Assembly (NCBI GenBank): GCA_001577635.1
Contig: LSBP01000007.1
Coordinates: 1 to 64,000 of the forward strand
Reading direction: 5' to 3'
From: Halomonadaceae bacterium T82-2
GTDB taxonomy: Bacteria; Pseudomonadota; Gammaproteobacteria; Pseudomonadales; Halomonadaceae
DNA: 64,000 bases
How positions within the stretch are numbered: position 1 is the first letter of the stretch; the number at the start of each line of letters is the position of its first letter. Shown here one piece after another: positions 1-64,000 of the stretch. The translations under genes were made by a program, and so were the position numbers. Below the pieces are notes generated by a model. It worked only from the letters and a program-made list of their open reading frames with translations. It had not been told where the DNA came from and did not search any database.

Positions 1-283
1 CGCAAAGGCATGCAATGGCCAATCGTAGACAAGGGTCAAGCCACCAAGGCTAGGTCTTCCGGATCCATCATGAATCCGACTCGGAAAGACTGACAGTCGA
101 GGCAGGCTCGTCGATGGGGAGGGTGATGTGACGGGGAACTTGGCGGTGTGCGGGGCAGGGCCGGGGGAGGCAGGTGCGATTTTGACAATGTATCGGCTGA
201 TGGCCGGATGTCGGCCTTCACAGCCGGCTCCCGGGCGAGAGCGGGGGAGCCGGCGGTGGCCTTGGCGACACGATGATTATCGA
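1..283. other. Left edge, no gene recognised
   Basis: Non-coding stretch between the window edge and the first minus-strand gene. A 61-codon minus-strand ORF here is proline- and histidine-rich, has no ribosome binding site that I can see and resembles no family I know, so I do not call it. I see no clear terminator or promoter. Confidence 0.4.
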
Positions 284-616
284 TTATCGGCTGCGTTGTT
301 CGAAGGCGTCGACCCCGGCGGCGGAAGTCAGTGGTGCCATGCCCCGGTAGTTGGTGCGGGTATCCACCAGCACTGCTGGCGATGCGCGATACTCGAGGGC
401 GTCGATGCCGGCGCCGGGAGCCAGCGAGATGCCGGGAGCCGGGGCCCGGCGAGAGGCCAGGTTGATGCCGGCGTCATTCAGTGGCGTGGCTGTCACTCGT
501 TGCCCGTTATCGAGGCCGTGATCAGAGGCGACGCTGCTGGCCAGCGCCGTTCCGGAAGTGGCCAGAAGGCCGATGAGCACGAGGGACCCGAATGAGAGTG
601 TCTGGGTGGTTTTCAT
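284..616 (-). CDS. Small exported protein of unknown function (110 aa)
   Basis: I do not recognise this protein. Residues 1-26 are a classical Sec signal peptide (basic start MKTT, hydrophobic core, cleavage after ALA). The mature part of about 84 residues has no cysteines and repeats a loose motif: APGAGIDALEYR, then SAAGVDAFEQR at the C terminus. A similar motif (APGSGVDATEDR) occurs in the neighbouring exported protein at 994-1344. The ATG start is supported by GGAGG about 6 bases upstream on the minus strand. Periplasmic location is inferred from the signal peptide; the function is unknown. Confidence 0.7.
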   Translation of the reverse strand: MKTTQTLSFGSLVLIGLLATSGTALASSVASDHGLDNGQRVTATPLNDAGINLASRRAPAPGISLAPGAGIDALEYRASPAVLVDTRTNYRGMAPLTSAAGVDAFEQRSR

Positions 617-907
617 GGGTTGCCTCCCGTCAGGATGTGGGAGTTCGTGATGGATCGAGGGGGACGGGGGTAGTGCCGTGAGCCTCGAGAGTCGTCATGG
701 CAGTCGACTCGAGGTGGCATGGGGAGGGGCTGCCTGATGCTCTCAGCATGTAACGCTGACCAATAGTTGACAAGTTGGTTTTTTTGATAGCGATGCTGGT
801 TTATTTATTTCCATGTTCGGCTGACAGGCTTGTGAGCCGGTATATCAAGTCCCTGGGCCATGCTCCGGGCCAGAGCCTTCCTGACGGGAGATTGCCGGCG
901 ATGAGCC
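617..907. other. Intergenic region upstream of the 110-aa exported protein gene
   Basis: Holds the ribosome binding site and presumably the promoter of the 110-aa protein gene, reading leftwards. A moderately AT-rich patch at about 735-800 could hold the promoter: TTGTCA is followed 14 bases later by TTACAT on the minus strand, which is a poor spacing. On the plus strand a perfect TTGACA (767-772) lies in the same patch without a convincing -10. No gene seen. Confidence 0.35.
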
Positions 908-936
908 AAAAAAACCTCGGCTGGAGCCGAGGTTTT
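908..936 (-). terminator. Rho-independent terminator of the 116-aa exported protein gene
   Basis: Perfect 7-bp stem (CCTCGGC / GCCGAGG) with a short loop, read on the minus strand and followed by seven Ts. It sits about 60 bases past the stop codon of the small gene at 994-1344. Four Ts on the other side make it potentially bidirectional. Confidence 0.8.
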
Positions 937-993
937 CGCGTGTCGCTGAGCCGGTGGTGACGCAGGGATAGAAACCAGCCCGGGACAACCTTT

Positions 994-1344
994 TCAATCC
1001 TTGTTGTGGGTGCCCTTGTCCTTGACGATTTCCTGGTTGCTGTAGGACGTGGCGTCGCTCTCATGAGCAGTGCTTCCCGGCCTGTCCTCGGTGGCATCGA
1101 CGCCACTGCCGGGGGCCAGTTCGCTGCCCTTGTCCTGCATCGCCGAGTTGTCCCCGGTCTGGATGCCGGCCGACTCCGCCTGTTCCTCGGCCTTCTGGGG
1201 ATACGTGTCGTGACCCTCGATTCCCGAGTTGACGCCGCTATCGGGCGCGGGCTCGCTGGCTTCCTGCGCCAGTGCGGAGCCCGAGAAAGCCAGTAGGGTG
1301 GCCAGCAGCGCAGAAGTCAGGGTCAATCCTTTAATGCCTCGCAT
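994..1344 (-). CDS. Small exported acidic protein of unknown function (116 aa)
   Basis: The ORF track extends this frame upstream to 1563, but the start at 1344 is preceded by a near-perfect AAGGAGGT and begins a clear Sec signal peptide (MRGIKG, hydrophobic core, cleavage near SALA-QE). The mature protein of about 90 residues is rich in Glu, Asp, Ser and Gly and looks intrinsically disordered. It contains APDSGVNSGIEG and APGSGVDATEDR, motifs similar to those of the adjacent 110-aa exported protein, which suggests paralogy or a common role. Own terminator downstream. No family recognised; periplasmic location is inferred. Confidence 0.7.
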   Translation of the reverse strand: MRGIKGLTLTSALLATLLAFSGSALAQEASEPAPDSGVNSGIEGHDTYPQKAEEQAESAGIQTGDNSAMQDKGSELAPGSGVDATEDRPGSTAHESDATSYSNQEIVKDKGTHNKD

Positions 1345-1572
1345 GGACCTACCTCCTTGCATGTTTCCAGCATTCATTTCAGCGACTCGCCGCCAGCTGA
1401 ATGTCGAGCGTGGAAGACCATCGGTGGTCCAGCGCTCGCCCGTGATGTGGATATCGGAGGGTCGCCGGTAGGCAGGGCCTGGGGTTTTCGCTTCTTGCGG
1501 AGCTCGGTACCGGTGGGTCCTGTCTGCACATTTGAAGCTAGCCAAGGAATCGTTGCGCTGCAAACTATTTTC

Positions 1573-2151
1573 TCACCACCAGGACTCGCTGTCGCGTTCG
1601 GCGCGCAGCGTGTCCCGGGCGATATATAGGGCGGCGATAGCCCTGGCTTCGTGGAAGTCCTCGCGGGCAAGCAGGGCGGGCAGGGATTCGATGGCGTGCG
1701 TCTCGACCAGCAGCGGCTCTGGCTCGTCGCCGGGCAGGCGCTTCTCGTAGAGGTCGGTGGCCAGCAGCACCTGCATGCGGTGGTTCATGTAGTTGGGCGC
1801 CAGCGAGAGCTCGACGAGCGGTTCGATGCGCCGGGCACCCATGCCGCATTCTTCCATCAGCTCGCGGTTGCCGGCAGTGATGATGTCCTCGCCGGGATCG
1901 ACCAGCCCCTTGGGTAGCGTGAGAGCGTACTCGTCGAAGCCGGCGGCATACTCGCGGATCAGCAGTACATGCTCGGGGTCGGGCATGGCGACGATCATGA
2001 CCGCCGGGCGGCCGCGCCCCTTGAGGCGCTCGAAGGTGCGTTCGGCACCGTTGGAAAAGCGCAGTTCCAGTCGCTCGATGGCGAACAGGTTGCTGCGGGC
2101 GACGTCCTCGCGGGCCAGGATGCTCGGCTTGGTGGGCGTGCTGGGTGCCAT
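1573..2151 (-). CDS. nudE: ADP compounds hydrolase NudE (Nudix family)
   Basis: Nudix hydrolase that in E. coli cleaves ADP-ribose, AP3A and NADH-type ADP compounds to AMP. The full Nudix box is visible around residues 85-107: GLVDPGEDIITAGNRELM followed by EECGM, matching G-x5-E-x7-RE-U-x-EE-x-G-U. I place the start at 2151 (MAPSTPT) because GGAGG lies just upstream; the longer ORF starting at 2268 would run into the divergent yrfG gene. The length of 192 residues fits the family. The neighbourhood (yrfG, hslR, hslO, pckA) is the one found around nudE in enterobacteria, which supports NudE over other Nudix members. Confidence 0.87.
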   Translation of the reverse strand: MAPSTPTKPSILAREDVARSNLFAIERLELRFSNGAERTFERLKGRGRPAVMIVAMPDPEHVLLIREYAAGFDEYALTLPKGLVDPGEDIITAGNRELMEECGMGARRIEPLVELSLAPNYMNHRMQVLLATDLYEKRLPGDEPEPLLVETHAIESLPALLAREDFHEARAIAALYIARDTLRAERDSESWW

Positions 2152-2227
2152 GGTGCCTCCGTGCGTGAATCGGGGGGATCCCGTACAATGACAGTGTCTT
2201 TTACCACCGCTGCGGAGTCCCTGGCCA

Positions 2228-2893
2228 ATGATCGACTGGCGTGACATCGATACCGTTCTGCTCGACATGGACGGTACGCTGCTCGACCTGCACTTCGACA
2301 GCCATTTCTGGCTCGAGCACCTGCCGCGCCGCTATGTCGAGCTGCATCATCTCGATGATGCGACCCAGGAGGTCGTGCGCGAGCGAATCCTGCGTGAGCA
2401 GGGTAGCCTCAACTGGTACAGCCTGGCGTACTGGGAGCGCGAGCTCGGCGTCGACATCCTCGCCCTCAAGCGTGAGGTGCAGCATCTGATCGGTCTGCGC
2501 AGCGATGCCCTGGATTTTCTCGCTTGGCTGCGTGACGCGCATCCGCGCGTCGTGCTGGCGACCAACGCCGACCGGGCCAGCCTGTCGCTCAAGCTGCCGC
2601 TGACCGGGCTCGAGGCTTACCTGGATGCCATCGTCTCGTCGGCGGACTTCGGCGTGCCCAAGGAAGAGCAGGCGTTCTGGTTCGCGCTTCAGGAGGTCGA
2701 GCCCTTCGATCCGCAGCGCACGTTGTTCATCGATGACAACCCGGCCGTGCTGGAAAGCGCCCGGGAGTTCGGCATCCGCCATTTGCTGGGCATTCGCCAG
2801 CCCGACAGCCGACGGCCCGAGCGCGAGCTGGAGGCGTTCATCGCCCTCGACCGCTTTGCGGCCTTGTTACCCGACCGCGACGCCCCCATGTAG
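2228..2893 (+). CDS. yrfG: GMP/IMP nucleotidase YrfG (HAD family)
   Basis: HAD-superfamily phosphatase; the E. coli orthologue dephosphorylates GMP and IMP. Motif I is DMDGTLLD near residues 13-20, with the nucleophile and acid/base aspartates. Motif II is LATNAD and motif IV is FIDDNPAVL near the C terminus. The 221-residue length and the C1-cap insert after motif I fit. It is the first gene of a tight run with hslR (5-base gap) and hslO, diverging from nudE over 76 bases, an arrangement conserved in gammaproteobacteria. Confidence 0.87.
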   Translation: MIDWRDIDTVLLDMDGTLLDLHFDSHFWLEHLPRRYVELHHLDDATQEVVRERILREQGSLNWYSLAYWERELGVDILALKREVQHLIGLRSDALDFLAWLRDAHPRVVLATNADRASLSLKLPLTGLEAYLDAIVSSADFGVPKEEQAFWFALQEVEPFDPQRTLFIDDNPAVLESAREFGIRHLLGIRQPDSRRPERELEAFIALDRFAALLPDRDAPM

Positions 2894-2898
2894 ACGCC

Positions 2899-3294
2899 AT
2901 GCAAGAATCCGTACGAATCGACAAGTGGCTGTGGGCCGCGCGTTTCTTCAAGACCCGCGGCCTGGCCAAGAAGGCCATTGAGGGCGGCAAGGTCCAGGTT
3001 GATGGTGCCCGCGTCAAGACCAGCAAGGTGATCACCCCGGGCGCCCGGGTGAAGGTGCCCCAGGGCTGGGATCAGTGGGAGGTGGAAGTCATCGCCGTCT
3101 CCGACCAGCGGCGTGGCGCGCCGGAGGCCCGCGAGCTCTATCGCGAGACGCCCGAAAGCCAGCAGCGCCGCGAACGCGAGGCCGAACAGCGGCGCCTGGC
3201 CAATCAGGTGATGCAGGCACCGCGCGGGCGACCCGACAAGCGCGGGCGCCGCGAGATCCAGCGTTTCCAACGCCAGCGTCCCGACGACCAGTGA
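2899..3294 (+). CDS. hslR: Ribosome-associated heat shock protein Hsp15
   Basis: Small S4-domain RNA-binding protein (131 aa). Hsp15 binds stalled 50S subunits that carry a nascent chain and helps recycle them after heat stress. The S4 domain occupies about residues 5-65 (RIDKWLWAARFFKTRGLAKK), followed by a highly basic, Arg/Gln-rich tail that ends near FQRQRPDDQ. It lies 5 bases after yrfG and 45 bases before hslO, the usual heat-shock pairing. Confidence 0.92.
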   Translation: MQESVRIDKWLWAARFFKTRGLAKKAIEGGKVQVDGARVKTSKVITPGARVKVPQGWDQWEVEVIAVSDQRRGAPEARELYRETPESQQRREREAEQRRLANQVMQAPRGRPDKRGRREIQRFQRQRPDDQ

Positions 3295-3339
3295 CACCGC
3301 CTCTCTTGTATCCCCGTTCCCTCCGTTGCCGAGCGACTC

Positions 3340-4215
3340 ATGTCCGACCAGATCCAGCGATTCCTGTTTGACGATACCAACGTGCGCGGCGAGATCGTCT
3401 CGCTCGAGACCGCCTATGCCGAGGTTCTCGACCGCCATGCCTACCCGTCGGTGGTAGCCCGCCAGCTCGGCGAGATGCTGGCGGCGGTTGCGCTGCTGAC
3501 CGAGACGGTCAAGCTCGACGGCACCCTGAGCCTCGAGGTGCGCGGCCAGGGGGCACTGCGTCTGCTGATGGCCGAGTCCAATCCCGGTGGCGAACTGCGT
3601 GCCATCGCCCGGCTCGACGACGAAGCGCCTCTGCCCGACGAATCCGCCACCTTCGCCGAGCTGGTCGGCGACGGCCAGATCGTCATCACCCTGGACCCCC
3701 GCGAGGGCAACCGCTATCAGGGCATCGTGGCGATCGAGGCCGACGATCTCGCCGGTTGCCTCGAGAACTACTTCGCTCGTTCCGAGCAGTTGGCCACCCG
3801 GCTGTGGCTGGCGGCCGACGGAAAGCGTGCCGGCGGCCTGCTGCTCCAGCAGCTGCCCGATGACAGCCGCAATCGCGACCCCGACGCCTGGGACAGGCTG
3901 GTGCATCTGGCGAGCACCGTGCGCGACGATGAGCTGCTGGGCCTGGCGCAGCGCGATCTGCTCTATCGCCTCTACCATGAGGAGACGACGCGCGTCTTCG
4001 ACCCCAAGCCGCTGCATTTCGGCTGCACCTGCTCCCGCGAACGCATTGCCCGGGCGCTGCTCGGCCTGGGGGCCGAGGAGCTGCGTGATATTCTCGATGA
4101 GCAGAAGGCCGTGGACACCCAGTGCCACTTCTGCCACACCCGCTATCATTTCTCGGCGGCCGAGATCGAGGCGCTGATCGAGTCCCCGGATGCTGGCTCG
4201 CCGACCATGCATTGA
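3340..4215 (+). CDS. hslO: Redox-regulated chaperone Hsp33
   Basis: Cytoplasmic holdase chaperone activated by oxidation. The N-terminal substrate-binding domain covers about residues 1-220. The C-terminal zinc switch has all four cysteines: CTC at residues 229 and 231, and CHFC at residues 262 and 265. In the reduced protein they bind zinc; under peroxide plus heat they form disulfides and unfold the linker. Length of 291 residues is normal. Last gene of yrfG-hslR-hslO. Confidence 0.95.
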
Positions 4216-4460
4216 CGTGGATGCCGCCAGCCGCAATCGCAGTTGGCTCTGTCAAGGGGGCCGGGGACAGGTCGAAGAGGGGGGCCTACGCCATGGCCGG
4301 AAAGTGTTCCTTTCCATTTCGGCATTTCCGCCATCCATGGCGGTCAGATGGCGCAGGTAGTGCCCATGGAGGGGTTCACGGCGCCCCCTCGCAGGTCTGT
4401 CGACGGATCAGTCCCTGACGACAACCCGACAGCGACAGCGTGAGACGCCGCCTCGGCGTT
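4216..4460. other. Intergenic region between hslO and the pckA promoter
   Basis: No coding region is supported. The segment has GC-rich repeats such as GGGGCCGGGGACAGG but no family I recognise. At its end an 8-bp inverted repeat (CCGCCTCG at 4448-4455, CGAGGCGG at 4469-4476) could terminate hslO transcription, although only three Ts follow it. The right arm overlaps the -35 to -10 spacer of the proposed pckA promoter. Confidence 0.35.
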
Positions 4461-4490
4461 TTGCCGATCGAGGCGGTTTGCCATCATAAT
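4461..4490 (+). promoter_or_regulatory. Candidate sigma-70 promoter of pckA
   Basis: TTGCCG (4461-4466) and CATAAT (4485-4490) separated by 18 bases; the -10 matches five of six consensus positions. Predicted transcription start is near 4497, giving a leader of about 100 bases. Inferred from sequence only. Confidence 0.5.
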
Positions 4491-4500
4491 GTAACGGCTC

Positions 4501-4556
4501 GTGCATCACTCCCGGACAAGAGGCGGCAAACGCCCGTGATGCACGATCGCTTTTTT
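4501..4556 (+). promoter_or_regulatory. Structured pckA 5-prime leader (hairpin plus T tract)
   Basis: GTGCATCAC (4501-4509) pairs perfectly with GTGATGCAC (4536-4544). An inner stem GGCG/CGCC sits inside it, and a run of six Ts follows at 4551-4556. If the proposed promoter is right, the mRNA starts at the base of this stem. It could be an attenuator-like element or a 5-end stabilising structure. No known riboswitch class recognised. Confidence 0.45.
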
Positions 4557-4598
4557 GGCTAACGAGAGAGAATCGGCCCTCGAGGCCCAGGACACCCC

Positions 4599-6176
4599 AT
4601 GACTACGAATTCCGCTGCTGCCCAGCCGACGGCGCGCCGCGCGAGCGTGCATACCAACCTTTGCGCTGCCGAACTCATCGAACGTGCCGTTGCCGAGGGG
4701 GAGGGGCGCCTTGCCACGAACGGCGCCCTGGTCGTCAATACCGGCGTGCGTACCGGCCGCTCCCCGGCGGACCGCTTCATCGTCGACGAGCCGTCCACCG
4801 CCGAGCTGATCGACTGGGGAAGCGTGAACCGGCCCTTCGATGCCGAGCGCTTCGACGCCCTCTGGGAGCGGGTCGAGGATTATCTGGCCGAGGGCGACAG
4901 CTATGTCTCCGAGCTGCATGTCGGTGCGGACCCCGAGCACTACCTGCCGATTCGCGTGACTACCGAGACCGCCTGGCACAATCTCTTCGCCCGCAACCTG
5001 TTCGTGCGTCCCGACGCCTTCAACCCCAAGGGCAAGAACGAGTGGACCATCCTCAACGCGCCACACTTCACCTGTGACCCGGTGCGTGACGGCACCAACT
5101 CCGATGGCGCAGTGGTCATCAACTTCGCGCGTCGGCGCGTGCTGCTGGCCGGCATGCGCTACGCCGGCGAGATGAAGAAGGCGATGTTCTCGGTGCAGAA
5201 CTTCCTGTTGCCCGAGAAGGACGTGCTGCCCATGCACTGCAGCGCCAACGTCGGCGAGGACGGCGAGACCACGCTGTTCTTCGGCCTTTCCGGCACCGGC
5301 AAGACCACGCTGTCCGCCGACCCGGCCCGTTACCTGATCGGCGACGACGAGCATGGCTGGGGCGAGGGCACGGTGTTCAACATCGAGGGTGGCTGCTATG
5401 CCAAGTGCATCGACCTTTCGGAAAAGAACGAGCCGGTAATCTGGCAGGCGATCCGCTTCGGCACGGTTCTCGAGAACGTGGTGCTCGACGATCGCCGGGC
5501 GCCGGACTATGCCGACGACAGCCTGACGCAGAATTCACGCGCCGCCTATCCGCTCGAGCACATCGACAAGCGTGTGGCGGAAAACCGCGCCGGCGAGCCC
5601 AATGCGATCATCTTCCTGACCTGCGACATGAGCGGCGTGTTGCCGCCGGTGTCGGTCCTCTCCAAGGAAGCCGCGGCCTATCACTTCCTGTCCGGTTACA
5701 CCGCCAAGGTGGGCTCCACCGAGATGGGCTCCTCGGCCGGTCTGGAAGCCACCTTCTCGACCTGCTTCGGCGCGCCGTTCTTCCCGCGTCCGGCCCGCGA
5801 ATATGCCGACCTGCTGATCAAGCGCATCGAGGCCTTCGGCTCGCGGGTCTACCTGGTCAACACCGGCTGGACCGGCGGCAGCTACGGCCAGGGCGGTAGC
5901 CGTTTCAGCATTCCCACTACGCGCGGCATCATCAGCGCGGTTCAGTCCGGTGCGCTCAAGGATGTGGAGACCCGTCACGTCGACGGCCTCAATCTGGATG
6001 TGCCGGTCGCGGTGCCGGGCGTCGACTCGCGGCTGCTCGATCCGCGCGAGACCTGGGAAGACCCTGCCGCCTACGATCGGCAGCGTCAGGAGCTGGTGGC
6101 CAAGTTCGTCGAGAACTTCAAGAAGTTTGCCGGCGTCGACGAGGCGATCATCGCTGCGGGCCCGTCGCTCAACTGA
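4599..6176 (+). CDS. pckA: Phosphoenolpyruvate carboxykinase (ATP)
   Basis: Gluconeogenic enzyme that converts oxaloacetate and ATP to PEP, CO2 and ADP in the cytosol. The P-loop [11 protein letters not shown] is at about residue 229, followed by the metal-binding region [15 protein letters not shown]. The substrate site [10 protein letters not shown] is at about residue 50. Length of 525 residues is typical of the ATP-dependent form. The gene follows yrfG-hslR-hslO as in enterobacteria but has its own promoter and a structured leader. Together with mqo in this window it indicates growth on organic acids. Confidence 0.97.
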
Positions 6177-6202
6177 GCCCCGCGTCGGTTCGCCAACGAC
6201 CT

Positions 6203-6239
6203 CGCCGAGGGCGCGTCACCTGACGCGCCCTCGGCGTTT
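6203..6239 (+). terminator. Terminator after pckA
   Basis: Perfect 16-bp stem CGCCGAGGGCGCGTCA / TGACGCGCCCTCGGCG with a two-base apex, followed by TTT. Located 27 bases after the pckA stop codon. The T run is short but the stem is very strong. Confidence 0.75.
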
Positions 6240-6320
6240 CCGTCCCCCGTCACTGCATCCATGGTGGTGTGCCCGGCGTACGCTGAAGGTGACGTGACGA
6301 ACAATGAACGGAGGGACGTC

Positions 6321-6830
6321 ATGCAACGACGGCATTTTCTGGGCCTGCTGGGCGTCGGCGGGCTGGCGGGGCTGCTGCCGGGCTGGGCGCTGGCGCGTCC
6401 CGCGCTGGACCTGAAACGGGGCGCCGATGTCGAGCCGCTGTCGCTCAGTGAGCAGGAGTGGCGCAAGCGCCTCAGCGAGGCGCAGTTCAAGATCCTGCGC
6501 GAGGCGGATACCGAACCGGCGGGCAGCAGTCCGCTGAATGCCGAGAAGCGCCGGGGCGAGTATCGCTGTGCGGGTTGTGATCTGACGCTGTTCACCAGCG
6601 ACATGAAGTATGACTCGGGCACCGGCTGGCCGAGCTTTTTCGACCACATCCAGGGGCACCTGCTGACCCGGCTCGACTTCGTGCTGCTGATCCCGCGCAC
6701 CGAGTACCACTGCGCCCGTTGCGGTGGGCATCAGGGCCATGTCTTCGAGGACGGCCCCGAGCCCACCGGACTGCGCTGGTGCAACAATGGACTGGCTCTG
6801 CGCTTCGTGCCGGCCGCGGCGAGCGGCTGA
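6321..6830 (+). CDS. msrB: Peptide-methionine (R)-S-oxide reductase, Tat-exported MsrB
   Basis: Reduces methionine-R-sulfoxide in proteins. The start at 6321 follows GGAGGG and opens with MQRRHFLGLLGVGG, a twin-arginine signal (RRxFL) with a hydrophobic core and an ALA cleavage site. The enzyme is therefore probably exported folded to the periplasm, unlike cytoplasmic E. coli MsrB. Zinc-binding CxxC pairs CAGC and CARC are present, as are GTGWPSF and the C-terminal catalytic cysteine in RWCNNGLALRF. The more usual context is RYC-N-S; the Asn-Gly after Cys is a mild variation. 169 residues in total. Confidence 0.87.
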   Translation: MQRRHFLGLLGVGGLAGLLPGWALARPALDLKRGADVEPLSLSEQEWRKRLSEAQFKILREADTEPAGSSPLNAEKRRGEYRCAGCDLTLFTSDMKYDSGTGWPSFFDHIQGHLLTRLDFVLLIPRTEYHCARCGGHQGHVFEDGPEPTGLRWCNNGLALRFVPAAASG

Positions 6831-6834
6831 TCGG

Positions 6835-8511
6835 CTAGAAGCTAAGCCAATCGTCGTCGGCCGATGAAGCTGTCGAGGTGCGGGCCGGAGCGGGCGCGGG
6901 TGCTTCCCGGCGAGGTGGCTTCAGACGAGGGGCTGGCGTTACATCAGGTGTCTGACCGCTCAGGCGGAAGGAAGCAAGAAGCGTATCGAGGCGCTCGGCC
7001 TGTTCGCGCATCTCGTTGGATGCCGCGCTGAACTGTTCGACCATGGACGCATTGTGCTGGGTCATGTTGTCTAGCTCGCTGACAGCAGTGTTGACCTGGC
7101 CGATGCCCTGGCTTTGTTCCCGGGCACCGGCGCTGATTTCGCCGATCACGTCGGTGACCTGCTCGATGCTCGAGACGATCTGTTCCATGGTCTTGCCGGT
7201 ACGCTTGACCAGTGAGTTGCCGGACTGGGTACGGGCCACCGAGGTGTCGATCAGTTCGCGAATCTCTTTCGCCGCGTCGCTGGAGCGGCTGGCCAGTGTC
7301 CGCACTTCCTGAGCAACGACCGCGAAGCCGCGACCATGCTCGCCGGCGCGCGCCGCCTCCACCGAGGCATTGAGGGCCAGGATGTTGGTCTGGAAGGCGA
7401 TGCCGTCGATCAGGGTAATGATTTCGCTGATTTCGGTGGCCGAGGTATCAATCTCGTCCATAGTGCGCTCGACCTGCTGCATCGCTTCGTGCCCCTGACG
7501 GGCAATATCGGCCGTCGAGTTGACCAGCTGATTGGCCTGCTGGGCGGCATCCGAGGTGTTGCTGACCGTCGCCGCAATCTGCTCCATCGATGCCGAGGTT
7601 TCCTGCAGGTTGGAGGCGGCCTGCTCGGTCCGTGAAGCGAGATCCACGCTGCCGCGGGCGATTTCTTCGGCTGCTGTGCTGACGCCCTGAGTGCTGCTGC
7701 GCACCGACTGCAGCGTCTTGTCGATATAGGCAATGAAAGCATCGAACTGGTTGGCCAGCTCCCCGATTTCGTCGCGCCGGGACGAGCCGATGCGCGCGGT
7801 CAGGTCGCCGTCGCCCTCGGAGATCTCCTTGATGCGCGCGGTGACGCGGCGGATTGCACGGGACATCATCAGCGGTCCGGCCAGGGCGACGAAGATGGCG
7901 GCCAGGCACACCGCCAGCGAGAACAAACCGGTGAACCATTGCAGCTTCTGGGTCATGGCCATCGAGGCCGCTTGAAGTTCCGTGATCTTGGCATCAGCTG
8001 CCTCACCGGCGCGATTGTAGAGCTTGCGCAGGGCGCCGAAAGCCGTCAGCGAGTCACCTTCGGAAAGGGCTCTGGCAGACTGGGCGTTGCCTGCCGCGTG
8101 CAGCTCAAGAACCCGGCTCGATTGCTGCGACCATGCATTGTAGCTTGCATCGAAAGATCCCAGTCCGGCGACGACGTCGGGGTAGTCGGCCATCAGCGTC
8201 TTGAAGCTCTGCACGCGATCGAAAGCCTGCTGGGCGTTCTCCCGATAGTCTTTGCGAGCGCTCTGCGTCTTGTCGCTGCCCGGCGCGGCGTTCAGGGCTT
8301 CCATCTCGGCCATGCGGGCCTGGTGGAGGTCGCGGTCGGCGTTGAGGATCGCCGAGACGGCCTTGTTGAACGTCGTGCTGAATTCGGTCATGCGGCTCTC
8401 GAGCTTCTCGATGACCCAGAAGTCGGCGGCGACGACGATCAATAGCGATAGTGCCACGCCGATGAAGGCGCTGCTGTACTTGACGCTGATACGGTGCATT
8501 TTCTTGAGCAT
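6835..8511 (-). CDS. Methyl-accepting chemotaxis protein
   Basis: Transmembrane chemoreceptor of 558 residues. TM1 is at about 13-33, a helical periplasmic ligand domain spans about 34-190 (four-helix-bundle type, sequence not diagnostic for a ligand), TM2 is at about 190-210 and a HAMP domain follows. The signalling domain has the conserved hairpin [20 protein letters not shown] then [20 protein letters not shown]. The C terminus ends in a proline/alanine linker and DDWLSF, which fits the CheR/CheB tether pattern x-W-x-x-F. Convergent with msrB with 4 bases between stops. Ligand unknown. I found no good flagellar sigma-28 promoter upstream. Confidence 0.93.
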
Positions 8512-8789
8512 GGGTTCACCCTCGGTAAGCTCGCGAGCCTTGCAGAGTCTGCTGGGTCGTTAAACGCCGCTTTATTCGTTCGTGATGCGAACGTTATCGG
8601 GCCGGCAATCGGTCGTCGATGTGATGAGCGCACTTGTCACAATTGTTTACATTCGTTGCCGCCTGCGCCCTCGCGCGGCTTTGTGGTACCTTGTCGCCAC
8701 CCGTGGCGTCGGCCCTTCCGCCGGGCCTGACGCCGCCTCGGCGCGGCGCTCCCCGGGCCGCCCGGTGAACCTGTCAATGCAAGGATTCC

Positions 8790-11156
8790 ATGGACGTTCA
8801 GACTTCGATCAATGCGCGTCTCGCCGAGGAGCTCGGCGTGCGTCCCGCCCAGGTGACCGCGACCGTCGAACTGCTCGACGGCGGCGCCACCGTTCCGTTC
8901 ATTGCCCGTTACCGCAAGGAAGTGACCGGTGGTCTCGACGACGGCCAGCTGCGTCAGCTCGAGGAGCGGCTGCGTTATCGTCGCGAGCTCGAGGAGCGTC
9001 GCGCGAGCGTGCTGGCCAGCATCGACGAGCAGGGCAAGCTGACCGCGGCGCTGGCGGCGCAGATCGGCGAGGCCGACACCAAGCAGCGCCTGGAAGACCT
9101 GTACCTGCCCTACAAGAAGAAACGCCGCACCAAGGCGCAGATCGCCCGCGAGGCCGGGCTCGAGCCGCTGGCTGATGCGCTGCTGGCCGATCCGACGCTG
9201 GACCCGGAGCGCGAGGCCGCCGCCTATCTGCGCCCGGCGGAGGGTGACACGCCCGCCGTCGCCGATGCCAAGGCGGCGCTCGACGGCGCCAAGCAGATCC
9301 TCATGGAGCGCTTCGCCGAGGATGCCGAACTGGTCGGTGGCCTGCGCGAGCGCGTGTGGCAGGAGGGCGAGCTGCGCGCACGCCTCATCGACGGCAAGCA
9401 GCGCGAGGGCGCCAAGTTCGCCGACTACTTCGAGCACGACGAACCGCTCGCGAAGGTGCCGTCGCATCGGGCGTTGGCCATGTTCCGTGGCCGCAACGAG
9501 GGCGTGCTGGCGCTGACCCTGGCGCTGCCGGGCGAGGACGAGGCACCGGTGCATCCCGCCGAGGTGGCGATCGCTCGTCATGCCGGCATCGACCTGGCTG
9601 CCGAGGCGCCGGGACGCGCCGCCGATCGCTGGTTGCGCGAGGTGGTGCGCTGGACCTGGCGGGTCAAGCTTTACACGCACCTCGAGACCGAGCTGATGGG
9701 CCGGTTGCGCGAGCGCGCCGAAGGCGAGGCGATCGAGGTCTTCGCCGCCAACCTCAAGGATCTGTTGCTGGCCGCACCGGCCGGCCCCCAGGCCACCCTG
9801 GCCATCGACCCCGGTTTGCGTACCGGCTGCAAGGTGGCGGTGGTCGATGCTACCGGGCAGTACCTCGAGCAGGCGGTGATCTATCCGCATGCGCCCCAGA
9901 AACGCTGGGACGAGGCGCTGGCCACCCTCACCAGCCTGGTCGAGCGGCACGGCGTCACCCTGGTGGCGGTCGGCAACGGCACCGCCAGCCGCGAGACCGA
10001 CAAGCTGGCCGGCGAGCTGGTCAAGCGTCTGGCGCCGCGTCGCCTGACCAAGGTGATGGTCAGCGAGGCCGGCGCCTCGGTATATTCCGCTTCCGAGCTG
10101 GCGTCCCGCGAGCTGCCGGATCTCGATGTCACCATCCGCGGGGCGGTCTCCATCGCGCGGCGCCTGCAGGACCCGCTGGCGGAACTGGTCAAGATCGAGC
10201 CCAAGTCGATCGGCGTGGGCCAGTACCAGCACGATGTCTCGCAGGTCCAGCTCTCGCGCAGCCTGGAGGCGGTCATCGAGGACTGCGTCAACGCCGTGGG
10301 CGTGGATCTCAACACCGCCTCGGCGGCGCTGCTCTCACGGGTCTCGGGGCTCAACCCGGGGCTGGCCGAGAACGTCGTCGCCCGGCGCAACAGCGAAGGG
10401 GCGTTTCGCGACCGCCGCGACCTGCTCGAGGTCAGCCGCCTGGGACCGCGCACCTTCGAGCAGTGCGCGGGCTTCCTGCGCATCATGAACGGCGACAACC
10501 CGCTCGATGCCAGCGCGGTGCATCCGGAAGCCTATCCGCTGGTCGCGCGCATCGCCGAGCGCAACGATCGCGACCTGGCGGGCCTGATCGGCGACAGCCG
10601 CTTCCTGCGCACGCTCAAGCCGGCGGACTACGTCGACGACACCTTCGGGGTGCCGACCATCACCGATATCCTCAAGGAGCTCGACAAGCCGGGTCGCGAC
10701 CCGCGTCCCGAGTTCCGCGCCGCCGAGTTCCGCGAGGGGGTCGAGACGCTGAAAGACCTCGAGCCGGGGATGATCCTCGAGGGCAGCGTCACCAACGTGA
10801 CCCACTTCGGCGCCTTCGTCGACATCGGCGTGCATCAGGACGGCCTGGTGCACATCTCGGCGCTGTCGGACACCTTCGTCGAGGACCCGCGCCAGGTGGT
10901 CAAGGCCGGCGACATCGTCAAGGTCAAGGTGATGGCGGTGGATGTCGAGCGCGGGCGGATCGGCCTGTCGATGCGTCTCCATGACCAGCCGGAGGCCGAG
11001 ACCGGCCGAAAGGAGACGGGCGGCGAGAAGCCGGCGCGTCGCGGCAAGGGCGGCGGGCGACGCGGCCGCGGCGGCACGTCGGGCGGCCAGGCGTCGGGCG
11101 GGCAGATGGGCGCGCTGGGCGAGGCGCTGCTCAAGGCGCGTGACAAGACGCGCTGA
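8790..11156 (+). CDS. tex: Tex family RNA-binding transcription accessory protein
   Basis: Cytoplasmic nucleic-acid-binding protein related to eukaryotic Spt6. N-terminal Tex region is at residues 1-190, the YqgF/RNase H-like fold is at about 325-450 (ATLAIDPGLRTGCKVAVVDA), helix-hairpin-helix motifs are at about 500-560 (GVDLNTASAALLSRVSGLNP) and a C-terminal S1 domain is at about 650-725 (GMILEGSVTNVTHFGAFVDI). The last 50 residues are a low-complexity Gly/Arg tail that may add RNA affinity. Length of 788 residues is normal. In E. coli tex adjoins greB and ompR-envZ; here greB is 37 kb away. Confidence 0.95.
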   Translation: MDVQTSINARLAEELGVRPAQVTATVELLDGGATVPFIARYRKEVTGGLDDGQLRQLEERLRYRRELEERRASVLASIDEQGKLTAALAAQIGEADTKQRLEDLYLPYKKKRRTKAQIAREAGLEPLADALLADPTLDPEREAAAYLRPAEGDTPAVADAKAALDGAKQILMERFAEDAELVGGLRERVWQEGELRARLIDGKQREGAKFADYFEHDEPLAKVPSHRALAMFRGRNEGVLALTLALPGEDEAPVHPAEVAIARHAGIDLAAEAPGRAADRWLREVVRWTWRVKLYTHLETELMGRLRERAEGEAIEVFAANLKDLLLAAPAGPQATLAIDPGLRTGCKVAVVDATGQYLEQAVIYPHAPQKRWDEALATLTSLVERHGVTLVAVGNGTASRETDKLAGELVKRLAPRRLTKVMVSEAGASVYSASELASRELPDLDVTIRGAVSIARRLQDPLAELVKIEPKSIGVGQYQHDVSQVQLSRSLEAVIEDCVNAVGVDLNTASAALLSRVSGLNPGLAENVVARRNSEGAFRDRRDLLEVSRLGPRTFEQCAGFLRIMNGDNPLDASAVHPEAYPLVARIAERNDRDLAGLIGDSRFLRTLKPADYVDDTFGVPTITDILKELDKPGRDPRPEFRAAEFREGVETLKDLEPGMILEGSVTNVTHFGAFVDIGVHQDGLVHISALSDTFVEDPRQVVKAGDIVKVKVMAVDVERGRIGLSMRLHDQPEAETGRKETGGEKPARRGKGGGRRGRGGTSGGQASGGQMGALGEALLKARDKTR

Positions 11157-11177
11157 GGCGGGCCGGAATGATTCGCC

Positions 11178-11205
11178 TTGAAACGGCTGTCTCCGGCACC
11201 ATAAT
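11178..11205 (+). promoter_or_regulatory. Candidate sigma-70 promoter of gshA
   Basis: TTGAAA (11178-11183), 16-base spacer, CATAAT (11200-11205). Both hexamers match five of six consensus bases. The gene starts about 50 bases downstream. Confidence 0.6.
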
Positions 11206-11256
11206 CTGAGATTTCACCGGCACGTCGGGCGTGCCGGCGGCGGTCTTCAACATGGG

Positions 11257-12867
11257 GTGTTCAACTTGTCCGAGCAATTCGTCAATGCCATCGCGAGTCT
11301 GCGTGGCGCGGCGCGCCGAGGCGCCCTGGGACGCCTGCGGCGGGGTATCGAGAAGGAAGGGCTGCGCGTCGACGCCGGCGGCCGGATCGCGCAGACGCCG
11401 CATCCCCGGGCGCTGGGGTCCAAGCTGACCCATCCGCACATCACCACCGACTATTCCGAGTCGCTGCTGGAATACATCACCCCGGTCTACTGCCGTCCCG
11501 AGGATGCGCTGGCGTTCCTCGCCGACCTGCACCGCTTTTCCTACCGTCACCTCGGTGACGAGCGGATCTGGCCGGCGAGCATGCCCGGTCGGCTCGACGG
11601 CAACGACAGCGTGCCGATCGCCGACTACGGCCCGTCCAATGTCGGCTTCATGAAGCATGTCTACCGCAAGGGGCTCGACGTGCGCTACGGGCGGATCATG
11701 CAGTCGATCGCCGGCGTGCACTACAACGTCTCGCTGCCCGAGGATTTCTGGCCGGTCCTGCAGGAGCTGGAAGGGGCGACGGACACGTCGCTGACCCATT
11801 ACCGTTCGGCGCGCTACTTCGACATGATCCGCAACTTCCGCCGCAACAGCTGGCTGCTGCTCTACCTGTTCGGCGCGTCGCCGGCCCTGGATCGCAGCTT
11901 CTTGAGCGGGGCGGCGCCGAGCCATCTGCGTGCCCATGCCCGTCACACCCTGGTGTCGCCCTACGCCACCAGCCTGCGCATGTCCGATCTGGGCTACCAG
12001 AACAAGGTTCAGGCCCAGCTCAAGATCTGCTTCAACTCGCTGTCCAACTACGTCGGCACGCTGCGCCACGCCATCACCACGCCGTGGCCGGCCTATCAGC
12101 GGCTGGGTGTCAACGAGGGCGGCGACTGGCGCCAGCTCAATGCCAACATCCTGCAGATCGAGAACGAGTACTACAGCGACATCCGTCCCAAGCGCGTGGC
12201 GCGCCACGACGAGACGCCGTCCCAGGCGCTCGAGGCGCGGGGCGTGGAGTACATCGAGGTGCGCTGCCTCGACCTGAACCCCTTCCTGCCGCTGGGGATC
12301 GACGCGACCCAGATGCGCTTCCTCGACGTCTTCCTGATGTGGTGCCTGCTGGCCGAGAGCCCGTGGATTCCCGACGAGGAGTGCGACCGGCTGGACGACA
12401 ACCGGCGCGCCGTGGTGGAGCAGGGGCGCAAGGCCTCGCTGGCCCTGGCCGTCGACGGTCGCGAGCAGCGCCTGGCCGACCGCGCGGCGGCGATCTTCGC
12501 CGAACTGCGCGAGGTGGCCGAGCTGCTGGACATCAACGAGGAGAGCGATGTGCATGTCGCGGCGCTGTCGGCCCTCGAGCCGTTGCTCGACAATCCCGAG
12601 CACACCCCGTCGGGGCGGCTGCTGGGCGAGCTGGAAACCAGCGGCAGCGACTTCGTCGAGCATGTGCTGGGGCTGGCCGATGCCCAGGCCGAGCAGTTCC
12701 GGGCCGAGCCCATGGACCCGGCGCGGGAGGCCCTGTTCAACGAGCTCAGCGAGACCTCGCATCAGCAGCAGGCGGATATCGAGGCGGCCGAGACCCGGGA
12801 CTTCGCGGCCTTCCTCGACAGCTACTTCGCGCGGGCCCGCGAGTCGCGACCCACGCCCACCTCGTAA
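11257..12867 (+). CDS. gshA: Glutamate-cysteine ligase
   Basis: First step of glutathione synthesis: ATP-dependent joining of the glutamate gamma-carboxyl to cysteine in the cytosol. Family hallmarks are RGIEKEGLRVDAGGRIAQTP near residue 30, SESLLEYITPVY, and GGDWRQLNANILQIENEYY. Length of 536 residues is close to the E. coli enzyme (about 518). The start is not ATG: the ORF opens with GTG at 11257, and a TTG nine bases later is also possible, so the N terminus is uncertain. gshB is not in the window. dsbB follows 48 bases later. Confidence 0.93.
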   Translation: MFNLSEQFVNAIASLRGAARRGALGRLRRGIEKEGLRVDAGGRIAQTPHPRALGSKLTHPHITTDYSESLLEYITPVYCRPEDALAFLADLHRFSYRHLGDERIWPASMPGRLDGNDSVPIADYGPSNVGFMKHVYRKGLDVRYGRIMQSIAGVHYNVSLPEDFWPVLQELEGATDTSLTHYRSARYFDMIRNFRRNSWLLLYLFGASPALDRSFLSGAAPSHLRAHARHTLVSPYATSLRMSDLGYQNKVQAQLKICFNSLSNYVGTLRHAITTPWPAYQRLGVNEGGDWRQLNANILQIENEYYSDIRPKRVARHDETPSQALEARGVEYIEVRCLDLNPFLPLGIDATQMRFLDVFLMWCLLAESPWIPDEECDRLDDNRRAVVEQGRKASLALAVDGREQRLADRAAAIFAELREVAELLDINEESDVHVAALSALEPLLDNPEHTPSGRLLGELETSGSDFVEHVLGLADAQAEQFRAEPMDPAREALFNELSETSHQQQADIEAAETRDFAAFLDSYFARARESRPTPTS

Positions 12868-12915
12868 CGCAGACGGCGGCCCCGGCGGGTCGCCCCGAAT
12901 CATGGAGTGATCCGC

Positions 12916-13434
12916 ATGCCCGTCAGCCTGCGCCGCCTGTCGGTGCGCCAATGGAGTCTCGCCGGTCTGGTCTTCTGTGCCCTGATGATGGCCGTCGCCC
13001 TGGCCCTGCAGTATGTCGCGGGGCTGGAGCCGTGCCCGCTGTGCATCCTCCAGCGCATCGCGGTGATCACCGCGGCCGGGGTCTTCCTGGTCGCCGCGAT
13101 CCACAACCCGCGCGGCTGGGGTGGCCGAGTCTACGGCGTGCTGGGCCTGCTGGCGGTGGGTGGCGGCATCGCCGTCGCCGGCCGGCATGTCTGGCTGCAG
13201 TCCCTGCCCCCCGATCAGGTGCCCAGCTGCGGGCCGGGGCTGGATTACATGCTCGAGGTGCTGCCGCTGTGGGACGTGCTCTCCCGGGTGCTGTCGGGGT
13301 CGGGCGAGTGCGCCACCATCGACGGCTACTGGTGGGGCCTGACGTTGCCGCAATGGACGCTGATCGGCTTCGCGGTGCTGGCCCTGGTGCCGCTCGGCCT
13401 GCTGCTGATGCCGCGTCGCCCCCGCGTCGCCTGA
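12916..13434 (+). CDS. dsbB: Disulfide bond formation protein DsbB
   Basis: Inner-membrane enzyme that reoxidises periplasmic DsbA and passes electrons to quinones. Four transmembrane segments are visible. The first periplasmic loop has the redox pair CPLC (in GLEPCPLCILQR); the second has the other pair, cysteines in PSCGPG and GECATI. ATG at 12916 is preferred over GTG at 12907 because GGAG lies 8 bases upstream of it. 172 residues is the usual size. Confidence 0.93.
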   Translation: MPVSLRRLSVRQWSLAGLVFCALMMAVALALQYVAGLEPCPLCILQRIAVITAAGVFLVAAIHNPRGWGGRVYGVLGLLAVGGGIAVAGRHVWLQSLPPDQVPSCGPGLDYMLEVLPLWDVLSRVLSGSGECATIDGYWWGLTLPQWTLIGFAVLALVPLGLLLMPRRPRVA

Positions 13435-13446
13435 GCCCGCCTCGTC

Positions 13447-13470
13447 ACCGCGAGCCCACGGGCTCGCGGT
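13447..13470 (+). terminator. Probable terminator after dsbB
   Basis: Perfect hairpin ACCGCGAGCCC / GGGCTCGCGGT with a two-base loop immediately after dsbB, followed by a pyrimidine-rich CCTCCCTTCT rather than a pure T run. Confidence 0.6.
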
Positions 13471-13675
13471 CCTCCCTTCTCCCCACGGCCGTCTTTTCGT
13501 ACCTGTCGGCTCACCTGCACCTTTAGTCGCAGGCGAGGTGTCGCAAGCTGTCGGCAGCCGCGCCGTGATGTGCCAATAAAATCCCTTTAATCAGTCGGTT
13601 GGCTTTCCCCTTCCGGCGCTGTCGCGTGGCCGCGACGCTCGGGGGAGGCAGGGAACATTTTGTCGCCCGGGTATT

Positions 13676-13711
13676 TTGGTATACGGTTTAGTCTGTTTAT
13701 TGTGTACAAAT
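13676..13711. promoter_or_regulatory. Two GntR-like palindromes upstream of the NCS2 permease
   Basis: In an AT-rich patch 30-65 bases before the permease start, TTGGTATACGG and TTGTGTACAAA are centred 24 bases apart. Both resemble the TTGT-n-TACAA operators of FCD-type GntR regulators. The second also lies near a possible promoter. The regulator is not encoded next to it. Inference from sequence pattern only. The rest of the 306-base dsbB-permease gap (13435-13740) shows only the dsbB terminator. Confidence 0.35.
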
Positions 13712-13740
13712 AATCCAACAACACAACGGACCCGTAGCGC

Positions 13741-15099
13741 ATGAACTCCGCGAGCCAACGTCAGTCGGTTTTCGACTTCCACGGCAAGCCGCCGCTTCTC
13801 AAGGCCTTGCCGCTCTCTCTCCAGCACATCCTGGCCATGATCATGGGCACGGTGACGGTGCCGATCATCGTCGTCGGCGCCGTGGGCGCCTCGCTGGCGG
13901 ACAAGATGGCGCTGATCCAGATCTCGCTGATCTTTTCCGGCGTCTCCACGCTCATCCAGCTCTATGCCATCGGCCGTTTCGGGGCCCGCCTGCCGGCGAT
14001 CTTCGGGGTGGGCTTCGCCTATGTGCCGACGCTGACCGCGGTGGGCGCGCAGTACGGGCTGAGCGGCATTCTCGGGGCGCAGATCGCCGGGGGCGTGGCG
14101 ATGATGGGGGTGGGGCTGTTCACCCGCCACCTTCGCCAGTGGTTCCCGCCGGTGGTCGCCGGGGTCGTGGTGCTGGTGATCGGCCTGTCGCTCTACGACA
14201 TCGCCATCAACTACATGGCCGGCGGCGTGGGCAGCGCCGACTTCGGCGCCCCGGTCAACTGGTTCCTGGCACTGGCCACCTTGCTGGTGGTGTTGTTCGT
14301 CTCGCAGTTCTGCCAGGGCTTTCTCAAGCTGGCCTCGATCATCTGCGGCATCGGTGTCGGCTACGGAATGGCGCTGGCGCTGGGGCGGGTCGACTTCACG
14401 CCGGTGCTGAACGCGCCCTGGTTCACCCTGCCGCAGCCGCTGAGCTTCGGCCTGTCGTTCCACGGCCCGGCGATGGTGTCGATGGTGATCATCTGCGTCA
14501 TCAACTCGGTGCAGACCATCGGCGATCTCTCCGCCACCACGGTCGGCGGCATGAATCGCGAGCTCGAGACTCACGAGCTCTACGGCGGCCTGCTGGGCAA
14601 CGGCCTGTGCACGGCGCTGGGCTCGTTCTTCGGCGCCTTGCCGACCTCCTCGTACAGCCAGAACGTGGGCATCGTCGCCATGACCAAGGTGATCAGCCGT
14701 TATGTGCTGGCGCTGGCGGCGTTGTTCATGCTGGCGGCGGGATTCGTGCCCAAGTTCGGGGCGCTGATGACCACCATCCCGCTGCCGGTGCTGGGCGGGG
14801 CGACGGTCATGGTCTTCGGCATGATCACCGTGACCGGGATTCGCCTGATCACCAAGGACGAGATGTCCTCGCGCAATATCACCATCGCCAGCCTGGCGCT
14901 GGCGCTGAGCATGGGCGTCTACGCGGTGCCGGAATCGATCGCCCGGTTTCCGGAGGTCGTGCAGCTGGTGATCGGCGGCTCGCCGATCGTGATCGCGGCG
15001 CTGGTGGCGTTCACGCTCAACGTCATCCTGCCGCGCCGCTCCCTGGCCGACGAGGAGGCCGAGCGCGAGGCGGTCGAGGCGCGACTGAGCGAAGGTTGA
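13741..15099 (+). CDS. NCS2-family nucleobase permease (xanthine/uracil/urate type)
   Basis: Inner-membrane symporter for purines or uracil, with about 12-14 transmembrane segments in 452 residues. The nucleobase-ascorbate transporter signature Q-N-x-G-x4-T-K is present as QNVGIVAMTK near residue 308, after the conserved TSSYS stretch. The N-terminal QHILAMIMGTVTVPIIVVGA segment is typical of the bacterial xanthine/urate branch, but the substrate cannot be fixed from sequence. The promoter region carries two GntR-like palindromes, suggesting substrate-linked control. It appears monocistronic; no purine catabolic gene is adjacent. Confidence 0.87.
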   Translation: MNSASQRQSVFDFHGKPPLLKALPLSLQHILAMIMGTVTVPIIVVGAVGASLADKMALIQISLIFSGVSTLIQLYAIGRFGARLPAIFGVGFAYVPTLTAVGAQYGLSGILGAQIAGGVAMMGVGLFTRHLRQWFPPVVAGVVVLVIGLSLYDIAINYMAGGVGSADFGAPVNWFLALATLLVVLFVSQFCQGFLKLASIICGIGVGYGMALALGRVDFTPVLNAPWFTLPQPLSFGLSFHGPAMVSMVIICVINSVQTIGDLSATTVGGMNRELETHELYGGLLGNGLCTALGSFFGALPTSSYSQNVGIVAMTKVISRYVLALAALFMLAAGFVPKFGALMTTIPLPVLGGATVMVFGMITVTGIRLITKDEMSSRNITIASLALALSMGVYAVPESIARFPEVVQLVIGGSPIVIAALVAFTLNVILPRRSLADEEAEREAVEARLSEG

Positions 15100-15205
15100 T
15101 GTCCCGCAAGGGATGGCTCCGACGGGGTGGCAAAGGATTGACAGCTGACGCCGTTGGAGTGACGCTGGACCCTCGCTGCCGGACGACGACACAGGGAGGC
15201 GACCG

Positions 15206-15709
15206 ATGCTCGAAGACTGCAAGACCGCCCAGGAGCACTGGGGTGGCGTCCACCGCCTGATCGACCGCTGGCTCGAGGAGCGACGGACGATGCTGGGCGT
15301 GTTCACGGAGCTGCGCCAGGCCTGCGAGGTGGACCCCGAGGCGATCGGCAAGTCGCAGATCGATCGGTTCAGCGAACTGCTGATGGACTACATCAGCGCC
15401 GGACATTTCGAGATCTACCCCCAGCTTCGCGAGGAGGCCCGGCACTTCGACGACGAGGCGGCGCTGGCCCTGGCCGGCCAGCTGCTGGAGCGCCTCGAGA
15501 TGTCCACCGCGATGGTGCTGGATTTCGATCGCGACTTCTCGACGCCGACGCGTTGCCAGCATTTCGCCTCGCGTCTGCCCGCCTGGCTCCAGCGGCTCGA
15601 CCGCGGTCTCTCCGAACGCTTCTCGCTCGAGGATCGGCTGATCGCCCGGCTGCACGCCGCGCACTCCCCGCAGCCGGCCTCGGGCGTGGCACCCCGCGCC
15701 ACCCTGTAA
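15206..15709 (+). CDS. rsd: Rsd/AlgQ family anti-sigma-70 factor
   Basis: All-helical cytoplasmic protein of 167 residues that binds region 4 of the housekeeping sigma factor. Rsd helps switch RNA polymerase to alternative sigma factors in stationary phase; AlgQ is the pseudomonad relative. Family features include QEHWGGVHRLIDRWLEER near the start, FCELL-like RFSELLMDYISAGHFEIY, and an AL-AGQLLERLEMSTAMVLDF helix. ATG is preceded by GGGAGGCG. It stands alone, with a 106-base gap from the permease. Confidence 0.88.
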   Translation: MLEDCKTAQEHWGGVHRLIDRWLEERRTMLGVFTELRQACEVDPEAIGKSQIDRFSELLMDYISAGHFEIYPQLREEARHFDDEAALALAGQLLERLEMSTAMVLDFDRDFSTPTRCQHFASRLPAWLQRLDRGLSERFSLEDRLIARLHAAHSPQPASGVAPRATL

Positions 15710-15734
15710 CGGCCGTCGTCACGCGGCAGTGATC

Positions 15735-15763
15735 GCGCCTCGCCGAAGGACTCGACGAGGCGC
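15735..15763. terminator. Hairpin between convergent rsd and the RND gene
   Basis: GCGCCTCG (15735-15742) and CGAGGCGC (15756-15763) form an 8-bp stem in the 80-base gap between two convergent genes, a position typical of a bidirectional terminator. No strong T run on either side. Confidence 0.45.
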
Positions 15764-15789
15764 GCCGACTTCCCCCTTCCTGCCCCTTC

Positions 15790-18700
15790 TTACTTGCGAC
15801 GCCACCGCGCGCCCAGGCGTGCCCCGAGTTCCAGCATGCAGGGCGTGAGCAGCAGTGTCAGCCCGGTGGCGAAGGCCAGGCCGCCGGCGATCGCGCTGGA
15901 GAGCTGGGTCCACCACTGGGTCGAGGGGGCGTGCCAACCCAGGCTCGGCGTCAGCAGGTCGACGTTGACCCCCAGCACCATGGGGATCAGCCCCAGGACG
16001 GTGGTGATCGCGGTGAGCAGCACCGGGCGCAGCCGCCGGCAGCCGGCTTCCAGCGCCGCCTGACGCGCGGGCAGCCCGTCGCCGCGCAGCTGGTTGTAGG
16101 TGTCGATCAGCACGATGTTGTTGTTCACCACGATGCCGGCCAGGGCGATGATGCCCATGCCCACCATGACGATGCCGAAGGGCTGGGCGTTGAGCAGCAG
16201 GCCCAGCAGCACGCCGGCGGTCGAGAAGACGATCGCCGAGAGCACCAGGGCGGTCTGGTAGAGGCTGTTGAACTGGGTGACCAGGATGATCGTCATCAGG
16301 AACAGGGCGACGCCGAAGGCGCCGACCAGAAAGCGGCTGGTCTCGGCCTGGTCCTCGCGCTCCCCGGCCAGGTTGGCACGCACCCCCTCGGGCAGCTCGG
16401 CCAGGCTCGGCGCCAGGGCGCGCAGTCGTTCGTCGACCTGGCGACCGGGCTGCACGTCGGCCTCCAGGGTGATGGCGCGGTGGCCGTCGATGCGGTGCAG
16501 GATGCCGACCTTGGGGGCCGGAGTGAGCCGCACGAACTGACGGATCGGCAGCTGGCCCCGGTTGGTATGCACGGTCAGGCGTTCGAGCTGGTCGAGGCTG
16601 CGCCGTACCGCCGGCAGACGGACCCGGATGTCCACCTCGCCGTCCACCTCGGGCGGCCGGTAGGTGGCCAGGGGCAGGCCGTTGGTGACCAGCTGTACGG
16701 CGCTGCCGATGGTCGCCACGTCGGCACCGAAGCGGGCCGCCGCCTCGCGATCCACCTCGATGCGCCACTCCACGCCCGGCAGGCTGCGATTGTCCTGAAT
16801 GTCCCGGAAGCCGCCCAGGCGCTGCATGGCCGTGCGCAGCTGTTCCACGGCCGCGTCCAGTGTGTCCGGCTGGCGGCCGGTCAGCTCGATCTGGATCGGC
16901 TTGCCGCTGGTCGGGCCGCGCTCCTGCTCCTGAAACGCCAGGCGCACGCCGGGCAGGTCGCGGGTGCGCGCGGCCATGTCGTCGAGAATGGCACCGGCGG
17001 AGCGCCGCTTGTCCCAGTCGATCAGCGAAAAGTTGAGCTGGCCGATCACGTCGGCGGCCATGCGGGTGTCCGGCGCGGCGAAGGAGCGCGCATAGAGCGC
17101 GTCGATTTCGGGCATGCCGGCGACCCGGGCCTCGACACGACGCACGATGGCGTCCTTTTCGTCCACCGACAGGTCGCCTCGGGCGTGCACCAGAATCTGC
17201 GCGTTGTCGGGTTCCACCTCGGGAAAGAACACCACGCCATGATTGAAGCGTGCATAAGCGGCGTAGATCACGGCCATGATGCCCAGGGCGCCGAGCAGCG
17301 CCAGGCCCGGGCGAGCCAACAGGCGGTCGAGGAGTCGGCGATAGAGCCGGGCGCCGACGTGCAGGCTTTCGCGGGTGGCGGGCGCATTCCGGCGGCGCAG
17401 CAGGTTGCCCAGGGTGGGCAGGAAGATCAGGGCCATCAGCAGCGAGGCCAGCAGGCACAGCACCACGGTGGCGGGCAGGTATTTCATGAACTCGCCGACC
17501 ACGCCGGGCCAGAACAGCAGCGGCACGAACACCGCCAGGGTGGTGGCGGTCGAGGCGATCACCGGCCAGGCCATGCGTCCGGCGGCTCCCGCCCAGGCGT
17601 CCCGCGATGACGAGCCCCGGGCGAGGTTGTAATCGGCCTGCTCGCCGACCACGATGGCGCCGTCCACCAGCATCCCGGCGACCAGGATCAGGGCGAACAG
17701 CACGACGATGTTGAGGGTGTAGCCGATGCTCCAGATCAGCAGGATGCCGGTCAGAAAGGCGCCGGGAATGGTCAGGCCGATCAGCAGCGCCGAACGCAGG
17801 CCCATGGTGGCGAGAATCACGATCAGCACCAGCACCACCGCGGTCAGCACGTTGTTGAGCAGGTCATCGAGCAGGGAGACGACGGTGGTGGACTGGTCCA
17901 TGATGGTGCGCAGCTGCAGGGTATCCGGCAGGCTGGGCCGGGCCTCGTCGAGCACGGCGTGGACGGCCCGGCTCGTGGCGATGATGTTGGCCCCGGCGCG
18001 CTTGGCGATCTCCAGCACGACGGCGGGCTGGCCGTCGATCCGGGCATAGCCCTGCGGGTCCTTGAAAGTACGATGAATGACCGCGACGTCGCCGAAGGTG
18101 ACCACCCGGTCGCCGTCCACCTTGATCGGCATGGACAGCAGGTCGTCGAGGTTCTCGATCAGCCCGGGCACCTTGATCGCCAGGCGGCCGGCGCCGTTGT
18201 CGATGCTGCCGGCGGCGACCAGGCGATGATTGCGCGAGACCAGGTTGAACAGGGTGTCGAAGTCGATGCCGTAGCCGGCCAGTACCTGCGGGTCGACGAC
18301 GATTTCCATCAGGTCCTCGCGCTCGCCGGCGATATCGACGTCGAGTACCTGCGGCAGCCCTTCGATGGCGTCCCGGAGGCCACGCGCCGCCAGCATCAGC
18401 TCGCCGGCGGAGAGCGGGCCGGAGAGTCCCACCGAGAGCACTGGAAACCGCGAGACGTTGACTTCCATCACCCGCGGTTCATCGGCCTCATCGGGCAGCG
18501 AGCTGCGGGCGATATCGACCTTTTCACGCACGTCGGCCAGCGCCTGGCGCGGGTCGAAGCCGGCATCGAACTCCAGGGTGATCGAGGCATAGCCCTCGGC
18601 CGCCTGGGCGGTCATCTTGCGTACGCCCTCGATGGCCTGCAGTTCCTGCTCCATGGGGCGTACCAGCAGGCGTTCGGCGTCTTCCGGGCTGACGCCCTCG

Positions 18701-18855
18701 AGTGTCAGCGACACGTAGATGGTGGGGATCGTGACGTCCGGGTTAGCCTCCTTGGGGATGGCCAGGTAGGCCACGCCGCCGCCGATCAGCAGGAAGAGCA
18801 GCACCAGCAGGGTGGTCCGGGTGCGGTCGATGGCGGCGTCGATCCAGCGGCGCAT
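15790..18855 (-). CDS. RND efflux permease (HAE1/AcrB-like)
   Basis: Inner-membrane proton-driven exporter of 1021 residues with 12 transmembrane segments and two large periplasmic loops. The N-terminal signature is RTRTTLLVLLFLLIGGGVAY followed by IPKEANPDVTIP, and TM4 has AGMLVDGAIVVGE. In AcrB, TM4 carries two relay aspartates (LLVDDAIVV); here the second is Gly. The AcrB TM10 lysine position reads VVNNNIVLID, so it is replaced by Asn. This places it in an RND branch with a reduced relay. Its start overlaps the stop of the upstream membrane-fusion gene by one base (TGATG). Substrate unknown; no TolC-like outer-membrane gene nearby. Confidence 0.92.
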   Translation of the reverse strand: MRRWIDAAIDRTRTTLLVLLFLLIGGGVAYLAIPKEANPDVTIPTIYVSLTLEGVSPEDAERLLVRPMEQELQAIEGVRKMTAQAAEGYASITLEFDAGFDPRQALADVREKVDIARSSLPDEADEPRVMEVNVSRFPVLSVGLSGPLSAGELMLAARGLRDAIEGLPQVLDVDIAGEREDLMEIVVDPQVLAGYGIDFDTLFNLVSRNHRLVAAGSIDNGAGRLAIKVPGLIENLDDLLSMPIKVDGDRVVTFGDVAVIHRTFKDPQGYARIDGQPAVVLEIAKRAGANIIATSRAVHAVLDEARPSLPDTLQLRTIMDQSTTVVSLLDDLLNNVLTAVVLVLIVILATMGLRSALLIGLTIPGAFLTGILLIWSIGYTLNIVVLFALILVAGMLVDGAIVVGEQADYNLARGSSSRDAWAGAAGRMAWPVIASTATTLAVFVPLLFWPGVVGEFMKYLPATVVLCLLASLLMALIFLPTLGNLLRRRNAPATRESLHVGARLYRRLLDRLLARPGLALLGALGIMAVIYAAYARFNHGVVFFPEVEPDNAQILVHARGDLSVDEKDAIVRRVEARVAGMPEIDALYARSFAAPDTRMAADVIGQLNFSLIDWDKRRSAGAILDDMAARTRDLPGVRLAFQEQERGPTSGKPIQIELTGRQPDTLDAAVEQLRTAMQRLGGFRDIQDNRSLPGVEWRIEVDREAAARFGADVATIGSAVQLVTNGLPLATYRPPEVDGEVDIRVRLPAVRRSLDQLERLTVHTNRGQLPIRQFVRLTPAPKVGILHRIDGHRAITLEADVQPGRQVDERLRALAPSLAELPEGVRANLAGEREDQAETSRFLVGAFGVALFLMTIILVTQFNSLYQTALVLSAIVFSTAGVLLGLLLNAQPFGIVMVGMGIIALAGIVVNNNIVLIDTYNQLRGDGLPARQAALEAGCRRLRPVLLTAITTVLGLIPMVLGVNVDLLTPSLGWHAPSTQWWTQLSSAIAGGLAFATGLTLLLTPCMLELGARLGARWRRK

Positions 18856-19946
18856 CAGGAGCCCTCGGGGGTGTCGGCGGGGACGGGGGTCACCCGCTGG
18901 CCGGCCTTGACGAAACCGCCGCCCAGCGTGATCAGCCGCACCGGATCGGGCAGGCCGCCGACCCAGGCGTGCTCGGCATCGGCGCTGATCAGCTCGACGG
19001 GGCGAAAGCGTACGCGATTATCGGCGTCGACGGTCTTCACCCCCAGACGGCCCTGCTCATCGAGCACCAGCCGGGCCGGCGACAGGCGGTGCGCCGGTCG
19101 GGGCGGCAGGGAAAGGGTCAGGGTGGCGCTGGCCCCGGCGACCCGCCAGCCTTCGGGGTTGGGCACGTCGGCTTCCAGGGCGAAGCGCCGAGTGGCCTCG
19201 TCGGCCTCGCTGGCCACGAAGCTGATTCGCCCCTCGAGGTGGCGGCCGTCGAGCAGGGCGAGACGCACGGGCATGCCGGCCGCAATGTCGGCGGCGCGCT
19301 GCTGCGGCAGCCAGGCGGTCGCCTTCAGGTGGCCGACATCCACCAGCCGGCCCAGCGTCTCGCCGACCTCGACGTAGGCCCCGGGGTCGATGTCGAACCG
19401 CTCGAGCGTTCCCGCGAACGGCGCGTCGATGCGGGTATCGGAGAGTGACTCCTGCAGGGTGGCCAGCGTGGCCTGACTGGCGGCCAGCTTGCTCTTCAGC
19501 CGCAGCAGTTCGTTGTTCGAGACCAGCTCGCGCCCGCGCAGCTGGCGCGCGCCCTCCAGCTCGGCGCGGGCCAGCGCCAGATCGGCCCGGGCCTGCTCGA
19601 GGCGGGCGGGCAGGTCGCCGGCGTCGAGGGTCGCCAGACGATCACCGGCGTCGACCCGGTCGCCCTGGGCGTGCGGCAGCGCCTCGACCCGTCCGGCGCG
19701 CCGCGCGCGCAGGACCACGCTGCGGCGAGGCTCGAGCTGGCCTTCCAGAATGACCTGCGGGGCATGGGGTTCGGCGTGTGACAGGCGAACCTCGACGCGG
19801 GGTGCCTCGGCGGTGGTCGTCTCGGTGGCGGAAGCGGGCGGTGTGTCGCGGAAATGCCGGCTGTCTCCGAAGGCGAGCCAGAGCAGCAGACCCAGGCTCA
19901 GCAGCAGCGCCAGCCAGGCGGGAGAGAGCATCGCTCGTATGCGCAT
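18855..19946 (-). CDS. RND efflux periplasmic adaptor (membrane fusion protein)
   Basis: Links the RND pump to an outer-membrane channel. Start set at 19946 (MRIRAML) rather than 19979, because an AGGA precedes it and the hydrophobic anchor then lies at residues 8-25. Layout: N-terminal membrane anchor, lipoyl half-motif EGQLEPRRSVVLRARRAGRV near residue 68, a coiled-coil hairpin rich in Ala/Leu/Glu at about 110-165, second lipoyl half (IDAPFAGTLERFDIDPGAYV), then beta-barrel and membrane-proximal domains. 363 residues. Translationally coupled to the downstream permease. Confidence 0.9.
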   Translation of the reverse strand: MRIRAMLSPAWLALLLSLGLLLWLAFGDSRHFRDTPPASATETTTAEAPRVEVRLSHAEPHAPQVILEGQLEPRRSVVLRARRAGRVEALPHAQGDRVDAGDRLATLDAGDLPARLEQARADLALARAELEGARQLRGRELVSNNELLRLKSKLAASQATLATLQESLSDTRIDAPFAGTLERFDIDPGAYVEVGETLGRLVDVGHLKATAWLPQQRAADIAAGMPVRLALLDGRHLEGRISFVASEADEATRRFALEADVPNPEGWRVAGASATLTLSLPPRPAHRLSPARLVLDEQGRLGVKTVDADNRVRFRPVELISADAEHAWVGGLPDPVRLITLGGGFVKAGQRVTPVPADTPEGS

Positions 19947-20021
19947 GACGGGATCCTGGTAAGGCCAAGCGGCGGCCACATGACAGACCGCCCCGGCGCG
20001 AACGTCGAGGCGGTCAGTCTA

Positions 20022-20056
20022 ACAGGTGGCGGAAGGCCCGAAAGCCTCCCGCCTGT
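20022..20056 (-). terminator. Possible terminator of mqo
   Basis: Imperfect long hairpin between ACAGGTGGCGGAAGGC and GCCTCCCGCCTGT just after the mqo stop codon (minus strand). It may separate mqo from the RND operon that follows on the same strand. The T run is weak. Confidence 0.4.
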
Positions 20057-20065
20057 CGGTAGGGA

Positions 20066-21595
20066 TCAGCAGGCCGGTTCGGCCTCGGCGGGCGCACTGG
20101 CGGCCGTCCGGCGCGTGCGAAGCCCCAGGGCTTCATCACTGGCGGCACGGATGCGGCGCAGCAGGGCGGCATCACCGGCCAGGGCGTCGGCCCGGGCGGG
20201 GACCAGCCGCTGCAGCCGTGCCCGCCACTCGGGCGAGGCGAACTTCTCGGGGAAGCAGCGCTCGACCAGTTCCAGCATGATCGAGGTCGCCGTCGAGGCA
20301 CCCGGGGAGGCGCCGAGCAGCGCGGCCAGCGAGCCGTCGCCGGCGGTGACGATCTCGGTGCCGAACTGCAGGACGCCACCCTTCTGCGGATCCTTCTTGA
20401 TGATCTGCACGCGCTGGCCCGCCACTTCCAGCCGCCAGTCGCCGGGCTCGGCCGACGGGTAGAAGGCGCGCAGCTCCTCGACCCGCTCCTCGTGGGACAG
20501 CCGTACCTGATCGACCAGGTACTTGACCAGGCTGGCGTTGTGGCGGGCCACCGACAGCATGGGGCTGAGGTTGGACTTGCTGACCGACTTGACCAGATCG
20601 AAGACCGAGCCGTTCTTGAGGAACTTGGTGGTGAAACCGGCGAAGGGGCCGAACAGCAGCGAGGGCTTGCCATTGACGTGGCGCCGGTCGAGGTGCGGGA
20701 CCGACATCGGCGGGGCCCCGATGGCGGCCTTGCTGTAGACCTTGGCCTGGTGACGCGAGACGATCTCCGGGTCGTCGCAGCGCAGCCATTGCCCGCTCAC
20801 CGGGAAACCGGCATAGCCACGTCCTTCGGGGATGCCGCTCTTCTGCAGCAGGCGCAGCGAGGCGCCGCCGGCACCGAGGAACACGAAACGCGAGCGCAGC
20901 TCGCGGCGGTCACCGTTGCCGAGATGAATCGTCAGGGTCCAGGTGCCGTCGGCATTGCGCTCGAGGTTCTTGATGGTCTGGCCGGTGCTGACGCGCACCC
21001 GGTCGTTGTCCACGGCATGCAGGCGTGCCAGCAGCTGGTCGGTCAGCGCACCGAAGTTGACATCGGTGCCGCCCTCGGCCCAGGTGGCCGCCACCGGTTC
21101 TGCCGGGTCGCGGTCGGCCATCAGCAGCGGCGCCCACTCGGCGATGGTGCGGGCGTCCTGCGTGTAGTGCATGCCCTCGAAGCAGTGGTGCTGGGTCAGC
21201 GTCTCGTGGCGGGTCCGCAAGAAGCGCACGTTGTCCTCGCCACGCACGAAGCTCATGTGCGGGACAGGGGTGAGGAAGCCGGCGGGGTCGCCGAGATTGC
21301 CCTGCGAGGCGAGGTGGCTCCAGAACTGCTTGGATTCCTCGAAGAGGGTGTTGATGCGAATGGCCTTGGCAATGTCGACATCGCCATCGGCGGTCTCGGG
21401 CGTGTAGTTGAGTTCGCAGAGGCCGGCGTGGCCGGTTCCGGCGTTGTTCCAGGCGAACGAACTCTCGCTGGCCGTGGAGTCGAGTCGCTCGATGATCTCG
21501 ATGCGGGCGTCGGGCTCCAGCTCGTGAAGGAGTGTCGCCAGCGTCGCGCTCATGACACCGGCCCCTACCAGTACGCAATCAACCGTCTCGTCCAT
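20066..21595 (-). CDS. mqo: Malate:quinone oxidoreductase
   Basis: Peripheral membrane flavoenzyme that oxidises L-malate to oxaloacetate and reduces quinone, a membrane-bound alternative to NAD malate dehydrogenase. The N-terminal FAD-binding motif is [20 protein letters not shown] with a downstream IEIIERLD, and conserved blocks [20 protein letters not shown] and [16 protein letters not shown] follow. Length of 509 residues is standard. With pckA it supports PEP formation from C4 acids. Promoter has an extended -10. Confidence 0.96.
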
Positions 21596-21631
21596 AGTGG
21601 ATATCAGCCCTTTGGCGATTCAGATGACGGG

Positions 21632-21653
21632 ATTATATCATATTGCAATGCAA
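21632..21653 (-). promoter_or_regulatory. mqo promoter with extended -10 and adjacent palindrome
   Basis: On the minus strand TGATATAAT gives a perfect extended -10 element about 40 bases before the mqo start. Where the -35 would be, TTGCAATGCAA (21643-21653) forms an 11-base palindrome instead of a consensus -35. This suggests an activator or repressor site. The remaining gap up to the HAD gene (to 21812) also has a perfect hairpin CCTTTCC/GGAAAGG at 21692-21710. Confidence 0.5.
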
Positions 21654-21812
21654 AAACGACCGGCGCAGAAGGGATGTATTATGCTGGGAGGCCTTTCCAT
21701 AAGGGAAAGGTTTGTTCGGGATGAGCGAAGAAGCCCGTCTTCCCAGGCACTTATATTTAGTCTGCGAACATTTTGCGCGTAGTCCTGCGCCGGGTTTCAG
21801 GAGCATTTTCAG

Positions 21813-22466
21813 TCATCGCAGGCTGATGATCCGCCAGCCCCGCTCCCGGGCGACCTCGGCGAGGGCGGCATCGGGGTCGACGGCGACGGGGTGATCGACG
21901 CGCTCCAGCAGGGGGATGTCGTTGTGCGAGTCGCTGTAGAACCAGGCGTCGTCCAGGGTGACGTCGCGGGTGGCCAGCCACTGCTCGAGCCGGGTGATCT
22001 TGCCTTCGCGGAAGCTGGGCACGCCGCTCACGCGGCCGGTATAGCGTCCCCCGGCGGTTTCCGGTTCGACGGCGATCAGCTCGTCGACGCCCAGGCGGCG
22101 GGCGATGGGGCCGGTGATGAAGCGGTTGGTGGCGGTGATGATCAGCAGGGTGTCGCCCCGTGCCCGATGGCGGGCCAGCAGTTCCTCGCCCCGGGGCAGG
22201 ATGTGCGGTTCGATCTTGCTGGCCATGAACTGCTGGTGCCAGGCGGCCAGCTGCTCCGGACTGTGCTCGGCCAGCGGCTTGAGCGCCAGGGCCAGGTAGG
22301 CGTGGATGTCCAGGGTGCCTTCCTGATAGGCCGCCAGGAAGCGTTCGTTGGCCTCGCGGTAGCTGATCGGGTCCACGGCGCCCTGTTCCACCAGGAACTC
22401 GCCCCAGGCATGGTCGCTGTCGATGCCCAGCAGCGTATTGTCGAGATCGAAGATGGCCAGGCTCAA
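21813..22466 (-). CDS. HAD-IB family phosphatase (SerB-like)
   Basis: Cytoplasmic phosphohydrolase of 217 residues. Motif [14 protein letters not shown] is at residues 5-17, motif II is IITATNRFI, and motif IV is [13 protein letters not shown]. The helical cap between motifs I and II and the SDSHND motif are typical of the HAD-IB group that includes phosphoserine phosphatase. A true serB begins at the right edge of this window, so this is probably a paralogue with another substrate. Related proteins are often mislabelled SerB. Diverges from rppH over 174 bases. Confidence 0.8.
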
Positions 22467-22640
22467 TGCGCTCTCCTCAGGTCTGGTTGGTCGCTCATCG
22501 GGCGGGTGGCGAAAAGGCGGCGGCGATTATTGCAGAACTCCGACAGGCTTGCACATCGCGGCGCCGCCAAGCGTGTATTGATGCGCTTTCAGCGTTTGTG
22601 GAAGAATGGCAGCAATACTGGATTTCATAAGGTGAAGCCC

Positions 22641-23132
22641 GTGATCGACGCTGACGGCTTCCGCCCCAATGTTGGCATCATCATCGCCAACCCGGAGGGC
22701 CAGCTGCTGTGGGCGCGTCGGGTGGGGCAGAACGCATGGCAATTCCCTCAGGGGGGCATCAAGGCCTACGAGACACCGCAGCAGGCGCTCTATCGCGAGC
22801 TGGAAGAGGAAATCGGCCTCACGCCCGATGACGTCGAGGTGCTGGCCTGTACCCGAGGGTGGTTGCGCTATCGTCTACCCCGACGCATGGTCCGTACCCA
22901 ATCGCGTCCGGTGTGCATCGGTCAGAAGCAGAAGTGGTTTCTGCTCAAGATCCGCTGTCAGGACAACCGCATCTGCATGGATACCACGGCCAAGCCGGAG
23001 TTCGATGGCTGGCGCTGGGTCAGCTACTGGTATCCGCTGGGGCAGGTCGTGCCCTTCAAGCGCGAGGTCTATCGGCGCGCGCTGCGCGAACTCGCGCCCC
23101 GGGTGCAGCGCCTGGCCCGGGGGGGCGGCTGA
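22641..23132 (+). CDS. rppH: RNA pyrophosphohydrolase RppH
   Basis: Nudix enzyme that removes pyrophosphate from 5-triphosphate mRNA ends and triggers RNase E decay. The ORF in the track runs far upstream, but similarity to E. coli RppH begins exactly at [15 protein letters not shown], so I choose the GTG at 22641 with AAGGTG upstream. The Nudix box [20 protein letters not shown] is intact, and [13 protein letters not shown] and TPEFDGWRW-like blocks are conserved. 163 residues. ptsP follows 33 bases later, the usual gammaproteobacterial pairing. Confidence 0.95.
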
Positions 23133-23165
23133 CATGCGGCCGCTGTCACACCGACAACAAGAAGA

Positions 23166-25445
23166 ATGCTCATGCTCGATGTACTACGTCGTATCGTCCA
23201 GGAGGTAAACGGCGCGCGCAGCCTGGATGCCGCGTTGGCCACCATGGTCCGGCGGATCCGCAAGGCCATGCATACCGACGTGTGCTCCATCTACCTCTTC
23301 GACGCCGCTCAGGACCGCCTGGTCCTGATGAATACCATCGGCCTGCGCAGTCAGGCCGTTGGGCATGTCAGCCTGCGCCTGGGAGAGGGCCTGGTGGGCC
23401 TGGTCGGCCAGCGCGAGGAACCGCTCAACCTCGAGGACGCCCCGTCCCATCCCGGTTTCCGCTATTTCGAGGAAACCGGCGAGGAGCGCTTTTCCAGCTT
23501 TCTGGGGGTGCCGGTCATCCACCAGCGCCGGACGCTGGGCGTGCTGGTGGTGCAGCAGCAGGAAAAGCGTCGTTACGACGAGGGCGACGAGGCCTTTCTG
23601 GTGACCATGGCGGCCCAGCTGGCCGGGGTGCTGGCGCATGCCCTGGCGACCGGCACGCTCAACCGGCCGACCCGCACTCCCGGCATGGCGACCTTCACCG
23701 GCGTGGCGGCCTCGCCCGGCATGGTGATCGGCGAGGCGCGGGTGATCGCGCCGCCGGCCGACCTGGACAGCGTGCCGGACCTGGTACCCACGGATACCGA
23801 CTATGAGATCCGCCGTCTGGGCGAGGCGATCGAGCGGGTGCGCGGCGAAATTCGTGCGGCGGGCGCGCGCCTGTCGAGCCGTATTCCCAGCCAGGAGCTG
23901 GCGCTGTTCGATGTCTACGAGCAGATGCTGGCGGATGCCGCCCTCGGTCAGGAGGTGGAGAAGCGCATCCGCGAAGGGCAGTGGGCGCCGGGCGCACTGG
24001 CCGACGTGGTGCGCCGGCATGCTCAGTATCTCGAGCGGGTCGACGATGACTACCTGCGCGAGCGGGCGGCCGATGTCCGTGATCTGGGACGGCGGGTGCT
24101 GGCCCACCTGCAGCAGGAGACCAGCGACGGGCCCCACGAATACCCCGAACAGTGCATCCTGGTCGGCGACGAACTGAGCGTGACCATGCTCGGCGAGGTA
24201 CCCCGCGAGCGCCTGGCCGGGCTGGTGTCGCTGAAGGGCTCGAGCACCTCGCACGTGGCGATTCTGGCGCGGGCCATGGGCATTCCCACGGTGCTGGGCA
24301 TGGTCGACCTGCCGTTGCCCAGGCTCAACGGGGCGCCGGTGATTCTCGACGGGCATCGCGGACGGCTGTTCGTGCGCCCCGAAGAGGATCTGATCGGACA
24401 TTACCGCAAGCTGATCGACGAGGAGCGGGCGCTGGCCGAGGTGCTCGAGCACGAGCAGCATCTGCCGAGCGTCACGCCGGATGGACACACCATGCCGCTG
24501 ATGGTCAACACCGGACTGGCGGTCGACGCGGTGGCATCGCTCAAGCCGCGCATCGCCGGGGTCGGACTGTATCGCACCGAAGTGCCCTTCATGATCACCG
24601 AGCGCTTCCCCGGGGAGCAGGAGCAGTCGCGACTCTATCGCGACCAGCTCGAGGGCTTCGCGCCGCTGCCGGTAGTGATGCGCACGCTGGACATCGGTGG
24701 CGACAAGGATCTGCCGTACTTCCCCATCCACGAGGCCAATCCCTTCCTCGGCTGGCGGGGGATCCGGGTGACGCTCGACCACCCCGAGGTGCTGATGGTG
24801 CAGTTGCGCGCCATGCTGCGCGCCTCCGTCGGGCTGGACAACCTGCGCATCATGCTGCCGATGATCACCAACGTCGACGAGGTCGACATGGCCCTGCGGC
24901 TGCTTGATCGGGCGCTCAAGGAGCTCAACGAGGAGGGGGTGTCGATCCGGCGGCCCGAGGTCGGGGTGATGATCGAGGTGCCGGCGACCCTCTACCAGCT
25001 GGGCGCGCTGGCCGAACGGGTCGACTTCTTCTCGGTAGGCAGCAACGACCTGACCCAGTATCTGCTGGCGGTGGACCGCAACAACCCGCGAGTGGCCGAC
25101 CTCTACGATGCCTGCCATCCCGCGGTGCTGTCGGCGCTGGCGCAGCTGGCGGCGGAATCCCGGCGCCTCGAGATGCCGGCCACCGTGTGCGGCGAACTGG
25201 CCGGTGACCCGTGCGGGGCGCTGCTGCTGACCGGCATGGGCTTCGTCGGGCTGTCGATGAACGCCCCCAGCCTGCCCCGGGTGCGGGCGGCCATCCGGCG
25301 GGTGCCGCTGTCCGATGCCCAGGCGCTGGTCGACGAGACCCTGGGCCTGCCGACCGCCAGGGCGGTGCGCGCCCACCTGATCGAGCGCTTCGCCCAGTGG
25401 CAGTTGACGCATCTGCTGCCGCCGCGCGACGAACAAGAACGCTGA
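23166..25445 (+). CDS. ptsP: Phosphoenolpyruvate-protein phosphotransferase PtsP (EI-Ntr)
   Basis: First enzyme of the nitrogen-related phosphotransferase system; transfers phosphate from PEP to NPr. An N-terminal GAF domain (residues about 5-160) is followed by the PEP-utilising N-terminal domain, the phosphohistidine swivel domain with GSSTSHVAILARAMGIP near residue 360, and a C-terminal PEP-binding barrel with DLTQYLLAVDRNNP and ATVCGELAGDP. Length of 759 residues matches E. coli PtsP. Two in-frame ATGs lie six bases apart at the start; either may be used. Probably co-transcribed with rppH. Confidence 0.95.
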   Translation: MLMLDVLRRIVQEVNGARSLDAALATMVRRIRKAMHTDVCSIYLFDAAQDRLVLMNTIGLRSQAVGHVSLRLGEGLVGLVGQREEPLNLEDAPSHPGFRYFEETGEERFSSFLGVPVIHQRRTLGVLVVQQQEKRRYDEGDEAFLVTMAAQLAGVLAHALATGTLNRPTRTPGMATFTGVAASPGMVIGEARVIAPPADLDSVPDLVPTDTDYEIRRLGEAIERVRGEIRAAGARLSSRIPSQELALFDVYEQMLADAALGQEVEKRIREGQWAPGALADVVRRHAQYLERVDDDYLRERAADVRDLGRRVLAHLQQETSDGPHEYPEQCILVGDELSVTMLGEVPRERLAGLVSLKGSSTSHVAILARAMGIPTVLGMVDLPLPRLNGAPVILDGHRGRLFVRPEEDLIGHYRKLIDEERALAEVLEHEQHLPSVTPDGHTMPLMVNTGLAVDAVASLKPRIAGVGLYRTEVPFMITERFPGEQEQSRLYRDQLEGFAPLPVVMRTLDIGGDKDLPYFPIHEANPFLGWRGIRVTLDHPEVLMVQLRAMLRASVGLDNLRIMLPMITNVDEVDMALRLLDRALKELNEEGVSIRRPEVGVMIEVPATLYQLGALAERVDFFSVGSNDLTQYLLAVDRNNPRVADLYDACHPAVLSALAQLAAESRRLEMPATVCGELAGDPCGALLLTGMGFVGLSMNAPSLPRVRAAIRRVPLSDAQALVDETLGLPTARAVRAHLIERFAQWQLTHLLPPRDEQER

Positions 25446-25460
25446 GCCGACGTGCCGGGG

Positions 25461-26255
25461 CTACCGGGCGCGGTGCAGTCGCTCGGTGGGCAGGTGCTCG
25501 GTGTGGGTGTCTTCCTCGCGCCCCAGGGGGCCGAAACGACGCTCGACCAGCGTCAGCTCGCCCGTGGCGCGCCATTCCACCAGCGTCGTGGCGCGCGTGC
25601 CGTAATCGCGGCCGAGGATGAAGGGCGCCGACAGCCAGCGTTCCCGCTCCAGCCCCACGCCGGTGTCCGGCAGTTCGGCGTCCGGTGCCTGGCGGGTATC
25701 GGCCATCAATGCCCAGGCCCGGTGTTGAAACGTCTCCCACGGGGCGTCGTGCAGGGCGCTCACTCCGTGCCGCACGCGGCACAGCTTGGGCCAGGGGGTG
25801 TCGAGACTGGCGTTGGAGACGCCGTGCACGCCGGGCGCCACGCGCTGCAGGCGCGTTTCGTGACGGCCGTGGTGCACATGCCAGAGCGTCTCGCCGTCGC
25901 TGACCAGCAGGTTGAAGCCGGCGTAGGCCCCGGCCTCGTGATCGGCCAGGCGTGACAGCCAGGCCGGCAGGGACGGGCTTTCCAGTGCCTCCCGCACCAG
26001 ATGTCCGCGGCTGGGGGCATTCGGCGGCGGGGAAAACCCCGGATCCCGGACATTGGTCAAGGCCGCCAGACGCCCGCCGACCCGAGCCGCCAGCCAGGTA
26101 CCGCCGGCTTCCAGGTCACGGCCGCCGACGATGCCCGGGGCGTCCTCCCAGGGGGCCAGCGGCGCGCTGGGGCGATCGTGGCGTTCATCGCGGTTGGCTG
26201 CCAGACGCAAGGGCACGGCGTCGCGCGGACGCCAGTCGAGTACGATCAGGCACAT
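25461..26255 (-). CDS. NRDE family (TANGO2-like) protein
   Basis: The start at 26255 gives MCLIVLDWRPRD, and the family signature NRDE is at about residues 21-24 (LAANRDERHDRP). The longer ORF in the track is rejected because the family begins at MC-L. 264 residues, predicted soluble and cytosolic. The family has an Ntn-hydrolase-like fold, with the N-terminal Cys exposed after Met removal. The human homologue is linked to lipid and possibly heme handling, but no bacterial function is established. Convergent with ptsP. Confidence 0.85.
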   Translation of the reverse strand: MCLIVLDWRPRDAVPLRLAANRDERHDRPSAPLAPWEDAPGIVGGRDLEAGGTWLAARVGGRLAALTNVRDPGFSPPPNAPSRGHLVREALESPSLPAWLSRLADHEAGAYAGFNLLVSDGETLWHVHHGRHETRLQRVAPGVHGVSNASLDTPWPKLCRVRHGVSALHDAPWETFQHRAWALMADTRQAPDAELPDTGVGLERERWLSAPFILGRDYGTRATTLVEWRATGELTLVERRFGPLGREEDTHTEHLPTERLHRAR

Positions 26256-26340
26256 GGCATCTCTCTTTGAAGGCTCGGGGTCATGACAGCCCGGTGATCG
26301 GCAACGTAAACTCGGACCATTGTCGACGGCAGGGAAGCGG

Positions 26341-27324
26341 ATGCAAGACCTCGAAGCGGACCGCAGGCAACAGCGATGCGCCGGTCGTCGCCCCTGGTGG
26401 CCGGGGGCGGCGTGGGCCCTGTCGTGCCTGCTGGGGGCGCTGGGCGTGGCGCGTTTCCTGCCGGTCTCGACACTCTGGGTCGTCATCGTCGGCGGATGGG
26501 TCTGGCTGGTGGGCGGCCTGTTGCTGATGCTGGGCTTCTGCGGGCTGCCGCGTGAGCACTGCCGGGTCGTGATGGGACGGCGATTGCGACGCCTGGCCGA
26601 CGTGCTCGAGAGGGCGGAGCGTCCCTCGGGCCTGGCGTCCGAAAAGCCGGGCGGGGCGCCGGCCGATGCGACTCGGCCGCGTGGCGGTGTTGCGCATCGC
26701 CGAATGCTGCAACAGTGCGTCCGGGAGCGGGATCGGGCCCGCGAAGAGGCGGAACTGCTGATGCGTTACCTGCGTCAGGTGCGTCGCGAGCTGGAAGCGC
26801 TGGAAGGGTGGTCGCCGGAGGTGGAAGCCGGGGCGGAGCGTCGCCTCGCGGACGTGCTGGCGTTGCTGCGGCAGTTCGATGGGCCGGACGGCCCGCGCGA
26901 ACTGGCCCGCACGGATGGCGAGCCGCCGCGGGTGCTGATCGTCGACGACGGTCCCGTGAATGCGGCGCTGGCCCGGCGCGTGCTGGGCGCGGAAGGCTTG
27001 CAGGTCGATATCACCGCCGATGGCGAGGCGGCCCTGGCCCTGATGCAGCAGCACGATTACGCCCTGGTATTCATGGACATCTTCATGCCCACGCTCGACG
27101 GGGTGGAGACCAGCCGCCGCTGGCGCGCGCTGGAGCGCGAACGCCGGGCGGTGCCGAGCATCCTGATCGCGCTGACGGCCAATGCCAGCGAGGCGGATCG
27201 CCAACGCTTCTTCGCCGCCGGCATGGATGATTACCTCGCCAAGCCGTATCGTCCCCAGGCGCTGGTCGAGCGTGTGCATCGCTGGCTGCCCGGCCGATGG
27301 CCGCACGATCCCAGCGTTCCATGA
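26341..27324 (+). CDS. Membrane-anchored orphan response-regulator receiver protein
   Basis: 328 residues. Two adjacent transmembrane helices lie at about residues 20-72 (ARFLPVSTLWVVIVGGWVWL in the middle). An Arg-rich coiled coil follows at about 75-180, then a C-terminal receiver domain at about 205-320. The receiver has IVDDGPVN (acidic pair), VFMDIFMPTLDG (phospho-accepting Asp), LTANAS and AKPYRP (conserved Lys), so it should be phosphorylatable. No histidine kinase, DNA-binding or enzymatic output domain is visible. The receiver resembles those of hybrid kinases. Start at ATG 26341 (after AGGGAAG) is preferred over TTG 26320. Signalling partner unknown. Confidence 0.75.
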   Translation: MQDLEADRRQQRCAGRRPWWPGAAWALSCLLGALGVARFLPVSTLWVVIVGGWVWLVGGLLLMLGFCGLPREHCRVVMGRRLRRLADVLERAERPSGLASEKPGGAPADATRPRGGVAHRRMLQQCVRERDRAREEAELLMRYLRQVRRELEALEGWSPEVEAGAERRLADVLALLRQFDGPDGPRELARTDGEPPRVLIVDDGPVNAALARRVLGAEGLQVDITADGEAALALMQQHDYALVFMDIFMPTLDGVETSRRWRALERERRAVPSILIALTANASEADRQRFFAAGMDDYLAKPYRPQALVERVHRWLPGRWPHDPSVP

Positions 27325-27354
27325 TCCCCTTTTCACCCTTGTTCAGGAATCATC

Positions 27355-28155
27355 ATGCTTGAGTATCCGCAAATCGATCCCATCGCTGTGGCGCTGGGTC
27401 CGCTGAAGGTCCACTGGTACGGGCTGATGTATGTGGTGGGGTTCGTCGGCGCCTGGTGGCTGGGACGGCGGCGTGCCGCCCGGGTCGGCCTGACCGCCGA
27501 TGATATCGGTGACTTGCTGTTCTATGGCGCGCTGGGGGTCGTGCTGGGCGGCCGCCTGGGCTATGTGCTGTTCTACGGCTTCGAGCGGCTGGCCAGCGAC
27601 CCCCTGTGGATCTTCCAGGTCTGGGATGGCGGCATGAGCTTCCATGGCGGGCTGCTCGGGGTGCTGATCGCCGCGGCGCTGTTTGCCCGCAAGCATCGCC
27701 TGGCGTTCTTCCAGCTCACCGATTTCATCGCGCCGCTGGTACCGATCGGTCTGGGGGCCGGGCGCATCGGCAACTTCATCAACGCCGAGCTGCCGGGTCG
27801 GGTCAGCGATGTGCCCTGGGCGATGGTGTTTCCCGGCGGTACCCAGCCGCGCCACCCCTCGTCGCTCTACGAGTTCGCGCTGGAAGGCGTCGTGCTGTTC
27901 ACCGTGCTCTGGCTGGTGTCGCACCAGCCGCGTCGGCGGGGTATGATATCCGGCCTTTTTCTGCTGCTCTATGCCCTGTTCCGCTTCGGCGTGGAATTCG
28001 TGCGCCAGCCGGACCCGCAGCTCGGGTTCATCGCCTTCGGCTGGCTGACCATGGGGCAGCTGCTGACCGTGCCGATGGCGCTGGCCGGCATCGCACTGAT
28101 GCTGTGGTCGCGGCGTCAGCCGGTGGATGGGGCCGCAACCCCGCAGCCGGCCTGA
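27355..28155 (+). CDS. lgt: Prolipoprotein diacylglyceryl transferase
   Basis: Inner-membrane enzyme that adds diacylglycerol from phosphatidylglycerol to the lipobox cysteine of prolipoproteins. 266 residues with about seven membrane helices. The Lgt signature [16 protein letters not shown] is present near residue 138, as are the HGGLLGVL block and HPSSLYE. Followed by thyA and folA, the common lgt-thyA order of gammaproteobacteria. Confidence 0.96.
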
Positions 28156-28204
28156 GCGGCGTGTCACGCCGACATTCGATTTTTCTGGTGAGTATTCCCT
28201 CGAC

Positions 28205-28999
28205 ATGCAGCCCTATCTCGACCTGATGCGCCGCGTGCTGGACAGCGGCGTGAAAAAAGACGACCGCACCGGCACCGGCACCCTCAGCGTATTCGGCCAT
28301 CAGATGCGCTTCGACCTGGCCGACGGCTTCCCGCTGGTGACCACCAAGAAGCTGCATCTGCGCTCGATCATCCACGAGCTGCTGTGGTTTCTGCGTGGCG
28401 ACACCAATATCGCCTATCTCAAGGCACATGGAGTACGCATCTGGGACGAGTGGGCCGACGAGAACGGCGAGCTGGGGCCGGTTTACGGCTACCAGTGGCG
28501 CAGCTGGCCGCGGCCCGACGGCGGTCACGTCGACCAGATCGCCAATGTGGTCGAGCAGATTCGTCGCAATCCCGACTCGCGGCGACTGATCGTCTCGGCC
28601 TGGAATCCGGCGCAGGTCGACGAGATGCAGTTGCCGCCGTGCCACGCCCTGTTCCAGTTCTACGTCGCCGAGGGGCGGCTGTCCTGCCAGCTCTACCAGC
28701 GCAGCGCCGACATCTTCCTCGGCGTGCCGTTCAACATCGCCAGCTACGCGCTGCTCACGCAGATGATTGCGCAGGTCTGCGACCTGGCGCCCGGCGAGTT
28801 CATCCATACCCTGGGCGATGCCCACCTCTACCTCAACCATCTCGATCAGGCCCGCGAGCAGCTGACCCGAGCGCCGCGCCCGCTGCCGCGACTGGTGCTC
28901 GATCCGACGGTCGATGACCTGTTTGCCTTCCGTTTCGAGCACATCGCCATCGAGGGGTATGATCCGCATCCCCACATCAAGGCACCGGTGGCCGTATGA
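28205..28999 (+). CDS. thyA: Thymidylate synthase
   Basis: Methylates dUMP to dTMP with methylenetetrahydrofolate. The start at 28205 gives a 264-residue protein, identical in length to E. coli ThyA; the longer ORF upstream would overlap lgt. Catalytic cysteine lies in [30 protein letters not shown] and the [14 protein letters not shown]-terminal block are conserved. Its stop codon overlaps the folA start by four bases, coupling dTMP synthesis to the enzyme that recycles its dihydrofolate product. Confidence 0.97.
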
Positions 29000-29565
29000 A
29001 CGAATCGCAACCCCTCGACGCCCGGCACGAGACGCTGGTGCCGGTCGCCATGATCGCTGCCGTGTCACGCAACGGCGTGATCGGCGTGGACAATCAGCTG
29101 CCCTGGTACCTGCCGGAAGACCTCAAGTTCTTCAAGCGCATGACCCAGGGCAAGCCGCTGGTCATGGGGCGCAAGACCTTCGCCTCCATCGGCCGGGCGC
29201 TGCCGGGGCGGCTCAATATCGTCGTCACCCGCGACCCGGACTTCCGGGCCGAGGGCGTTCGCGTCTGCCACGACCTAGTCGAGGCGCTGTCGCTGGCCGA
29301 CGACCAGGCGCTGATCGATGGCGTCGAGGAAATCATGGTCATGGGCGGCGGCGAGATCTACGCCCAGGCCATGCCGTGGGCCTCGCGGCTGTATGTCACC
29401 GAGGTCGACCGGGAGGTGACCGGCGATGCCCGCTTCCCCGACATCGACCCGACGCTGTGGGAAGAGGCGCAGCGACAGCCCGGCGAGCACAGCGGCGAGG
29501 CCGACCAGCCGGGGTACGCCTTCGTGGTCTACCGCCGCCGGCAGGCGGGCTCCGACGACGCCTGA
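28996..29565 (+). CDS. folA: Dihydrofolate reductase
   Basis: Reduces dihydrofolate to tetrahydrofolate using NADPH. Conserved features are [40 protein letters not shown], and [13 protein letters not shown]. There is an N-terminal extension of about 14 residues ([14 protein letters not shown]) compared with enteric FolA, and 189 residues in total. Starts inside the thyA stop (ATGA overlap), so translation is coupled. Confidence 0.95.
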
Positions 29566-29665
29566 GCCCGGTTGCCAAGGGCCGCGGGGTGACACAGACT
29601 GGGTGCAGGGTCGTTCACGGGGTGCCGTGACGGGATCGAGGGGTCGAGCCAGGGGAGAGCGTGCC

Positions 29666-30319
29666 TTGTTGTCGGAACGCACGGGAGCACTATTCGAGCG
29701 ACTGGAACGTCAGGCCGGTGACGCGGTGGCGGAAGTGGCGCGTCTGCGCGCGCACCTGCGTCGGCTGGAAGCGGAAAACGCCCGGCTGCGCGAGGCTCTG
29801 AGTCGCGTGGAGGAGGGCATCGCCGCAGCCAGCGAGTCGGCTGCCGCATCGCGCCAGGCCGTTTCCGAAAGCCACGACCGGCACACGGCGACAGCCGTTC
29901 CCGCGGCAGGGCCATCCACCCATCTCGTGGACTCCGAGCCCCCCCCTTCGCCCCGTGCCCTGTTGAATCAATGGTACCAACGCTATCCGCAGGCCTTCTT
30001 CAAGGGGCACACCCGGCCCTTGAAGGTCGGCATCCATCAGGACCTGCTTGCCCGTGAGCCGTGGCCGGAGAAACTCGTTCGGCGCGCGCTGGCCTGCTAT
30101 GTGCACCTGCCGCGCTATCTCAAGGCCGTGCGAGCCGGGGCCGAGCGGGTCGACCTCGACGGCCGGGCGGCCGGTGCCGTGGGTGACGAGGAGGCCCGGC
30201 ACGCCCGCAGCAAGCTGGACGCCCTGCGCGCCGACAAGGCGGCCGAGCGCGAGGCGCGTCGTCGCGAGCGTCTCGATCGCAAGCTCGGCGATCTGCTGGC
30301 CAAGCACCATTCGTCGTGA
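29666..30319 (+). CDS. ProQ/FinO domain RNA-binding protein with N-terminal coiled coil
   Basis: About 217 residues from a TTG start at 29666 (29669 also possible), chosen because AGGGGAGA lies 7 bases upstream; there is no in-frame ATG nearby. Residues about 8-60 form a heptad-like coiled coil (LERQAGDAVAEVARLRAHLR). A Ser/Pro-rich linker follows, and the ProQ/FinO domain is at about 90-165 (LLNQWYQRYPQAFFKGHTRP). It ends in a basic, Arg-rich tail. Members bind structured 3-ends of mRNAs and small RNAs. The domain order differs from E. coli ProQ, where the FinO domain is N-terminal and a Tudor-like domain follows. Stand-alone gene with its own terminator. Confidence 0.82.
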   Translation: MLSERTGALFERLERQAGDAVAEVARLRAHLRRLEAENARLREALSRVEEGIAAASESAAASRQAVSESHDRHTATAVPAAGPSTHLVDSEPPPSPRALLNQWYQRYPQAFFKGHTRPLKVGIHQDLLAREPWPEKLVRRALACYVHLPRYLKAVRAGAERVDLDGRAAGAVGDEEARHARSKLDALRADKAAEREARRRERLDRKLGDLLAKHHSS

Positions 30320-30321
30320 GG

Positions 30322-30352
30322 GGCCACGGCCGGTGTGGCACCGGCAGTGGCC
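30322..30352 (+). terminator. Hairpin terminator after the ProQ/FinO gene
   Basis: GGCCAC-G-GCCGGTG TGG CACCGGC-A-GTGGCC forms an interrupted 13-bp stem three bases after the stop codon. T content downstream is modest (CCTTCGTTCC). Confidence 0.6.
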
Positions 30353-30594
30353 AGGCCTTCGTTCCTCCGTTAACCAGCCGTTGGCCACGGCCGCTTGCCC
30401 GCGGTTTCAGGGTGCTTGCAATGGTCGTGACCTCGACCCATCATGAACGCCGTTCGCGTTGGTCACGCTTTCGTCATACAGCGGCGTTAGGGTGCTTCGT
30501 GACGCGGTCTCGTGCCGTTGCGAGGCCAGCCGTATCGTAGGAGAGACGGCCGAGGAGACGCCTCGGGCGACAGGATTAAAAACAGTGTTTTTTC

Positions 30595-30624
30595 TTGTTG
30601 CGTTCGTGCAGAACCCGGTATAAG
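30595..30624 (+). promoter_or_regulatory. Candidate promoter of the porin gene
   Basis: TTGTTG (30595-30600), 18-base spacer, TATAAG (30619-30624), predicting a 5-UTR of about 125 bases. TTGCGT at 30598 with a 15-base spacer is an alternative -35. Long porin leaders are frequent targets of small RNAs. The rest of the 436-base gap before the porin shows no gene. Confidence 0.45.
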
Positions 30625-30755
30625 GTTCCTCCTGCGAGCATTGGATAATAACAAGGCTTGGCCGAGGCGGATCGCTCATGCATCCACTGGGCGCAGTCCG
30701 GCAAGCCGCTTTTAGATAACGATCGAAAAAGTAAGCTAGTTAAGGAACTATCGCG

Positions 30756-31850
30756 ATGAAAAAGACGCTCCTAGCGACTGCTATTGCTGGTGCCCTGGGC
30801 GCCTCCGCTGCACAAGCCGCCACCGTTTACAACCAGGACGGCACTCAGGTCGACCTGTACGGCAACATTCAGATCGGTTACCGCTCTGTTGAAACTGCAA
30901 CTGATGCTAACAACGACGGAACAGTTCAGCCTGGCGAAGGTGTAAGCTCTCAGGACGATATCTTCGATAACGGTACTACCCTGGGTGTCGCCGCCCAGCA
31001 TCAGGTCAACCCGGGCCTGGTCGCCTACCTGAAGCTCGAGCTGGACGGTTTCCAGGCCGACGAGCTCAAGAAGCGCAACTACGACTCCGGTGACACCGCC
31101 TACGCCGGCCTGAAGGGCAACTTCGGTGACGTCAAGATCGGCTCCTACGATGTGCTGATCGACGACTGGGTCAAGGATCCGGTCGACGGCTCCTGGTATG
31201 TCGGTGTCTGGAACTCCAGCCACTACATCGGTGACGGCAAGACCAGCGCTTCGGCACAAAACGACACGTTCAATGACGACCGGGAAGGCGACCAGATTCG
31301 CTATCTGTCTCCGTCCTTCGCTGGTCTGCAGTTCTCCCTGGGTACCCAGTACAAGGGTGACGCCGAGGCCGAACGCAATGGCGACGGCAGCGCCGCATCC
31401 TTTGTCGGTGGCCTGAAGTACACCGTGGGCGCCCTGCAGCTGGCAGCCGTCTACGATGATCTGAACACCTACGACTACCGCAGCTACGATGCCGGCGATG
31501 CCTACGGTCTCTCCGCCATGTACTCCATGAACGCGCTGACCCTGGGCGCCAAGTGGGAGCGTTACGACGGCAGCAACGACACCGCGACCGACAAGTCCGA
31601 CATGTATGCCGTCAAGGCCAACTATGCCTACGGCATGGGTAATGTCTACGCGACCTACCAGTACGTCGACGAGCAGAACAATGTGTCGTCGAACAATCCC
31701 AATGGTAGCGACGAGACCTACAACCAGGTCATGCTGGGCGCCGACTACAGCCTGACGCCGGCGGTCACCTACTTCGTCGAGTCCACCATGTACGACCAGT
31801 CTAAGGACGAAGATGACTTCGTCGCTACCGGTCTGGCCTACACCTTCTAA
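30756..31850 (+). CDS. Gram-negative general porin
   Basis: Outer-membrane trimeric beta-barrel of 364 residues. Sec signal peptide MKKTLLATAIAGALGASAAQ with cleavage after AQA. First strand TQVDLYGNIQIGYR, many alternating strand segments, and a C-terminal strand ending in LAYTF with the terminal Phe needed for barrel assembly. Acidic, as in halophile porins. Codon usage differs from its neighbours (optimal, less GC-biased at the start), as expected for high expression. Strong ribosome site AAGGA and strong terminator. Substrate selectivity unknown. Confidence 0.93.
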   Translation: MKKTLLATAIAGALGASAAQAATVYNQDGTQVDLYGNIQIGYRSVETATDANNDGTVQPGEGVSSQDDIFDNGTTLGVAAQHQVNPGLVAYLKLELDGFQADELKKRNYDSGDTAYAGLKGNFGDVKIGSYDVLIDDWVKDPVDGSWYVGVWNSSHYIGDGKTSASAQNDTFNDDREGDQIRYLSPSFAGLQFSLGTQYKGDAEAERNGDGSAASFVGGLKYTVGALQLAAVYDDLNTYDYRSYDAGDAYGLSAMYSMNALTLGAKWERYDGSNDTATDKSDMYAVKANYAYGMGNVYATYQYVDEQNNVSSNNPNGSDETYNQVMLGADYSLTPAVTYFVESTMYDQSKDEDDFVATGLAYTF

Positions 31851-31879
31851 AAGCCCCCTGCGCTTTTGGATGGACAGCG

Positions 31880-31907
31880 AAGCCGGCCCCTCGGGGCCGG
31901 CTTTCTT
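31880..31907 (+). terminator. Terminator of the porin gene
   Basis: AAGCCGGCCCC TC GGGGCCGGCTT hairpin with an 11-bp stem followed by TCTT, 30 bases after the stop codon. Confidence 0.85.
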
Positions 31908-32007
31908 GTGGGTGGATGCTTGATGCCCGGGCCGGGGCGGTGCAGACTCGTGATCACCGTCTTTAAAGACAACCCCCTCTTTTTCTTGTGAAACAGGACA
32001 AGCAGCT

Positions 32008-33045
32008 ATGACTCATCGGCTTCTGGCGCCCCTCGTGATCGGCCTGGGGCTCTGTGTCGTCGTGCCGGCCGTTCAGGCCGACATGCCGCCCAATTACGAT
32101 AAATCGTCATCTCTGGACCTGAGCCAGTACCTTCAGCAGCGTAGTGATGCGCAGAGCCAAAGCTTCAATTTCGGCGGCTGGAACGAGCACAAGTTCACCG
32201 TGAAGAAGGCCGGGCGCTACCTGATCGAGAGCGCGTCGCGGGCGGGCATGTCCGATGAATATCGGATCAAGGCCCGGCTGCTCGATGCCCAGGGCAATGT
32301 CGTCGCCCGCAGCGAGGCACTGGGCACGAACGGTGGCCTGCACATGACCCGTGAGCTCGAGCCCGGCGATTACGTGGTCAAGGTCTATGCCCGGGAATTC
32401 GGCAACACCAAGCTGAAGGGCAATCGCTACACCATTTCGGTATCCGGGCTAGACGCGCAGGGTCAGCGCCTGAGTGGGCCCCAGAGCGGCATCGACAGCG
32501 GCAGCGGTGTCCTCTTTGACAAGGATGCCGAGGCGAAGGGGCCGACGACGGCCTTCGTACGCTCGCCGGAAGCCTCGGCAGCCCTGGCGGCACCGGCGGC
32601 TGCGGGTTCGTCGTCCAAGGCGTCGGCTGCCACCCGGCAGGCCGGGACGAAGACGGCCACGGCGAACGACACTCAGCCGAAGCCTGCGAGCCGGGCGGCG
32701 TCGGAAGGCGAGTCGCGTCGCTTCAAGGAGGTCGTCACGGATGTCGACATGAACTTCAAGGGCCAGGCGCTGAGTTTCGACGTCGTCCAGCGCGGCACGG
32801 TCGCCGTCAATACCTCGACCATGGTCGGTGCTGGGGGGACCTTTCAGATCGAGGCGCGGGTTCTCGACGATCAAGGCAATGTCGTGGCCAGCGACGAAGG
32901 CTCGCGTTTCGCCGGCAATATTCACATCAAGCAGGTACTGCCGCCGGGACATTACACGGTCTGGGTCAAGGGGCATAACTACGGCAATGCCAAGGACTCG
33001 GCCAACAACTTTGCCCTGCGCGTCAAGCAGCTGGATACCCGCTGA
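32008..33045 (+). CDS. Secreted protein with two copies of a PPC-like beta domain
   Basis: 345 residues. Signal peptide at 1-24 (cleavage near VQA-DM). Domain 1 at about 50-150 and domain 2 at about 240-345 are clearly homologous: IKARLLDAQGNVVARSEALG against IEARVLDDQGNVVASDEGSR, and LEPGDYVVKVYAREFGNTK against LPPGHYTVWVKGHNYGNAK. Between them is an Ala/Ser/Thr/Lys-rich linker of about 70 residues (AAPAAAGSSSKASAATRQAG). The fold resembles bacterial pre-peptidase C-terminal (PPC) beta-sandwich domains, which is my inference. No catalytic motif and no lipobox. Probably periplasmic or surface. Function unknown. Confidence 0.7.
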   Translation: MTHRLLAPLVIGLGLCVVVPAVQADMPPNYDKSSSLDLSQYLQQRSDAQSQSFNFGGWNEHKFTVKKAGRYLIESASRAGMSDEYRIKARLLDAQGNVVARSEALGTNGGLHMTRELEPGDYVVKVYAREFGNTKLKGNRYTISVSGLDAQGQRLSGPQSGIDSGSGVLFDKDAEAKGPTTAFVRSPEASAALAAPAAAGSSSKASAATRQAGTKTATANDTQPKPASRAASEGESRRFKEVVTDVDMNFKGQALSFDVVQRGTVAVNTSTMVGAGGTFQIEARVLDDQGNVVASDEGSRFAGNIHIKQVLPPGHYTVWVKGHNYGNAKDSANNFALRVKQLDTR

Positions 33046-33076
33046 CCGCTCGGGTATCGCCCTCCTGCGACCGGCA

Positions 33077-33099
33077 CCGGCCCGTCAATGACGGGCCGG
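33077..33099 (+). terminator. Possible terminator after the duplicated-domain protein gene
   Basis: CCGGCCCGTC AAT GACGGGCCGG, a perfect 10-bp stem 32 bases after the stop codon. Only a weak T run (CGTGTTTG) follows. Confidence 0.55.
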
Positions 33100-33304
33100 C
33101 GTGTTTGAGGGCTGCATTTTGTTCCCGTCAACACCTGGCAGGCTCAAGGTTGCCTTTCTCCGGCCGATACTGGATACACACCGCCCCCCAGGACACCGAC
33201 GGTTTTTAAACGCCCTTGTGGATGAGGCCGCCTGGTCCTGACGGCCCGTAGGGGCGGGCAGAGTGAATCCCCACGATGATTTGCGTATCGCGGAGCGCGA
33301 GATC

Positions 33305-35296
33305 ATGACACGAACCGGAAGACGAACAGGTCGGCGCTCGCTGCGCCGCCGGCTGCTGATCGGCCTGGGCATGGGCTGGGCGGTGATCGTCTGCGTGTTG
33401 ATGGTGGCGCTCTGGTACTCGGGCCAGGATCGGATTCGCGACGTCAATGACACCCATCTGGAGTACGAAGCCCGTCTGATCGCCCAGCAGATCGATCAGG
33501 AGGTCGAGCTGCGGCTGGCATCCCTGCAGCAGCTGTCGGCGACACTGGCCCCGCGCGCGGTGCCGGATGCGGCGTCGCTGCAGGCGCGCCTGCGTAACGA
33601 GAGCGGCCTGTTGACACTGTTCGACGGGTTGATCGTGACCGATGCCGAAGGCCGGGTGCAGGCGGCCTGGCCGCGTTCGTCGGGGCGACGCGGTACGGAT
33701 GTCAGCGATCGGCTGTCGTTTCGCTTCCAGCAGCAGGTGGGGCGCCCCCACGTCAGTGAGCCGTTCACCGAACAGCCAGGCGGCACGCCCTGGATTCTGT
33801 TCAGCGTGCCGCTGGCGGATGCCTGGGGGCATTTCGCCGGCATGGTGGGCGGGCTGATCAGTGTCGAGAATGGCAGCCTGTTCGCCAAGTTGCGGCGTAT
33901 CCGCCTGGGGCGGCAGGGCTTCGCGGTAGTGATGACCGCCTCGGGCAAGGTGCTGACCCACCCGCGGCAGGATCACCTGCTGGCCCCGGCGGCCTCGGTG
34001 GTGCCGTCGGCCTGGCGCGAGCTGGTGCTGGATGGCTGGCAGGGCACGCTCACCGGTGCGCTGCCCAGCGGTAAAACGGCGCTGCAGAGCTACCGTCAGA
34101 TCTGGACGCCCGGCTGGATCGTGGGGGTGTTCCTGCCGGCCGATCAGGCCTTTGCGCCGCTGCGCACCTTCCTCAACCAGCTGTGGCTGGCGGGAGGATT
34201 GACCATCCTGCTGATGCTGCCGATGCTGGCGTGGCTGATTCATCTGCTGCTCAGGCCGCTTCGCCGCCTGACCCGCCAGATCGAGGCGGTGCGTCACGGG
34301 CACCGCGATTACCTGGACGTGCCTGACGCCAGCCACGAGATCGTCCAGCTGATCGAGGCGTTCAACCGCATGGTGGACACCAGCCTCGAGGCACGCCAAC
34401 GGTTGCTCAATCGGCAGGCCTTTCTGGATGCCGTGCTGGATTCCTCGCCGGTGGGCATGTTCGTCTACGACATGCAGGGGGAGCTGCTGTACGTTAGTCC
34501 GGCACTCACGGAAATGACGGGGCATTCGCTGGTGGACTATCAGGCGGACTCGATGCATTCGCACATTCACCCCGACGACCGTCAGCGCGTGCTCGATTAC
34601 TGGCTGGCGAGTCGCCTCAGCGAGCATGATTTCCAGTGCCAGTATCGGTATGTCACGGCCCGGGGCGAGAGCATCTGGATGGACGTGCACGCCAGTCTGG
34701 TCCGGCTCGAGACGGGCAAGGCCCTGGGCTTCGTCGGCACCATGAAGGACATCACCGAGCATCGGGAAAACGAGGCCCTGCAGCGCTGGGAGGCCGAGCA
34801 CGATCCCTTGACTGGCCTGCTCAATCGGCGCGGCTTCGAGCGGCGTATGGAAGAGGCCCTGGCCGATTGGCTCAAGGGCGCGGTTCCGGCGGCACTGATC
34901 GCCTTCGACCTGGACCACTTCAAGCCGATCAACGACGAGGGCGGTCATGCCCTCGGGGACCGGATGCTGTCGCTGATCGCCCGGACGCTCGCGGCGCGGA
35001 TTCGCCGCAGTGACTTCGCGGCCCGTTACGGCGGTGACGAGTTCGCGATCCTGCTGCCCGGCTGCGGGGTCGAGCAGGCACGCCGGACCGCGGAAGCCCT
35101 GCGCAAGGCGGTAGGGGCGCTGAGCGTCACTCACGAGGGACGCAGCTACCGGGTTTCACTGAGCCTCGGGGTGACGGCCCTGGCCCCCGGTGACGAGACG
35201 ATCGGCCAGGTCATGCAGCGCGCCGACGATGCCAGCTACCGGGCCAAGGCGGCGGGGCGCGATCGGGTCGAGGTCGAGGCGGCGCCCGCCGGCTGA
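33305..35296 (+). CDS. Diguanylate cyclase with dCache, HAMP and PAS domains
   Basis: Makes c-di-GMP from two GTP. About 663 residues from ATG 33305 (GTG 33263 is an alternative start). TM1 is at about 17-40, a periplasmic Cache-type sensor at about 45-300, TM2 at about 300-325, and HAMP (LLLRPLRRLTRQIEAVRHGH) follows. A PAS domain sits at about 385-500 (VLDSSPVGMFVYDMQGELLY), then GGDEF at about 510-660. The active site is an intact RYGGDEF, with an RxxD inhibitory site (RRSD) five residues before GGDEF, so product inhibition is expected. A small DksA-like gene follows 85 bases later. Confidence 0.92.
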   Translation: MTRTGRRTGRRSLRRRLLIGLGMGWAVIVCVLMVALWYSGQDRIRDVNDTHLEYEARLIAQQIDQEVELRLASLQQLSATLAPRAVPDAASLQARLRNESGLLTLFDGLIVTDAEGRVQAAWPRSSGRRGTDVSDRLSFRFQQQVGRPHVSEPFTEQPGGTPWILFSVPLADAWGHFAGMVGGLISVENGSLFAKLRRIRLGRQGFAVVMTASGKVLTHPRQDHLLAPAASVVPSAWRELVLDGWQGTLTGALPSGKTALQSYRQIWTPGWIVGVFLPADQAFAPLRTFLNQLWLAGGLTILLMLPMLAWLIHLLLRPLRRLTRQIEAVRHGHRDYLDVPDASHEIVQLIEAFNRMVDTSLEARQRLLNRQAFLDAVLDSSPVGMFVYDMQGELLYVSPALTEMTGHSLVDYQADSMHSHIHPDDRQRVLDYWLASRLSEHDFQCQYRYVTARGESIWMDVHASLVRLETGKALGFVGTMKDITEHRENEALQRWEAEHDPLTGLLNRRGFERRMEEALADWLKGAVPAALIAFDLDHFKPINDEGGHALGDRMLSLIARTLAARIRRSDFAARYGGDEFAILLPGCGVEQARRTAEALRKAVGALSVTHEGRSYRVSLSLGVTALAPGDETIGQVMQRADDASYRAKAAGRDRVEVEAAPAG

Positions 35297-35381
35297 CCGA
35301 GGGTTTCCTGATCGGCGTCAAGGCCGTTTCGCCGCCGGGGCGCTACACGGAAATGAGGACCGCCACCCGGAGCAACGAGCC

Positions 35382-35699
35382 ATGAGCGATCGCCGTGCCA
35401 CGCTGGAAGCCCTGCGGGCGACCTTGCAGACGCGCCTGCATGCCTATCGGGAGCACAAGACGCGCGCGCTCGACAGGGATGCCGACGAGCAGTCGCTTGA
35501 GATCGAGAACGACGAAGTGGTGGAGCGTCTGGACGAGGAAGCCTTCGCGGAACTGGAGCAGGTCGACCGGGCGCTCGCGCGCATTGCCGACGGCGAGGGC
35601 GATCGCTGCGAAGCCTGTGGCGAGCCGATCGACGCGCGGCGTCTTCAGGCACTGCCCATGGCGACCCTGTGTATCGATTGCGCGGACCTGGAGCGTTGA
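35382..35699 (+). CDS. DksA/TraR family zinc-finger protein
   Basis: 105 residues from ATG 35382 (GGAG 9 bases upstream). An N-terminal coiled coil at about 1-70 is rich in Glu and Arg. The C-terminal zinc finger has four cysteines: CEACGEPIDARRLQALPMAT then CIDC. It is shorter than canonical DksA (about 150 residues), and the acidic DxxDxA tip of DksA is not obvious (DADEQSLE is nearby). It is more like the short DksA-like proteins of the YbiI type. Such proteins may act on the RNA polymerase secondary channel, but function here is not established. Confidence 0.82.
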   Translation: MSDRRATLEALRATLQTRLHAYREHKTRALDRDADEQSLEIENDEVVERLDEEAFAELEQVDRALARIADGEGDRCEACGEPIDARRLQALPMATLCIDCADLER

Positions 35700-36340
35700 C
35701 CCCTTTTCAAAAGGTAACAGGGCGGGCTCGGTCCTGCCTTGCAGTCTCGTCGCTGCGTCCTTCCTGGTCCTCGATCCTGTACAGCGATCAATCTGTCACA
35801 ACCTCGCGTTGGCCCCGAAGCACGCCGGGACGCTGGAGCGAGATCGTGCTCGATTTATCCTTGTAGCCTCAGTTCGCCAGGCTTCGATTTAACGTATTGT
35901 TTTCAATGGATATTATTGTGGAAGAGGCCGGTTGATGTTTGTTGGCTAATTTTTCTTAATTATATTATGGAATGTTTTTGATAAAAATTCGTACAAGATA
36001 ACATGGGTTAATTACCGGGACGCTCGCGCATGCGACATTGTGCGCGTCGACTCAGGGAGGGGTCGACACACGGTGCGCCATGACAGGTGACGGTCGCGTA
36101 GCCCGCGCACTCGGCATCTGGAACGTGCTGTCCAGGCCGGCTGCAACGCAGTTGGCGCCTCGGCTGTCATGTGTATCGAGTCGCAGTCTGGGTACGTTCC
36201 AGATGGCGAACGCCTCGACAGGGAGGTTTCGGGCAGGGACGCCCGATGACCAGGGATGGTCCGCTTGCGGGTCCAGGGCACGCGTCAACAGGAAGTTGTG
36301 ACTGCCAGGGAAGGGCCCGCTTCGACGCTTTGTCGGTTCG
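35700..36340. other. Gene-less region with AT-rich core and inverted repeat
   Basis: About 640 bases without a supported gene. A markedly AT-rich core (about 35870-36010, including TTTTTCTTAATTATATTATG) contrasts with the surrounding GC. To its right lies a perfect 12-bp inverted repeat (36115-36126, 36194-36205). Small ORFs here have no ribosome sites or recognisable products. It could hold a promoter/UTR for an unknown RNA or a decayed insertion. Confidence 0.45.
36115..36205. repeat. 12-bp perfect inverted repeat with a 67-base internal segment
   Basis: CATCTGGAACGT at 36115-36126 is the reverse complement of ACGTTCCAGATG at 36194-36205. The interior contains a smaller imperfect stem (GCCGGCTGC / GCAGTTGGC). 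It might be the base of a structured RNA or a remnant of a small mobile element. No transposase is present. Confidence 0.55.
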
Positions 36341-36382
36341 CGAGCCGGCGCCGCCTTCGGGGGGGGGGCGCCGGCTCGTTTC
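36341..36382. terminator. Strong hairpin with a G10 loop downstream of the Crp/Fnr gene
   Basis: CGAGCCGGCGCC (36341-36352) pairs perfectly with GGCGCCGGCTCG (36367-36378). The loop and right arm contain ten consecutive Gs (36359-36368). T-rich TTTCGTT follows on the plus strand. It sits just past the stop of the minus-strand regulator, so it probably ends that gene and/or plus-strand transcription from the gene-less region. Confidence 0.6.
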
Positions 36383-36401
36383 GTTGCGTGCTCGGCCGGT
36401 G

Positions 36402-37175
36402 CTACAGGTTCGGCGAAGCGGGCATTTCGCGACCGATGAAGGCCGGGTTGAGCGTGTCACTGAAGCGTTCGGGGCGGAAGTTGGCGATGCGGGCCAGTTC
36501 CTCGAAGTCGAGGATGTCGAGGCTCTGCCGCTGGCGAAGTACCAGGCGTCGTTCGGCAAGCTCCGACAGCGTGCGACTGACATGTACCTCGCTCATGCCC
36601 AGCAGCTGACTGAGGCGCCGTTGCGTCAGGGGCAGGGTGAAGCGGTTGCTGACCTCCATGCCGGCGCCTGCCAGCCGATGGTGGATCTCCAGGGCGAAAT
36701 GCGCGATGCGCGAGCAGGCATCATTGCCCAGTACGTTGACGAGGCGCTGGGTAATGTTGCGCTGCTGTCGCGCGGTCGCGGCCTGCAGGGCCATGGCCAC
36801 GCGCGGGGCTGCCTGGAAGAGACGATGGATGCCGGCAATCGGTATTGCGCGCACCATGCCGTCAGTCAGCATTTCCGCCGTGGTGTAATGGTTGGTGAAG
36901 GTGAAATCGAGCAGGCCCAGAACATCGCCGGGCAAGTGTAGATCGAGCACCTGCTCGGCATCGTCTTCGGAGCGATGCAGCGTGCACGCCCATCCCCGGT
37001 GCAGGGAGTACAGGTGGCGGGGCACTTCGTCCGGGTGCCAGAGCGTGTCGCCCCGGGCGACGGCGAACGGCTCGCTTTCCAGAGCCGACATGAGGTGGTG
37101 TTCGCGCTCCGTGAACGCAATATGTCGATCGAGATTCTGCATGACGTTTCGTACTGGTGAGGACACCGGCTCCAT
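36402..37175 (-). CDS. Crp/Fnr family transcriptional regulator
   Basis: 257 residues: N-terminal cyclic-nucleotide-binding-like beta roll (about 25-140, with LYSLHRGWACTLHRSEDDAE and LHLPGDVLGLLDF), a long dimerisation helix, and a C-terminal winged helix (about 170-235). The N-terminal cysteine cluster of oxygen-sensing FNR is absent, so iron-sulfur sensing is unlikely. The recognition helix reads MSEVHVSRTLSEL, keeping Ser-Arg but lacking the Glu that FNR and CRP use at the preceding position, so the DNA target probably differs. Start could be 37175 or 37142. Divergent from the carboxyspermidine genes. Ligand unknown. Confidence 0.87.
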   Translation of the reverse strand: MEPVSSPVRNVMQNLDRHIAFTEREHHLMSALESEPFAVARGDTLWHPDEVPRHLYSLHRGWACTLHRSEDDAEQVLDLHLPGDVLGLLDFTFTNHYTTAEMLTDGMVRAIPIAGIHRLFQAAPRVAMALQAATARQQRNITQRLVNVLGNDACSRIAHFALEIHHRLAGAGMEVSNRFTLPLTQRRLSQLLGMSEVHVSRTLSELAERRLVLRQRQSLDILDFEELARIANFRPERFSDTLNPAFIGREMPASPNL

Positions 37176-37631
37176 TCCCGGAACCCGGTCTTCAGCGCGA
37201 ATGGGGGCCTTCCCTGGGGCAAAGACGCCTAATTTATTATCTTGTACCAGTATTGTTCAATAGCAACCGCGTGCAACTATTTTTGTAAAATTATTGTGCA
37301 TGAAAGCCTTGTTGGTAAGCGGTCACTATAAGGCTCGCGACCTGCCACGGCAATGTGCACCCGCCACCGGACCGGGCGATGGTGGTTGCACAAGACGCGG
37401 GCGCCGAGTGCATCCCGGGCCGTGTGCCGCAGCCCCGGGGACGGTGGGAGTTGACGCGAAAATCACTTGCGGCCAGCCTCTTGGGGGGCCATCATCTGCG
37501 CCCTCTCGCCGGCCTCTCGAGGTCCGGGCGAGGCCAAGACCGGGGTGGCATCGGGTCGGGGGCGGCGTGCGCATCCCACCACCGATAAGACCCTTACCAC
37601 TGTTGACTTTTCCCGATCTGGAAGCGAACCC
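37176..37631. other. Divergent control region and structured leader of the polyamine operon
   Basis: The first 130 bases are AT-rich (TAATTTATTATCTTGTACC and TATTTTTGTAAAATTATTG) and presumably hold the promoters of both genes. TATAAG at 37327-37332 could be a -10 for the plus strand. The following 290 bases are GC-rich and fold readily: GTGCACCCGCCACC pairs partly with GGTGGTTGCAC, and CTCGCCGGCCTC pairs with GAGGTCCGGGCGAG at about 37504-37533. No coding region is supported. A long structured leader before a polyamine gene could be regulatory. Confidence 0.45.
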
Positions 37632-38831
37632 ATGAGCAAAGTCCTGATTATCGGCGCTGGTGGCGTCGGCGGTGTCGTCACTCACAAGTGTGCCCAGCAT
37701 CCCGAAGTGTTCAGCGAAATCTGCCTGGCCAGTCGCAACGAAGCGAAATGCAAGGCGATCGCCGCCCAGCTGGATCGCCCCATTCAGACCGCTCAGGTCG
37801 ATGCCGATGACGTCGAGGCGCTGGTCGCGCTGATCGAGTCGTTCACGCCGGACGTGCTGATTCACGTGGCCTTGCCCTATCAGGACCTGACCATCATGGA
37901 GGCCTGCCTGCGCACCGGCGTGCCCTATCTGGATACCGCCAACTACGAGCATCCGGACGAGGCCAAGTTCGAGTACAAGGAGCAGTGGGCCTTTCAGGAG
38001 CGCTACAAGAGCGCCGGCAACATGGCCACCCTGGGCTGCGGCTTCGATCCGGGCATGACCAACATCTACTGCGCCTACGCACAGAAGAACCTGTTCGACG
38101 AGATCCACACCATCGACATCCTCGATGCCAACGGCGGCGACCACGGCTATCCGTTCGCCACCAACTTCAACCCGGAGATCAACATTCGCGAGATCACCGC
38201 GAATGGCCGCTACTGGGAGAAGGGCGAGTGGAAGGTGACCGCGCCGCTGGCCGAGAAGCGCACCTTCGACTTCGACGGCATCGGCGAGAAAGACATCTAC
38301 CTGCTCTACCACGAGGAGCTCGAGTCGCTGTCGCAGAACATCAAGGGGCTGCAGCGCATCCGCTTCTGGATGACCTTCTCCGAGAAGTACCTCACCCACC
38401 TCAAGGTGCTCGAGAACGTCGGTATGACGAGCATCGAGCCGATCAAGGTGGGCGACAGCGAGATCTCGCCGCTGGAATTCCTCAAGGCGGTACTGCCCGA
38501 TCCGGCCTCGCTGGGCCCGCGCACCAAAGGCAAGACCAACATCGGCGTGATCGTCGATGGCATCAAGGACGGCAAGCGTCGCAAGGTGCACATCTACAAC
38601 ATCTGCGACCACCAGCAGTGCTACCAGGAAGTCCAGTCCCAGGCGATCTCCTACACCACCGGCGTGCCGGCGGTGACCGGTGCCATGCTGATGCTCGAGG
38701 GCGTCTGGAAGGGCGAGGGCGTGTTCAACGTCGAGCAGCTCGACCCGAACCCGTTCATGGAGCGTATCGGCGATATGGGGCTGCCGTGGCAGGTGGTCGA
38801 GCTCGACCCCGAAGCCGATCCGCTGGCCTGA
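37632..38831 (+). CDS. Carboxynorspermidine/carboxyspermidine dehydrogenase
   Basis: Saccharopine-dehydrogenase-like enzyme of 399 residues. It uses NADPH to condense aspartate semialdehyde with putrescine (or diaminopropane) into carboxyspermidine (or carboxynorspermidine). Rossmann motif IIGAGGVGGVVTHKCAQH is at residues 5-22; NMATLGCGFDPGMTNIYCAY is conserved in the family. The start at 37632 follows GGAAG and replaces the longer ORF. The next gene, 3 bases away, encodes the matching decarboxylase, which fixes the pathway. Putrescine versus diaminopropane cannot be decided from sequence. Confidence 0.9.
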   Translation: MSKVLIIGAGGVGGVVTHKCAQHPEVFSEICLASRNEAKCKAIAAQLDRPIQTAQVDADDVEALVALIESFTPDVLIHVALPYQDLTIMEACLRTGVPYLDTANYEHPDEAKFEYKEQWAFQERYKSAGNMATLGCGFDPGMTNIYCAYAQKNLFDEIHTIDILDANGGDHGYPFATNFNPEINIREITANGRYWEKGEWKVTAPLAEKRTFDFDGIGEKDIYLLYHEELESLSQNIKGLQRIRFWMTFSEKYLTHLKVLENVGMTSIEPIKVGDSEISPLEFLKAVLPDPASLGPRTKGKTNIGVIVDGIKDGKRRKVHIYNICDHQQCYQEVQSQAISYTTGVPAVTGAMLMLEGVWKGEGVFNVEQLDPNPFMERIGDMGLPWQVVELDPEADPLA

Positions 38832-38834
38832 TCG

Positions 38835-40001
38835 ATGGCGATGACGGACAACACGGGATACCCGTTCGATATCCATGCCTGCCCGTCGCCGGCCTACGTG
38901 GTCGACGACGCCCTGCTGCGCCGTAATCTGGAGTGCCTGAAGGCGGTTCAGGAGCGCAGCGGCGCGAAGGTCCTGCTGGCCCTCAAGGGCTTCGCCATGT
39001 GGGATACCTTCCCGCTGGTCAGCGAATACCTGGTGGGCACGACCTCCAGCGGCCAGGACGAGGCTCGCCTCGGCGCCGAGACTTTCGGCGGCGAGGTGCA
39101 TGTCTATTCGCCGGCCTTCACCGCGCCAGAAATGGACGTGGTGCTGCGCTATGCCGATCACCTGAGCTTCAACTCGCCGGGGCAGTGGCGGCGCTTCCGC
39201 GAGACCGTCGCGGCGGCGCCGCGACGCATCTCCTGCGGGTTACGGGTCAACCCCGAGCACTCCACGGGCGAGGTTGCGCTCTATGACCCCTGCGCGCCGG
39301 GTTCGAGGCTGGGTACGCGGGCGGCCGATCTCGAGCCGGGTGATATCGACGGTCTCGAGGGGCTGCACTTCCACACCCTGTGTGAGCAGAACAGCGACGC
39401 TCTGGAGGAAACCCTCGACGCCTTTGAAGCGAAGTTCGGGCAGTATCTGGCGGGCCTGCGTTGGGTCAACTTCGGGGGCGGTCATCACATCACCCGTGCC
39501 GACTACGATGTCGATCGGCTGGTGCGGATCATTCGTGACTTCAAGTCACGTCATCCGCATCTCGAGGTCTACCTCGAGCCGGGCGAGGCGGTGGCGTTGA
39601 ACACCGGCTTTCTGGTCGCCAGCGTGCTGGATATCGTCGACAACGATGGACCGATCGCCATCCTGGACACCTCCGCCACCGCGCACATGCCGGATGTACT
39701 GGAGATGCCGTACCGTCCGGAAATCATCGGTGCCGGGCGGCCCGGCGAAAAGCCGTACACGTATCGTCTAGGGGGCACCACCTGCCTGGCCGGCGACGTG
39801 ATCGGCGACTACTCGTTCGGCAAGCCGCTCGAGATTGGTGACCGCCTGGTGTTCACCGACATGGCCCACTACACCATGGTCAAGACCACCACCTTCAATG
39901 GCATTCGCCTGCCGGCGATCTGCCGGGTCGACGAGACCACCCGGGCGGTGCGTACGGTGCGGACCTTCGGCTACGTGGATTACATGCAGCGCCTGAGCTG
40001 A
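38835..40001 (+). CDS. nspC: Carboxynorspermidine/carboxyspermidine decarboxylase
   Basis: PLP-dependent, fold-III (alanine racemase-like barrel) decarboxylase of 388 residues that makes norspermidine or spermidine. The PLP lysine is in VLLALKGFAMWDTFP near residue 51. Also visible are LEGLHFHTLCEQN, VNFGGGHHITRADYD and EPGEAVALNTGFLV. Starts 3 bases after the dehydrogenase stop; ATG 38835 or 38841. A hairpin terminator follows. The pair provides spermidine without S-adenosylmethionine decarboxylase. Confidence 0.93.
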   Translation: MAMTDNTGYPFDIHACPSPAYVVDDALLRRNLECLKAVQERSGAKVLLALKGFAMWDTFPLVSEYLVGTTSSGQDEARLGAETFGGEVHVYSPAFTAPEMDVVLRYADHLSFNSPGQWRRFRETVAAAPRRISCGLRVNPEHSTGEVALYDPCAPGSRLGTRAADLEPGDIDGLEGLHFHTLCEQNSDALEETLDAFEAKFGQYLAGLRWVNFGGGHHITRADYDVDRLVRIIRDFKSRHPHLEVYLEPGEAVALNTGFLVASVLDIVDNDGPIAILDTSATAHMPDVLEMPYRPEIIGAGRPGEKPYTYRLGGTTCLAGDVIGDYSFGKPLEIGDRLVFTDMAHYTMVKTTTFNGIRLPAICRVDETTRAVRTVRTFGYVDYMQRLS

Positions 40002-40026
40002 ACCTCCCCGTGACCGGTTCGTGGCC

Positions 40027-40054
40027 CGACGCCCCGCCCTCGCGCGGGGCGTCG
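40027..40054 (+). terminator. Hairpin after the polyamine operon
   Basis: CGACGCCCCGC (40027-40037) and GCGGGGCGTCG (40044-40054) form a perfect 11-bp stem 26 bases after nspC. The trailing TGTGTCGTG is only weakly T-rich. The segment 40055-40317 that follows shows no gene or promoter I can support. Confidence 0.6.
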
Positions 40055-40317
40055 TGTGTCGTGCCCGGTCGTTGTACCGGCCGAAGCCACCGTAGAGACT
40101 TTCCCTGTTCATCCCCGGACGCAAGGAACCGATGGCATGACTTCGAAGCGCCTGTTGCCACAGCCTCGGGCAGCTTCCGCCGTCAACGGCTCGCCGCGCC
40201 GAGTCGAGCGATGCCTGATCGATGGCGGTCGCCTCGGAAAAACGGCAACGTGTCCCCGCCGAGCTTGATACGGGTCATGTTTTCCATCGTGATTTTGGCC
40301 TAGCCTGAGATTGGCAC

Positions 40318-40439
40318 GACATCCATGGAAAGGAGCAGCAAGGGACGGCTTTACCAGGGATGCATCCGCAGGGGGCGGGTGGAAGAATGCGACAGGACAC
40401 AGCGCCATGCAGCCCGGCCGAGCGCCGGGCTTTTCTTTG
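40318..40439 (+). ncRNA. Candidate Csr/Rsm-type small RNA (GGA-rich, with intrinsic terminator)
   Basis: A canonical Rho-independent terminator (AGCCCGGC CGAGC GCCGGGCT then TTTCTTT, 40411-40437) ends a segment with no supported gene. The 90 bases before it hold six GGA triplets (40327, 40332, 40343, 40358, 40381, 40395), some in CsrA-like contexts such as CAGGGATG and GACAGGACAC. The implied RNA of about 120 bases has the size and GGA density of RsmY/RsmZ/CsrB-class RNAs that sequester CsrA. No TGTAAG-n6-CTTACA GacA box was found, and the promoter is weak (TAGCCT at about 40301), so the 5 end is approximate. A small mRNA leader is the main alternative. Confidence 0.4.
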
Positions 40440-40740
40440 TCGTTTCCCGTGGCCACGGTACTGACGGATTTGCGTACCATGGCCCTCCGGCTCAGTGCTG
40501 CACGTCTCCAGCCGTAGGAACCATAGGCCCTGTATTCGCCTGCTTCAGGCCCCTCCGGGCGTCGTCAGGGCGTTCATTCCGGCAACACCGCTTCTGCCTG
40601 TCTTCCTGACAGATAAACTTCCGACGTTTCCGCTCTTCTGCATGCCGTTATGCCTCGCCATGACCTCGGCGTTATTGCCGTTGACCCGGTCTCTATTGAG
40701 CTGGGTCAAGTCGCGGAATGAGGGTGATGGTACTATTTGG
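40440..40740. other. Intergenic region, nothing recognised
   Basis: About 300 bases between the candidate small RNA and the DoxDA promoter. Base composition becomes progressively more AT-rich to the right. The plus-strand ORFs crossing it (for example the one from 40325) run through the terminator at 40411 and lack ribosome sites, so I call no gene. Confidence 0.4.
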
Positions 40741-40769
40741 TTGTTGATTTATATTATTTTGATATAAAT
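40741..40769 (+). promoter_or_regulatory. Promoter with overlapping dyad upstream of the DoxDA-like gene
   Basis: TTGTTG (40741-40746), 16-base spacer, TATAAA (40763-40768). Overlapping spacer and -10, ATTTATAT (40747-40754) and ATATAAAT (40762-40769) form a perfect 8-bp dyad with 7 bases between arms, well placed for a repressor. Confidence 0.5.
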
Positions 40770-40835
40770 CGCATGAGAGCGTATCAACCTGCGTGTTGAA
40801 TGCCTCATTAATGTGACTAGGAGCAGAGGTGCCTG

Positions 40836-41768
40836 ATGGAAAAAGTCCCGAATCTTTCACTATGGCGTGGTGGAGTTGCCTTGCGTGCTTCCGCGATCTC
40901 CATGGGCTTCGTGTTCCTGATGGGCGGGTGGCGTCGATTCGTCAATGTACCCGCGAAGCACGATATCAATACGCCGGCTTCGCTGGCCAGCAAGCTGGTG
41001 GAAGCGGCACCGGGGTCGCCTATAGAGCCGGTTATTCACTGGGTCCTGGCGCATCCTGTGGTAGCGGAGTGGTCGATTTATGCCATGTCCACTGCCGAAG
41101 TACTGGTGGGGCTGGGGCTGATCCTGGGACTGCTGACGCGCCTCGCGGCCACCGGGTCGGCCTTGCTGAATATTGCACTGATGCTGATTTTCGGCTGGAT
41201 GGGTTACGAGTGTCTTGACGAGTGGACGATGGCGGCCCTGGGTTTCGCTATTTCGGTCAGTGTCATGATCCATGGTGCTGATACGTATTCCCTCGATCAT
41301 GCGCTGAAGCGCGACGATTTTTCGGGGGTGTTCACCCGAAATGTCTGTCTGGGACTTACAGTCATGTCCGTGATTTTCACCGTGGGATTCTACAGCTACT
41401 ATTTTGGGATTTTCGACTTCGGAAAGCTTACCAGTACAGGAAGCTACCACATTTCCGTGGTTGAAAGTCCCGGGTCTGCCGGTCAAGAGCGTCTCTATGT
41501 GGATGCCGGTCCTTCCTCCGCCTTTGCCTACGTGACGTCCATCACATATACCCTGGATGGTGGCAGCAAGAAGACCGTCGATGCTTCGGATATCGACGTC
41601 CTGAAAAGTCACTTCGAACCTTGGGCGCACAACTCCGGAAGTCTGGTCGATGGCGTCATGAAGCTGCGCCTTGGCTCAATGGTCGATATTCGGGTCCCCG
41701 AGGCGGCGGTATCGGCAACGATTCATCTGCTCGACAACAAGGATTCCGTGGTCCGCTTCCGGCCATAG
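40836..41768 (+). CDS. DoxD-DoxA-type fusion, probable thiosulfate:quinone oxidoreductase
   Basis: 310 residues. The N-terminal half (1-155) is a four-helix DoxX/DoxD-type membrane domain: GFVFLMGGWRRFVNVPAKHD, then EVLVGLGLILGLLTRLAATG and FGWMGYECLDEWTMAALGFA. After a fifth helix at about 170-192 (VCLGLTVMSVIFTVGFYSYY) comes an extracytoplasmic beta-rich domain of about 110 residues, as in DoxA. In Acidianus, DoxD plus DoxA oxidise thiosulfate to tetrathionate and reduce quinone; fused versions are known in bacteria. Ribosome sites AGGAG/AGAGG precede ATG 40836. Less GC-rich than its neighbours and next to a tRNA gene, so horizontal acquisition is plausible. A generic DoxX-family protein is the alternative. 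Confidence 0.68.
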   Translation: MEKVPNLSLWRGGVALRASAISMGFVFLMGGWRRFVNVPAKHDINTPASLASKLVEAAPGSPIEPVIHWVLAHPVVAEWSIYAMSTAEVLVGLGLILGLLTRLAATGSALLNIALMLIFGWMGYECLDEWTMAALGFAISVSVMIHGADTYSLDHALKRDDFSGVFTRNVCLGLTVMSVIFTVGFYSYYFGIFDFGKLTSTGSYHISVVESPGSAGQERLYVDAGPSSAFAYVTSITYTLDGGSKKTVDASDIDVLKSHFEPWAHNSGSLVDGVMKLRLGSMVDIRVPEAAVSATIHLLDNKDSVVRFRP

Positions 41769-41806
41769 CCGGGGGCACCATCCTGCATGCGCCTTTGGCA
41801 TGGCGT

Positions 41807-41835
41807 TTACCCGGGTCGGCGCACGGCCCGGGTAA
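41807..41835 (+). terminator. Inverted repeat after the DoxDA-like gene
   Basis: TTACCCGGG (41807-41815) and CCCGGGTAA (41827-41835), a perfect 9-bp stem 39 bases past the stop codon. No strong T run, so termination is only probable. The rest of the gap up to the tRNA (to 42066) shows no gene. Confidence 0.5.
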
Positions 41836-42066
41836 TGCGTTGGGTACTCCGGCTTTCATGCCCTCCCGGGGTTCGAGGCGTCCGGACGGCAAGTGGAGTC
41901 GGCGGTACGGAGCATCGATGGTGGTCTGACGCTGATATCTCCGAACACCCTGCACGGTCCGGGCGTCACGAGTCATGTCGGTATATTTCCGGGGGCGAGG
42001 CAGGGGGCGAAGTGTGGTTTCGGGTCGAACCGGAGAGGGAGGGTTGCTGCAAGCCATTGATTCCCT

Positions 42067-42143
42067 TGGCGCCCCCGATAGGATTCGAACCTATGACCTA
42101 CCCCTTAGGAGGGGGTTGCTCTATCCAGCTGAGCTACGGGGGC
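42067..42143 (-). tRNA. tRNA-Arg (anticodon CCT)
   Basis: Complete cloverleaf on the minus strand, 77 bases with encoded CCA: acceptor GCCCCCG/CGGGGGC, D arm GCTCAGCTGGATAGAGC, anticodon loop CTCCTAA (anticodon CCT, reads AGG), and T arm ATAGG TTCGAAT CCTAT. All stems pair. tRNA-Arg genes are common integration sites; I found no second copy of its 3 end in the window. Confidence 0.97.
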
Positions 42144-42221
42144 GCGATGGAACGCGTCGCATTATAAGCGCCTGACCGGCCAAGATAAACCCGCAGGACG
42201 AGCCGCGCAGGCCGGAAGGTG

Positions 42222-44333
42222 TCAGGCGCGGACGGCAGGGCGGCGCTGCAGCGGGTAGTCGGGGCGAGCGGTGGGGTCGAGGTAACGCCGGGTCAGCTCG
42301 TCGGCGGGCATCGGCTCCCCCAGCAGGAATCCCTGGGCCAGGTCGCAGCGGCAGCGGCGCAGTTCGTCGAGCTGGGCCTGACGTTCCACCCCCTCGGCCA
42401 GCACCTTGCGCTGCATGGCGTGGGCCATGTTGATGATGCCGCCGACGAACTGGCGCTGGCTGGCACGCGTGTCGATGCCGTTGATGGCACTGTGGTCGAT
42501 CTTGAGCGTGTCGATGGGCAGCTGGCTGGCGTAGGTGATCGAGGAGATGCCGGCGCCGAAGTCGTCCAGCGAGACGGAGGTACCCAGTTGCTTGGCCTCG
42601 AGGAGCTGGCTGCAGGCCAGGTCGAGGTCGTGAAACTGGCTGGACTCGAGGACCTCGATCGTCAGGTAGGGCGTGGACAGGCGCAGTGCTTCGCGGGACT
42701 CGCTGATGGCGCGCAGGAAGCTGCCCGTTTCGATCTGGTCCTGGGACAGGTTGATGCTGACGCCGACAAGGTACCCATGATCCTGCAGGCGCTTGGCCAT
42801 TCGGCTGGCTTCCTGCACCAGCCAGCCTCCGAAGGGCAGGCTCAGCGACGAATGCATGATCACGTCGATGAAATGATGCGGTGCCAGCACGCCTTCCTGC
42901 GGATGCCGCCAGCGTGCCAGCGCTTCGAAGTACAGTGTCCGGTCGGAGGCCAGGTCGACGATGGGTTGGTAGTAGAGCTCCAGCTCACCTGTCTCGAAGG
43001 CCTGCCTGACGCGCTGGAAGGTATCCTGGGAGCGGGACTCGACGAAGCGCTGGGCCCGGGCGATGCGGTTCTTGCCGCTGAGCTTGGCGTCGTACATGGC
43101 CTGGTCGGCACTGTCGATCAGCGTCGCGGTACCCAGCCGGTAGTCGTTGGTGAATGCCACGCCGATGGACACCGAGATGCCCACCGACTCGCCGTTGTCG
43201 AGCTGGAAGGGCTGGACCAGATCATCGACGATCTTCTGGGCGACCTTGACCGCCTTGTCGCCATTGCCCATGCCGGTCAGGGCGATGACGAACTCGTCAC
43301 CGCCGAAGCGGGCGACGATATCGGTGCTGCGCATCAGCCGCTTGAGGCGTCGGCTGATCTCGACAAGCAGCTCGTCCCCGGCGGCATGGCCAAATCCGTC
43401 GTTGATCGGCTTGAAGTCATCGAGATCCATGAACAGCACGGCGATGCCGCTTTCCGTGTACTGCAGGCTGACCAGGTGCGTCTCGAGCGTGGCGATGAAA
43501 TGCTCGCGGTTGTACAGGCCGGTCAGCGGATCGTAGATCGCCATGCGCTCGAGCCGGGCCTGGTTGAGGCGCTGCTGGGTGATGTCGCGGAACACGCTGA
43601 CATAGTTGAGGAGACGGCCGTCGTTGTCGCGCACTGCCGAGATGGTGGCATTGACGATCAGCTGGCTGCCGTCCTTGCGGGTATTCCAGATATCGCCGGA
43701 CCAGTAGCCCTGCTCCGCGATTGTGGCAAACAGCGCCTGATAGAAGACGGCGTCGTGCTTGCCCGACGACAGCAGCTGCGGCTTGTGGCCCAGGGCTTCC
43801 CCGCGCGTGTAGCCGGTCAGCCGGGTGAAGGCCGGGTTGGTATCGATGATGATCTTGTCGGCGTCAGTGACGATGATGCCGTCGTGGGTGTTGTCGAAGA
43901 CCGCCAGGGCCAGTCCCGAACGCCGGGCTCCATCGGCGTCGCGCTGCATGCAGATCAGGTAGCGGTGGCCGTCGTGGTTTTCCACCGGCGAGACCGTCAT
44001 CTCGGTCCACAGGCGCGAACCGTCGCGGCGATGACACTCGACGGTGTCGGTCATGGCGGCGCCGTGTCGCAGTACCCTGGCCATCATGGCCGGCAGGTCT
44101 GTATCGCCGTCGGGGGCGGCCAAGTGGCGCAACGGCGTACCCGCCGGGGGAGCGTCCGGGCGCCCGAGCAGGCGCCCGAAGCCATGATTGGCGAACACGA
44201 GCGAAAGATCGGTGCGCTCGCCGTCGACAATGGCCACCGCCGTGCCGGGCAGGTCCAGCACCCGGGCGAGCGAGGCAATCAAGGGCGGCAGCGAATCCAA
44301 GGCAAGACTCCTGTGGCATCGGGCAGGGTGCAA
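42222..44333 (-). CDS. PAS-GGDEF-EAL c-di-GMP signalling protein (long paralogue)
   Basis: 703 residues, no transmembrane segment. Two N-terminal PAS domains (about 15-130 and 135-250; the second has VTDADKIIIDTNPAFTRLTG), then GGDEF (about 262-425; RFGGDEF with upstream inhibitory site RSTD) and EAL (about 440-695). EAL catalytic residues are present: EALARW, SINLSQ, EVLESSQF, LDDFGAG (Ala for the usual Thr), LKID, AEGVE, AQGF. Both activities are therefore plausible. Close paralogue of the protein at 45239-46999 on the other side of cmoM, sharing SSGKH, LARW and the ARPDYPL C terminus. Confidence 0.92.
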   Translation of the reverse strand: MHPARCHRSLALDSLPPLIASLARVLDLPGTAVAIVDGERTDLSLVFANHGFGRLLGRPDAPPAGTPLRHLAAPDGDTDLPAMMARVLRHGAAMTDTVECHRRDGSRLWTEMTVSPVENHDGHRYLICMQRDADGARRSGLALAVFDNTHDGIIVTDADKIIIDTNPAFTRLTGYTRGEALGHKPQLLSSGKHDAVFYQALFATIAEQGYWSGDIWNTRKDGSQLIVNATISAVRDNDGRLLNYVSVFRDITQQRLNQARLERMAIYDPLTGLYNREHFIATLETHLVSLQYTESGIAVLFMDLDDFKPINDGFGHAAGDELLVEISRRLKRLMRSTDIVARFGGDEFVIALTGMGNGDKAVKVAQKIVDDLVQPFQLDNGESVGISVSIGVAFTNDYRLGTATLIDSADQAMYDAKLSGKNRIARAQRFVESRSQDTFQRVRQAFETGELELYYQPIVDLASDRTLYFEALARWRHPQEGVLAPHHFIDVIMHSSLSLPFGGWLVQEASRMAKRLQDHGYLVGVSINLSQDQIETGSFLRAISESREALRLSTPYLTIEVLESSQFHDLDLACSQLLEAKQLGTSVSLDDFGAGISSITYASQLPIDTLKIDHSAINGIDTRASQRQFVGGIINMAHAMQRKVLAEGVERQAQLDELRRCRCDLAQGFLLGEPMPADELTRRYLDPTARPDYPLQRRPAVRA

Positions 44334-44447
44334 TTGAGTGAATATCGGCAGGCTGTCGTCAACCTTTAGCCGCGACCCGGGGCGGTGCCGGCTGGAGCCG
44401 GTGTCACGACGCGGCTAGACTGGGCACTTTTTCGTAGCGGGGGAAGG

Positions 44448-45224
44448 GTGAGCGCCGAAGACCGCATTTTCGACGGCCTGGCCGACAAGTTCGCCGACAG
44501 CCTTTACGGCAAGCCGCGGGGAGCGTTGCGCCTGGCGCTGCTGGATGCACTGTTGCCGCGTACCCTGCACCTGGCGGGCCAGCCGGCGCTGGATGTCGGC
44601 GGCGGGCTAGGGCAGATGAGTGTCTGGCTGGCCGAGCGTGGCCATCCGGTGACGCTGGCCGAACCCTCGGCGGAGATGCTAGCGCGGGCCCGTGAGTCGC
44701 TGGGATGCCGGCGGGCCACGCTGCTGCAGGCGCCGCTTCAGGCGCTCCCGGAGCGGGCGCCGGGGCCCTGGCCGCTGATCGTCTGTCATGCGGTGCTCGA
44801 GTGGCTGGCCGAGCCGCGCGAGGCGATCCGCATTCTGGCCGATCTGCTGGCACCGGGCGGTCAATTGTCGCTGATGGTCTTCAACCGTGATGCCCTGCGC
44901 TTTTCCAACATCATCAAGGGCAACCTGACCAAGGCGCTGGATGACCGGCTGGCGGGCACCGGCAAGCGCCGGCGGCTGACGCCGATCTCGCCGCTGACCC
45001 ACACCGAGGTGGTCGCGTGGCTGGCCGAGGCCGGGCTGGTCGTCGAGCATGTCGCCGGGATCCGTGTCTTCCATGACTACCTGCGCGAACGCGAGCCCGA
45101 CGCGACGACTCTGGCACAGCTCCTGGAACTCGAGCATCGCTACTGCGATGTGGAGCCGCACTGGCGGCTCGGCCGTTATCTTCTCTACAGCGTGACAAAG
45201 CCGGGCGGCAGCACGGGCGAGTGA
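44448..45224 (+). CDS. cmoM: tRNA 5-carboxymethoxyuridine methyltransferase CmoM
   Basis: SAM-dependent enzyme that converts cmo5U34 to its methyl ester mcmo5U34 in certain tRNAs. 258 residues from GTG 44448 (GGGGGAAGG upstream), which starts where the family does (MSAEDRIFDGLADKFADSLY). Motif I is LDVGGGLGQMSVWLAERGH; HAVLEWLAEPREAI and GIRVFHDYLRE match E. coli CmoM (old name SmtA). cmoA and cmoB lie 11 kb away in this window. Flanked by two paralogous GGDEF-EAL genes on the opposite strand. Confidence 0.9.
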   Translation: MSAEDRIFDGLADKFADSLYGKPRGALRLALLDALLPRTLHLAGQPALDVGGGLGQMSVWLAERGHPVTLAEPSAEMLARARESLGCRRATLLQAPLQALPERAPGPWPLIVCHAVLEWLAEPREAIRILADLLAPGGQLSLMVFNRDALRFSNIIKGNLTKALDDRLAGTGKRRRLTPISPLTHTEVVAWLAEAGLVVEHVAGIRVFHDYLREREPDATTLAQLLELEHRYCDVEPHWRLGRYLLYSVTKPGGSTGE

Positions 45225-45238
45225 GGGAGTTCGCGCGG

Positions 45239-46999
45239 CTATCGCCAGACCAGCGGATAGTCGGGCCGGGCCCCCGGCGTCAGGTAGTGCTCGAGCAGCG
45301 CTTCCTCGGTCATGGGGCGCCCCATGAAGAAGCCCTGGGCCAGGTCGCAGCCCAGCTCGCGCAGCAGCCGGAGCTGGCCCGCAGTCTCGACGCCCTCGAC
45401 GACGACCTGACGCTGCATGGCCTGGGCCATCAGGGTCACGCCGCGCACGAATTCCCGCTGATCGCGGCGATTCTCCAGGCTCTTGATCATGCTGCGATCG
45501 ATCTTCAGCGTGTCGATGGGCAGTTCGGACGCATACGTCACCGAGGACACGCCGGTCCCGAAGTCATCCAGCGCCACGCTGGCGCCCAGCAGACGCGCTT
45601 CATGCAGCTGGTTGGCGGTCAGGTCAAGATCGTGGAACTGGCTGGTCTCGTGAATTTCGATGGCGATGAAGGGGGAGGCGAGCCCCAGTTCGTCGCGTAC
45701 TTCGCCCAGCGTTTGCAGGAAATCACCGCCCTCGATCTGCTCCTGGGTCAGGTTGATGCCGATGACGGCCTGGACGTGGCATCTCTGCAGCCGCCGGGCG
45801 AGCCTGCCGGCACTGCGTACCAGCCATTGGGCAAAGGGATGGCACAGCGAGGAACAGGTCAGGGTATCGATGAAGTGAGGCGGCCCGAGAACCCCCTGTT
45901 CGGGATGATGCCAGCGTGCCAGCCCCTCGAAGCCGACCGTCTTCAGGTCGGCGAGCCGGATGATGGGCTGGTAGTGCAGTCGAATTTCGCCGTTTTCGAA
46001 GGCATGGCGTAGGCGCAAAAAGGTTTCGCTGGAGCGCGTGACATGGCGGTCATGGGCGGTGGCGATGCGGTTCTTGCCCTGCTGCTTGGCATCGTACATG
46101 GCGGCGTCCGCTGTATCGATCAGCGTCTCGGCGGTCGTTTCGGGGTCAACCGTGACGACGATGCCGATCGAGGCCGATACCTGCACGCGTTGTCCGTTGC
46201 TCAGCTGATGGGGGCGCATGATCTCCTTGAGCATCCGCGCGGCGATGGATTCGGCCATCTCGAGGGAGGCGACGCCGGACAGGGCCACCATGAACTCGTC
46301 GCCGCCGAAGCGGGCCACCAGGTCGGTGGTGCGCATCATGTGCTTGAGCCGGTGGCTGATCTCCACCAGCAGCTCGTCGCCGGCCGCGTGACCGTGGCGG
46401 TCGTTGATCGGCTTGAAGTCATCGAGGTCCGTGAAGAGCACCGCCAGGCCGGTCTCCGTGTAGCGCAGGCCGTCGAGCAGGTTGTTCAGGGCGTTGGTGA
46501 AGTGCTCGCGGTTGAAAAGCCGGGTCAGTGGATCATGGATGGCCAGGCGCTCGAGGCGCGCCTGACTGAGCCGGCTCTGCGTCACGTCCCGAAAGAGGCT
46601 GAAGTAATGGCTGAGCCTGCCCGAACGGGTATAGAGCGCGCTGATGGTGGTCTGGGCGATGAAGTGGGTGCCGTCCCGGCGACGGTTCTTGATGTTGCCG
46701 CTCCAGAACCCCTGCTCGGCGACATCGAAGAAGACGTTCTGGTAAAACAGCGAGGCGTGCTTTCCCGAGGAGAGAATGTGAGGTTTCCTGCCCAGCACAT
46801 CTTCGCGCGTATAGCCGGTAATCCGCGTGAAGGCCGGATTGGTGTCGATGATGACCTTGCGGGCATCCGTGATCAGGATACCCTCCTGGCAATGCTCGAA
46901 TATCGCCCGCATCAACCAGGGACGAAGGGCATCGTCTTCGGGATGGCCGGGGAAGCATGTGTTTTCGAGAGGCTCCGGGCCTGGGTCGGTCACGTTCAC
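45239..46999 (-). CDS. PAS-GGDEF-EAL c-di-GMP signalling protein (short paralogue)
   Basis: 586 residues, cytoplasmic, with a single PAS domain (about 30-140, ITDARKVIIDTNPAFTRITG), then GGDEF (about 150-315) and EAL (about 325-580). The cyclase motif is intact (RFGGDEF, inhibitory site RTTD). The EAL signature is EGLARW rather than EALARW, but Asn (GINLTQ), Glu (EIHETSQF), DDFGTG, LKID, VEGVE and AQGF are kept, so phosphodiesterase activity remains likely. It lacks the first PAS domain of the paralogue at 42222-44333. Convergent with cmoM, 14 bases apart. Confidence 0.92.
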   Translation of the reverse strand: MNVTDPGPEPLENTCFPGHPEDDALRPWLMRAIFEHCQEGILITDARKVIIDTNPAFTRITGYTREDVLGRKPHILSSGKHASLFYQNVFFDVAEQGFWSGNIKNRRRDGTHFIAQTTISALYTRSGRLSHYFSLFRDVTQSRLSQARLERLAIHDPLTRLFNREHFTNALNNLLDGLRYTETGLAVLFTDLDDFKPINDRHGHAAGDELLVEISHRLKHMMRTTDLVARFGGDEFMVALSGVASLEMAESIAARMLKEIMRPHQLSNGQRVQVSASIGIVVTVDPETTAETLIDTADAAMYDAKQQGKNRIATAHDRHVTRSSETFLRLRHAFENGEIRLHYQPIIRLADLKTVGFEGLARWHHPEQGVLGPPHFIDTLTCSSLCHPFAQWLVRSAGRLARRLQRCHVQAVIGINLTQEQIEGGDFLQTLGEVRDELGLASPFIAIEIHETSQFHDLDLTANQLHEARLLGASVALDDFGTGVSSVTYASELPIDTLKIDRSMIKSLENRRDQREFVRGVTLMAQAMQRQVVVEGVETAGQLRLLRELGCDLAQGFFMGRPMTEEALLEHYLTPGARPDYPLVWR

Positions 47000-47170
47000 G
47001 GTTCCTTGCGATAGAATCCGGGCCGTTCGCTGGCCGGTTTGTTGTCATGGGCGCCGGCTCTTCGTCGCCATGCTGTTGTTTGCGAGATATTTCACCACGT
47101 TACTCGGCGTTTCAATACTTGAGTCTGATTCAGATCATGGAGGAAGCATGAATTTCCCTGGAGCCATGCC

Positions 47171-48166
47171 ATGAGTCCCGTCACCCCGACATGCCAGCTG
47201 CTGGATCGCCAGGCCCTCGACTATCGCGGCTGGCTATGGGTCGCGCCACCGGATGACCCCTGGCTGGGCGACGCCGGCGGCACGGTATGGAGTACCGATG
47301 CCGCGATCGCCGCGACCTGGCGGGCGCGCGGGGTGACGGTGCATGACGACCTGAATGCCGATCCGGGCGTGCCGCCGGGGGCGGTGCTGTTCTGGCCCAA
47401 GGCCCATGCGCTGGGGGAGTGGTGGTTGCTGGCGCTGTGCCGTGCGCTGCCGGCCGGCACGCCGCTGCAGGTGGTGGGCGAGAACCAGGGCGGCATCCGG
47501 CGGGTACTGAAGGTGCTGGCGGCGCTGGGGCTGGGCTGTCGCAAGCGCGACAGTGCACGGCGCTGCACCCTCTTCGAAACCCGGGTGGGGGCGGTGCCGC
47601 TCGACCCCGACGCTGTCTGGACGCAGTTCGAGGCGGCCGGCCTGACCCTTGCGAGTCATCCCGGGGTGTTCGGCCACGGCAAGCTGGATGACGGCACTCG
47701 CCTGCTGCTCGACCACCTGCCCGCCGGGCTGGGGCAGGACGGCGAGCGGCTGCTCGACGTGGGCTGCGGCGACGGCGTGATTGCAGCGTATCTGGCCCGC
47801 CGGGGCGGGGCGGTCACCGCGCTCGACGTCAACGCCTTCGCCGTCGAGGCCACACGACGCACCTTGTCGGCCAATGACCTGGACGGGCGGGTGCTGGCCA
47901 GCGATGTCTACACGGCACTCGGCGAGCAGGAGCGCTTCGCCGCGATCGTCAGCAACCCCCCGTTTCATCAGGAGCGGCGCATCGACTACGGGCCGACTGC
48001 CCGGCTGATCGAGCAGGCGCCACGCCATCTCGAGCCGGGCGGCAGTTTGTGGCTGGTGGCCAACGCCTTCCTGCCCTATGCGGATCGGCTCGAAGCCGCC
48101 TTCGGTGGCTTCAGTATCATCACCGACGACGGGCGCTTTCGGGTCTACCGCGCCGTGCGGCGCTGA
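47171..48166 (+). CDS. rsmC: 16S rRNA (guanine1207-N2)-methyltransferase RsmC
   Basis: 331 residues in two methyltransferase-like domains. The N-terminal domain is degenerate; the C-terminal one has motif I LLDVGCGDGVIAAYLARRGG near residue 196 and the catalytic motif SNPPFHQERRIDYG, characteristic of guanine-N2 methyltransferases. FWPKAHALGEWWL and GENQGGIRRVLK are RsmC features. Methylates G1207 in the 30S subunit. Convergent with greB. Confidence 0.93.
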   Translation: MSPVTPTCQLLDRQALDYRGWLWVAPPDDPWLGDAGGTVWSTDAAIAATWRARGVTVHDDLNADPGVPPGAVLFWPKAHALGEWWLLALCRALPAGTPLQVVGENQGGIRRVLKVLAALGLGCRKRDSARRCTLFETRVGAVPLDPDAVWTQFEAAGLTLASHPGVFGHGKLDDGTRLLLDHLPAGLGQDGERLLDVGCGDGVIAAYLARRGGAVTALDVNAFAVEATRRTLSANDLDGRVLASDVYTALGEQERFAAIVSNPPFHQERRIDYGPTARLIEQAPRHLEPGGSLWLVANAFLPYADRLEAAFGGFSIITDDGRFRVYRAVRR

Positions 48167-48188
48167 GTCGCCGAGTCAGGGTGATACC

Positions 48189-48713
48189 TCAGCGCGACGG
48201 GTCGCGATAGTCGATGGCAGTGATGATATAGGTGGTCTCGCCGCCGGGGGCGGCCACTGTCACCTCGTCGTCGAGCGCCTTGCCCAGCAGGGCGCGGGCC
48301 AGCGGCGCATCGACGCTGATCCAGTGCTTGCCGGTGTCGGTCTCGTCGTGGCCGACGAGGCGGATGGCCATCTCTTCGCCGTCCTCGTCCTCGAGGGTGA
48401 CGAAGGCGCCGAAGTAGACGCGCCCGGTATCGGCCGGCAGACGGTCGACCACCTGCAGCTCGTCGAGCCGCTTGCCCAGGTAGCGAATGCGCGCGATGAC
48501 CCGGTTGAGCTCCTTCTTGTTGTAGGTGTAGTCGGCGTTTTCGCTGCGATCGCCCAGCGCGGCGGCCTCGCCGACCTTGGTCGACAGCTCGGGACGGCGT
48601 ACCCGCGAGAGATGCTCGTGAATACCCTTGAGCCGGGCGAACCCCTCGGGGGTGATGAGGTTGCTCTTCTTCTCCTGGCGCGGGTCCTTGGCCGGATCCC
48701 GCCAGCGCGTCAT
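48189..48713 (-). CDS. greB: Transcription elongation factor GreB
   Basis: Stimulates transcript cleavage by backtracked RNA polymerase. The N-terminal coiled coil has the acidic tip in AAALGDRSENADYTYNKKEL; the C-terminal FKBP-like domain covers about 95-174. The start at 48713 (MTRWRDPAKD) has AAAGG 7 bases upstream, better than ATG 48728. At 174 residues it is slightly longer than E. coli GreB. The KKSNLITPEGFARLKGIHEH block and the N-terminal basic residues favour GreB over GreA. Confidence 0.92.
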   Translation of the reverse strand: MTRWRDPAKDPRQEKKSNLITPEGFARLKGIHEHLSRVRRPELSTKVGEAAALGDRSENADYTYNKKELNRVIARIRYLGKRLDELQVVDRLPADTGRVYFGAFVTLEDEDGEEMAIRLVGHDETDTGKHWISVDAPLARALLGKALDDEVTVAAPGGETTYIITAIDYRDPSR

Positions 48714-48896
48714 GTTGCGACCTTTCATGGCGGCACTCTCTATGGGGACAACGGTGGCGATGGTGACAACCTGAGTACCCTACGCAACCGCGTGCGAGCG
48801 GCCAAGCACTTGTGACATGCGAGCGAGGCTGTCTGGCGAATCATTCAAACGTTCGTTACATTGCAGGGGTCATCCATTCACTGTCGGGAGCCGTTC

Positions 48897-49532
48897 ATGC
48901 GACTGTCCTTTCCATGGCGCACTCTGTCGGGTGCCTTCGTATTGCTGCTGGCCCTGCCGGCCATGGCCGGGGAGGCTTCGGTATTTCCCCTGATGCATCG
49001 CTGGGCGCACATCAACTATCGTATGCACGGCGAGGCCCAGGAGACGGCTTTCGCCGCTCTGGCCGATGACGCTGCCGGCCTGGCCGAGACGCATCCACGC
49101 AACGCCGAGGTGCTGACCTGGCAGGGTATCATCCTCGCCTCCGAGGCCGGCGCGAGGGGAGGGTTGGGAGCGCTCGATCTGGCCAAGCAGGCTCGGGATG
49201 TGCTCGAGCGCGCGATCGACATCGATCCGCAGGGCGATAATGGGTCGGCCTATGTGACGCTGGGCACGCTCTATGCCCGGGTGCCGGGGTGGCCGATCAG
49301 CTTCGGCGACGACGAGCGGGCGGAGCGCCTGTTGAAGAAAGCCGTCGCCATCCGCCCCGAGGGCATCGATACGCGCTATTTCTATGCCGCCTTTCTGCAT
49401 GGTCAGGGGCGCGATCCGGCGGCTCTCGACCAGGCGCTCAAGGCGCAGCAGGCGCCGGACCGGCCGGGGCGCGAGGCATCCGACAAGGGGCTGCGCGAGG
49501 CGATCGGGCGTCTCGTCGCCGAACTGCGCTGA
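48897..49532 (+). CDS. Exported helical-repeat (TPR-like) protein
   Basis: 211 residues. Start at 48897 (GGGAG upstream) gives a Sec signal peptide MRLSFPWRTLSGAFVLLLAL with cleavage near AMA-GE. The mature part is all-helical with TPR-like units: AEVLTWQGIILASEAGARGG, ARDVLERAIDIDPQGDNGSA, and ERLLKKAVAIRPEGIDTRYF. Likely a periplasmic scaffold. No cysteines suggest a lipobox. Family not identified; function unknown. Confidence 0.72.
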   Translation: MRLSFPWRTLSGAFVLLLALPAMAGEASVFPLMHRWAHINYRMHGEAQETAFAALADDAAGLAETHPRNAEVLTWQGIILASEAGARGGLGALDLAKQARDVLERAIDIDPQGDNGSAYVTLGTLYARVPGWPISFGDDERAERLLKKAVAIRPEGIDTRYFYAAFLHGQGRDPAALDQALKAQQAPDRPGREASDKGLREAIGRLVAELR

Positions 49533-49631
49533 TCCGGACGCTGCCGGAGCGGCTTGGCAAGGGCGGGGCGGCCCGGGATAATGAGGCGCATTGTGCCTGA
49601 ACGGGGCGCCCAGCCGGCCAGCGGAGGAATC

Positions 49632-50261
49632 ATGACCGACGAGATCGAAGCAGGGCGCGCGCAATTCGGCAGCGAGGATGTCGAGCGCGTGGCGACCGAG
49701 TCGCTGTACCAGGGGTTCTTCAGCCTGGAGCGACGCCGCCTGCGCCATCGTCTCTTCGAGGGCGGGTGGAGCGACGTCGTGACCCGCGAGGTGCACGTGC
49801 GTCGCGATGCCGTGGGGGTGCTGCTCTACGATGTCGAGCGCGATCACGTGGTGCTGGTGGAGCAGGTGCGTGCCGGGGCCCTGAACGACCCGGTCAGCCC
49901 GTGGAAGTTGGAGCCCGTCGCCGGGCTGGTCGAGCCGGGCGAGAGTCCGGCCGAGGTCGCCCGGCGCGAGGCCGTGGAGGAGGCGGGCTGCGCGATCGAC
50001 GAGCTGATCGAGCTGTATCGCTACTACCCGAGCCCCGGGGCCTGCGATGAGCAGGTCACGCTGTACTGCGGCCTGGTCGACAGCCAGGGCATAGGCGGCG
50101 TGCACGGCCTGGCCGAGGAGCACGAGGACATTCTGGTGCATGTGCTACCCTTTGCCCGCGCCTGGGAACTGCTGCAGACGGGGCGACTCGACAATGCCAT
50201 GTGCCTGATCGCCTTTCTCTGGCTGTCCCGTGAACGCGCCTCACTGCGAGCAAGGAGGTAA
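49632..50261 (+). CDS. nudF: ADP-ribose pyrophosphatase NudF
   Basis: Nudix enzyme that splits ADP-ribose into AMP and ribose-5-phosphate. Start 49632 has GGAGG upstream; 209 residues. The Nudix box GLVEPGESPAEVARREAVEE then AGC is intact near residue 97, and the downstream YYPSPGACDEQVTLY region marks the ADP-ribose pyrophosphatase subgroup. First gene of nudF-yqiB-cpdA. Confidence 0.93.
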   Translation: MTDEIEAGRAQFGSEDVERVATESLYQGFFSLERRRLRHRLFEGGWSDVVTREVHVRRDAVGVLLYDVERDHVVLVEQVRAGALNDPVSPWKLEPVAGLVEPGESPAEVARREAVEEAGCAIDELIELYRYYPSPGACDEQVTLYCGLVDSQGIGGVHGLAEEHEDILVHVLPFARAWELLQTGRLDNAMCLIAFLWLSRERASLRARR

Positions 50262-50264
50262 CCC

Positions 50265-50711
50265 GTGGCCAGGACCGCTTATGTCACCGACCTCAAGTCA
50301 CTCCAGGCCGAGTGTTCGGCCAACTATCTGCGGCTGACGCGGCTGGTCGACGATCTGGAGGCCGGGGCGGTGCGCGAGGTGCCGCTGGCCGGTCACGCCG
50401 GGCGCTTCGGCACGCTGTGGCTCGAGGTGGCCGAGTGTGCCCCGTACACCACCATTCTGCGGGTCGCCCAGACCGGTGTGCTCGACGGCATCATCGACTC
50501 GCCGCGCATGACCGTGCATCTCTACCATGATGTGCGCATGGCCGAGGTCACCGACTTCCAGCGCCAGCGCCATTTCCACGGCCGCTACCGTTATCCCAAT
50601 CCGCGCATGCACCAGCCCGACGAGAAACTTCAGCTCAACCGCTTCCTCGGCGAGTGGCTGGAACACGGCCTGGCCCACGGCCATGCCGCCGATCTGACTC
50701 CGCTGCGCTGA
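50265..50711 (+). CDS. yqiB: DUF1249 protein YqiB
   Basis: 148-residue cytoplasmic protein of the DUF1249 family, function not established. Conserved elements are ANYLRLTRLVDDLE near residue 20, DSPRMTVHLYHDVRMAEV and YPNPRMHQPDEKLQLNRFLG near the C terminus. GTG start 3 bases after nudF, with AGGAGGT overlapping the nudF stop. Always found between nudF and cpdA in enteric bacteria, as here. Confidence 0.9.
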   Translation: MARTAYVTDLKSLQAECSANYLRLTRLVDDLEAGAVREVPLAGHAGRFGTLWLEVAECAPYTTILRVAQTGVLDGIIDSPRMTVHLYHDVRMAEVTDFQRQRHFHGRYRYPNPRMHQPDEKLQLNRFLGEWLEHGLAHGHAADLTPLR

Positions 50712-50795
50712 GCCCCTTCTCCGTCTGCCGGCAAGCCGGCCGGTGGTTCCCTTCGGCACGCCGTGCCGCCCGTCCTTCCAGGAGTTGATTGTCCG

Positions 50796-51530
50796 ATGCG
50801 GCTGATCCAGGTCACCGATTGCCACTTGCACGCCGACCCCGAGGCCCGCTCGCGGGCGGGGGTGCCGTTCCGCCAGCTCGAGGCGGTGCTCGAGCGGGTG
50901 CGGGCGCTGCGTCCGGATGTGCTGCTGGTGACCGGCGACGTCAGCCAGGACGAGACGCCCGCCTCCTATGAACTGGCCGCGCGGGCCTTCGCCGGAGTGG
51001 ACTGCCCCTGGTTCTGGCTGGCCGGCAATCATGACCGGCCCCAGTACATGGCCGAGGCGCACGCACTGCTCGACGAGGTGGATCTGGGCGACTGGCGCCT
51101 GCTGCTGCTGGATTCGCGGGTCAGCGGTCAGGTGCACGGCGAGCTGGGGCAGACACAGCTGCAGGAGCTGGCCCTGCGACTCGAGATGGACGACCGGCCG
51201 ACGCTGCTGGCGCTGCACCATCCGCCGGTCGAACTGGGCTCAGCCTGGATGGATGCGATCGGCCTGCTGGATCGCGAGGCCTTCTGGCAGACCCTGGCGG
51301 CCTATGCCCAGGTGCGCGTGGTGCTGTTCGGCCACGCCCATCAGCCCTTCGCGGCGCGCCACGCCGGCACCGGTGGCGAGATCGCCATCTACGGCTGCCC
51401 GGCCACGGCGGATCAGTTCCTGCCCAGCTCGCCCACCTTTGCCGTCGACGAGGCGTCGCGCCCGGGATGCCGGGTGGTGGACCTGGAGGGCGAGGTAATG
51501 ACCACCTGGATCGAACGGGTGACGCCCTGA
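50796..51530 (+). CDS. cpdA: 3-prime,5-prime-cyclic-AMP phosphodiesterase CpdA
   Basis: Calcineurin-like metallophosphoesterase of 244 residues that hydrolyses cAMP and so tunes CRP activity. Metal ligands are visible in order: QVTDCHLH (Asp and His), VTGDVSQDE, WLAGNHD, LHHPPVE and FGHAHQP. ATG 50796 preceded by AGGAG at 11 bases. In E. coli it is followed by yqiA and parE; here those lie 7 kb further on, beyond cysDN, globin, cmoAB and pgi. Confidence 0.93.
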   Translation: MRLIQVTDCHLHADPEARSRAGVPFRQLEAVLERVRALRPDVLLVTGDVSQDETPASYELAARAFAGVDCPWFWLAGNHDRPQYMAEAHALLDEVDLGDWRLLLLDSRVSGQVHGELGQTQLQELALRLEMDDRPTLLALHHPPVELGSAWMDAIGLLDREAFWQTLAAYAQVRVVLFGHAHQPFAARHAGTGGEIAIYGCPATADQFLPSSPTFAVDEASRPGCRVVDLEGEVMTTWIERVTP

Positions 51531-51545
51531 GCGTTATTCCCTCAA

Positions 51546-51606
51546 GAAATTAAAGGATGTTTCTTAATTCTTGGACGTTATCCAAGGTCGCTCGGTAACG
51601 TACTCT
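51546..51606 (+). promoter_or_regulatory. AT-rich control region of cysD, possible CysB site
   Basis: An AT-rich block with partly palindromic arms (AAGAAATTAAAGG and TTTCTTAATTC) is followed by a dyad CTTGGA-n5-TCCAAG (51570-51586), then TACTCT as a possible -10 with a poor -35. This is what an activator-dependent cys promoter looks like. Assignment to CysB is inference. Confidence 0.4.
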
Positions 51607-51667
51607 CATCCTTGTTCCCCCCTGTCCGGGCGGGAATGCCACCGGTCATGAGAGGTTGCAAGCCGAG

Positions 51668-52579
51668 ATGCTTTCTCCCGAGCGACAGACCCACCTGAAG
51701 CAGCTCGAAGCCGAGTCGATCCATATCATCCGCGAGGTAGCCGCCGAGTTCCGCAACCCGGTGATGCTCTACTCCATCGGCAAGGACTCCTCGGTGATGC
51801 TGCACCTGGCGCGCAAGGCCTTCTATCCGGGCACGCCGCCGTTCCCGCTGATGCACGTCAACACCACCTGGAAGTTCCGCGAGATGATCGAGTTCCGCGA
51901 TCGCATGGCGGCCGAGGTGGGCATGGAGCTGATCGAGCACATCAACGAGGAGGGCCGTGCCGCGGGCATCAACCCCTTCGACCACGGCAGCGCCAAGTAC
52001 ACCGACATCATGAAGACCCAGTCGCTCAAAATGGCGCTGGACAAGTACGGCTTCGATGCCGCCTTCGGTGGGGCGCGTCGCGACGAGGAGGCGTCCCGCG
52101 CCAAGGAGCGAGTCTACTCGTTCCGCGACAAGTACCATCGCTGGGATCCCAAGAACCAGCGTCCCGAACTGTGGAACCTCTACAACGGCAAGGTCAACAA
52201 GGGCGAGTCGATCCGCGTCTTTCCGCTCTCCAACTGGACCGAGCTCGACATCTGGCAGTACATCTACCTCGAATCGATTCCCATCGTGCCGCTGTACTAC
52301 GCCGCACCGCGGCCGGTGGTCGAGCGCGACGGCATGCAGATCATGGTCGACGACGAACGGATGCCGCTGGAAGAGGGCGAGGTTCCCGAGGAGAAGTGGG
52401 TGCGTTTCCGCACCCTGGGCTGCTACCCGCTGACCGGCGCGGTGGAGTCACACGCCGCCACCCTGCCCGAGATCATCCAGGAGATGCTGCTCACCCGGAC
52501 CAGCGAGCGCTCCGGGCGGGCCATCGATCACGACCAGGCCGGCAGCATGGAGCGCAAGAAGCGCGAGGGGTACTTCTGA
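51668..52579 (+). CDS. cysD: Sulfate adenylyltransferase subunit 2
   Basis: Catalytic subunit of ATP sulfurylase; with the GTPase CysN it forms APS from sulfate and ATP. 303 residues from ATG 51668 (TTG 51656 is the alternative in the track). PP-loop [20 protein letters not shown] is near residue 32, with [20 protein letters not shown] and the C-terminal [15 protein letters not shown]. The usual HVDT motif reads HVNT here (Asp to Asn), as in [11 protein letters not shown]. The stop codon lies inside a strong hairpin, and a foreign-looking gene separates cysD from cysN. Confidence 0.95.
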
Positions 52580-52596
52580 GGCGCGAAGCGCCTCAG
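52576..52596 (+). promoter_or_regulatory. Hairpin at the cysD stop codon
   Basis: CTGAGGCGC GAA GCGCCTCAG, a perfect 9-bp stem spanning the cysD stop. The sequence after it (AAAGACGG) has no T run, so it looks like an mRNA stabiliser or processing site more than a terminator. Confidence 0.5.
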
Positions 52597-52598
52597 AA

Positions 52599-53026
52599 AG
52601 ACGGAAGAGGGAAGTCGGAAGAGAGAAGGACGGATGGATTTTGAGCGACTGGATGTCTGGAAGCGTTCGGCCCGACTATCGGCCGAGTTATACCGTCATT
52701 TCGCCGACTCTCGAGACTTTGGTTTCAAAGACCAGATCACCCGTTCCGGCTTGTCCGTGCCCAGCAATATCGCCGAGGGCATGGTCAGGCCTACCGTCAA
52801 GGATCGAATCAAGTTTCTTCATATCGCCAAGGGTTCCTGTGCCGAACTCAGGACACAGGTCTACATCGGCATGGAGATCGGTTACATCGAGCGAGAGAAG
52901 GGGCATCACTGGGTGAACGAGACTAAGGAAATCGCCGCCATGCTGACCGGGCTGATTCATAAGCAGGCCGACTTCGACGCGGGCTGATGGGGTTTCTTCC
53001 TTCTTCGCTCTTCTCTCTTATTTCTA
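52599..53026. repeat. Purine/pyrimidine-rich inverted flanks around the inserted gene
   Basis: A GA-rich tract (about 52599-52630, GGAAGAGGGAAGTCGGAAGA) precedes the inserted gene and a CT-rich tract (about 52993-53024) follows it. AAGAGAGAAG (52619-52628) and CTTCTCTCTT (53010-53019) are exact reverse complements. The two tracts could pair in RNA into a long imperfect stem enclosing the whole insert, as in 23S rRNA intervening sequences. Confidence 0.6.
52634..52987 (+). CDS. Four-helix-bundle protein (23S rRNA IVP / S23 family)
   Basis: 117-residue helical protein. Family signature elements are FERLDVWKRSARLSAELYRH at the start, FKDQITRSGLSVPSNIAEGM in the middle, and a C-terminal AAMLTGLIHKQ. 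Relatives are encoded within intervening sequences of 23S rRNA genes and also as scattered chromosomal ORFs; their function is unsettled. It sits between cysD and cysN, genes normally adjacent, and is bracketed by complementary GA/CT tracts. It is less GC-rich than its neighbours. This looks like a small acquired element. Confidence 0.85.
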   Translation: MDFERLDVWKRSARLSAELYRHFADSRDFGFKDQITRSGLSVPSNIAEGMVRPTVKDRIKFLHIAKGSCAELRTQVYIGMEIGYIEREKGHHWVNETKEIAAMLTGLIHKQADFDAG

Positions 53027-53036
53027 GGGTTCCGTC

Positions 53037-54461
53037 ATGTCACACCAGTCAACGTTGATCGCCGACAATATCGAGCAGTATCTGCACGAGCACGAGAACA
53101 AGGACCTGCTGCGCTTCATCACCTGCGGCAGCGTCGACGACGGCAAGTCGACGCTGATCGGGCGGCTGCTGCACGACTCCAAGATGATCTACGAGGACCA
53201 GCTCGCCGCCATCACCCAGGCGTCGAAGACCAGCGGTACCACCGGCGACCAGGTCGACCTGGCACTGCTGGTCGACGGGCTGCAGTCCGAGCGCGAGCAG
53301 GGCATCACCATCGACGTGGCGTATCGCTACTTCTCCACCGACAAGCGCAAGTTCATCATCGCCGATACGCCGGGGCACGAGCAGTACACCCGCAACATGG
53401 CTACCGGTGCCTCCACCGCGAGCCTGGCGGTGATTCTGATCGATGCCCGTCACGGCGTGCAGACCCAGACCCGCCGGCATAGTTTCATTGCCGACCTGCT
53501 GGGTATCCAGCACCTGGTGATCGCCGTCAACAAGATGGACCTGGTCGACTACTCGCAGGCGCGCTTCGACGCCATCGTTGCCGACTACCGCGCCTTCGCC
53601 GAGAAGCTCGGCGCCCGCGACATCCGCTTCGTGCCGATTTCCGCGCTGGAAGGCGACAATGTCGTCAACGCCAGCGACAACATGCCCTGGTACGACGGCC
53701 CGGCGCTGCTCGAGGGGCTCGAGACCGTCGAGATCGCCCGGGACAGCAATCTGAGTGACCTGCGTCTGCCGGTGCAGTACGTCAATCGCCCCAACCTCGA
53801 CTTCCGCGGCTACTGCGGCACGCTGGCTGCCGGCATCCTGCGGCCGGGGCAGGCCGTCAAGGCGCTGCCGTCGGGCCGTCAGTCCCGCGTGGCGCGCATC
53901 GTCACCTACGACGGCGACCTCGAGACGGCCTATCCGGGAGAGGCGATCACCGTCACGCTGGAGGACGAGATCGATATCTCCCGGGGTGACTGGCTGGTCG
54001 CCGCCGATGCCGAGGTCGCGCTGTCCAACACCTTCAGCGCCGATATCGTGTGGATGCACGATTCACCGCTGGAACCGGGGCGACTGTATGACTTCAAGCT
54101 GGCGACGCGGGACCTCTCCGGGCGGGTCCAGGCCATCGACTATCAGGTCGATGTCAACACCCTCGAGCATCACGATGCGGACAACCTGGCGCTCAATGGT
54201 ATTGCCCGCTGCCGGGTGGAGCTGACGTCTCCGGTGCCGGTGGACGACTACCGTCGCAGCCCGGGCACGGGCAGCCTCATCGTCATCGATCGGCTGAGCA
54301 ACGTTACTGTGGGCGCGGGGATGATCCGCGAGGCGCTGGAGGGCGACGAAACCACCGGTACGGTCGACTGGGAGGCTTTCGAGATCGAGCTCAACGCCCT
54401 GATCCGCAAGCACTTCCCCCACTGGGAGGCGAAGGACGTGCGCGAGCTGTTCCGGAACTGA
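53037..54461 (+). CDS. cysN: Sulfate adenylyltransferase subunit 1 (GTPase)
   Basis: EF-Tu-like GTPase that drives APS synthesis with CysD. 474 residues. GTP motifs: GSVDDGKST (G1, residues about 31-39), DTPGHEQYT (G3), VNKMDL (G4), SALEG (G5). C-terminal beta-barrel domains follow. There is no CysC kinase fusion, so APS kinase must be encoded elsewhere. Follows the inserted four-helix-bundle gene by 49 bases; whether it is still co-transcribed with cysD is open. Confidence 0.96.
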
Positions 54462-54488
54462 TTATCGCACCGGGTTCGAGCGTTGCTG

Positions 54489-54521
54489 GCCCCGCCGACT
54501 TCTTGCCGGCGGGGCTTTTTT
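54489..54521 (+). terminator. Terminator of cysN
   Basis: GCCCCGCCG / CGGCGGGGC, a 9-bp stem followed by six Ts, 28 bases after the cysN stop. Strong intrinsic terminator. Confidence 0.93.
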
Positions 54522-54603
54522 GTCCCGAATGACCTCGGTCAAGCGTCGCGGACGTAGCGCCGGCTAGGCTTGTCGTCAGACATCGCCGAATCGGGGGCGG
54601 GCC

Positions 54604-55038
54604 ATGGACGTCGAACGGCTGTTCGATGCCAGCTATGCGCGGGTGCTGTCGCGGAAGGTCGGTGGGCAGGATTTCTTCGACGCCTTCTACCGGCATTTCA
54701 TTGCGGCGTCCGACGAGGTGGCGGTCAAGTTCCGGCATACCGACATGGCGCGCCAGCAGGCCATGCTCAAGAAGGCCTTCTATCGGCTGCTGAGCTTCTT
54801 TGCCTCGAGCGATACCGATTACTACCTCGAGAAGATCGCGGTCATCCACGACCGACGCCATCTCGACATCCGCCCCGGGCTCTACGATCTTTGGCTGGAG
54901 AGTCTGATCGCCACCGTGCGCCGCTTCGACCCCGCCTTCGACGCCGACATCGAATTGGCCTGGCGTCTGGTAATGACGCCGGGCATCGTCTTCATGAAGT
55001 TCCACTACGATCGCGAGCGTACGACGCCGGACGGGTAA
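54604..55038 (+). CDS. Single-domain globin
   Basis: 144-residue, all-helical, globin-like heme protein with no reductase domain. The likely proximal histidine region is EKIAVIHDRRHLDIRPGLYD around residues 78-97, followed by the G and H helices (DIELAWRLVMTPGIVFMKFH). The distal region is around KFRHTDMARQQAMLKKAFY. It could bind O2, NO or CO. Which His is proximal is uncertain from sequence alone (HDRRH offers two). Own promoter region after the cysN terminator; convergent with cmoB. Confidence 0.78.
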   Translation: MDVERLFDASYARVLSRKVGGQDFFDAFYRHFIAASDEVAVKFRHTDMARQQAMLKKAFYRLLSFFASSDTDYYLEKIAVIHDRRHLDIRPGLYDLWLESLIATVRRFDPAFDADIELAWRLVMTPGIVFMKFHYDRERTTPDG

Positions 55039-55056
55039 CGTCGCCGACCCGCGGGC

Positions 55057-56052
55057 CTATCCCGGTTTGCGAGCCACCAGCACCGCGCGGCGCGGCGCCG
55101 GATAGCCCTCGGCGGTGCGCGACCGGTCTGAGGGGTCGAGAAAGTCGGCCAGCGACTGAAAGGTCATCCACTCGGTGGCGCGCTGCTCGTCGAGGGTGGT
55201 CGGGGCCTCGTCCACCACGCGCACGTCCTCGAAGCCGCAGCGCGCGAGCCAGCCGGCTAGCGCCCGGGACGAGGGCAGGAAATAGACGTTGGGCATGCAG
55301 GCATAGCGCTCGCCGGGCATCAGCACGGTGGTCGCGTCGCCCTCGACCACCAGGGTCTCGAGGACCAGCTCGCCGCCCGGACGCAGGGCGGCGCGCAGTT
55401 GCTGCAGATGCTCGAGGGGCGAGGCGCGATGGTAGAGCACGCCCATCGAGAACACCGTGTCGAAGGCGGCGAGATTCGGCGGCACATCCTCGATGCCCGC
55501 GGGCAGGAAGTGCGTGCGCCCGCCATCGGCGTCGCCGACGAAGTGACGGACCGCCTGGAACTGGTAGTAGAAGCGCGGCGAAGGATCGATCACCAGCACG
55601 AAGGCGGCGCCGGCACCGGCCATGCGCCAGGCGTGATAGCCGTTGCCGCCGCCCACGTCGAGCACCCGACGCCCGGCCAGCGGTGCGAGATACGGCGTCA
55701 CACGCTGCCATTTCCAGTCCGAGCGCCATTCGGTGTCGATGACGGTGCCGCCCAGCCGGTAGGGGCCCTTGCGCCAGGGCATCAGCGTCTTGAGCAGGTT
55801 GTGGCAGCGCCGCCGGTCGGCGTCGGACAGCGCGACGTCGACGCTCACCGTGTCTCGGTCCAGGGCGACCTGTCGGTCGGCGGGCAGCTCGGGCAACTTG
55901 GCCACCGCCTTCTCCCAGCCGGGCAGATCGCCGTGGCGCCGTCGGTCGAGGCCGCGGGCCAGCTGCTCGGGCAGGCGCGCCAGCCAGGTGTCCAGCCCCT
56001 GATCGACGAAGGCGTGATAGAGCGCCCGGCGGGCGCGCGCGTCAGGCGTCAT
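55057..56052 (-). CDS. cmoB: tRNA U34 carboxymethyltransferase CmoB
   Basis: Uses carboxy-SAM made by CmoA to turn 5-hydroxyuridine-34 into 5-carboxymethoxyuridine in tRNA. 331 residues. The N-terminal family region includes LMPWRKGPYRLGGTVIDTEW, then motif I RVLDVGGGNGYHAWRMAGAG, and GERYACMPNVYFLPSS is conserved. Its start overlaps the end of cmoA by 11 bases. Confidence 0.95.
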   Translation of the reverse strand: MTPDARARRALYHAFVDQGLDTWLARLPEQLARGLDRRRHGDLPGWEKAVAKLPELPADRQVALDRDTVSVDVALSDADRRRCHNLLKTLMPWRKGPYRLGGTVIDTEWRSDWKWQRVTPYLAPLAGRRVLDVGGGNGYHAWRMAGAGAAFVLVIDPSPRFYYQFQAVRHFVGDADGGRTHFLPAGIEDVPPNLAAFDTVFSMGVLYHRASPLEHLQQLRAALRPGGELVLETLVVEGDATTVLMPGERYACMPNVYFLPSSRALAGWLARCGFEDVRVVDEAPTTLDEQRATEWMTFQSLADFLDPSDRSRTAEGYPAPRRAVLVARKPG

Positions 56053-56815
56053 GGGGGTGGCCTCCGGGACGGGCCTTGAAGGCGATCATCGAGGCGAAGT
56101 TGAGATACTGGAACCAGGTGGTGACGCGCTCGAAGCCGAGCCCCTCCAGGCGCGCATGATGGGTCGCCAGGCTGTCCGGGCGCAGCACGTTCTCCAGCGC
56201 GGTGCGCTTCTGGCTGATTTCCAGGTCGCTGTAGCCGTTGGCGCGCTTGAAGTCGTGGTAGCGCTCCACCAGCCAGGCGTTCTCCGCCTCGTCCTCGGCG
56301 ACGACCTTCTCCGAGAGGATCAGCACCCCGCCCGGCTCCAGGGCGGCGTACAGCCGGCCGAGCAGGGCATCGCGGTCGGCGGGATCGAGGAACTGTAGGG
56401 TGAAGTTGAGCACGATCAGGCTCGCCGGACGATAGTCGATCGCGCGGATGTCGCCCTGCTCGATGGTGATCCGATGCTCGGGACACTCGCTGGCCAGGGT
56501 CGCCCGGGCCCGCTCGACCATCGCCGGCGACAGGTCGATCCCGGTCAGGGTGAAGGCCTCCGGCGGCAGACGAGCGGCCAGTGCCAGCCCCACCGCGCCC
56601 AGCGAACAGCCCAGGTCGTAGACGTGGCCGCCGTGGCGCAGGTGGCGTTCGGCGATCACGCCCAGCATGCCCAGGATCTGCCCGTAACCGGGGATGGAGC
56701 GACGGACCATGTCGGGGAAGCAGGCCACGACCTGCTCGTCGAAGGAGAAGGACGCGACCCGGTCGAGGGGTGTCGTGAAGATCGCGTCACGGTAAGATGC
56801 ATCACTCATGGACAT
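56042..56815 (-). CDS. cmoA: Carboxy-SAM synthase CmoA
   Basis: Converts SAM and prephenate into carboxy-S-adenosylmethionine. 257 residues. FSFDEQVVACFPDMVRRSIP near residue 23, motif I VYDLGCSLGAVGLALAARLP, and LNFTLQFLDPADRDALL are characteristic. Operon with cmoB (overlapping). The third pathway enzyme, CmoM, is encoded at 44448. Confidence 0.95.
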   Translation of the reverse strand: MSMSDASYRDAIFTTPLDRVASFSFDEQVVACFPDMVRRSIPGYGQILGMLGVIAERHLRHGGHVYDLGCSLGAVGLALAARLPPEAFTLTGIDLSPAMVERARATLASECPEHRITIEQGDIRAIDYRPASLIVLNFTLQFLDPADRDALLGRLYAALEPGGVLILSEKVVAEDEAENAWLVERYHDFKRANGYSDLEISQKRTALENVLRPDSLATHHARLEGLGFERVTTWFQYLNFASMIAFKARPGGHPHDA

Positions 56816-56984
56816 TCGCTGTGGGTGCTAGGGTGGCATGACAGGGCGTGGTCGGGGCCGGGAAGGCGGCCGTCGCCCGCGACGGGGCATTAGTTTACGC
56901 ATCGCCCCGACGACTTGCACCCGCCCGCGGCGGTCCAGGGAAAGGCTGCACGAGTGTGACAAGGACGGTTAAAAGGAGATGCCG

Positions 56985-58649
56985 ATGAGCACCACGATGA
57001 TCGATCAGCACCCCGCCTGGCAGGCACTGCACGAACACGCCGACACGATGCGCGACATCCACCTGGCCACCCTGTTCCGGGAGCCGGGGCGCTATCCCGA
57101 TTTCAGCCGCCGGGCCGCCGGGCTGATGCTCGATCTGTCCAAGCAGCGCTGGCGCCACGAGACCCTCGACAAGCTGCTCGACCTGGCCCGCGCCGCCGGG
57201 GTGCCCGAGGCGATCGGCCGTCTGCTGGCCGGCGAACGGGTCAACATCAGCGAGGATCGCCCGGCGTTGCATACCGCGCTGCGCCTGCCGGCGGACGCGC
57301 GTCTGGTGGTCGACGGCGAGGACGTGGTGCCGGCCGTGCACGCCACCCTCGACAGGATGGCGCACATCGTCGAGCAGTGCCATGCCGGGCAGTGGCGGGG
57401 CGCCACCGGCAAGGCGGTGACCGACGTGGTCAACCTCGGGGTCGGCGGCTCCGACCTGGGGCCGCTGATGGTCTCCCACGCCCTGGCCGACTATCGCCCG
57501 CGGGACATCCATCCGATCGAGGTGCACTTCGCCTCGACCATGGACGGTTCCCAGCTCGCCGACTACCTGACCCGCTTCAATCCGGAGACGACGCTGTTCG
57601 TGCTGTCGTCGAAGTCGTTTACCACCGTCGACACCCTGTCCAACGCGCGCACCGCCCAGGACTGGCTGATGAGCCACCTGGTCAACGGCGACGGCGACCG
57701 CGAGCTGGTCCAGCGCCAGCACTTCATCGGCGTCTCGGCGAGCCCCGAGAAGATGAGCGAGTGGGGCATTGCCGAAGATCACCAGCTGGAATTCTGGGAG
57801 TGGGTCGGTGGGCGCTATTCGCTGTGGGGCGCCATCGGCCTGCCGATCGCCCTGGCGGTGGGCATGGACAACTTTCGCGCTCTGCTCGCCGGCGCCCATT
57901 CGATGGACCGGCATTTCGCCGAGGCCGAGCTCGAGGCCAACCTGCCGGTGTTGCTGGCGCTGGCGGGTATCTGGAACAACAACTTCCTCGATATCCGCGC
58001 GCATTCGATCCTGCCCTACGACGGTCGGCTGGAGTTCTTTGCCAGCTACCTCGAACAGCTGGAGATGGAATCCAACGGCAAGTCGGTGACCAACCACGGC
58101 GAACTTACCCACTATTCGACCTGCCCGGTGCTGTGGGGCCAGCTCGGCCCCAACGCCCAGCACGCCTTCTATCAGCTGCTGCACCAGGGCACCCAGGCGG
58201 TGGAGTGCGACTTCATCGCCCCGATGCGCCGCTACGACCGTGTCGAGGACGAGGCGACCCGCCAGCATCTCAAGAACCAGCATCGCCTGACGCTGGCCAA
58301 CTGCTTCGCCCAGTCCCGGGTGCTGATGCTGGGTGACGAGGCGATCGACGACGATGGCCCGCGGCCCAGCCACAAGCGCTACCGGGGCAACCAGCCGTCG
58401 ACCACGGTGCTGCTCGAGCGCCTGACGCCCGAGACGCTGGGGTCGCTGATCGCGCTCTACGAACACAAGGTCTTCGTCCAGGCGACGATCTGGGATATCA
58501 ACCCCTTCGATCAGTGGGGGGTGGAGCTGGGCAAGAAGATTGCCACCCAGACCGAGCGTGTGCTGGCTTCCCGCGAGGGGGTCGAGGCGCTGGATGAGTC
58601 CAGCCGTGGTCTGATCGAGGCGGTCTGGGAGGCCGAGTCGCGCAATTGA
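56985..58649 (+). CDS. pgi: Glucose-6-phosphate isomerase
   Basis: Interconverts glucose-6-phosphate and fructose-6-phosphate. ATG 56985 is chosen because AAGGAG (56973-56978) directly abuts the earlier ATG at 56979, leaving proper spacing only for the second. 554 residues. NLGVGGSDLGP, FASTMDGSQLAD, the FVLSSKSFTTVDTLSN phosphate site, LPYDGRLEFFASYLEQLEME, and the family signature NPFDQWGVELGK are all present. Confidence 0.96.
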   Translation: MSTTMIDQHPAWQALHEHADTMRDIHLATLFREPGRYPDFSRRAAGLMLDLSKQRWRHETLDKLLDLARAAGVPEAIGRLLAGERVNISEDRPALHTALRLPADARLVVDGEDVVPAVHATLDRMAHIVEQCHAGQWRGATGKAVTDVVNLGVGGSDLGPLMVSHALADYRPRDIHPIEVHFASTMDGSQLADYLTRFNPETTLFVLSSKSFTTVDTLSNARTAQDWLMSHLVNGDGDRELVQRQHFIGVSASPEKMSEWGIAEDHQLEFWEWVGGRYSLWGAIGLPIALAVGMDNFRALLAGAHSMDRHFAEAELEANLPVLLALAGIWNNNFLDIRAHSILPYDGRLEFFASYLEQLEMESNGKSVTNHGELTHYSTCPVLWGQLGPNAQHAFYQLLHQGTQAVECDFIAPMRRYDRVEDEATRQHLKNQHRLTLANCFAQSRVLMLGDEAIDDDGPRPSHKRYRGNQPSTTVLLERLTPETLGSLIALYEHKVFVQATIWDINPFDQWGVELGKKIATQTERVLASREGVEALDESSRGLIEAVWEAESRN

Positions 58650-58676
58650 TGCTGTTTATCCATCCAGGTTTTGGGT

Positions 58677-59321
58677 ATGCTGAGTGACCGCCTGAACACG
58701 GCGCCGGTCGACGGTGTGCTCTACCTCCACGGCTTCAACAGCGGCAGCGCCTCGCCCAAGGCGCAGCTGATGCGCGCCGCCTGCGCGAGCCTGCGTCACG
58801 GCGGCCGACCGTTGGCATGCCGTACGCCGCAGCTGTCGCACCGGCCGGACGCGGCCCTGGCGCGGGCCGAGGCCGAACTGGCCGAGCTCGGCGACAATGT
58901 GCTGCTGGTGGGCAGTTCGATGGGCGGTTTTCTGGCCAGCGTGCTGGCGGAACGTCACGACCTGCCGGCGGTGGTGATCAACCCGGCGGTGGCGCCGGCC
59001 GGGCTGGTCGATGCCTGGTGGGGCCAGGCGTTCGTCAACCCCTACAATGGTGAACGCTTCACCGTCGAGGCGGCGCACCGGGAGGCGCTGGCGGCCATGA
59101 CGCCGGCGTACCTGACGCCTGAACGCTACCTGCTGCTGCTGGGTACCGCCGACGAGACCCTCGACTGTCGTGATGCGTTTCGCGCCTATCGCGGCTGCCG
59201 CATGCTGATCGAGCCGGGCGGCGATCACGGCTTCAGCCATCTGGCAGCCTATCTGCCCGCGGTGCTGGCGCACGGCGGGCATACGTTCGCCGGCCCGCTC
59301 GACGCCCCGTCCGCGCCCTGA
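58677..59321 (+). CDS. yqiA: YqiA family alpha/beta-hydrolase (esterase)
   Basis: 214 residues from ATG 58677. Nucleophile elbow GSSMGGF near residue 79, oxyanion-side YLHGFNSGSASPKAQ near residue 18, acid in GTADETLD and histidine in GGDHGFSHL. E. coli YqiA has esterase activity on short acyl and palmitoyl-CoA-type substrates, but the physiological substrate is not settled. Precedes parE by 36 bases, as in enterobacteria. Confidence 0.9.
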   Translation: MLSDRLNTAPVDGVLYLHGFNSGSASPKAQLMRAACASLRHGGRPLACRTPQLSHRPDAALARAEAELAELGDNVLLVGSSMGGFLASVLAERHDLPAVVINPAVAPAGLVDAWWGQAFVNPYNGERFTVEAAHREALAAMTPAYLTPERYLLLLGTADETLDCRDAFRAYRGCRMLIEPGGDHGFSHLAAYLPAVLAHGGHTFAGPLDAPSAP

Positions 59322-61238
<1,917 letters not shown>

Positions 61239-61245
61239 CCACGCC

Positions 61246-63501
61246 ATGACCATGGATATCCACGTGGAGGAGGGCGACGTCGAACGCCTCTCCCTGAAGG
61301 AATACACCGAGAAGGCGTATCTCGACTATTCGATGTACGTGATTCTCGATCGCGCGCTGCCGCACGTCGGTGACGGCATGAAGCCGGTCCAGCGGCGCAT
61401 CATCTACGCCATGCGCGAGCTGTCGCTGACCGCCAACGCCAAGTACAAGAAGTCGGCGCGTACCGTCGGCGACGTGCTGGGCAAGTTCCATCCCCACGGC
61501 GACAGTGCCTGCTACGAGGCGATGGTGCTGATGGCCCAGCCGTTCAGCTACCGGTATCCGCTGGTCGACGGCCAGGGCAACTGGGGCAGCCCCGACGATC
61601 CCAAGTCGTTCGCGGCGATGCGCTATACCGAGGCGCGGCTGTCGAAGTTCTCCGAGGTGCTGCTCGGCGAGCTCGGCCAGGGCACCGTCGACTGGATGCC
61701 CAACTTCGACGGCACCATGAACGAGCCGGCGGTGCTGCCGGCGCGCCTGCCGCACGTGCTGCTCAATGGCGCCACCGGCATCGCGGTGGGCATGGCCACC
61801 GACATTCCGCCGCACAACGTGCATGAGGTGGTCGAGGCGACCTGCCATCTGTTGCGCCACCCGGACGCCACGGTGGGCGATCTCGTCGCCCATGTGCCGG
61901 CCCCGGACTTTCCCACCGAGGCGGAGATCATTACCTCGCGGGCCGATCTCGCCAAGCTCTACGAGAGCGGCCGCGGTTCGGTGAAGCTGCGCGCCCGCTA
62001 CAGCCTGGAAGAGGGCAATGTGGTGATCACCGCGCTGCCCTACCAGGTCAGCGGGTCCAAGGTGCTCGAGCAGATCGCCGACCAGATGCAGAAGAAGAAG
62101 CTGCCGATGGTCGCCGACCTGCGTGACGAGTCGACCCACGAGACGCCCACGCGGCTGGTCATCGAGCCGCGTTCCAGCCGTGTCGATATCGAGTCGCTGA
62201 TGGCGCATCTGTTCGCCACCACCGATCTCGAGAAGAACGTGCGCGTCAATCTCAACGTCATCGGCCTCGACGGCCGCCCGCGGGTGCTGTCGCTGGCCGA
62301 GATGCTCGGCGAGTGGCTGCGCTACCGGCGGGCCACGGTGCGCCGGCGGCTCGAGCACCGGCTGGGCAAGGTCGAGGATCGCCTGCACATTCTCGAGGGC
62401 CTGCTCGCCGCCTACCTCAACATCGACGAGGTGATCCGCATCATCCGCGAGGAGGACGAGCCCAAGCCGGCGCTGATCGAGGCCTTCGGCATTTCCGAGC
62501 GCCAGGCCGAGGCGATCCTCGAGCTGCGCCTGCGCCACCTGGCGCGTCTCGAGGAGATGAAGATCCGCGGCGAGCAGGATGACCTCCAGGCCGAGCGCGA
62601 GCGACTCAAGGAGCTGCTCGGCAACGACGCGGCGCTCACCGACCTGATCGAGGAGGAACTGCGCGAGGCCGATCGCGAGTACGGTGACCCGCGCCGCTCG
62701 CCGATCGTCGAGCGCGAAGAGGCCCGAGCGCTGTCCGAGGTCGAGCTGATGGGCGCCGACCCGATCACCGTGGTGCTCTCCGAGAAGGGCTGGATTCGCA
62801 GTGCCAAGGGCCACGATATCGACCCGGCGGGGCTCTCCTACAAGGCCGGTGACCGCTTCCATCTCGCCGCCCGCGGCAAGACCAACCAGCCGCTGGTGCT
62901 GCTCGACGACAGCGGGCGCGCCTATACGCTGACCGCCCACAACCTGCCCAGCGCCCGCAGCCAGGGTGAGCCGATCACCGGGCGCATCAACCCCCCTGCC
63001 GGTGCGCACATGATAGGGGTCTTGCTGGCCCCGCCGGATACCCGTTACCTGCTGGCGTCCGACGGCGGCTACGGGTTCCGTACCTCGCTCGAGGCGCTGA
63101 TCGGCAAGAACAAGGCCGGCAAGGCGGTACTCAGCGTGCCCAAGGGCTGCAACGTCCTGCCGCCGCGGCGGGTGCCGGAGGAGGCCGAGGGGGCGCGTGT
63201 CGCAGTGGTGTCCAACGAGGGGCGGTTGCTGGTCTTCGATCTCGATCAGCTGCCGGAAATGGCCAAGGGCAAGGGCAACAAGATGCTCGACATCCCCGGC
63301 CCGCGAGCGGCCCGGCGCGAGGAGTTCATCCGCGACTGGGTCGTGCTGCCCCCCGACGCGCCGCTGGTGGTGCAGGCCGGCAAGCGCAAGCTGACCCTCA
63401 AACCCGACGACCTCGGTTATTATGCCGGCGAACGCGGCCGGCGCGGCAGCAAGCTGCCCCGTGGATTCCAGAAGGTCGACCGGCTCGAGGCGGGTTCTTG
63501 A
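61246..63501 (+). CDS. parC: DNA topoisomerase IV subunit A
   Basis: Breakage-reunion subunit of topoisomerase IV, 751 residues. The quinolone-resistance-determining segment reads [16 protein letters not shown], the wild-type Ser and Glu pattern of ParC. The catalytic tyrosine is in [15 protein letters not shown]-terminal degenerate beta-pinwheel follows from about residue 490. Start ATG 61246 or 61252. Coupled with parE. Confidence 0.97.
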
Positions 63502-63502
63502 G

Positions 63503-63535
63503 CCACGGGCCGCGGGGTTCGCTCGTGGCCCGTGG
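63503..63535 (+). terminator. Hairpin after parC
   Basis: CCACGGGCC (63503-63511) and GGCCCGTGG (63527-63535), a perfect 9-bp stem beginning right after the parC stop codon. No T run, so termination may be partial. Confidence 0.5.
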
Positions 63536-63571
63536 TCCAGGGGGCGTCGCGATTCATGATGTGAGGATGCA

Positions 63572-64000
63572 ATGACACAACGATTTCTGATTCGCGCCAC
63601 GGGCAGCGCCCAGCCCGGCCAGCTGGCCGGGCTGGGCAAGGCGCTGGCCACCTGTGGCGCGCGGCTGCTGGACATCAACCAGAGCGTGACCTTCGGTATC
63701 GTCGACTTCGAGGCGCTGGTGGGTCTCGACCACGATGCCAGCCTCGAGGCCACGCTGGCCGAGGCCGGCGACCACCTGGGGCTCGACGTCCAGGCCATCC
63801 AGGTCGCCGCCGAGGACTACCATCGCTGGAGCGCCCAGGCCAGCCGGCCCCGGCTGATCCTCACCCTCCTGGCGCCGCGCCTGCCGGCGGGCATTCTCGC
63901 TGAGGTCGGCGCGCTCACCGCCGAGCACGGCCTGACCGTGGAGCTGATCCATCGTCTGTCGGGGCGTGAGCCGCTGGGCGGCACCCCGCTGGACGGCGAG
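63572..64000 (+). CDS. serB: Phosphoserine phosphatase SerB (5-prime part, cut by window edge)
   Basis: 143 codons are visible before the window ends. The start follows GAGGA. MTQRFLIRATGSAQPGQLAG opens the first of two N-terminal ACT-like domains (about 1-80), and the second begins near RPRLILTLLAPRLPAGILAE. This tandem-ACT N terminus is typical of long SerB proteins of the pseudomonad/Halomonas type. The HAD catalytic domain lies beyond the edge, so the assignment rests on the N terminus. Confidence 0.8.
   Translation, partial: MTQRFLIRATGSAQPGQLAGLGKALATCGARLLDINQSVTFGIVDFEALVGLDHDASLEATLAEAGDHLGLDVQAIQVAAEDYHRWSAQASRPRLILTLLAPRLPAGILAEVGALTAEHGLTVELIHRLSGREPLGGTPLDGE

Follow-up and report, generated by a model that had tools for sequence, protein, structure and literature searches.

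Does the GGA-rich stretch at positions 40,318 to 40,439 of the window, that is, the whole 64 kb of DNA analysed, encode a small RNA that sequesters CsrA, as a first-pass annotation had proposed from the sequence? We addressed this question by recounting the motifs, searching for relatives, modelling their common structure and examining their promoters and neighbouring genes.

A GGA cluster followed by an intrinsic terminator

Recounting placed six GGA triplets at 40327, 40332, 40343, 40358, 40381 and 40395, spanning 71 bases (40327-40397), and a terminator scan found an 8-pair stem (40411-40431) followed by TTTTCTTTG, both as first described. The overlapping ORFs (40311-40517, 40325-40609 and, on the minus strand, 40109-40480) all read through the terminator at 40411-40438 and look spurious, in agreement with the initial statement that no ORF uses the terminator or stops before it. 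The argument from GGA density, however, held only in part: the cluster is real, but at least six GGA occurred in 11% of dinucleotide shuffles of 40318-40410 (P ~0.11). Only six GGA clusters of equal density were found on the two strands of the 64 kb window, and the RNA was only mildly stable when folded (z -1.4). In view of the shuffle probability and the fold score, the GGA cluster and terminator, although correct, are weak evidence by themselves. The Rfam covariance search that had been suggested as a check returned nothing relevant for the window at either gathering or relaxed thresholds. The features discussed here and below are collected in Table 1.

Table 1 Features of the window related to the putative sponge RNAs.
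Feature	Position	Strand	Evidence
ATAACATGGGTTAA, family promoter palindrome preceding the second RNA candidate	35998..36011	+	
Second, longer sponge RNA candidate, ~350 nt	36035..36385	+	R2 19.7 bits, E 1.9e-4; fold z -4.45
Crp/Fnr-family regulator gene	36402..37175	-	genes of this family adjoin many putative sponge copies
TTGATACGGGTCAT, Fnr-like site	40265..40278	+	8/10 of TTGAT-N4-ATCAA; ~-41 from predicted start
TAGCCT, candidate -10 element	40301..40306	+	predicted from alignment with relatives
Putative Csr/Rsm-type sponge sRNA gene, divergent copy	40305..40442	+	R1 60.9 bits, E 1.3e-15; R2 74 bits
Predicted transcript of this copy	~40313-40438	+	likely
Hairpin 2, AGC-AAGGGACG-GCT, GGA in loop	40337..40350	+	position in family alignment; helix 2 covaries
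CCAGGGATG, linker CsrA-type site	40354..40362	+	CCA[AG]GGA near-invariant in family
Hairpin 3, CATCCGC-AGGGG-GCGGGTG	40363..40381	+	helix 3; compensatory changes in this copy
CGACAGGACACAGCGCCA, fourth GGA site with conserved CAGCGC	40390..40407	+	alignment
Intrinsic terminator	40411..40438	+	terminator scan; helix 4, 98% paired in family

The locus belongs to a multicopy RNA family

DNA searches identified related intergenic sequences in the genus at ~70-74% identity. All of them had a GCCCGGCC-type terminator at their end, and in most the right half of a GacA box (e.g. GATCTCTTACA) preceded the GGA region by ~100 nt. A covariance model, R1, was built from five of these relatives only, leaving out the copy in the window (hereafter the window copy). 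R1 matched the window copy over its full length with 60.9 bits. The other R1 places in the T82-2 genome were at C6, C41, C20 and, weakly, C1, and only one place scored above the window copy. Because the five relatives had originally been found by similarity to the window, this test is not wholly independent; the genome-wide ranking by R1 is nevertheless informative. The family model R2 likewise matched the window copy in sequence and structure over its full length. These data support the assignment of the window copy as a divergent member of a multicopy family of putative CsrA-sponge RNAs, and it is this homology that decides the original proposal, which was right in kind.

Matches to R1 at E up to 1 occurred in 122 of 151 genomes of Halomonadaceae, the weak ones including matches to the terminator only; outside Halomonadaceae, only weak matches of 26-40 bits were obtained. 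When the relatives were compared with the Rfam Csr/Rsm clan, RsmY was the most frequent match, with a best score of 35 bits against a gathering score of 57. For RsmY (RF00195), RsmX (RF02144) and RsmZ (RF00166), the window gave no match and the tested relatives stayed below the gathering threshold.

Family structure and divergence of the window copy

Alignment of 53 members revealed an architecture of four helices, namely a 5' hairpin, a GAGC-loop-GCTC hairpin, a CACGGGC-AGGAT-GCCTGTG hairpin and the terminator. The four helices were paired in 92% of the alignment cells, a percentage favoured by the fitting of the alignment to the model's structure, and helix 3 was paired in 99% across the 53 sequences. 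Both sides had changed in 24 of the 26 pairs, none of 500 shuffles reached any of the pairing measures, and pairing was at most 49% when the partners were slid by one column or more. The family RNAs contained an average of 3.1 GGA hairpin loops versus 0.67 in shuffles, which bears out the expectation that the GGA sites would be conserved in loops among relatives, and the CCA[AG]GGA linker was nearly invariant. As modelled, this anatomy is that of CsrA-binding RNAs.

The window copy has kept part of this architecture. Fold prediction left the GGA at 40343, in the loop of hairpin 2, mostly unpaired and that at 40395, in the fourth site, unpaired. The linker CCAGGGATG is paired in the minimum-energy fold, in which CATCC pairs with the GGATG site and the GGA at 40358 is occluded. 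The stem of hairpin 3 (CATCCGC/GCGGGTG) has been preserved through compensatory changes; its loop reads AGGGG where the family has AGGA, with loss of the loop GGA, and hairpin 1 at the 5' end is lost altogether. Hence, the window copy carries six GGA but a single GGA hairpin loop in the predicted fold, versus three to five in each of the four other T82-2 copies, and is the weakest among the clear members in that genome. With hairpin 1 and the hairpin 3 GGA gone and only one GGA loop predicted, the window copy would represent either a sponge of reduced strength or a duplicate in decay.

The nspC neighbourhood of the named relatives was searched and held no sRNA. Genome G002 shares the window locus but differs by one base over ~4.5 kb, so that the comparison is useless as a test of selection. 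Purifying selection on the window copy was therefore not demonstrable.

Promoter elements and Gac regulators

The T82-2 genome encodes one csrA and a UvrY/SirA/GacA equivalog (285.6 bits; cutoff 280). Scored against the GacA-box consensus TGTAAG-N6-CTTACA (14 positions), the region upstream of the window copy gave a best match of 8/14, the same as shuffled sequence, confirming the earlier remark that a GacA box is absent there. Among 99 sampled copies of the family, a box of at least 11/14 was present upstream of 49% (0.3% in shuffles); most of these boxes precede the match by 65-70 or 86-88 nt. A second element, TAACC-NN-GGTTA, agreed in 8 or more of its 10 letters at 70% of the sampled copies (3% in shuffles), for the most part 39-40 nt before the match. 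Written as TTAAC-N4-GTTAA, this family promoter element has the layout of a Crp/Fnr-family site, and relative to the start predicted on the basis of the -10 element it would be placed near -41. In the window copy its place is occupied by TTGATACGGGTCAT; this Fnr-like site is only a lead, since such patterns are frequent in the window (33 matches vs 7.7 expected).

By pattern, three GacA boxes were detected in the T82-2 genome, none of which precedes the five family copies. At L040 (minus strand, G000:C33 near 129247), the region between fdxA and eno contains a GacA box and, downstream of it, a GGA-rich stretch and a terminator; mutS lies on the far side of fdxA. This locus beside fdxA presumably resembles the rsmZ neighbourhood of Pseudomonas, and its GGA-rich RNA candidate had no Rfam match. 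Two further GacA-box matches, L039 (G000:C25:41979) and L041 (G000:C41:5567), were without a clear GGA-rich RNA downstream and may control ordinary genes.

A probable weak sponge and the alternatives

We consider it probable that the window copy is a ~125-nt sponge of the Csr/Rsm class that would titrate CsrA and that represents a divergent duplicate in a multicopy family. If transcribed, an RNA of this RsmX/RsmY-like architecture would bind CsrA dimers through exposed A(N)GGA motifs and draw CsrA off its mRNA targets. As a duplicate without the 5' GGA hairpin, the hairpin 3 GGA and the GacA box, it should bind less CsrA owing to the first two losses and should be controlled apart from Gac owing to the third; a Crp/Fnr-type regulator may control it instead via the Fnr-like site at about -41.

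The loss of hairpin 1 and of the hairpin 3 GGA, together with the missing GacA box, would also fit a decaying copy, i.e., a genuine member by ancestry that has ceased to be a useful sponge, within a set of duplicates at different stages of loss. Its single predicted GGA loop beside the richer folds of the other four T82-2 copies and the lack of a syntenic copy among the named relatives point in the same direction. However, compensatory changes have preserved the hairpin 3 stem, and neither the terminator nor the six GGA have been lost; we regard decay as rather unlikely. The disappearance of CsrA sites while stems and terminator stay could alternatively reflect a family member that has switched from CsrA titration to base-pairing with mRNAs, but several GGA sites are kept in the window copy, which makes such a switch very improbable. 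Finally, a GGA count that is not rare for the composition (P 0.11) and an empty Rfam search are what would be expected of a chance GGA cluster whose terminator belongs elsewhere, e.g., to the end of an nspC transcript. The full-length covariance-model match (E 1e-15), with alignment through all conserved elements, rules out chance and mRNA-end readings of the cluster and terminator, leaving them practically no credence.

Amplification of the family in Halomonadaceae

Copies were counted with R2 by scoring 150 candidates per genome at E up to 1e-5 and removing overlaps; a 275-genome scan, which saturates at 11 candidates per genome, was left out of these counts. The T82-2 genome has 5 copies and G002 has 7, and the counts rise to 11 in the single-contig genome G220, 12 in G144, 14 in G009, 15 in G001 and 17 in the draft genome G004. 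Multiple GGA loops together with a GacA-box score of 10/14 or better characterise most of the copies in G004 and G220. In the 275-genome scan, some genomes within the same genus lacked a copy at threshold. The family is thus strongly amplified in Halomonadaceae (Halomonas relatives).

Local clusters of three to five copies in a few kb were observed at L336 (G009:C30), L337 (G144:C32) and L299 (G220 near 1.41 Mb). At L118/L277, L135 and L273, two overlapping model matches fall in one locus; these putative sponge RNAs, 230-280 nt long, appear to be compound or to have arisen by partial duplication.

Comparison with known CsrA-sponge RNAs

The Halomonadaceae family resembles RsmY/RsmX of Pseudomonas in size (~120-150 nt), in having GGA in hairpin loops and linkers, in its terminator and, in many copies, in an upstream GacA box, and by analogy we infer that it works like them. 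It differs from RsmY/RsmX in its far higher copy number and its extra TTAAC-N4-GTTAA promoter element. RsmZ (RF00166) works alike, and L003 matched it weakly at 21 bits, far below the family threshold. The CsrB/CsrC RNAs of enterobacteria and vibrios, which are longer than the Halomonadaceae RNAs, would have CsrA titration in common with them and are there under BarA/UvrY (VarS/VarA). csrB usually occurs in two to three copies, with a maximum of four in V. tasmaniensis, whose csrB1 indicates that a sponge duplicate can leave BarA/UvrY (VarS/VarA) control (PMC6262261). RsmV and RsmW of P. aeruginosa are CsrA/RsmA sponges independent of GacA (PMC7366521); they have been characterised as restricted to the species and independent in origin, and are set beside the present family by description. 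Multicopy sponges occur in P. syringae (RsmX1-5 plus Y and Z) and in Azotobacter, with nine sponge RNAs, RsmZ1-7 and RsmY1-2 (PMC7366521). In comparison with Azotobacter, the Halomonadaceae family reaches 17 copies in a genome; these are dispersed and frequently adjoin Crp/Fnr genes.

Crp/Fnr genes beside putative sponge copies

Genes with a Crp-type HTH domain (PF13545) lay within 2 kb of 21 of 94 sRNA loci from 12 whole genomes (1.0 expected), nine genomes contributing to the 21; the nominal P of ~1e-20 is overstated because orthologous loci are not independent. A smaller first test (3/20 loci vs 0/20 shifted controls) was not significant. Crp/Fnr genes adjoin copies at, e.g., L076, L056 and L227, and three neighbouring Crp/Fnr genes are divergent from the sRNA and encode proteins that share ~43% identity with the product of the window's Crp/Fnr gene.

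The interest of the locus lies in the family, with its copy number, two promoter elements and neighbourhood. A wider reading, which we put forward tentatively as somewhat short of an even chance, is that the Csr system of Halomonas and relatives has been rebuilt around strongly amplified sponges whose copies are wired separately to GacA (boxes ~65 or 88 nt upstream) and to adjacent Crp/Fnr regulators (TTAAC-N4-GTTAA near -41). If so, CsrA activity would reflect the combined effect of numerous sponges under different control, with the window copy as a Gac-independent arm of the network, and modules of a Crp/Fnr gene plus a sponge RNA may offer a route by which CsrA could respond to additional signals. 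Given the use of Halomonas strains in biotechnology, a titration network of such size would be both testable and useful. In addition to occurring in unusually many copies for an RNA that titrates a protein, the family would provide a searchable model for a gap left in a review, where the CsrA-sponge RNAs of Halomonas anticariensis are given as 'unknown' (PMC7366521).

The window itself holds a second, longer RNA candidate (36035-36385) with the GGA hairpins GTCGAC-TCAGGGAGGG-GTCGAC, CGGGC-AGGGAC-GCCCG, GACC-AGGGAT-GGTC and CAAC-AGGAA-GTTG; its predicted fold has four GGA hairpin loops. It ends in a long GC-rich terminator, and its 3' end adjoins the Crp/Fnr gene. Of the two RNAs in the window, it is the better sponge candidate and would probably sequester CsrA more strongly. 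Between the Crp/Fnr gene and the RNA at 40,305 sit genes for a carboxynorspermidine synthase-like protein and the decarboxylase nspC (37635-40001), which belong to the norspermidine pathway.
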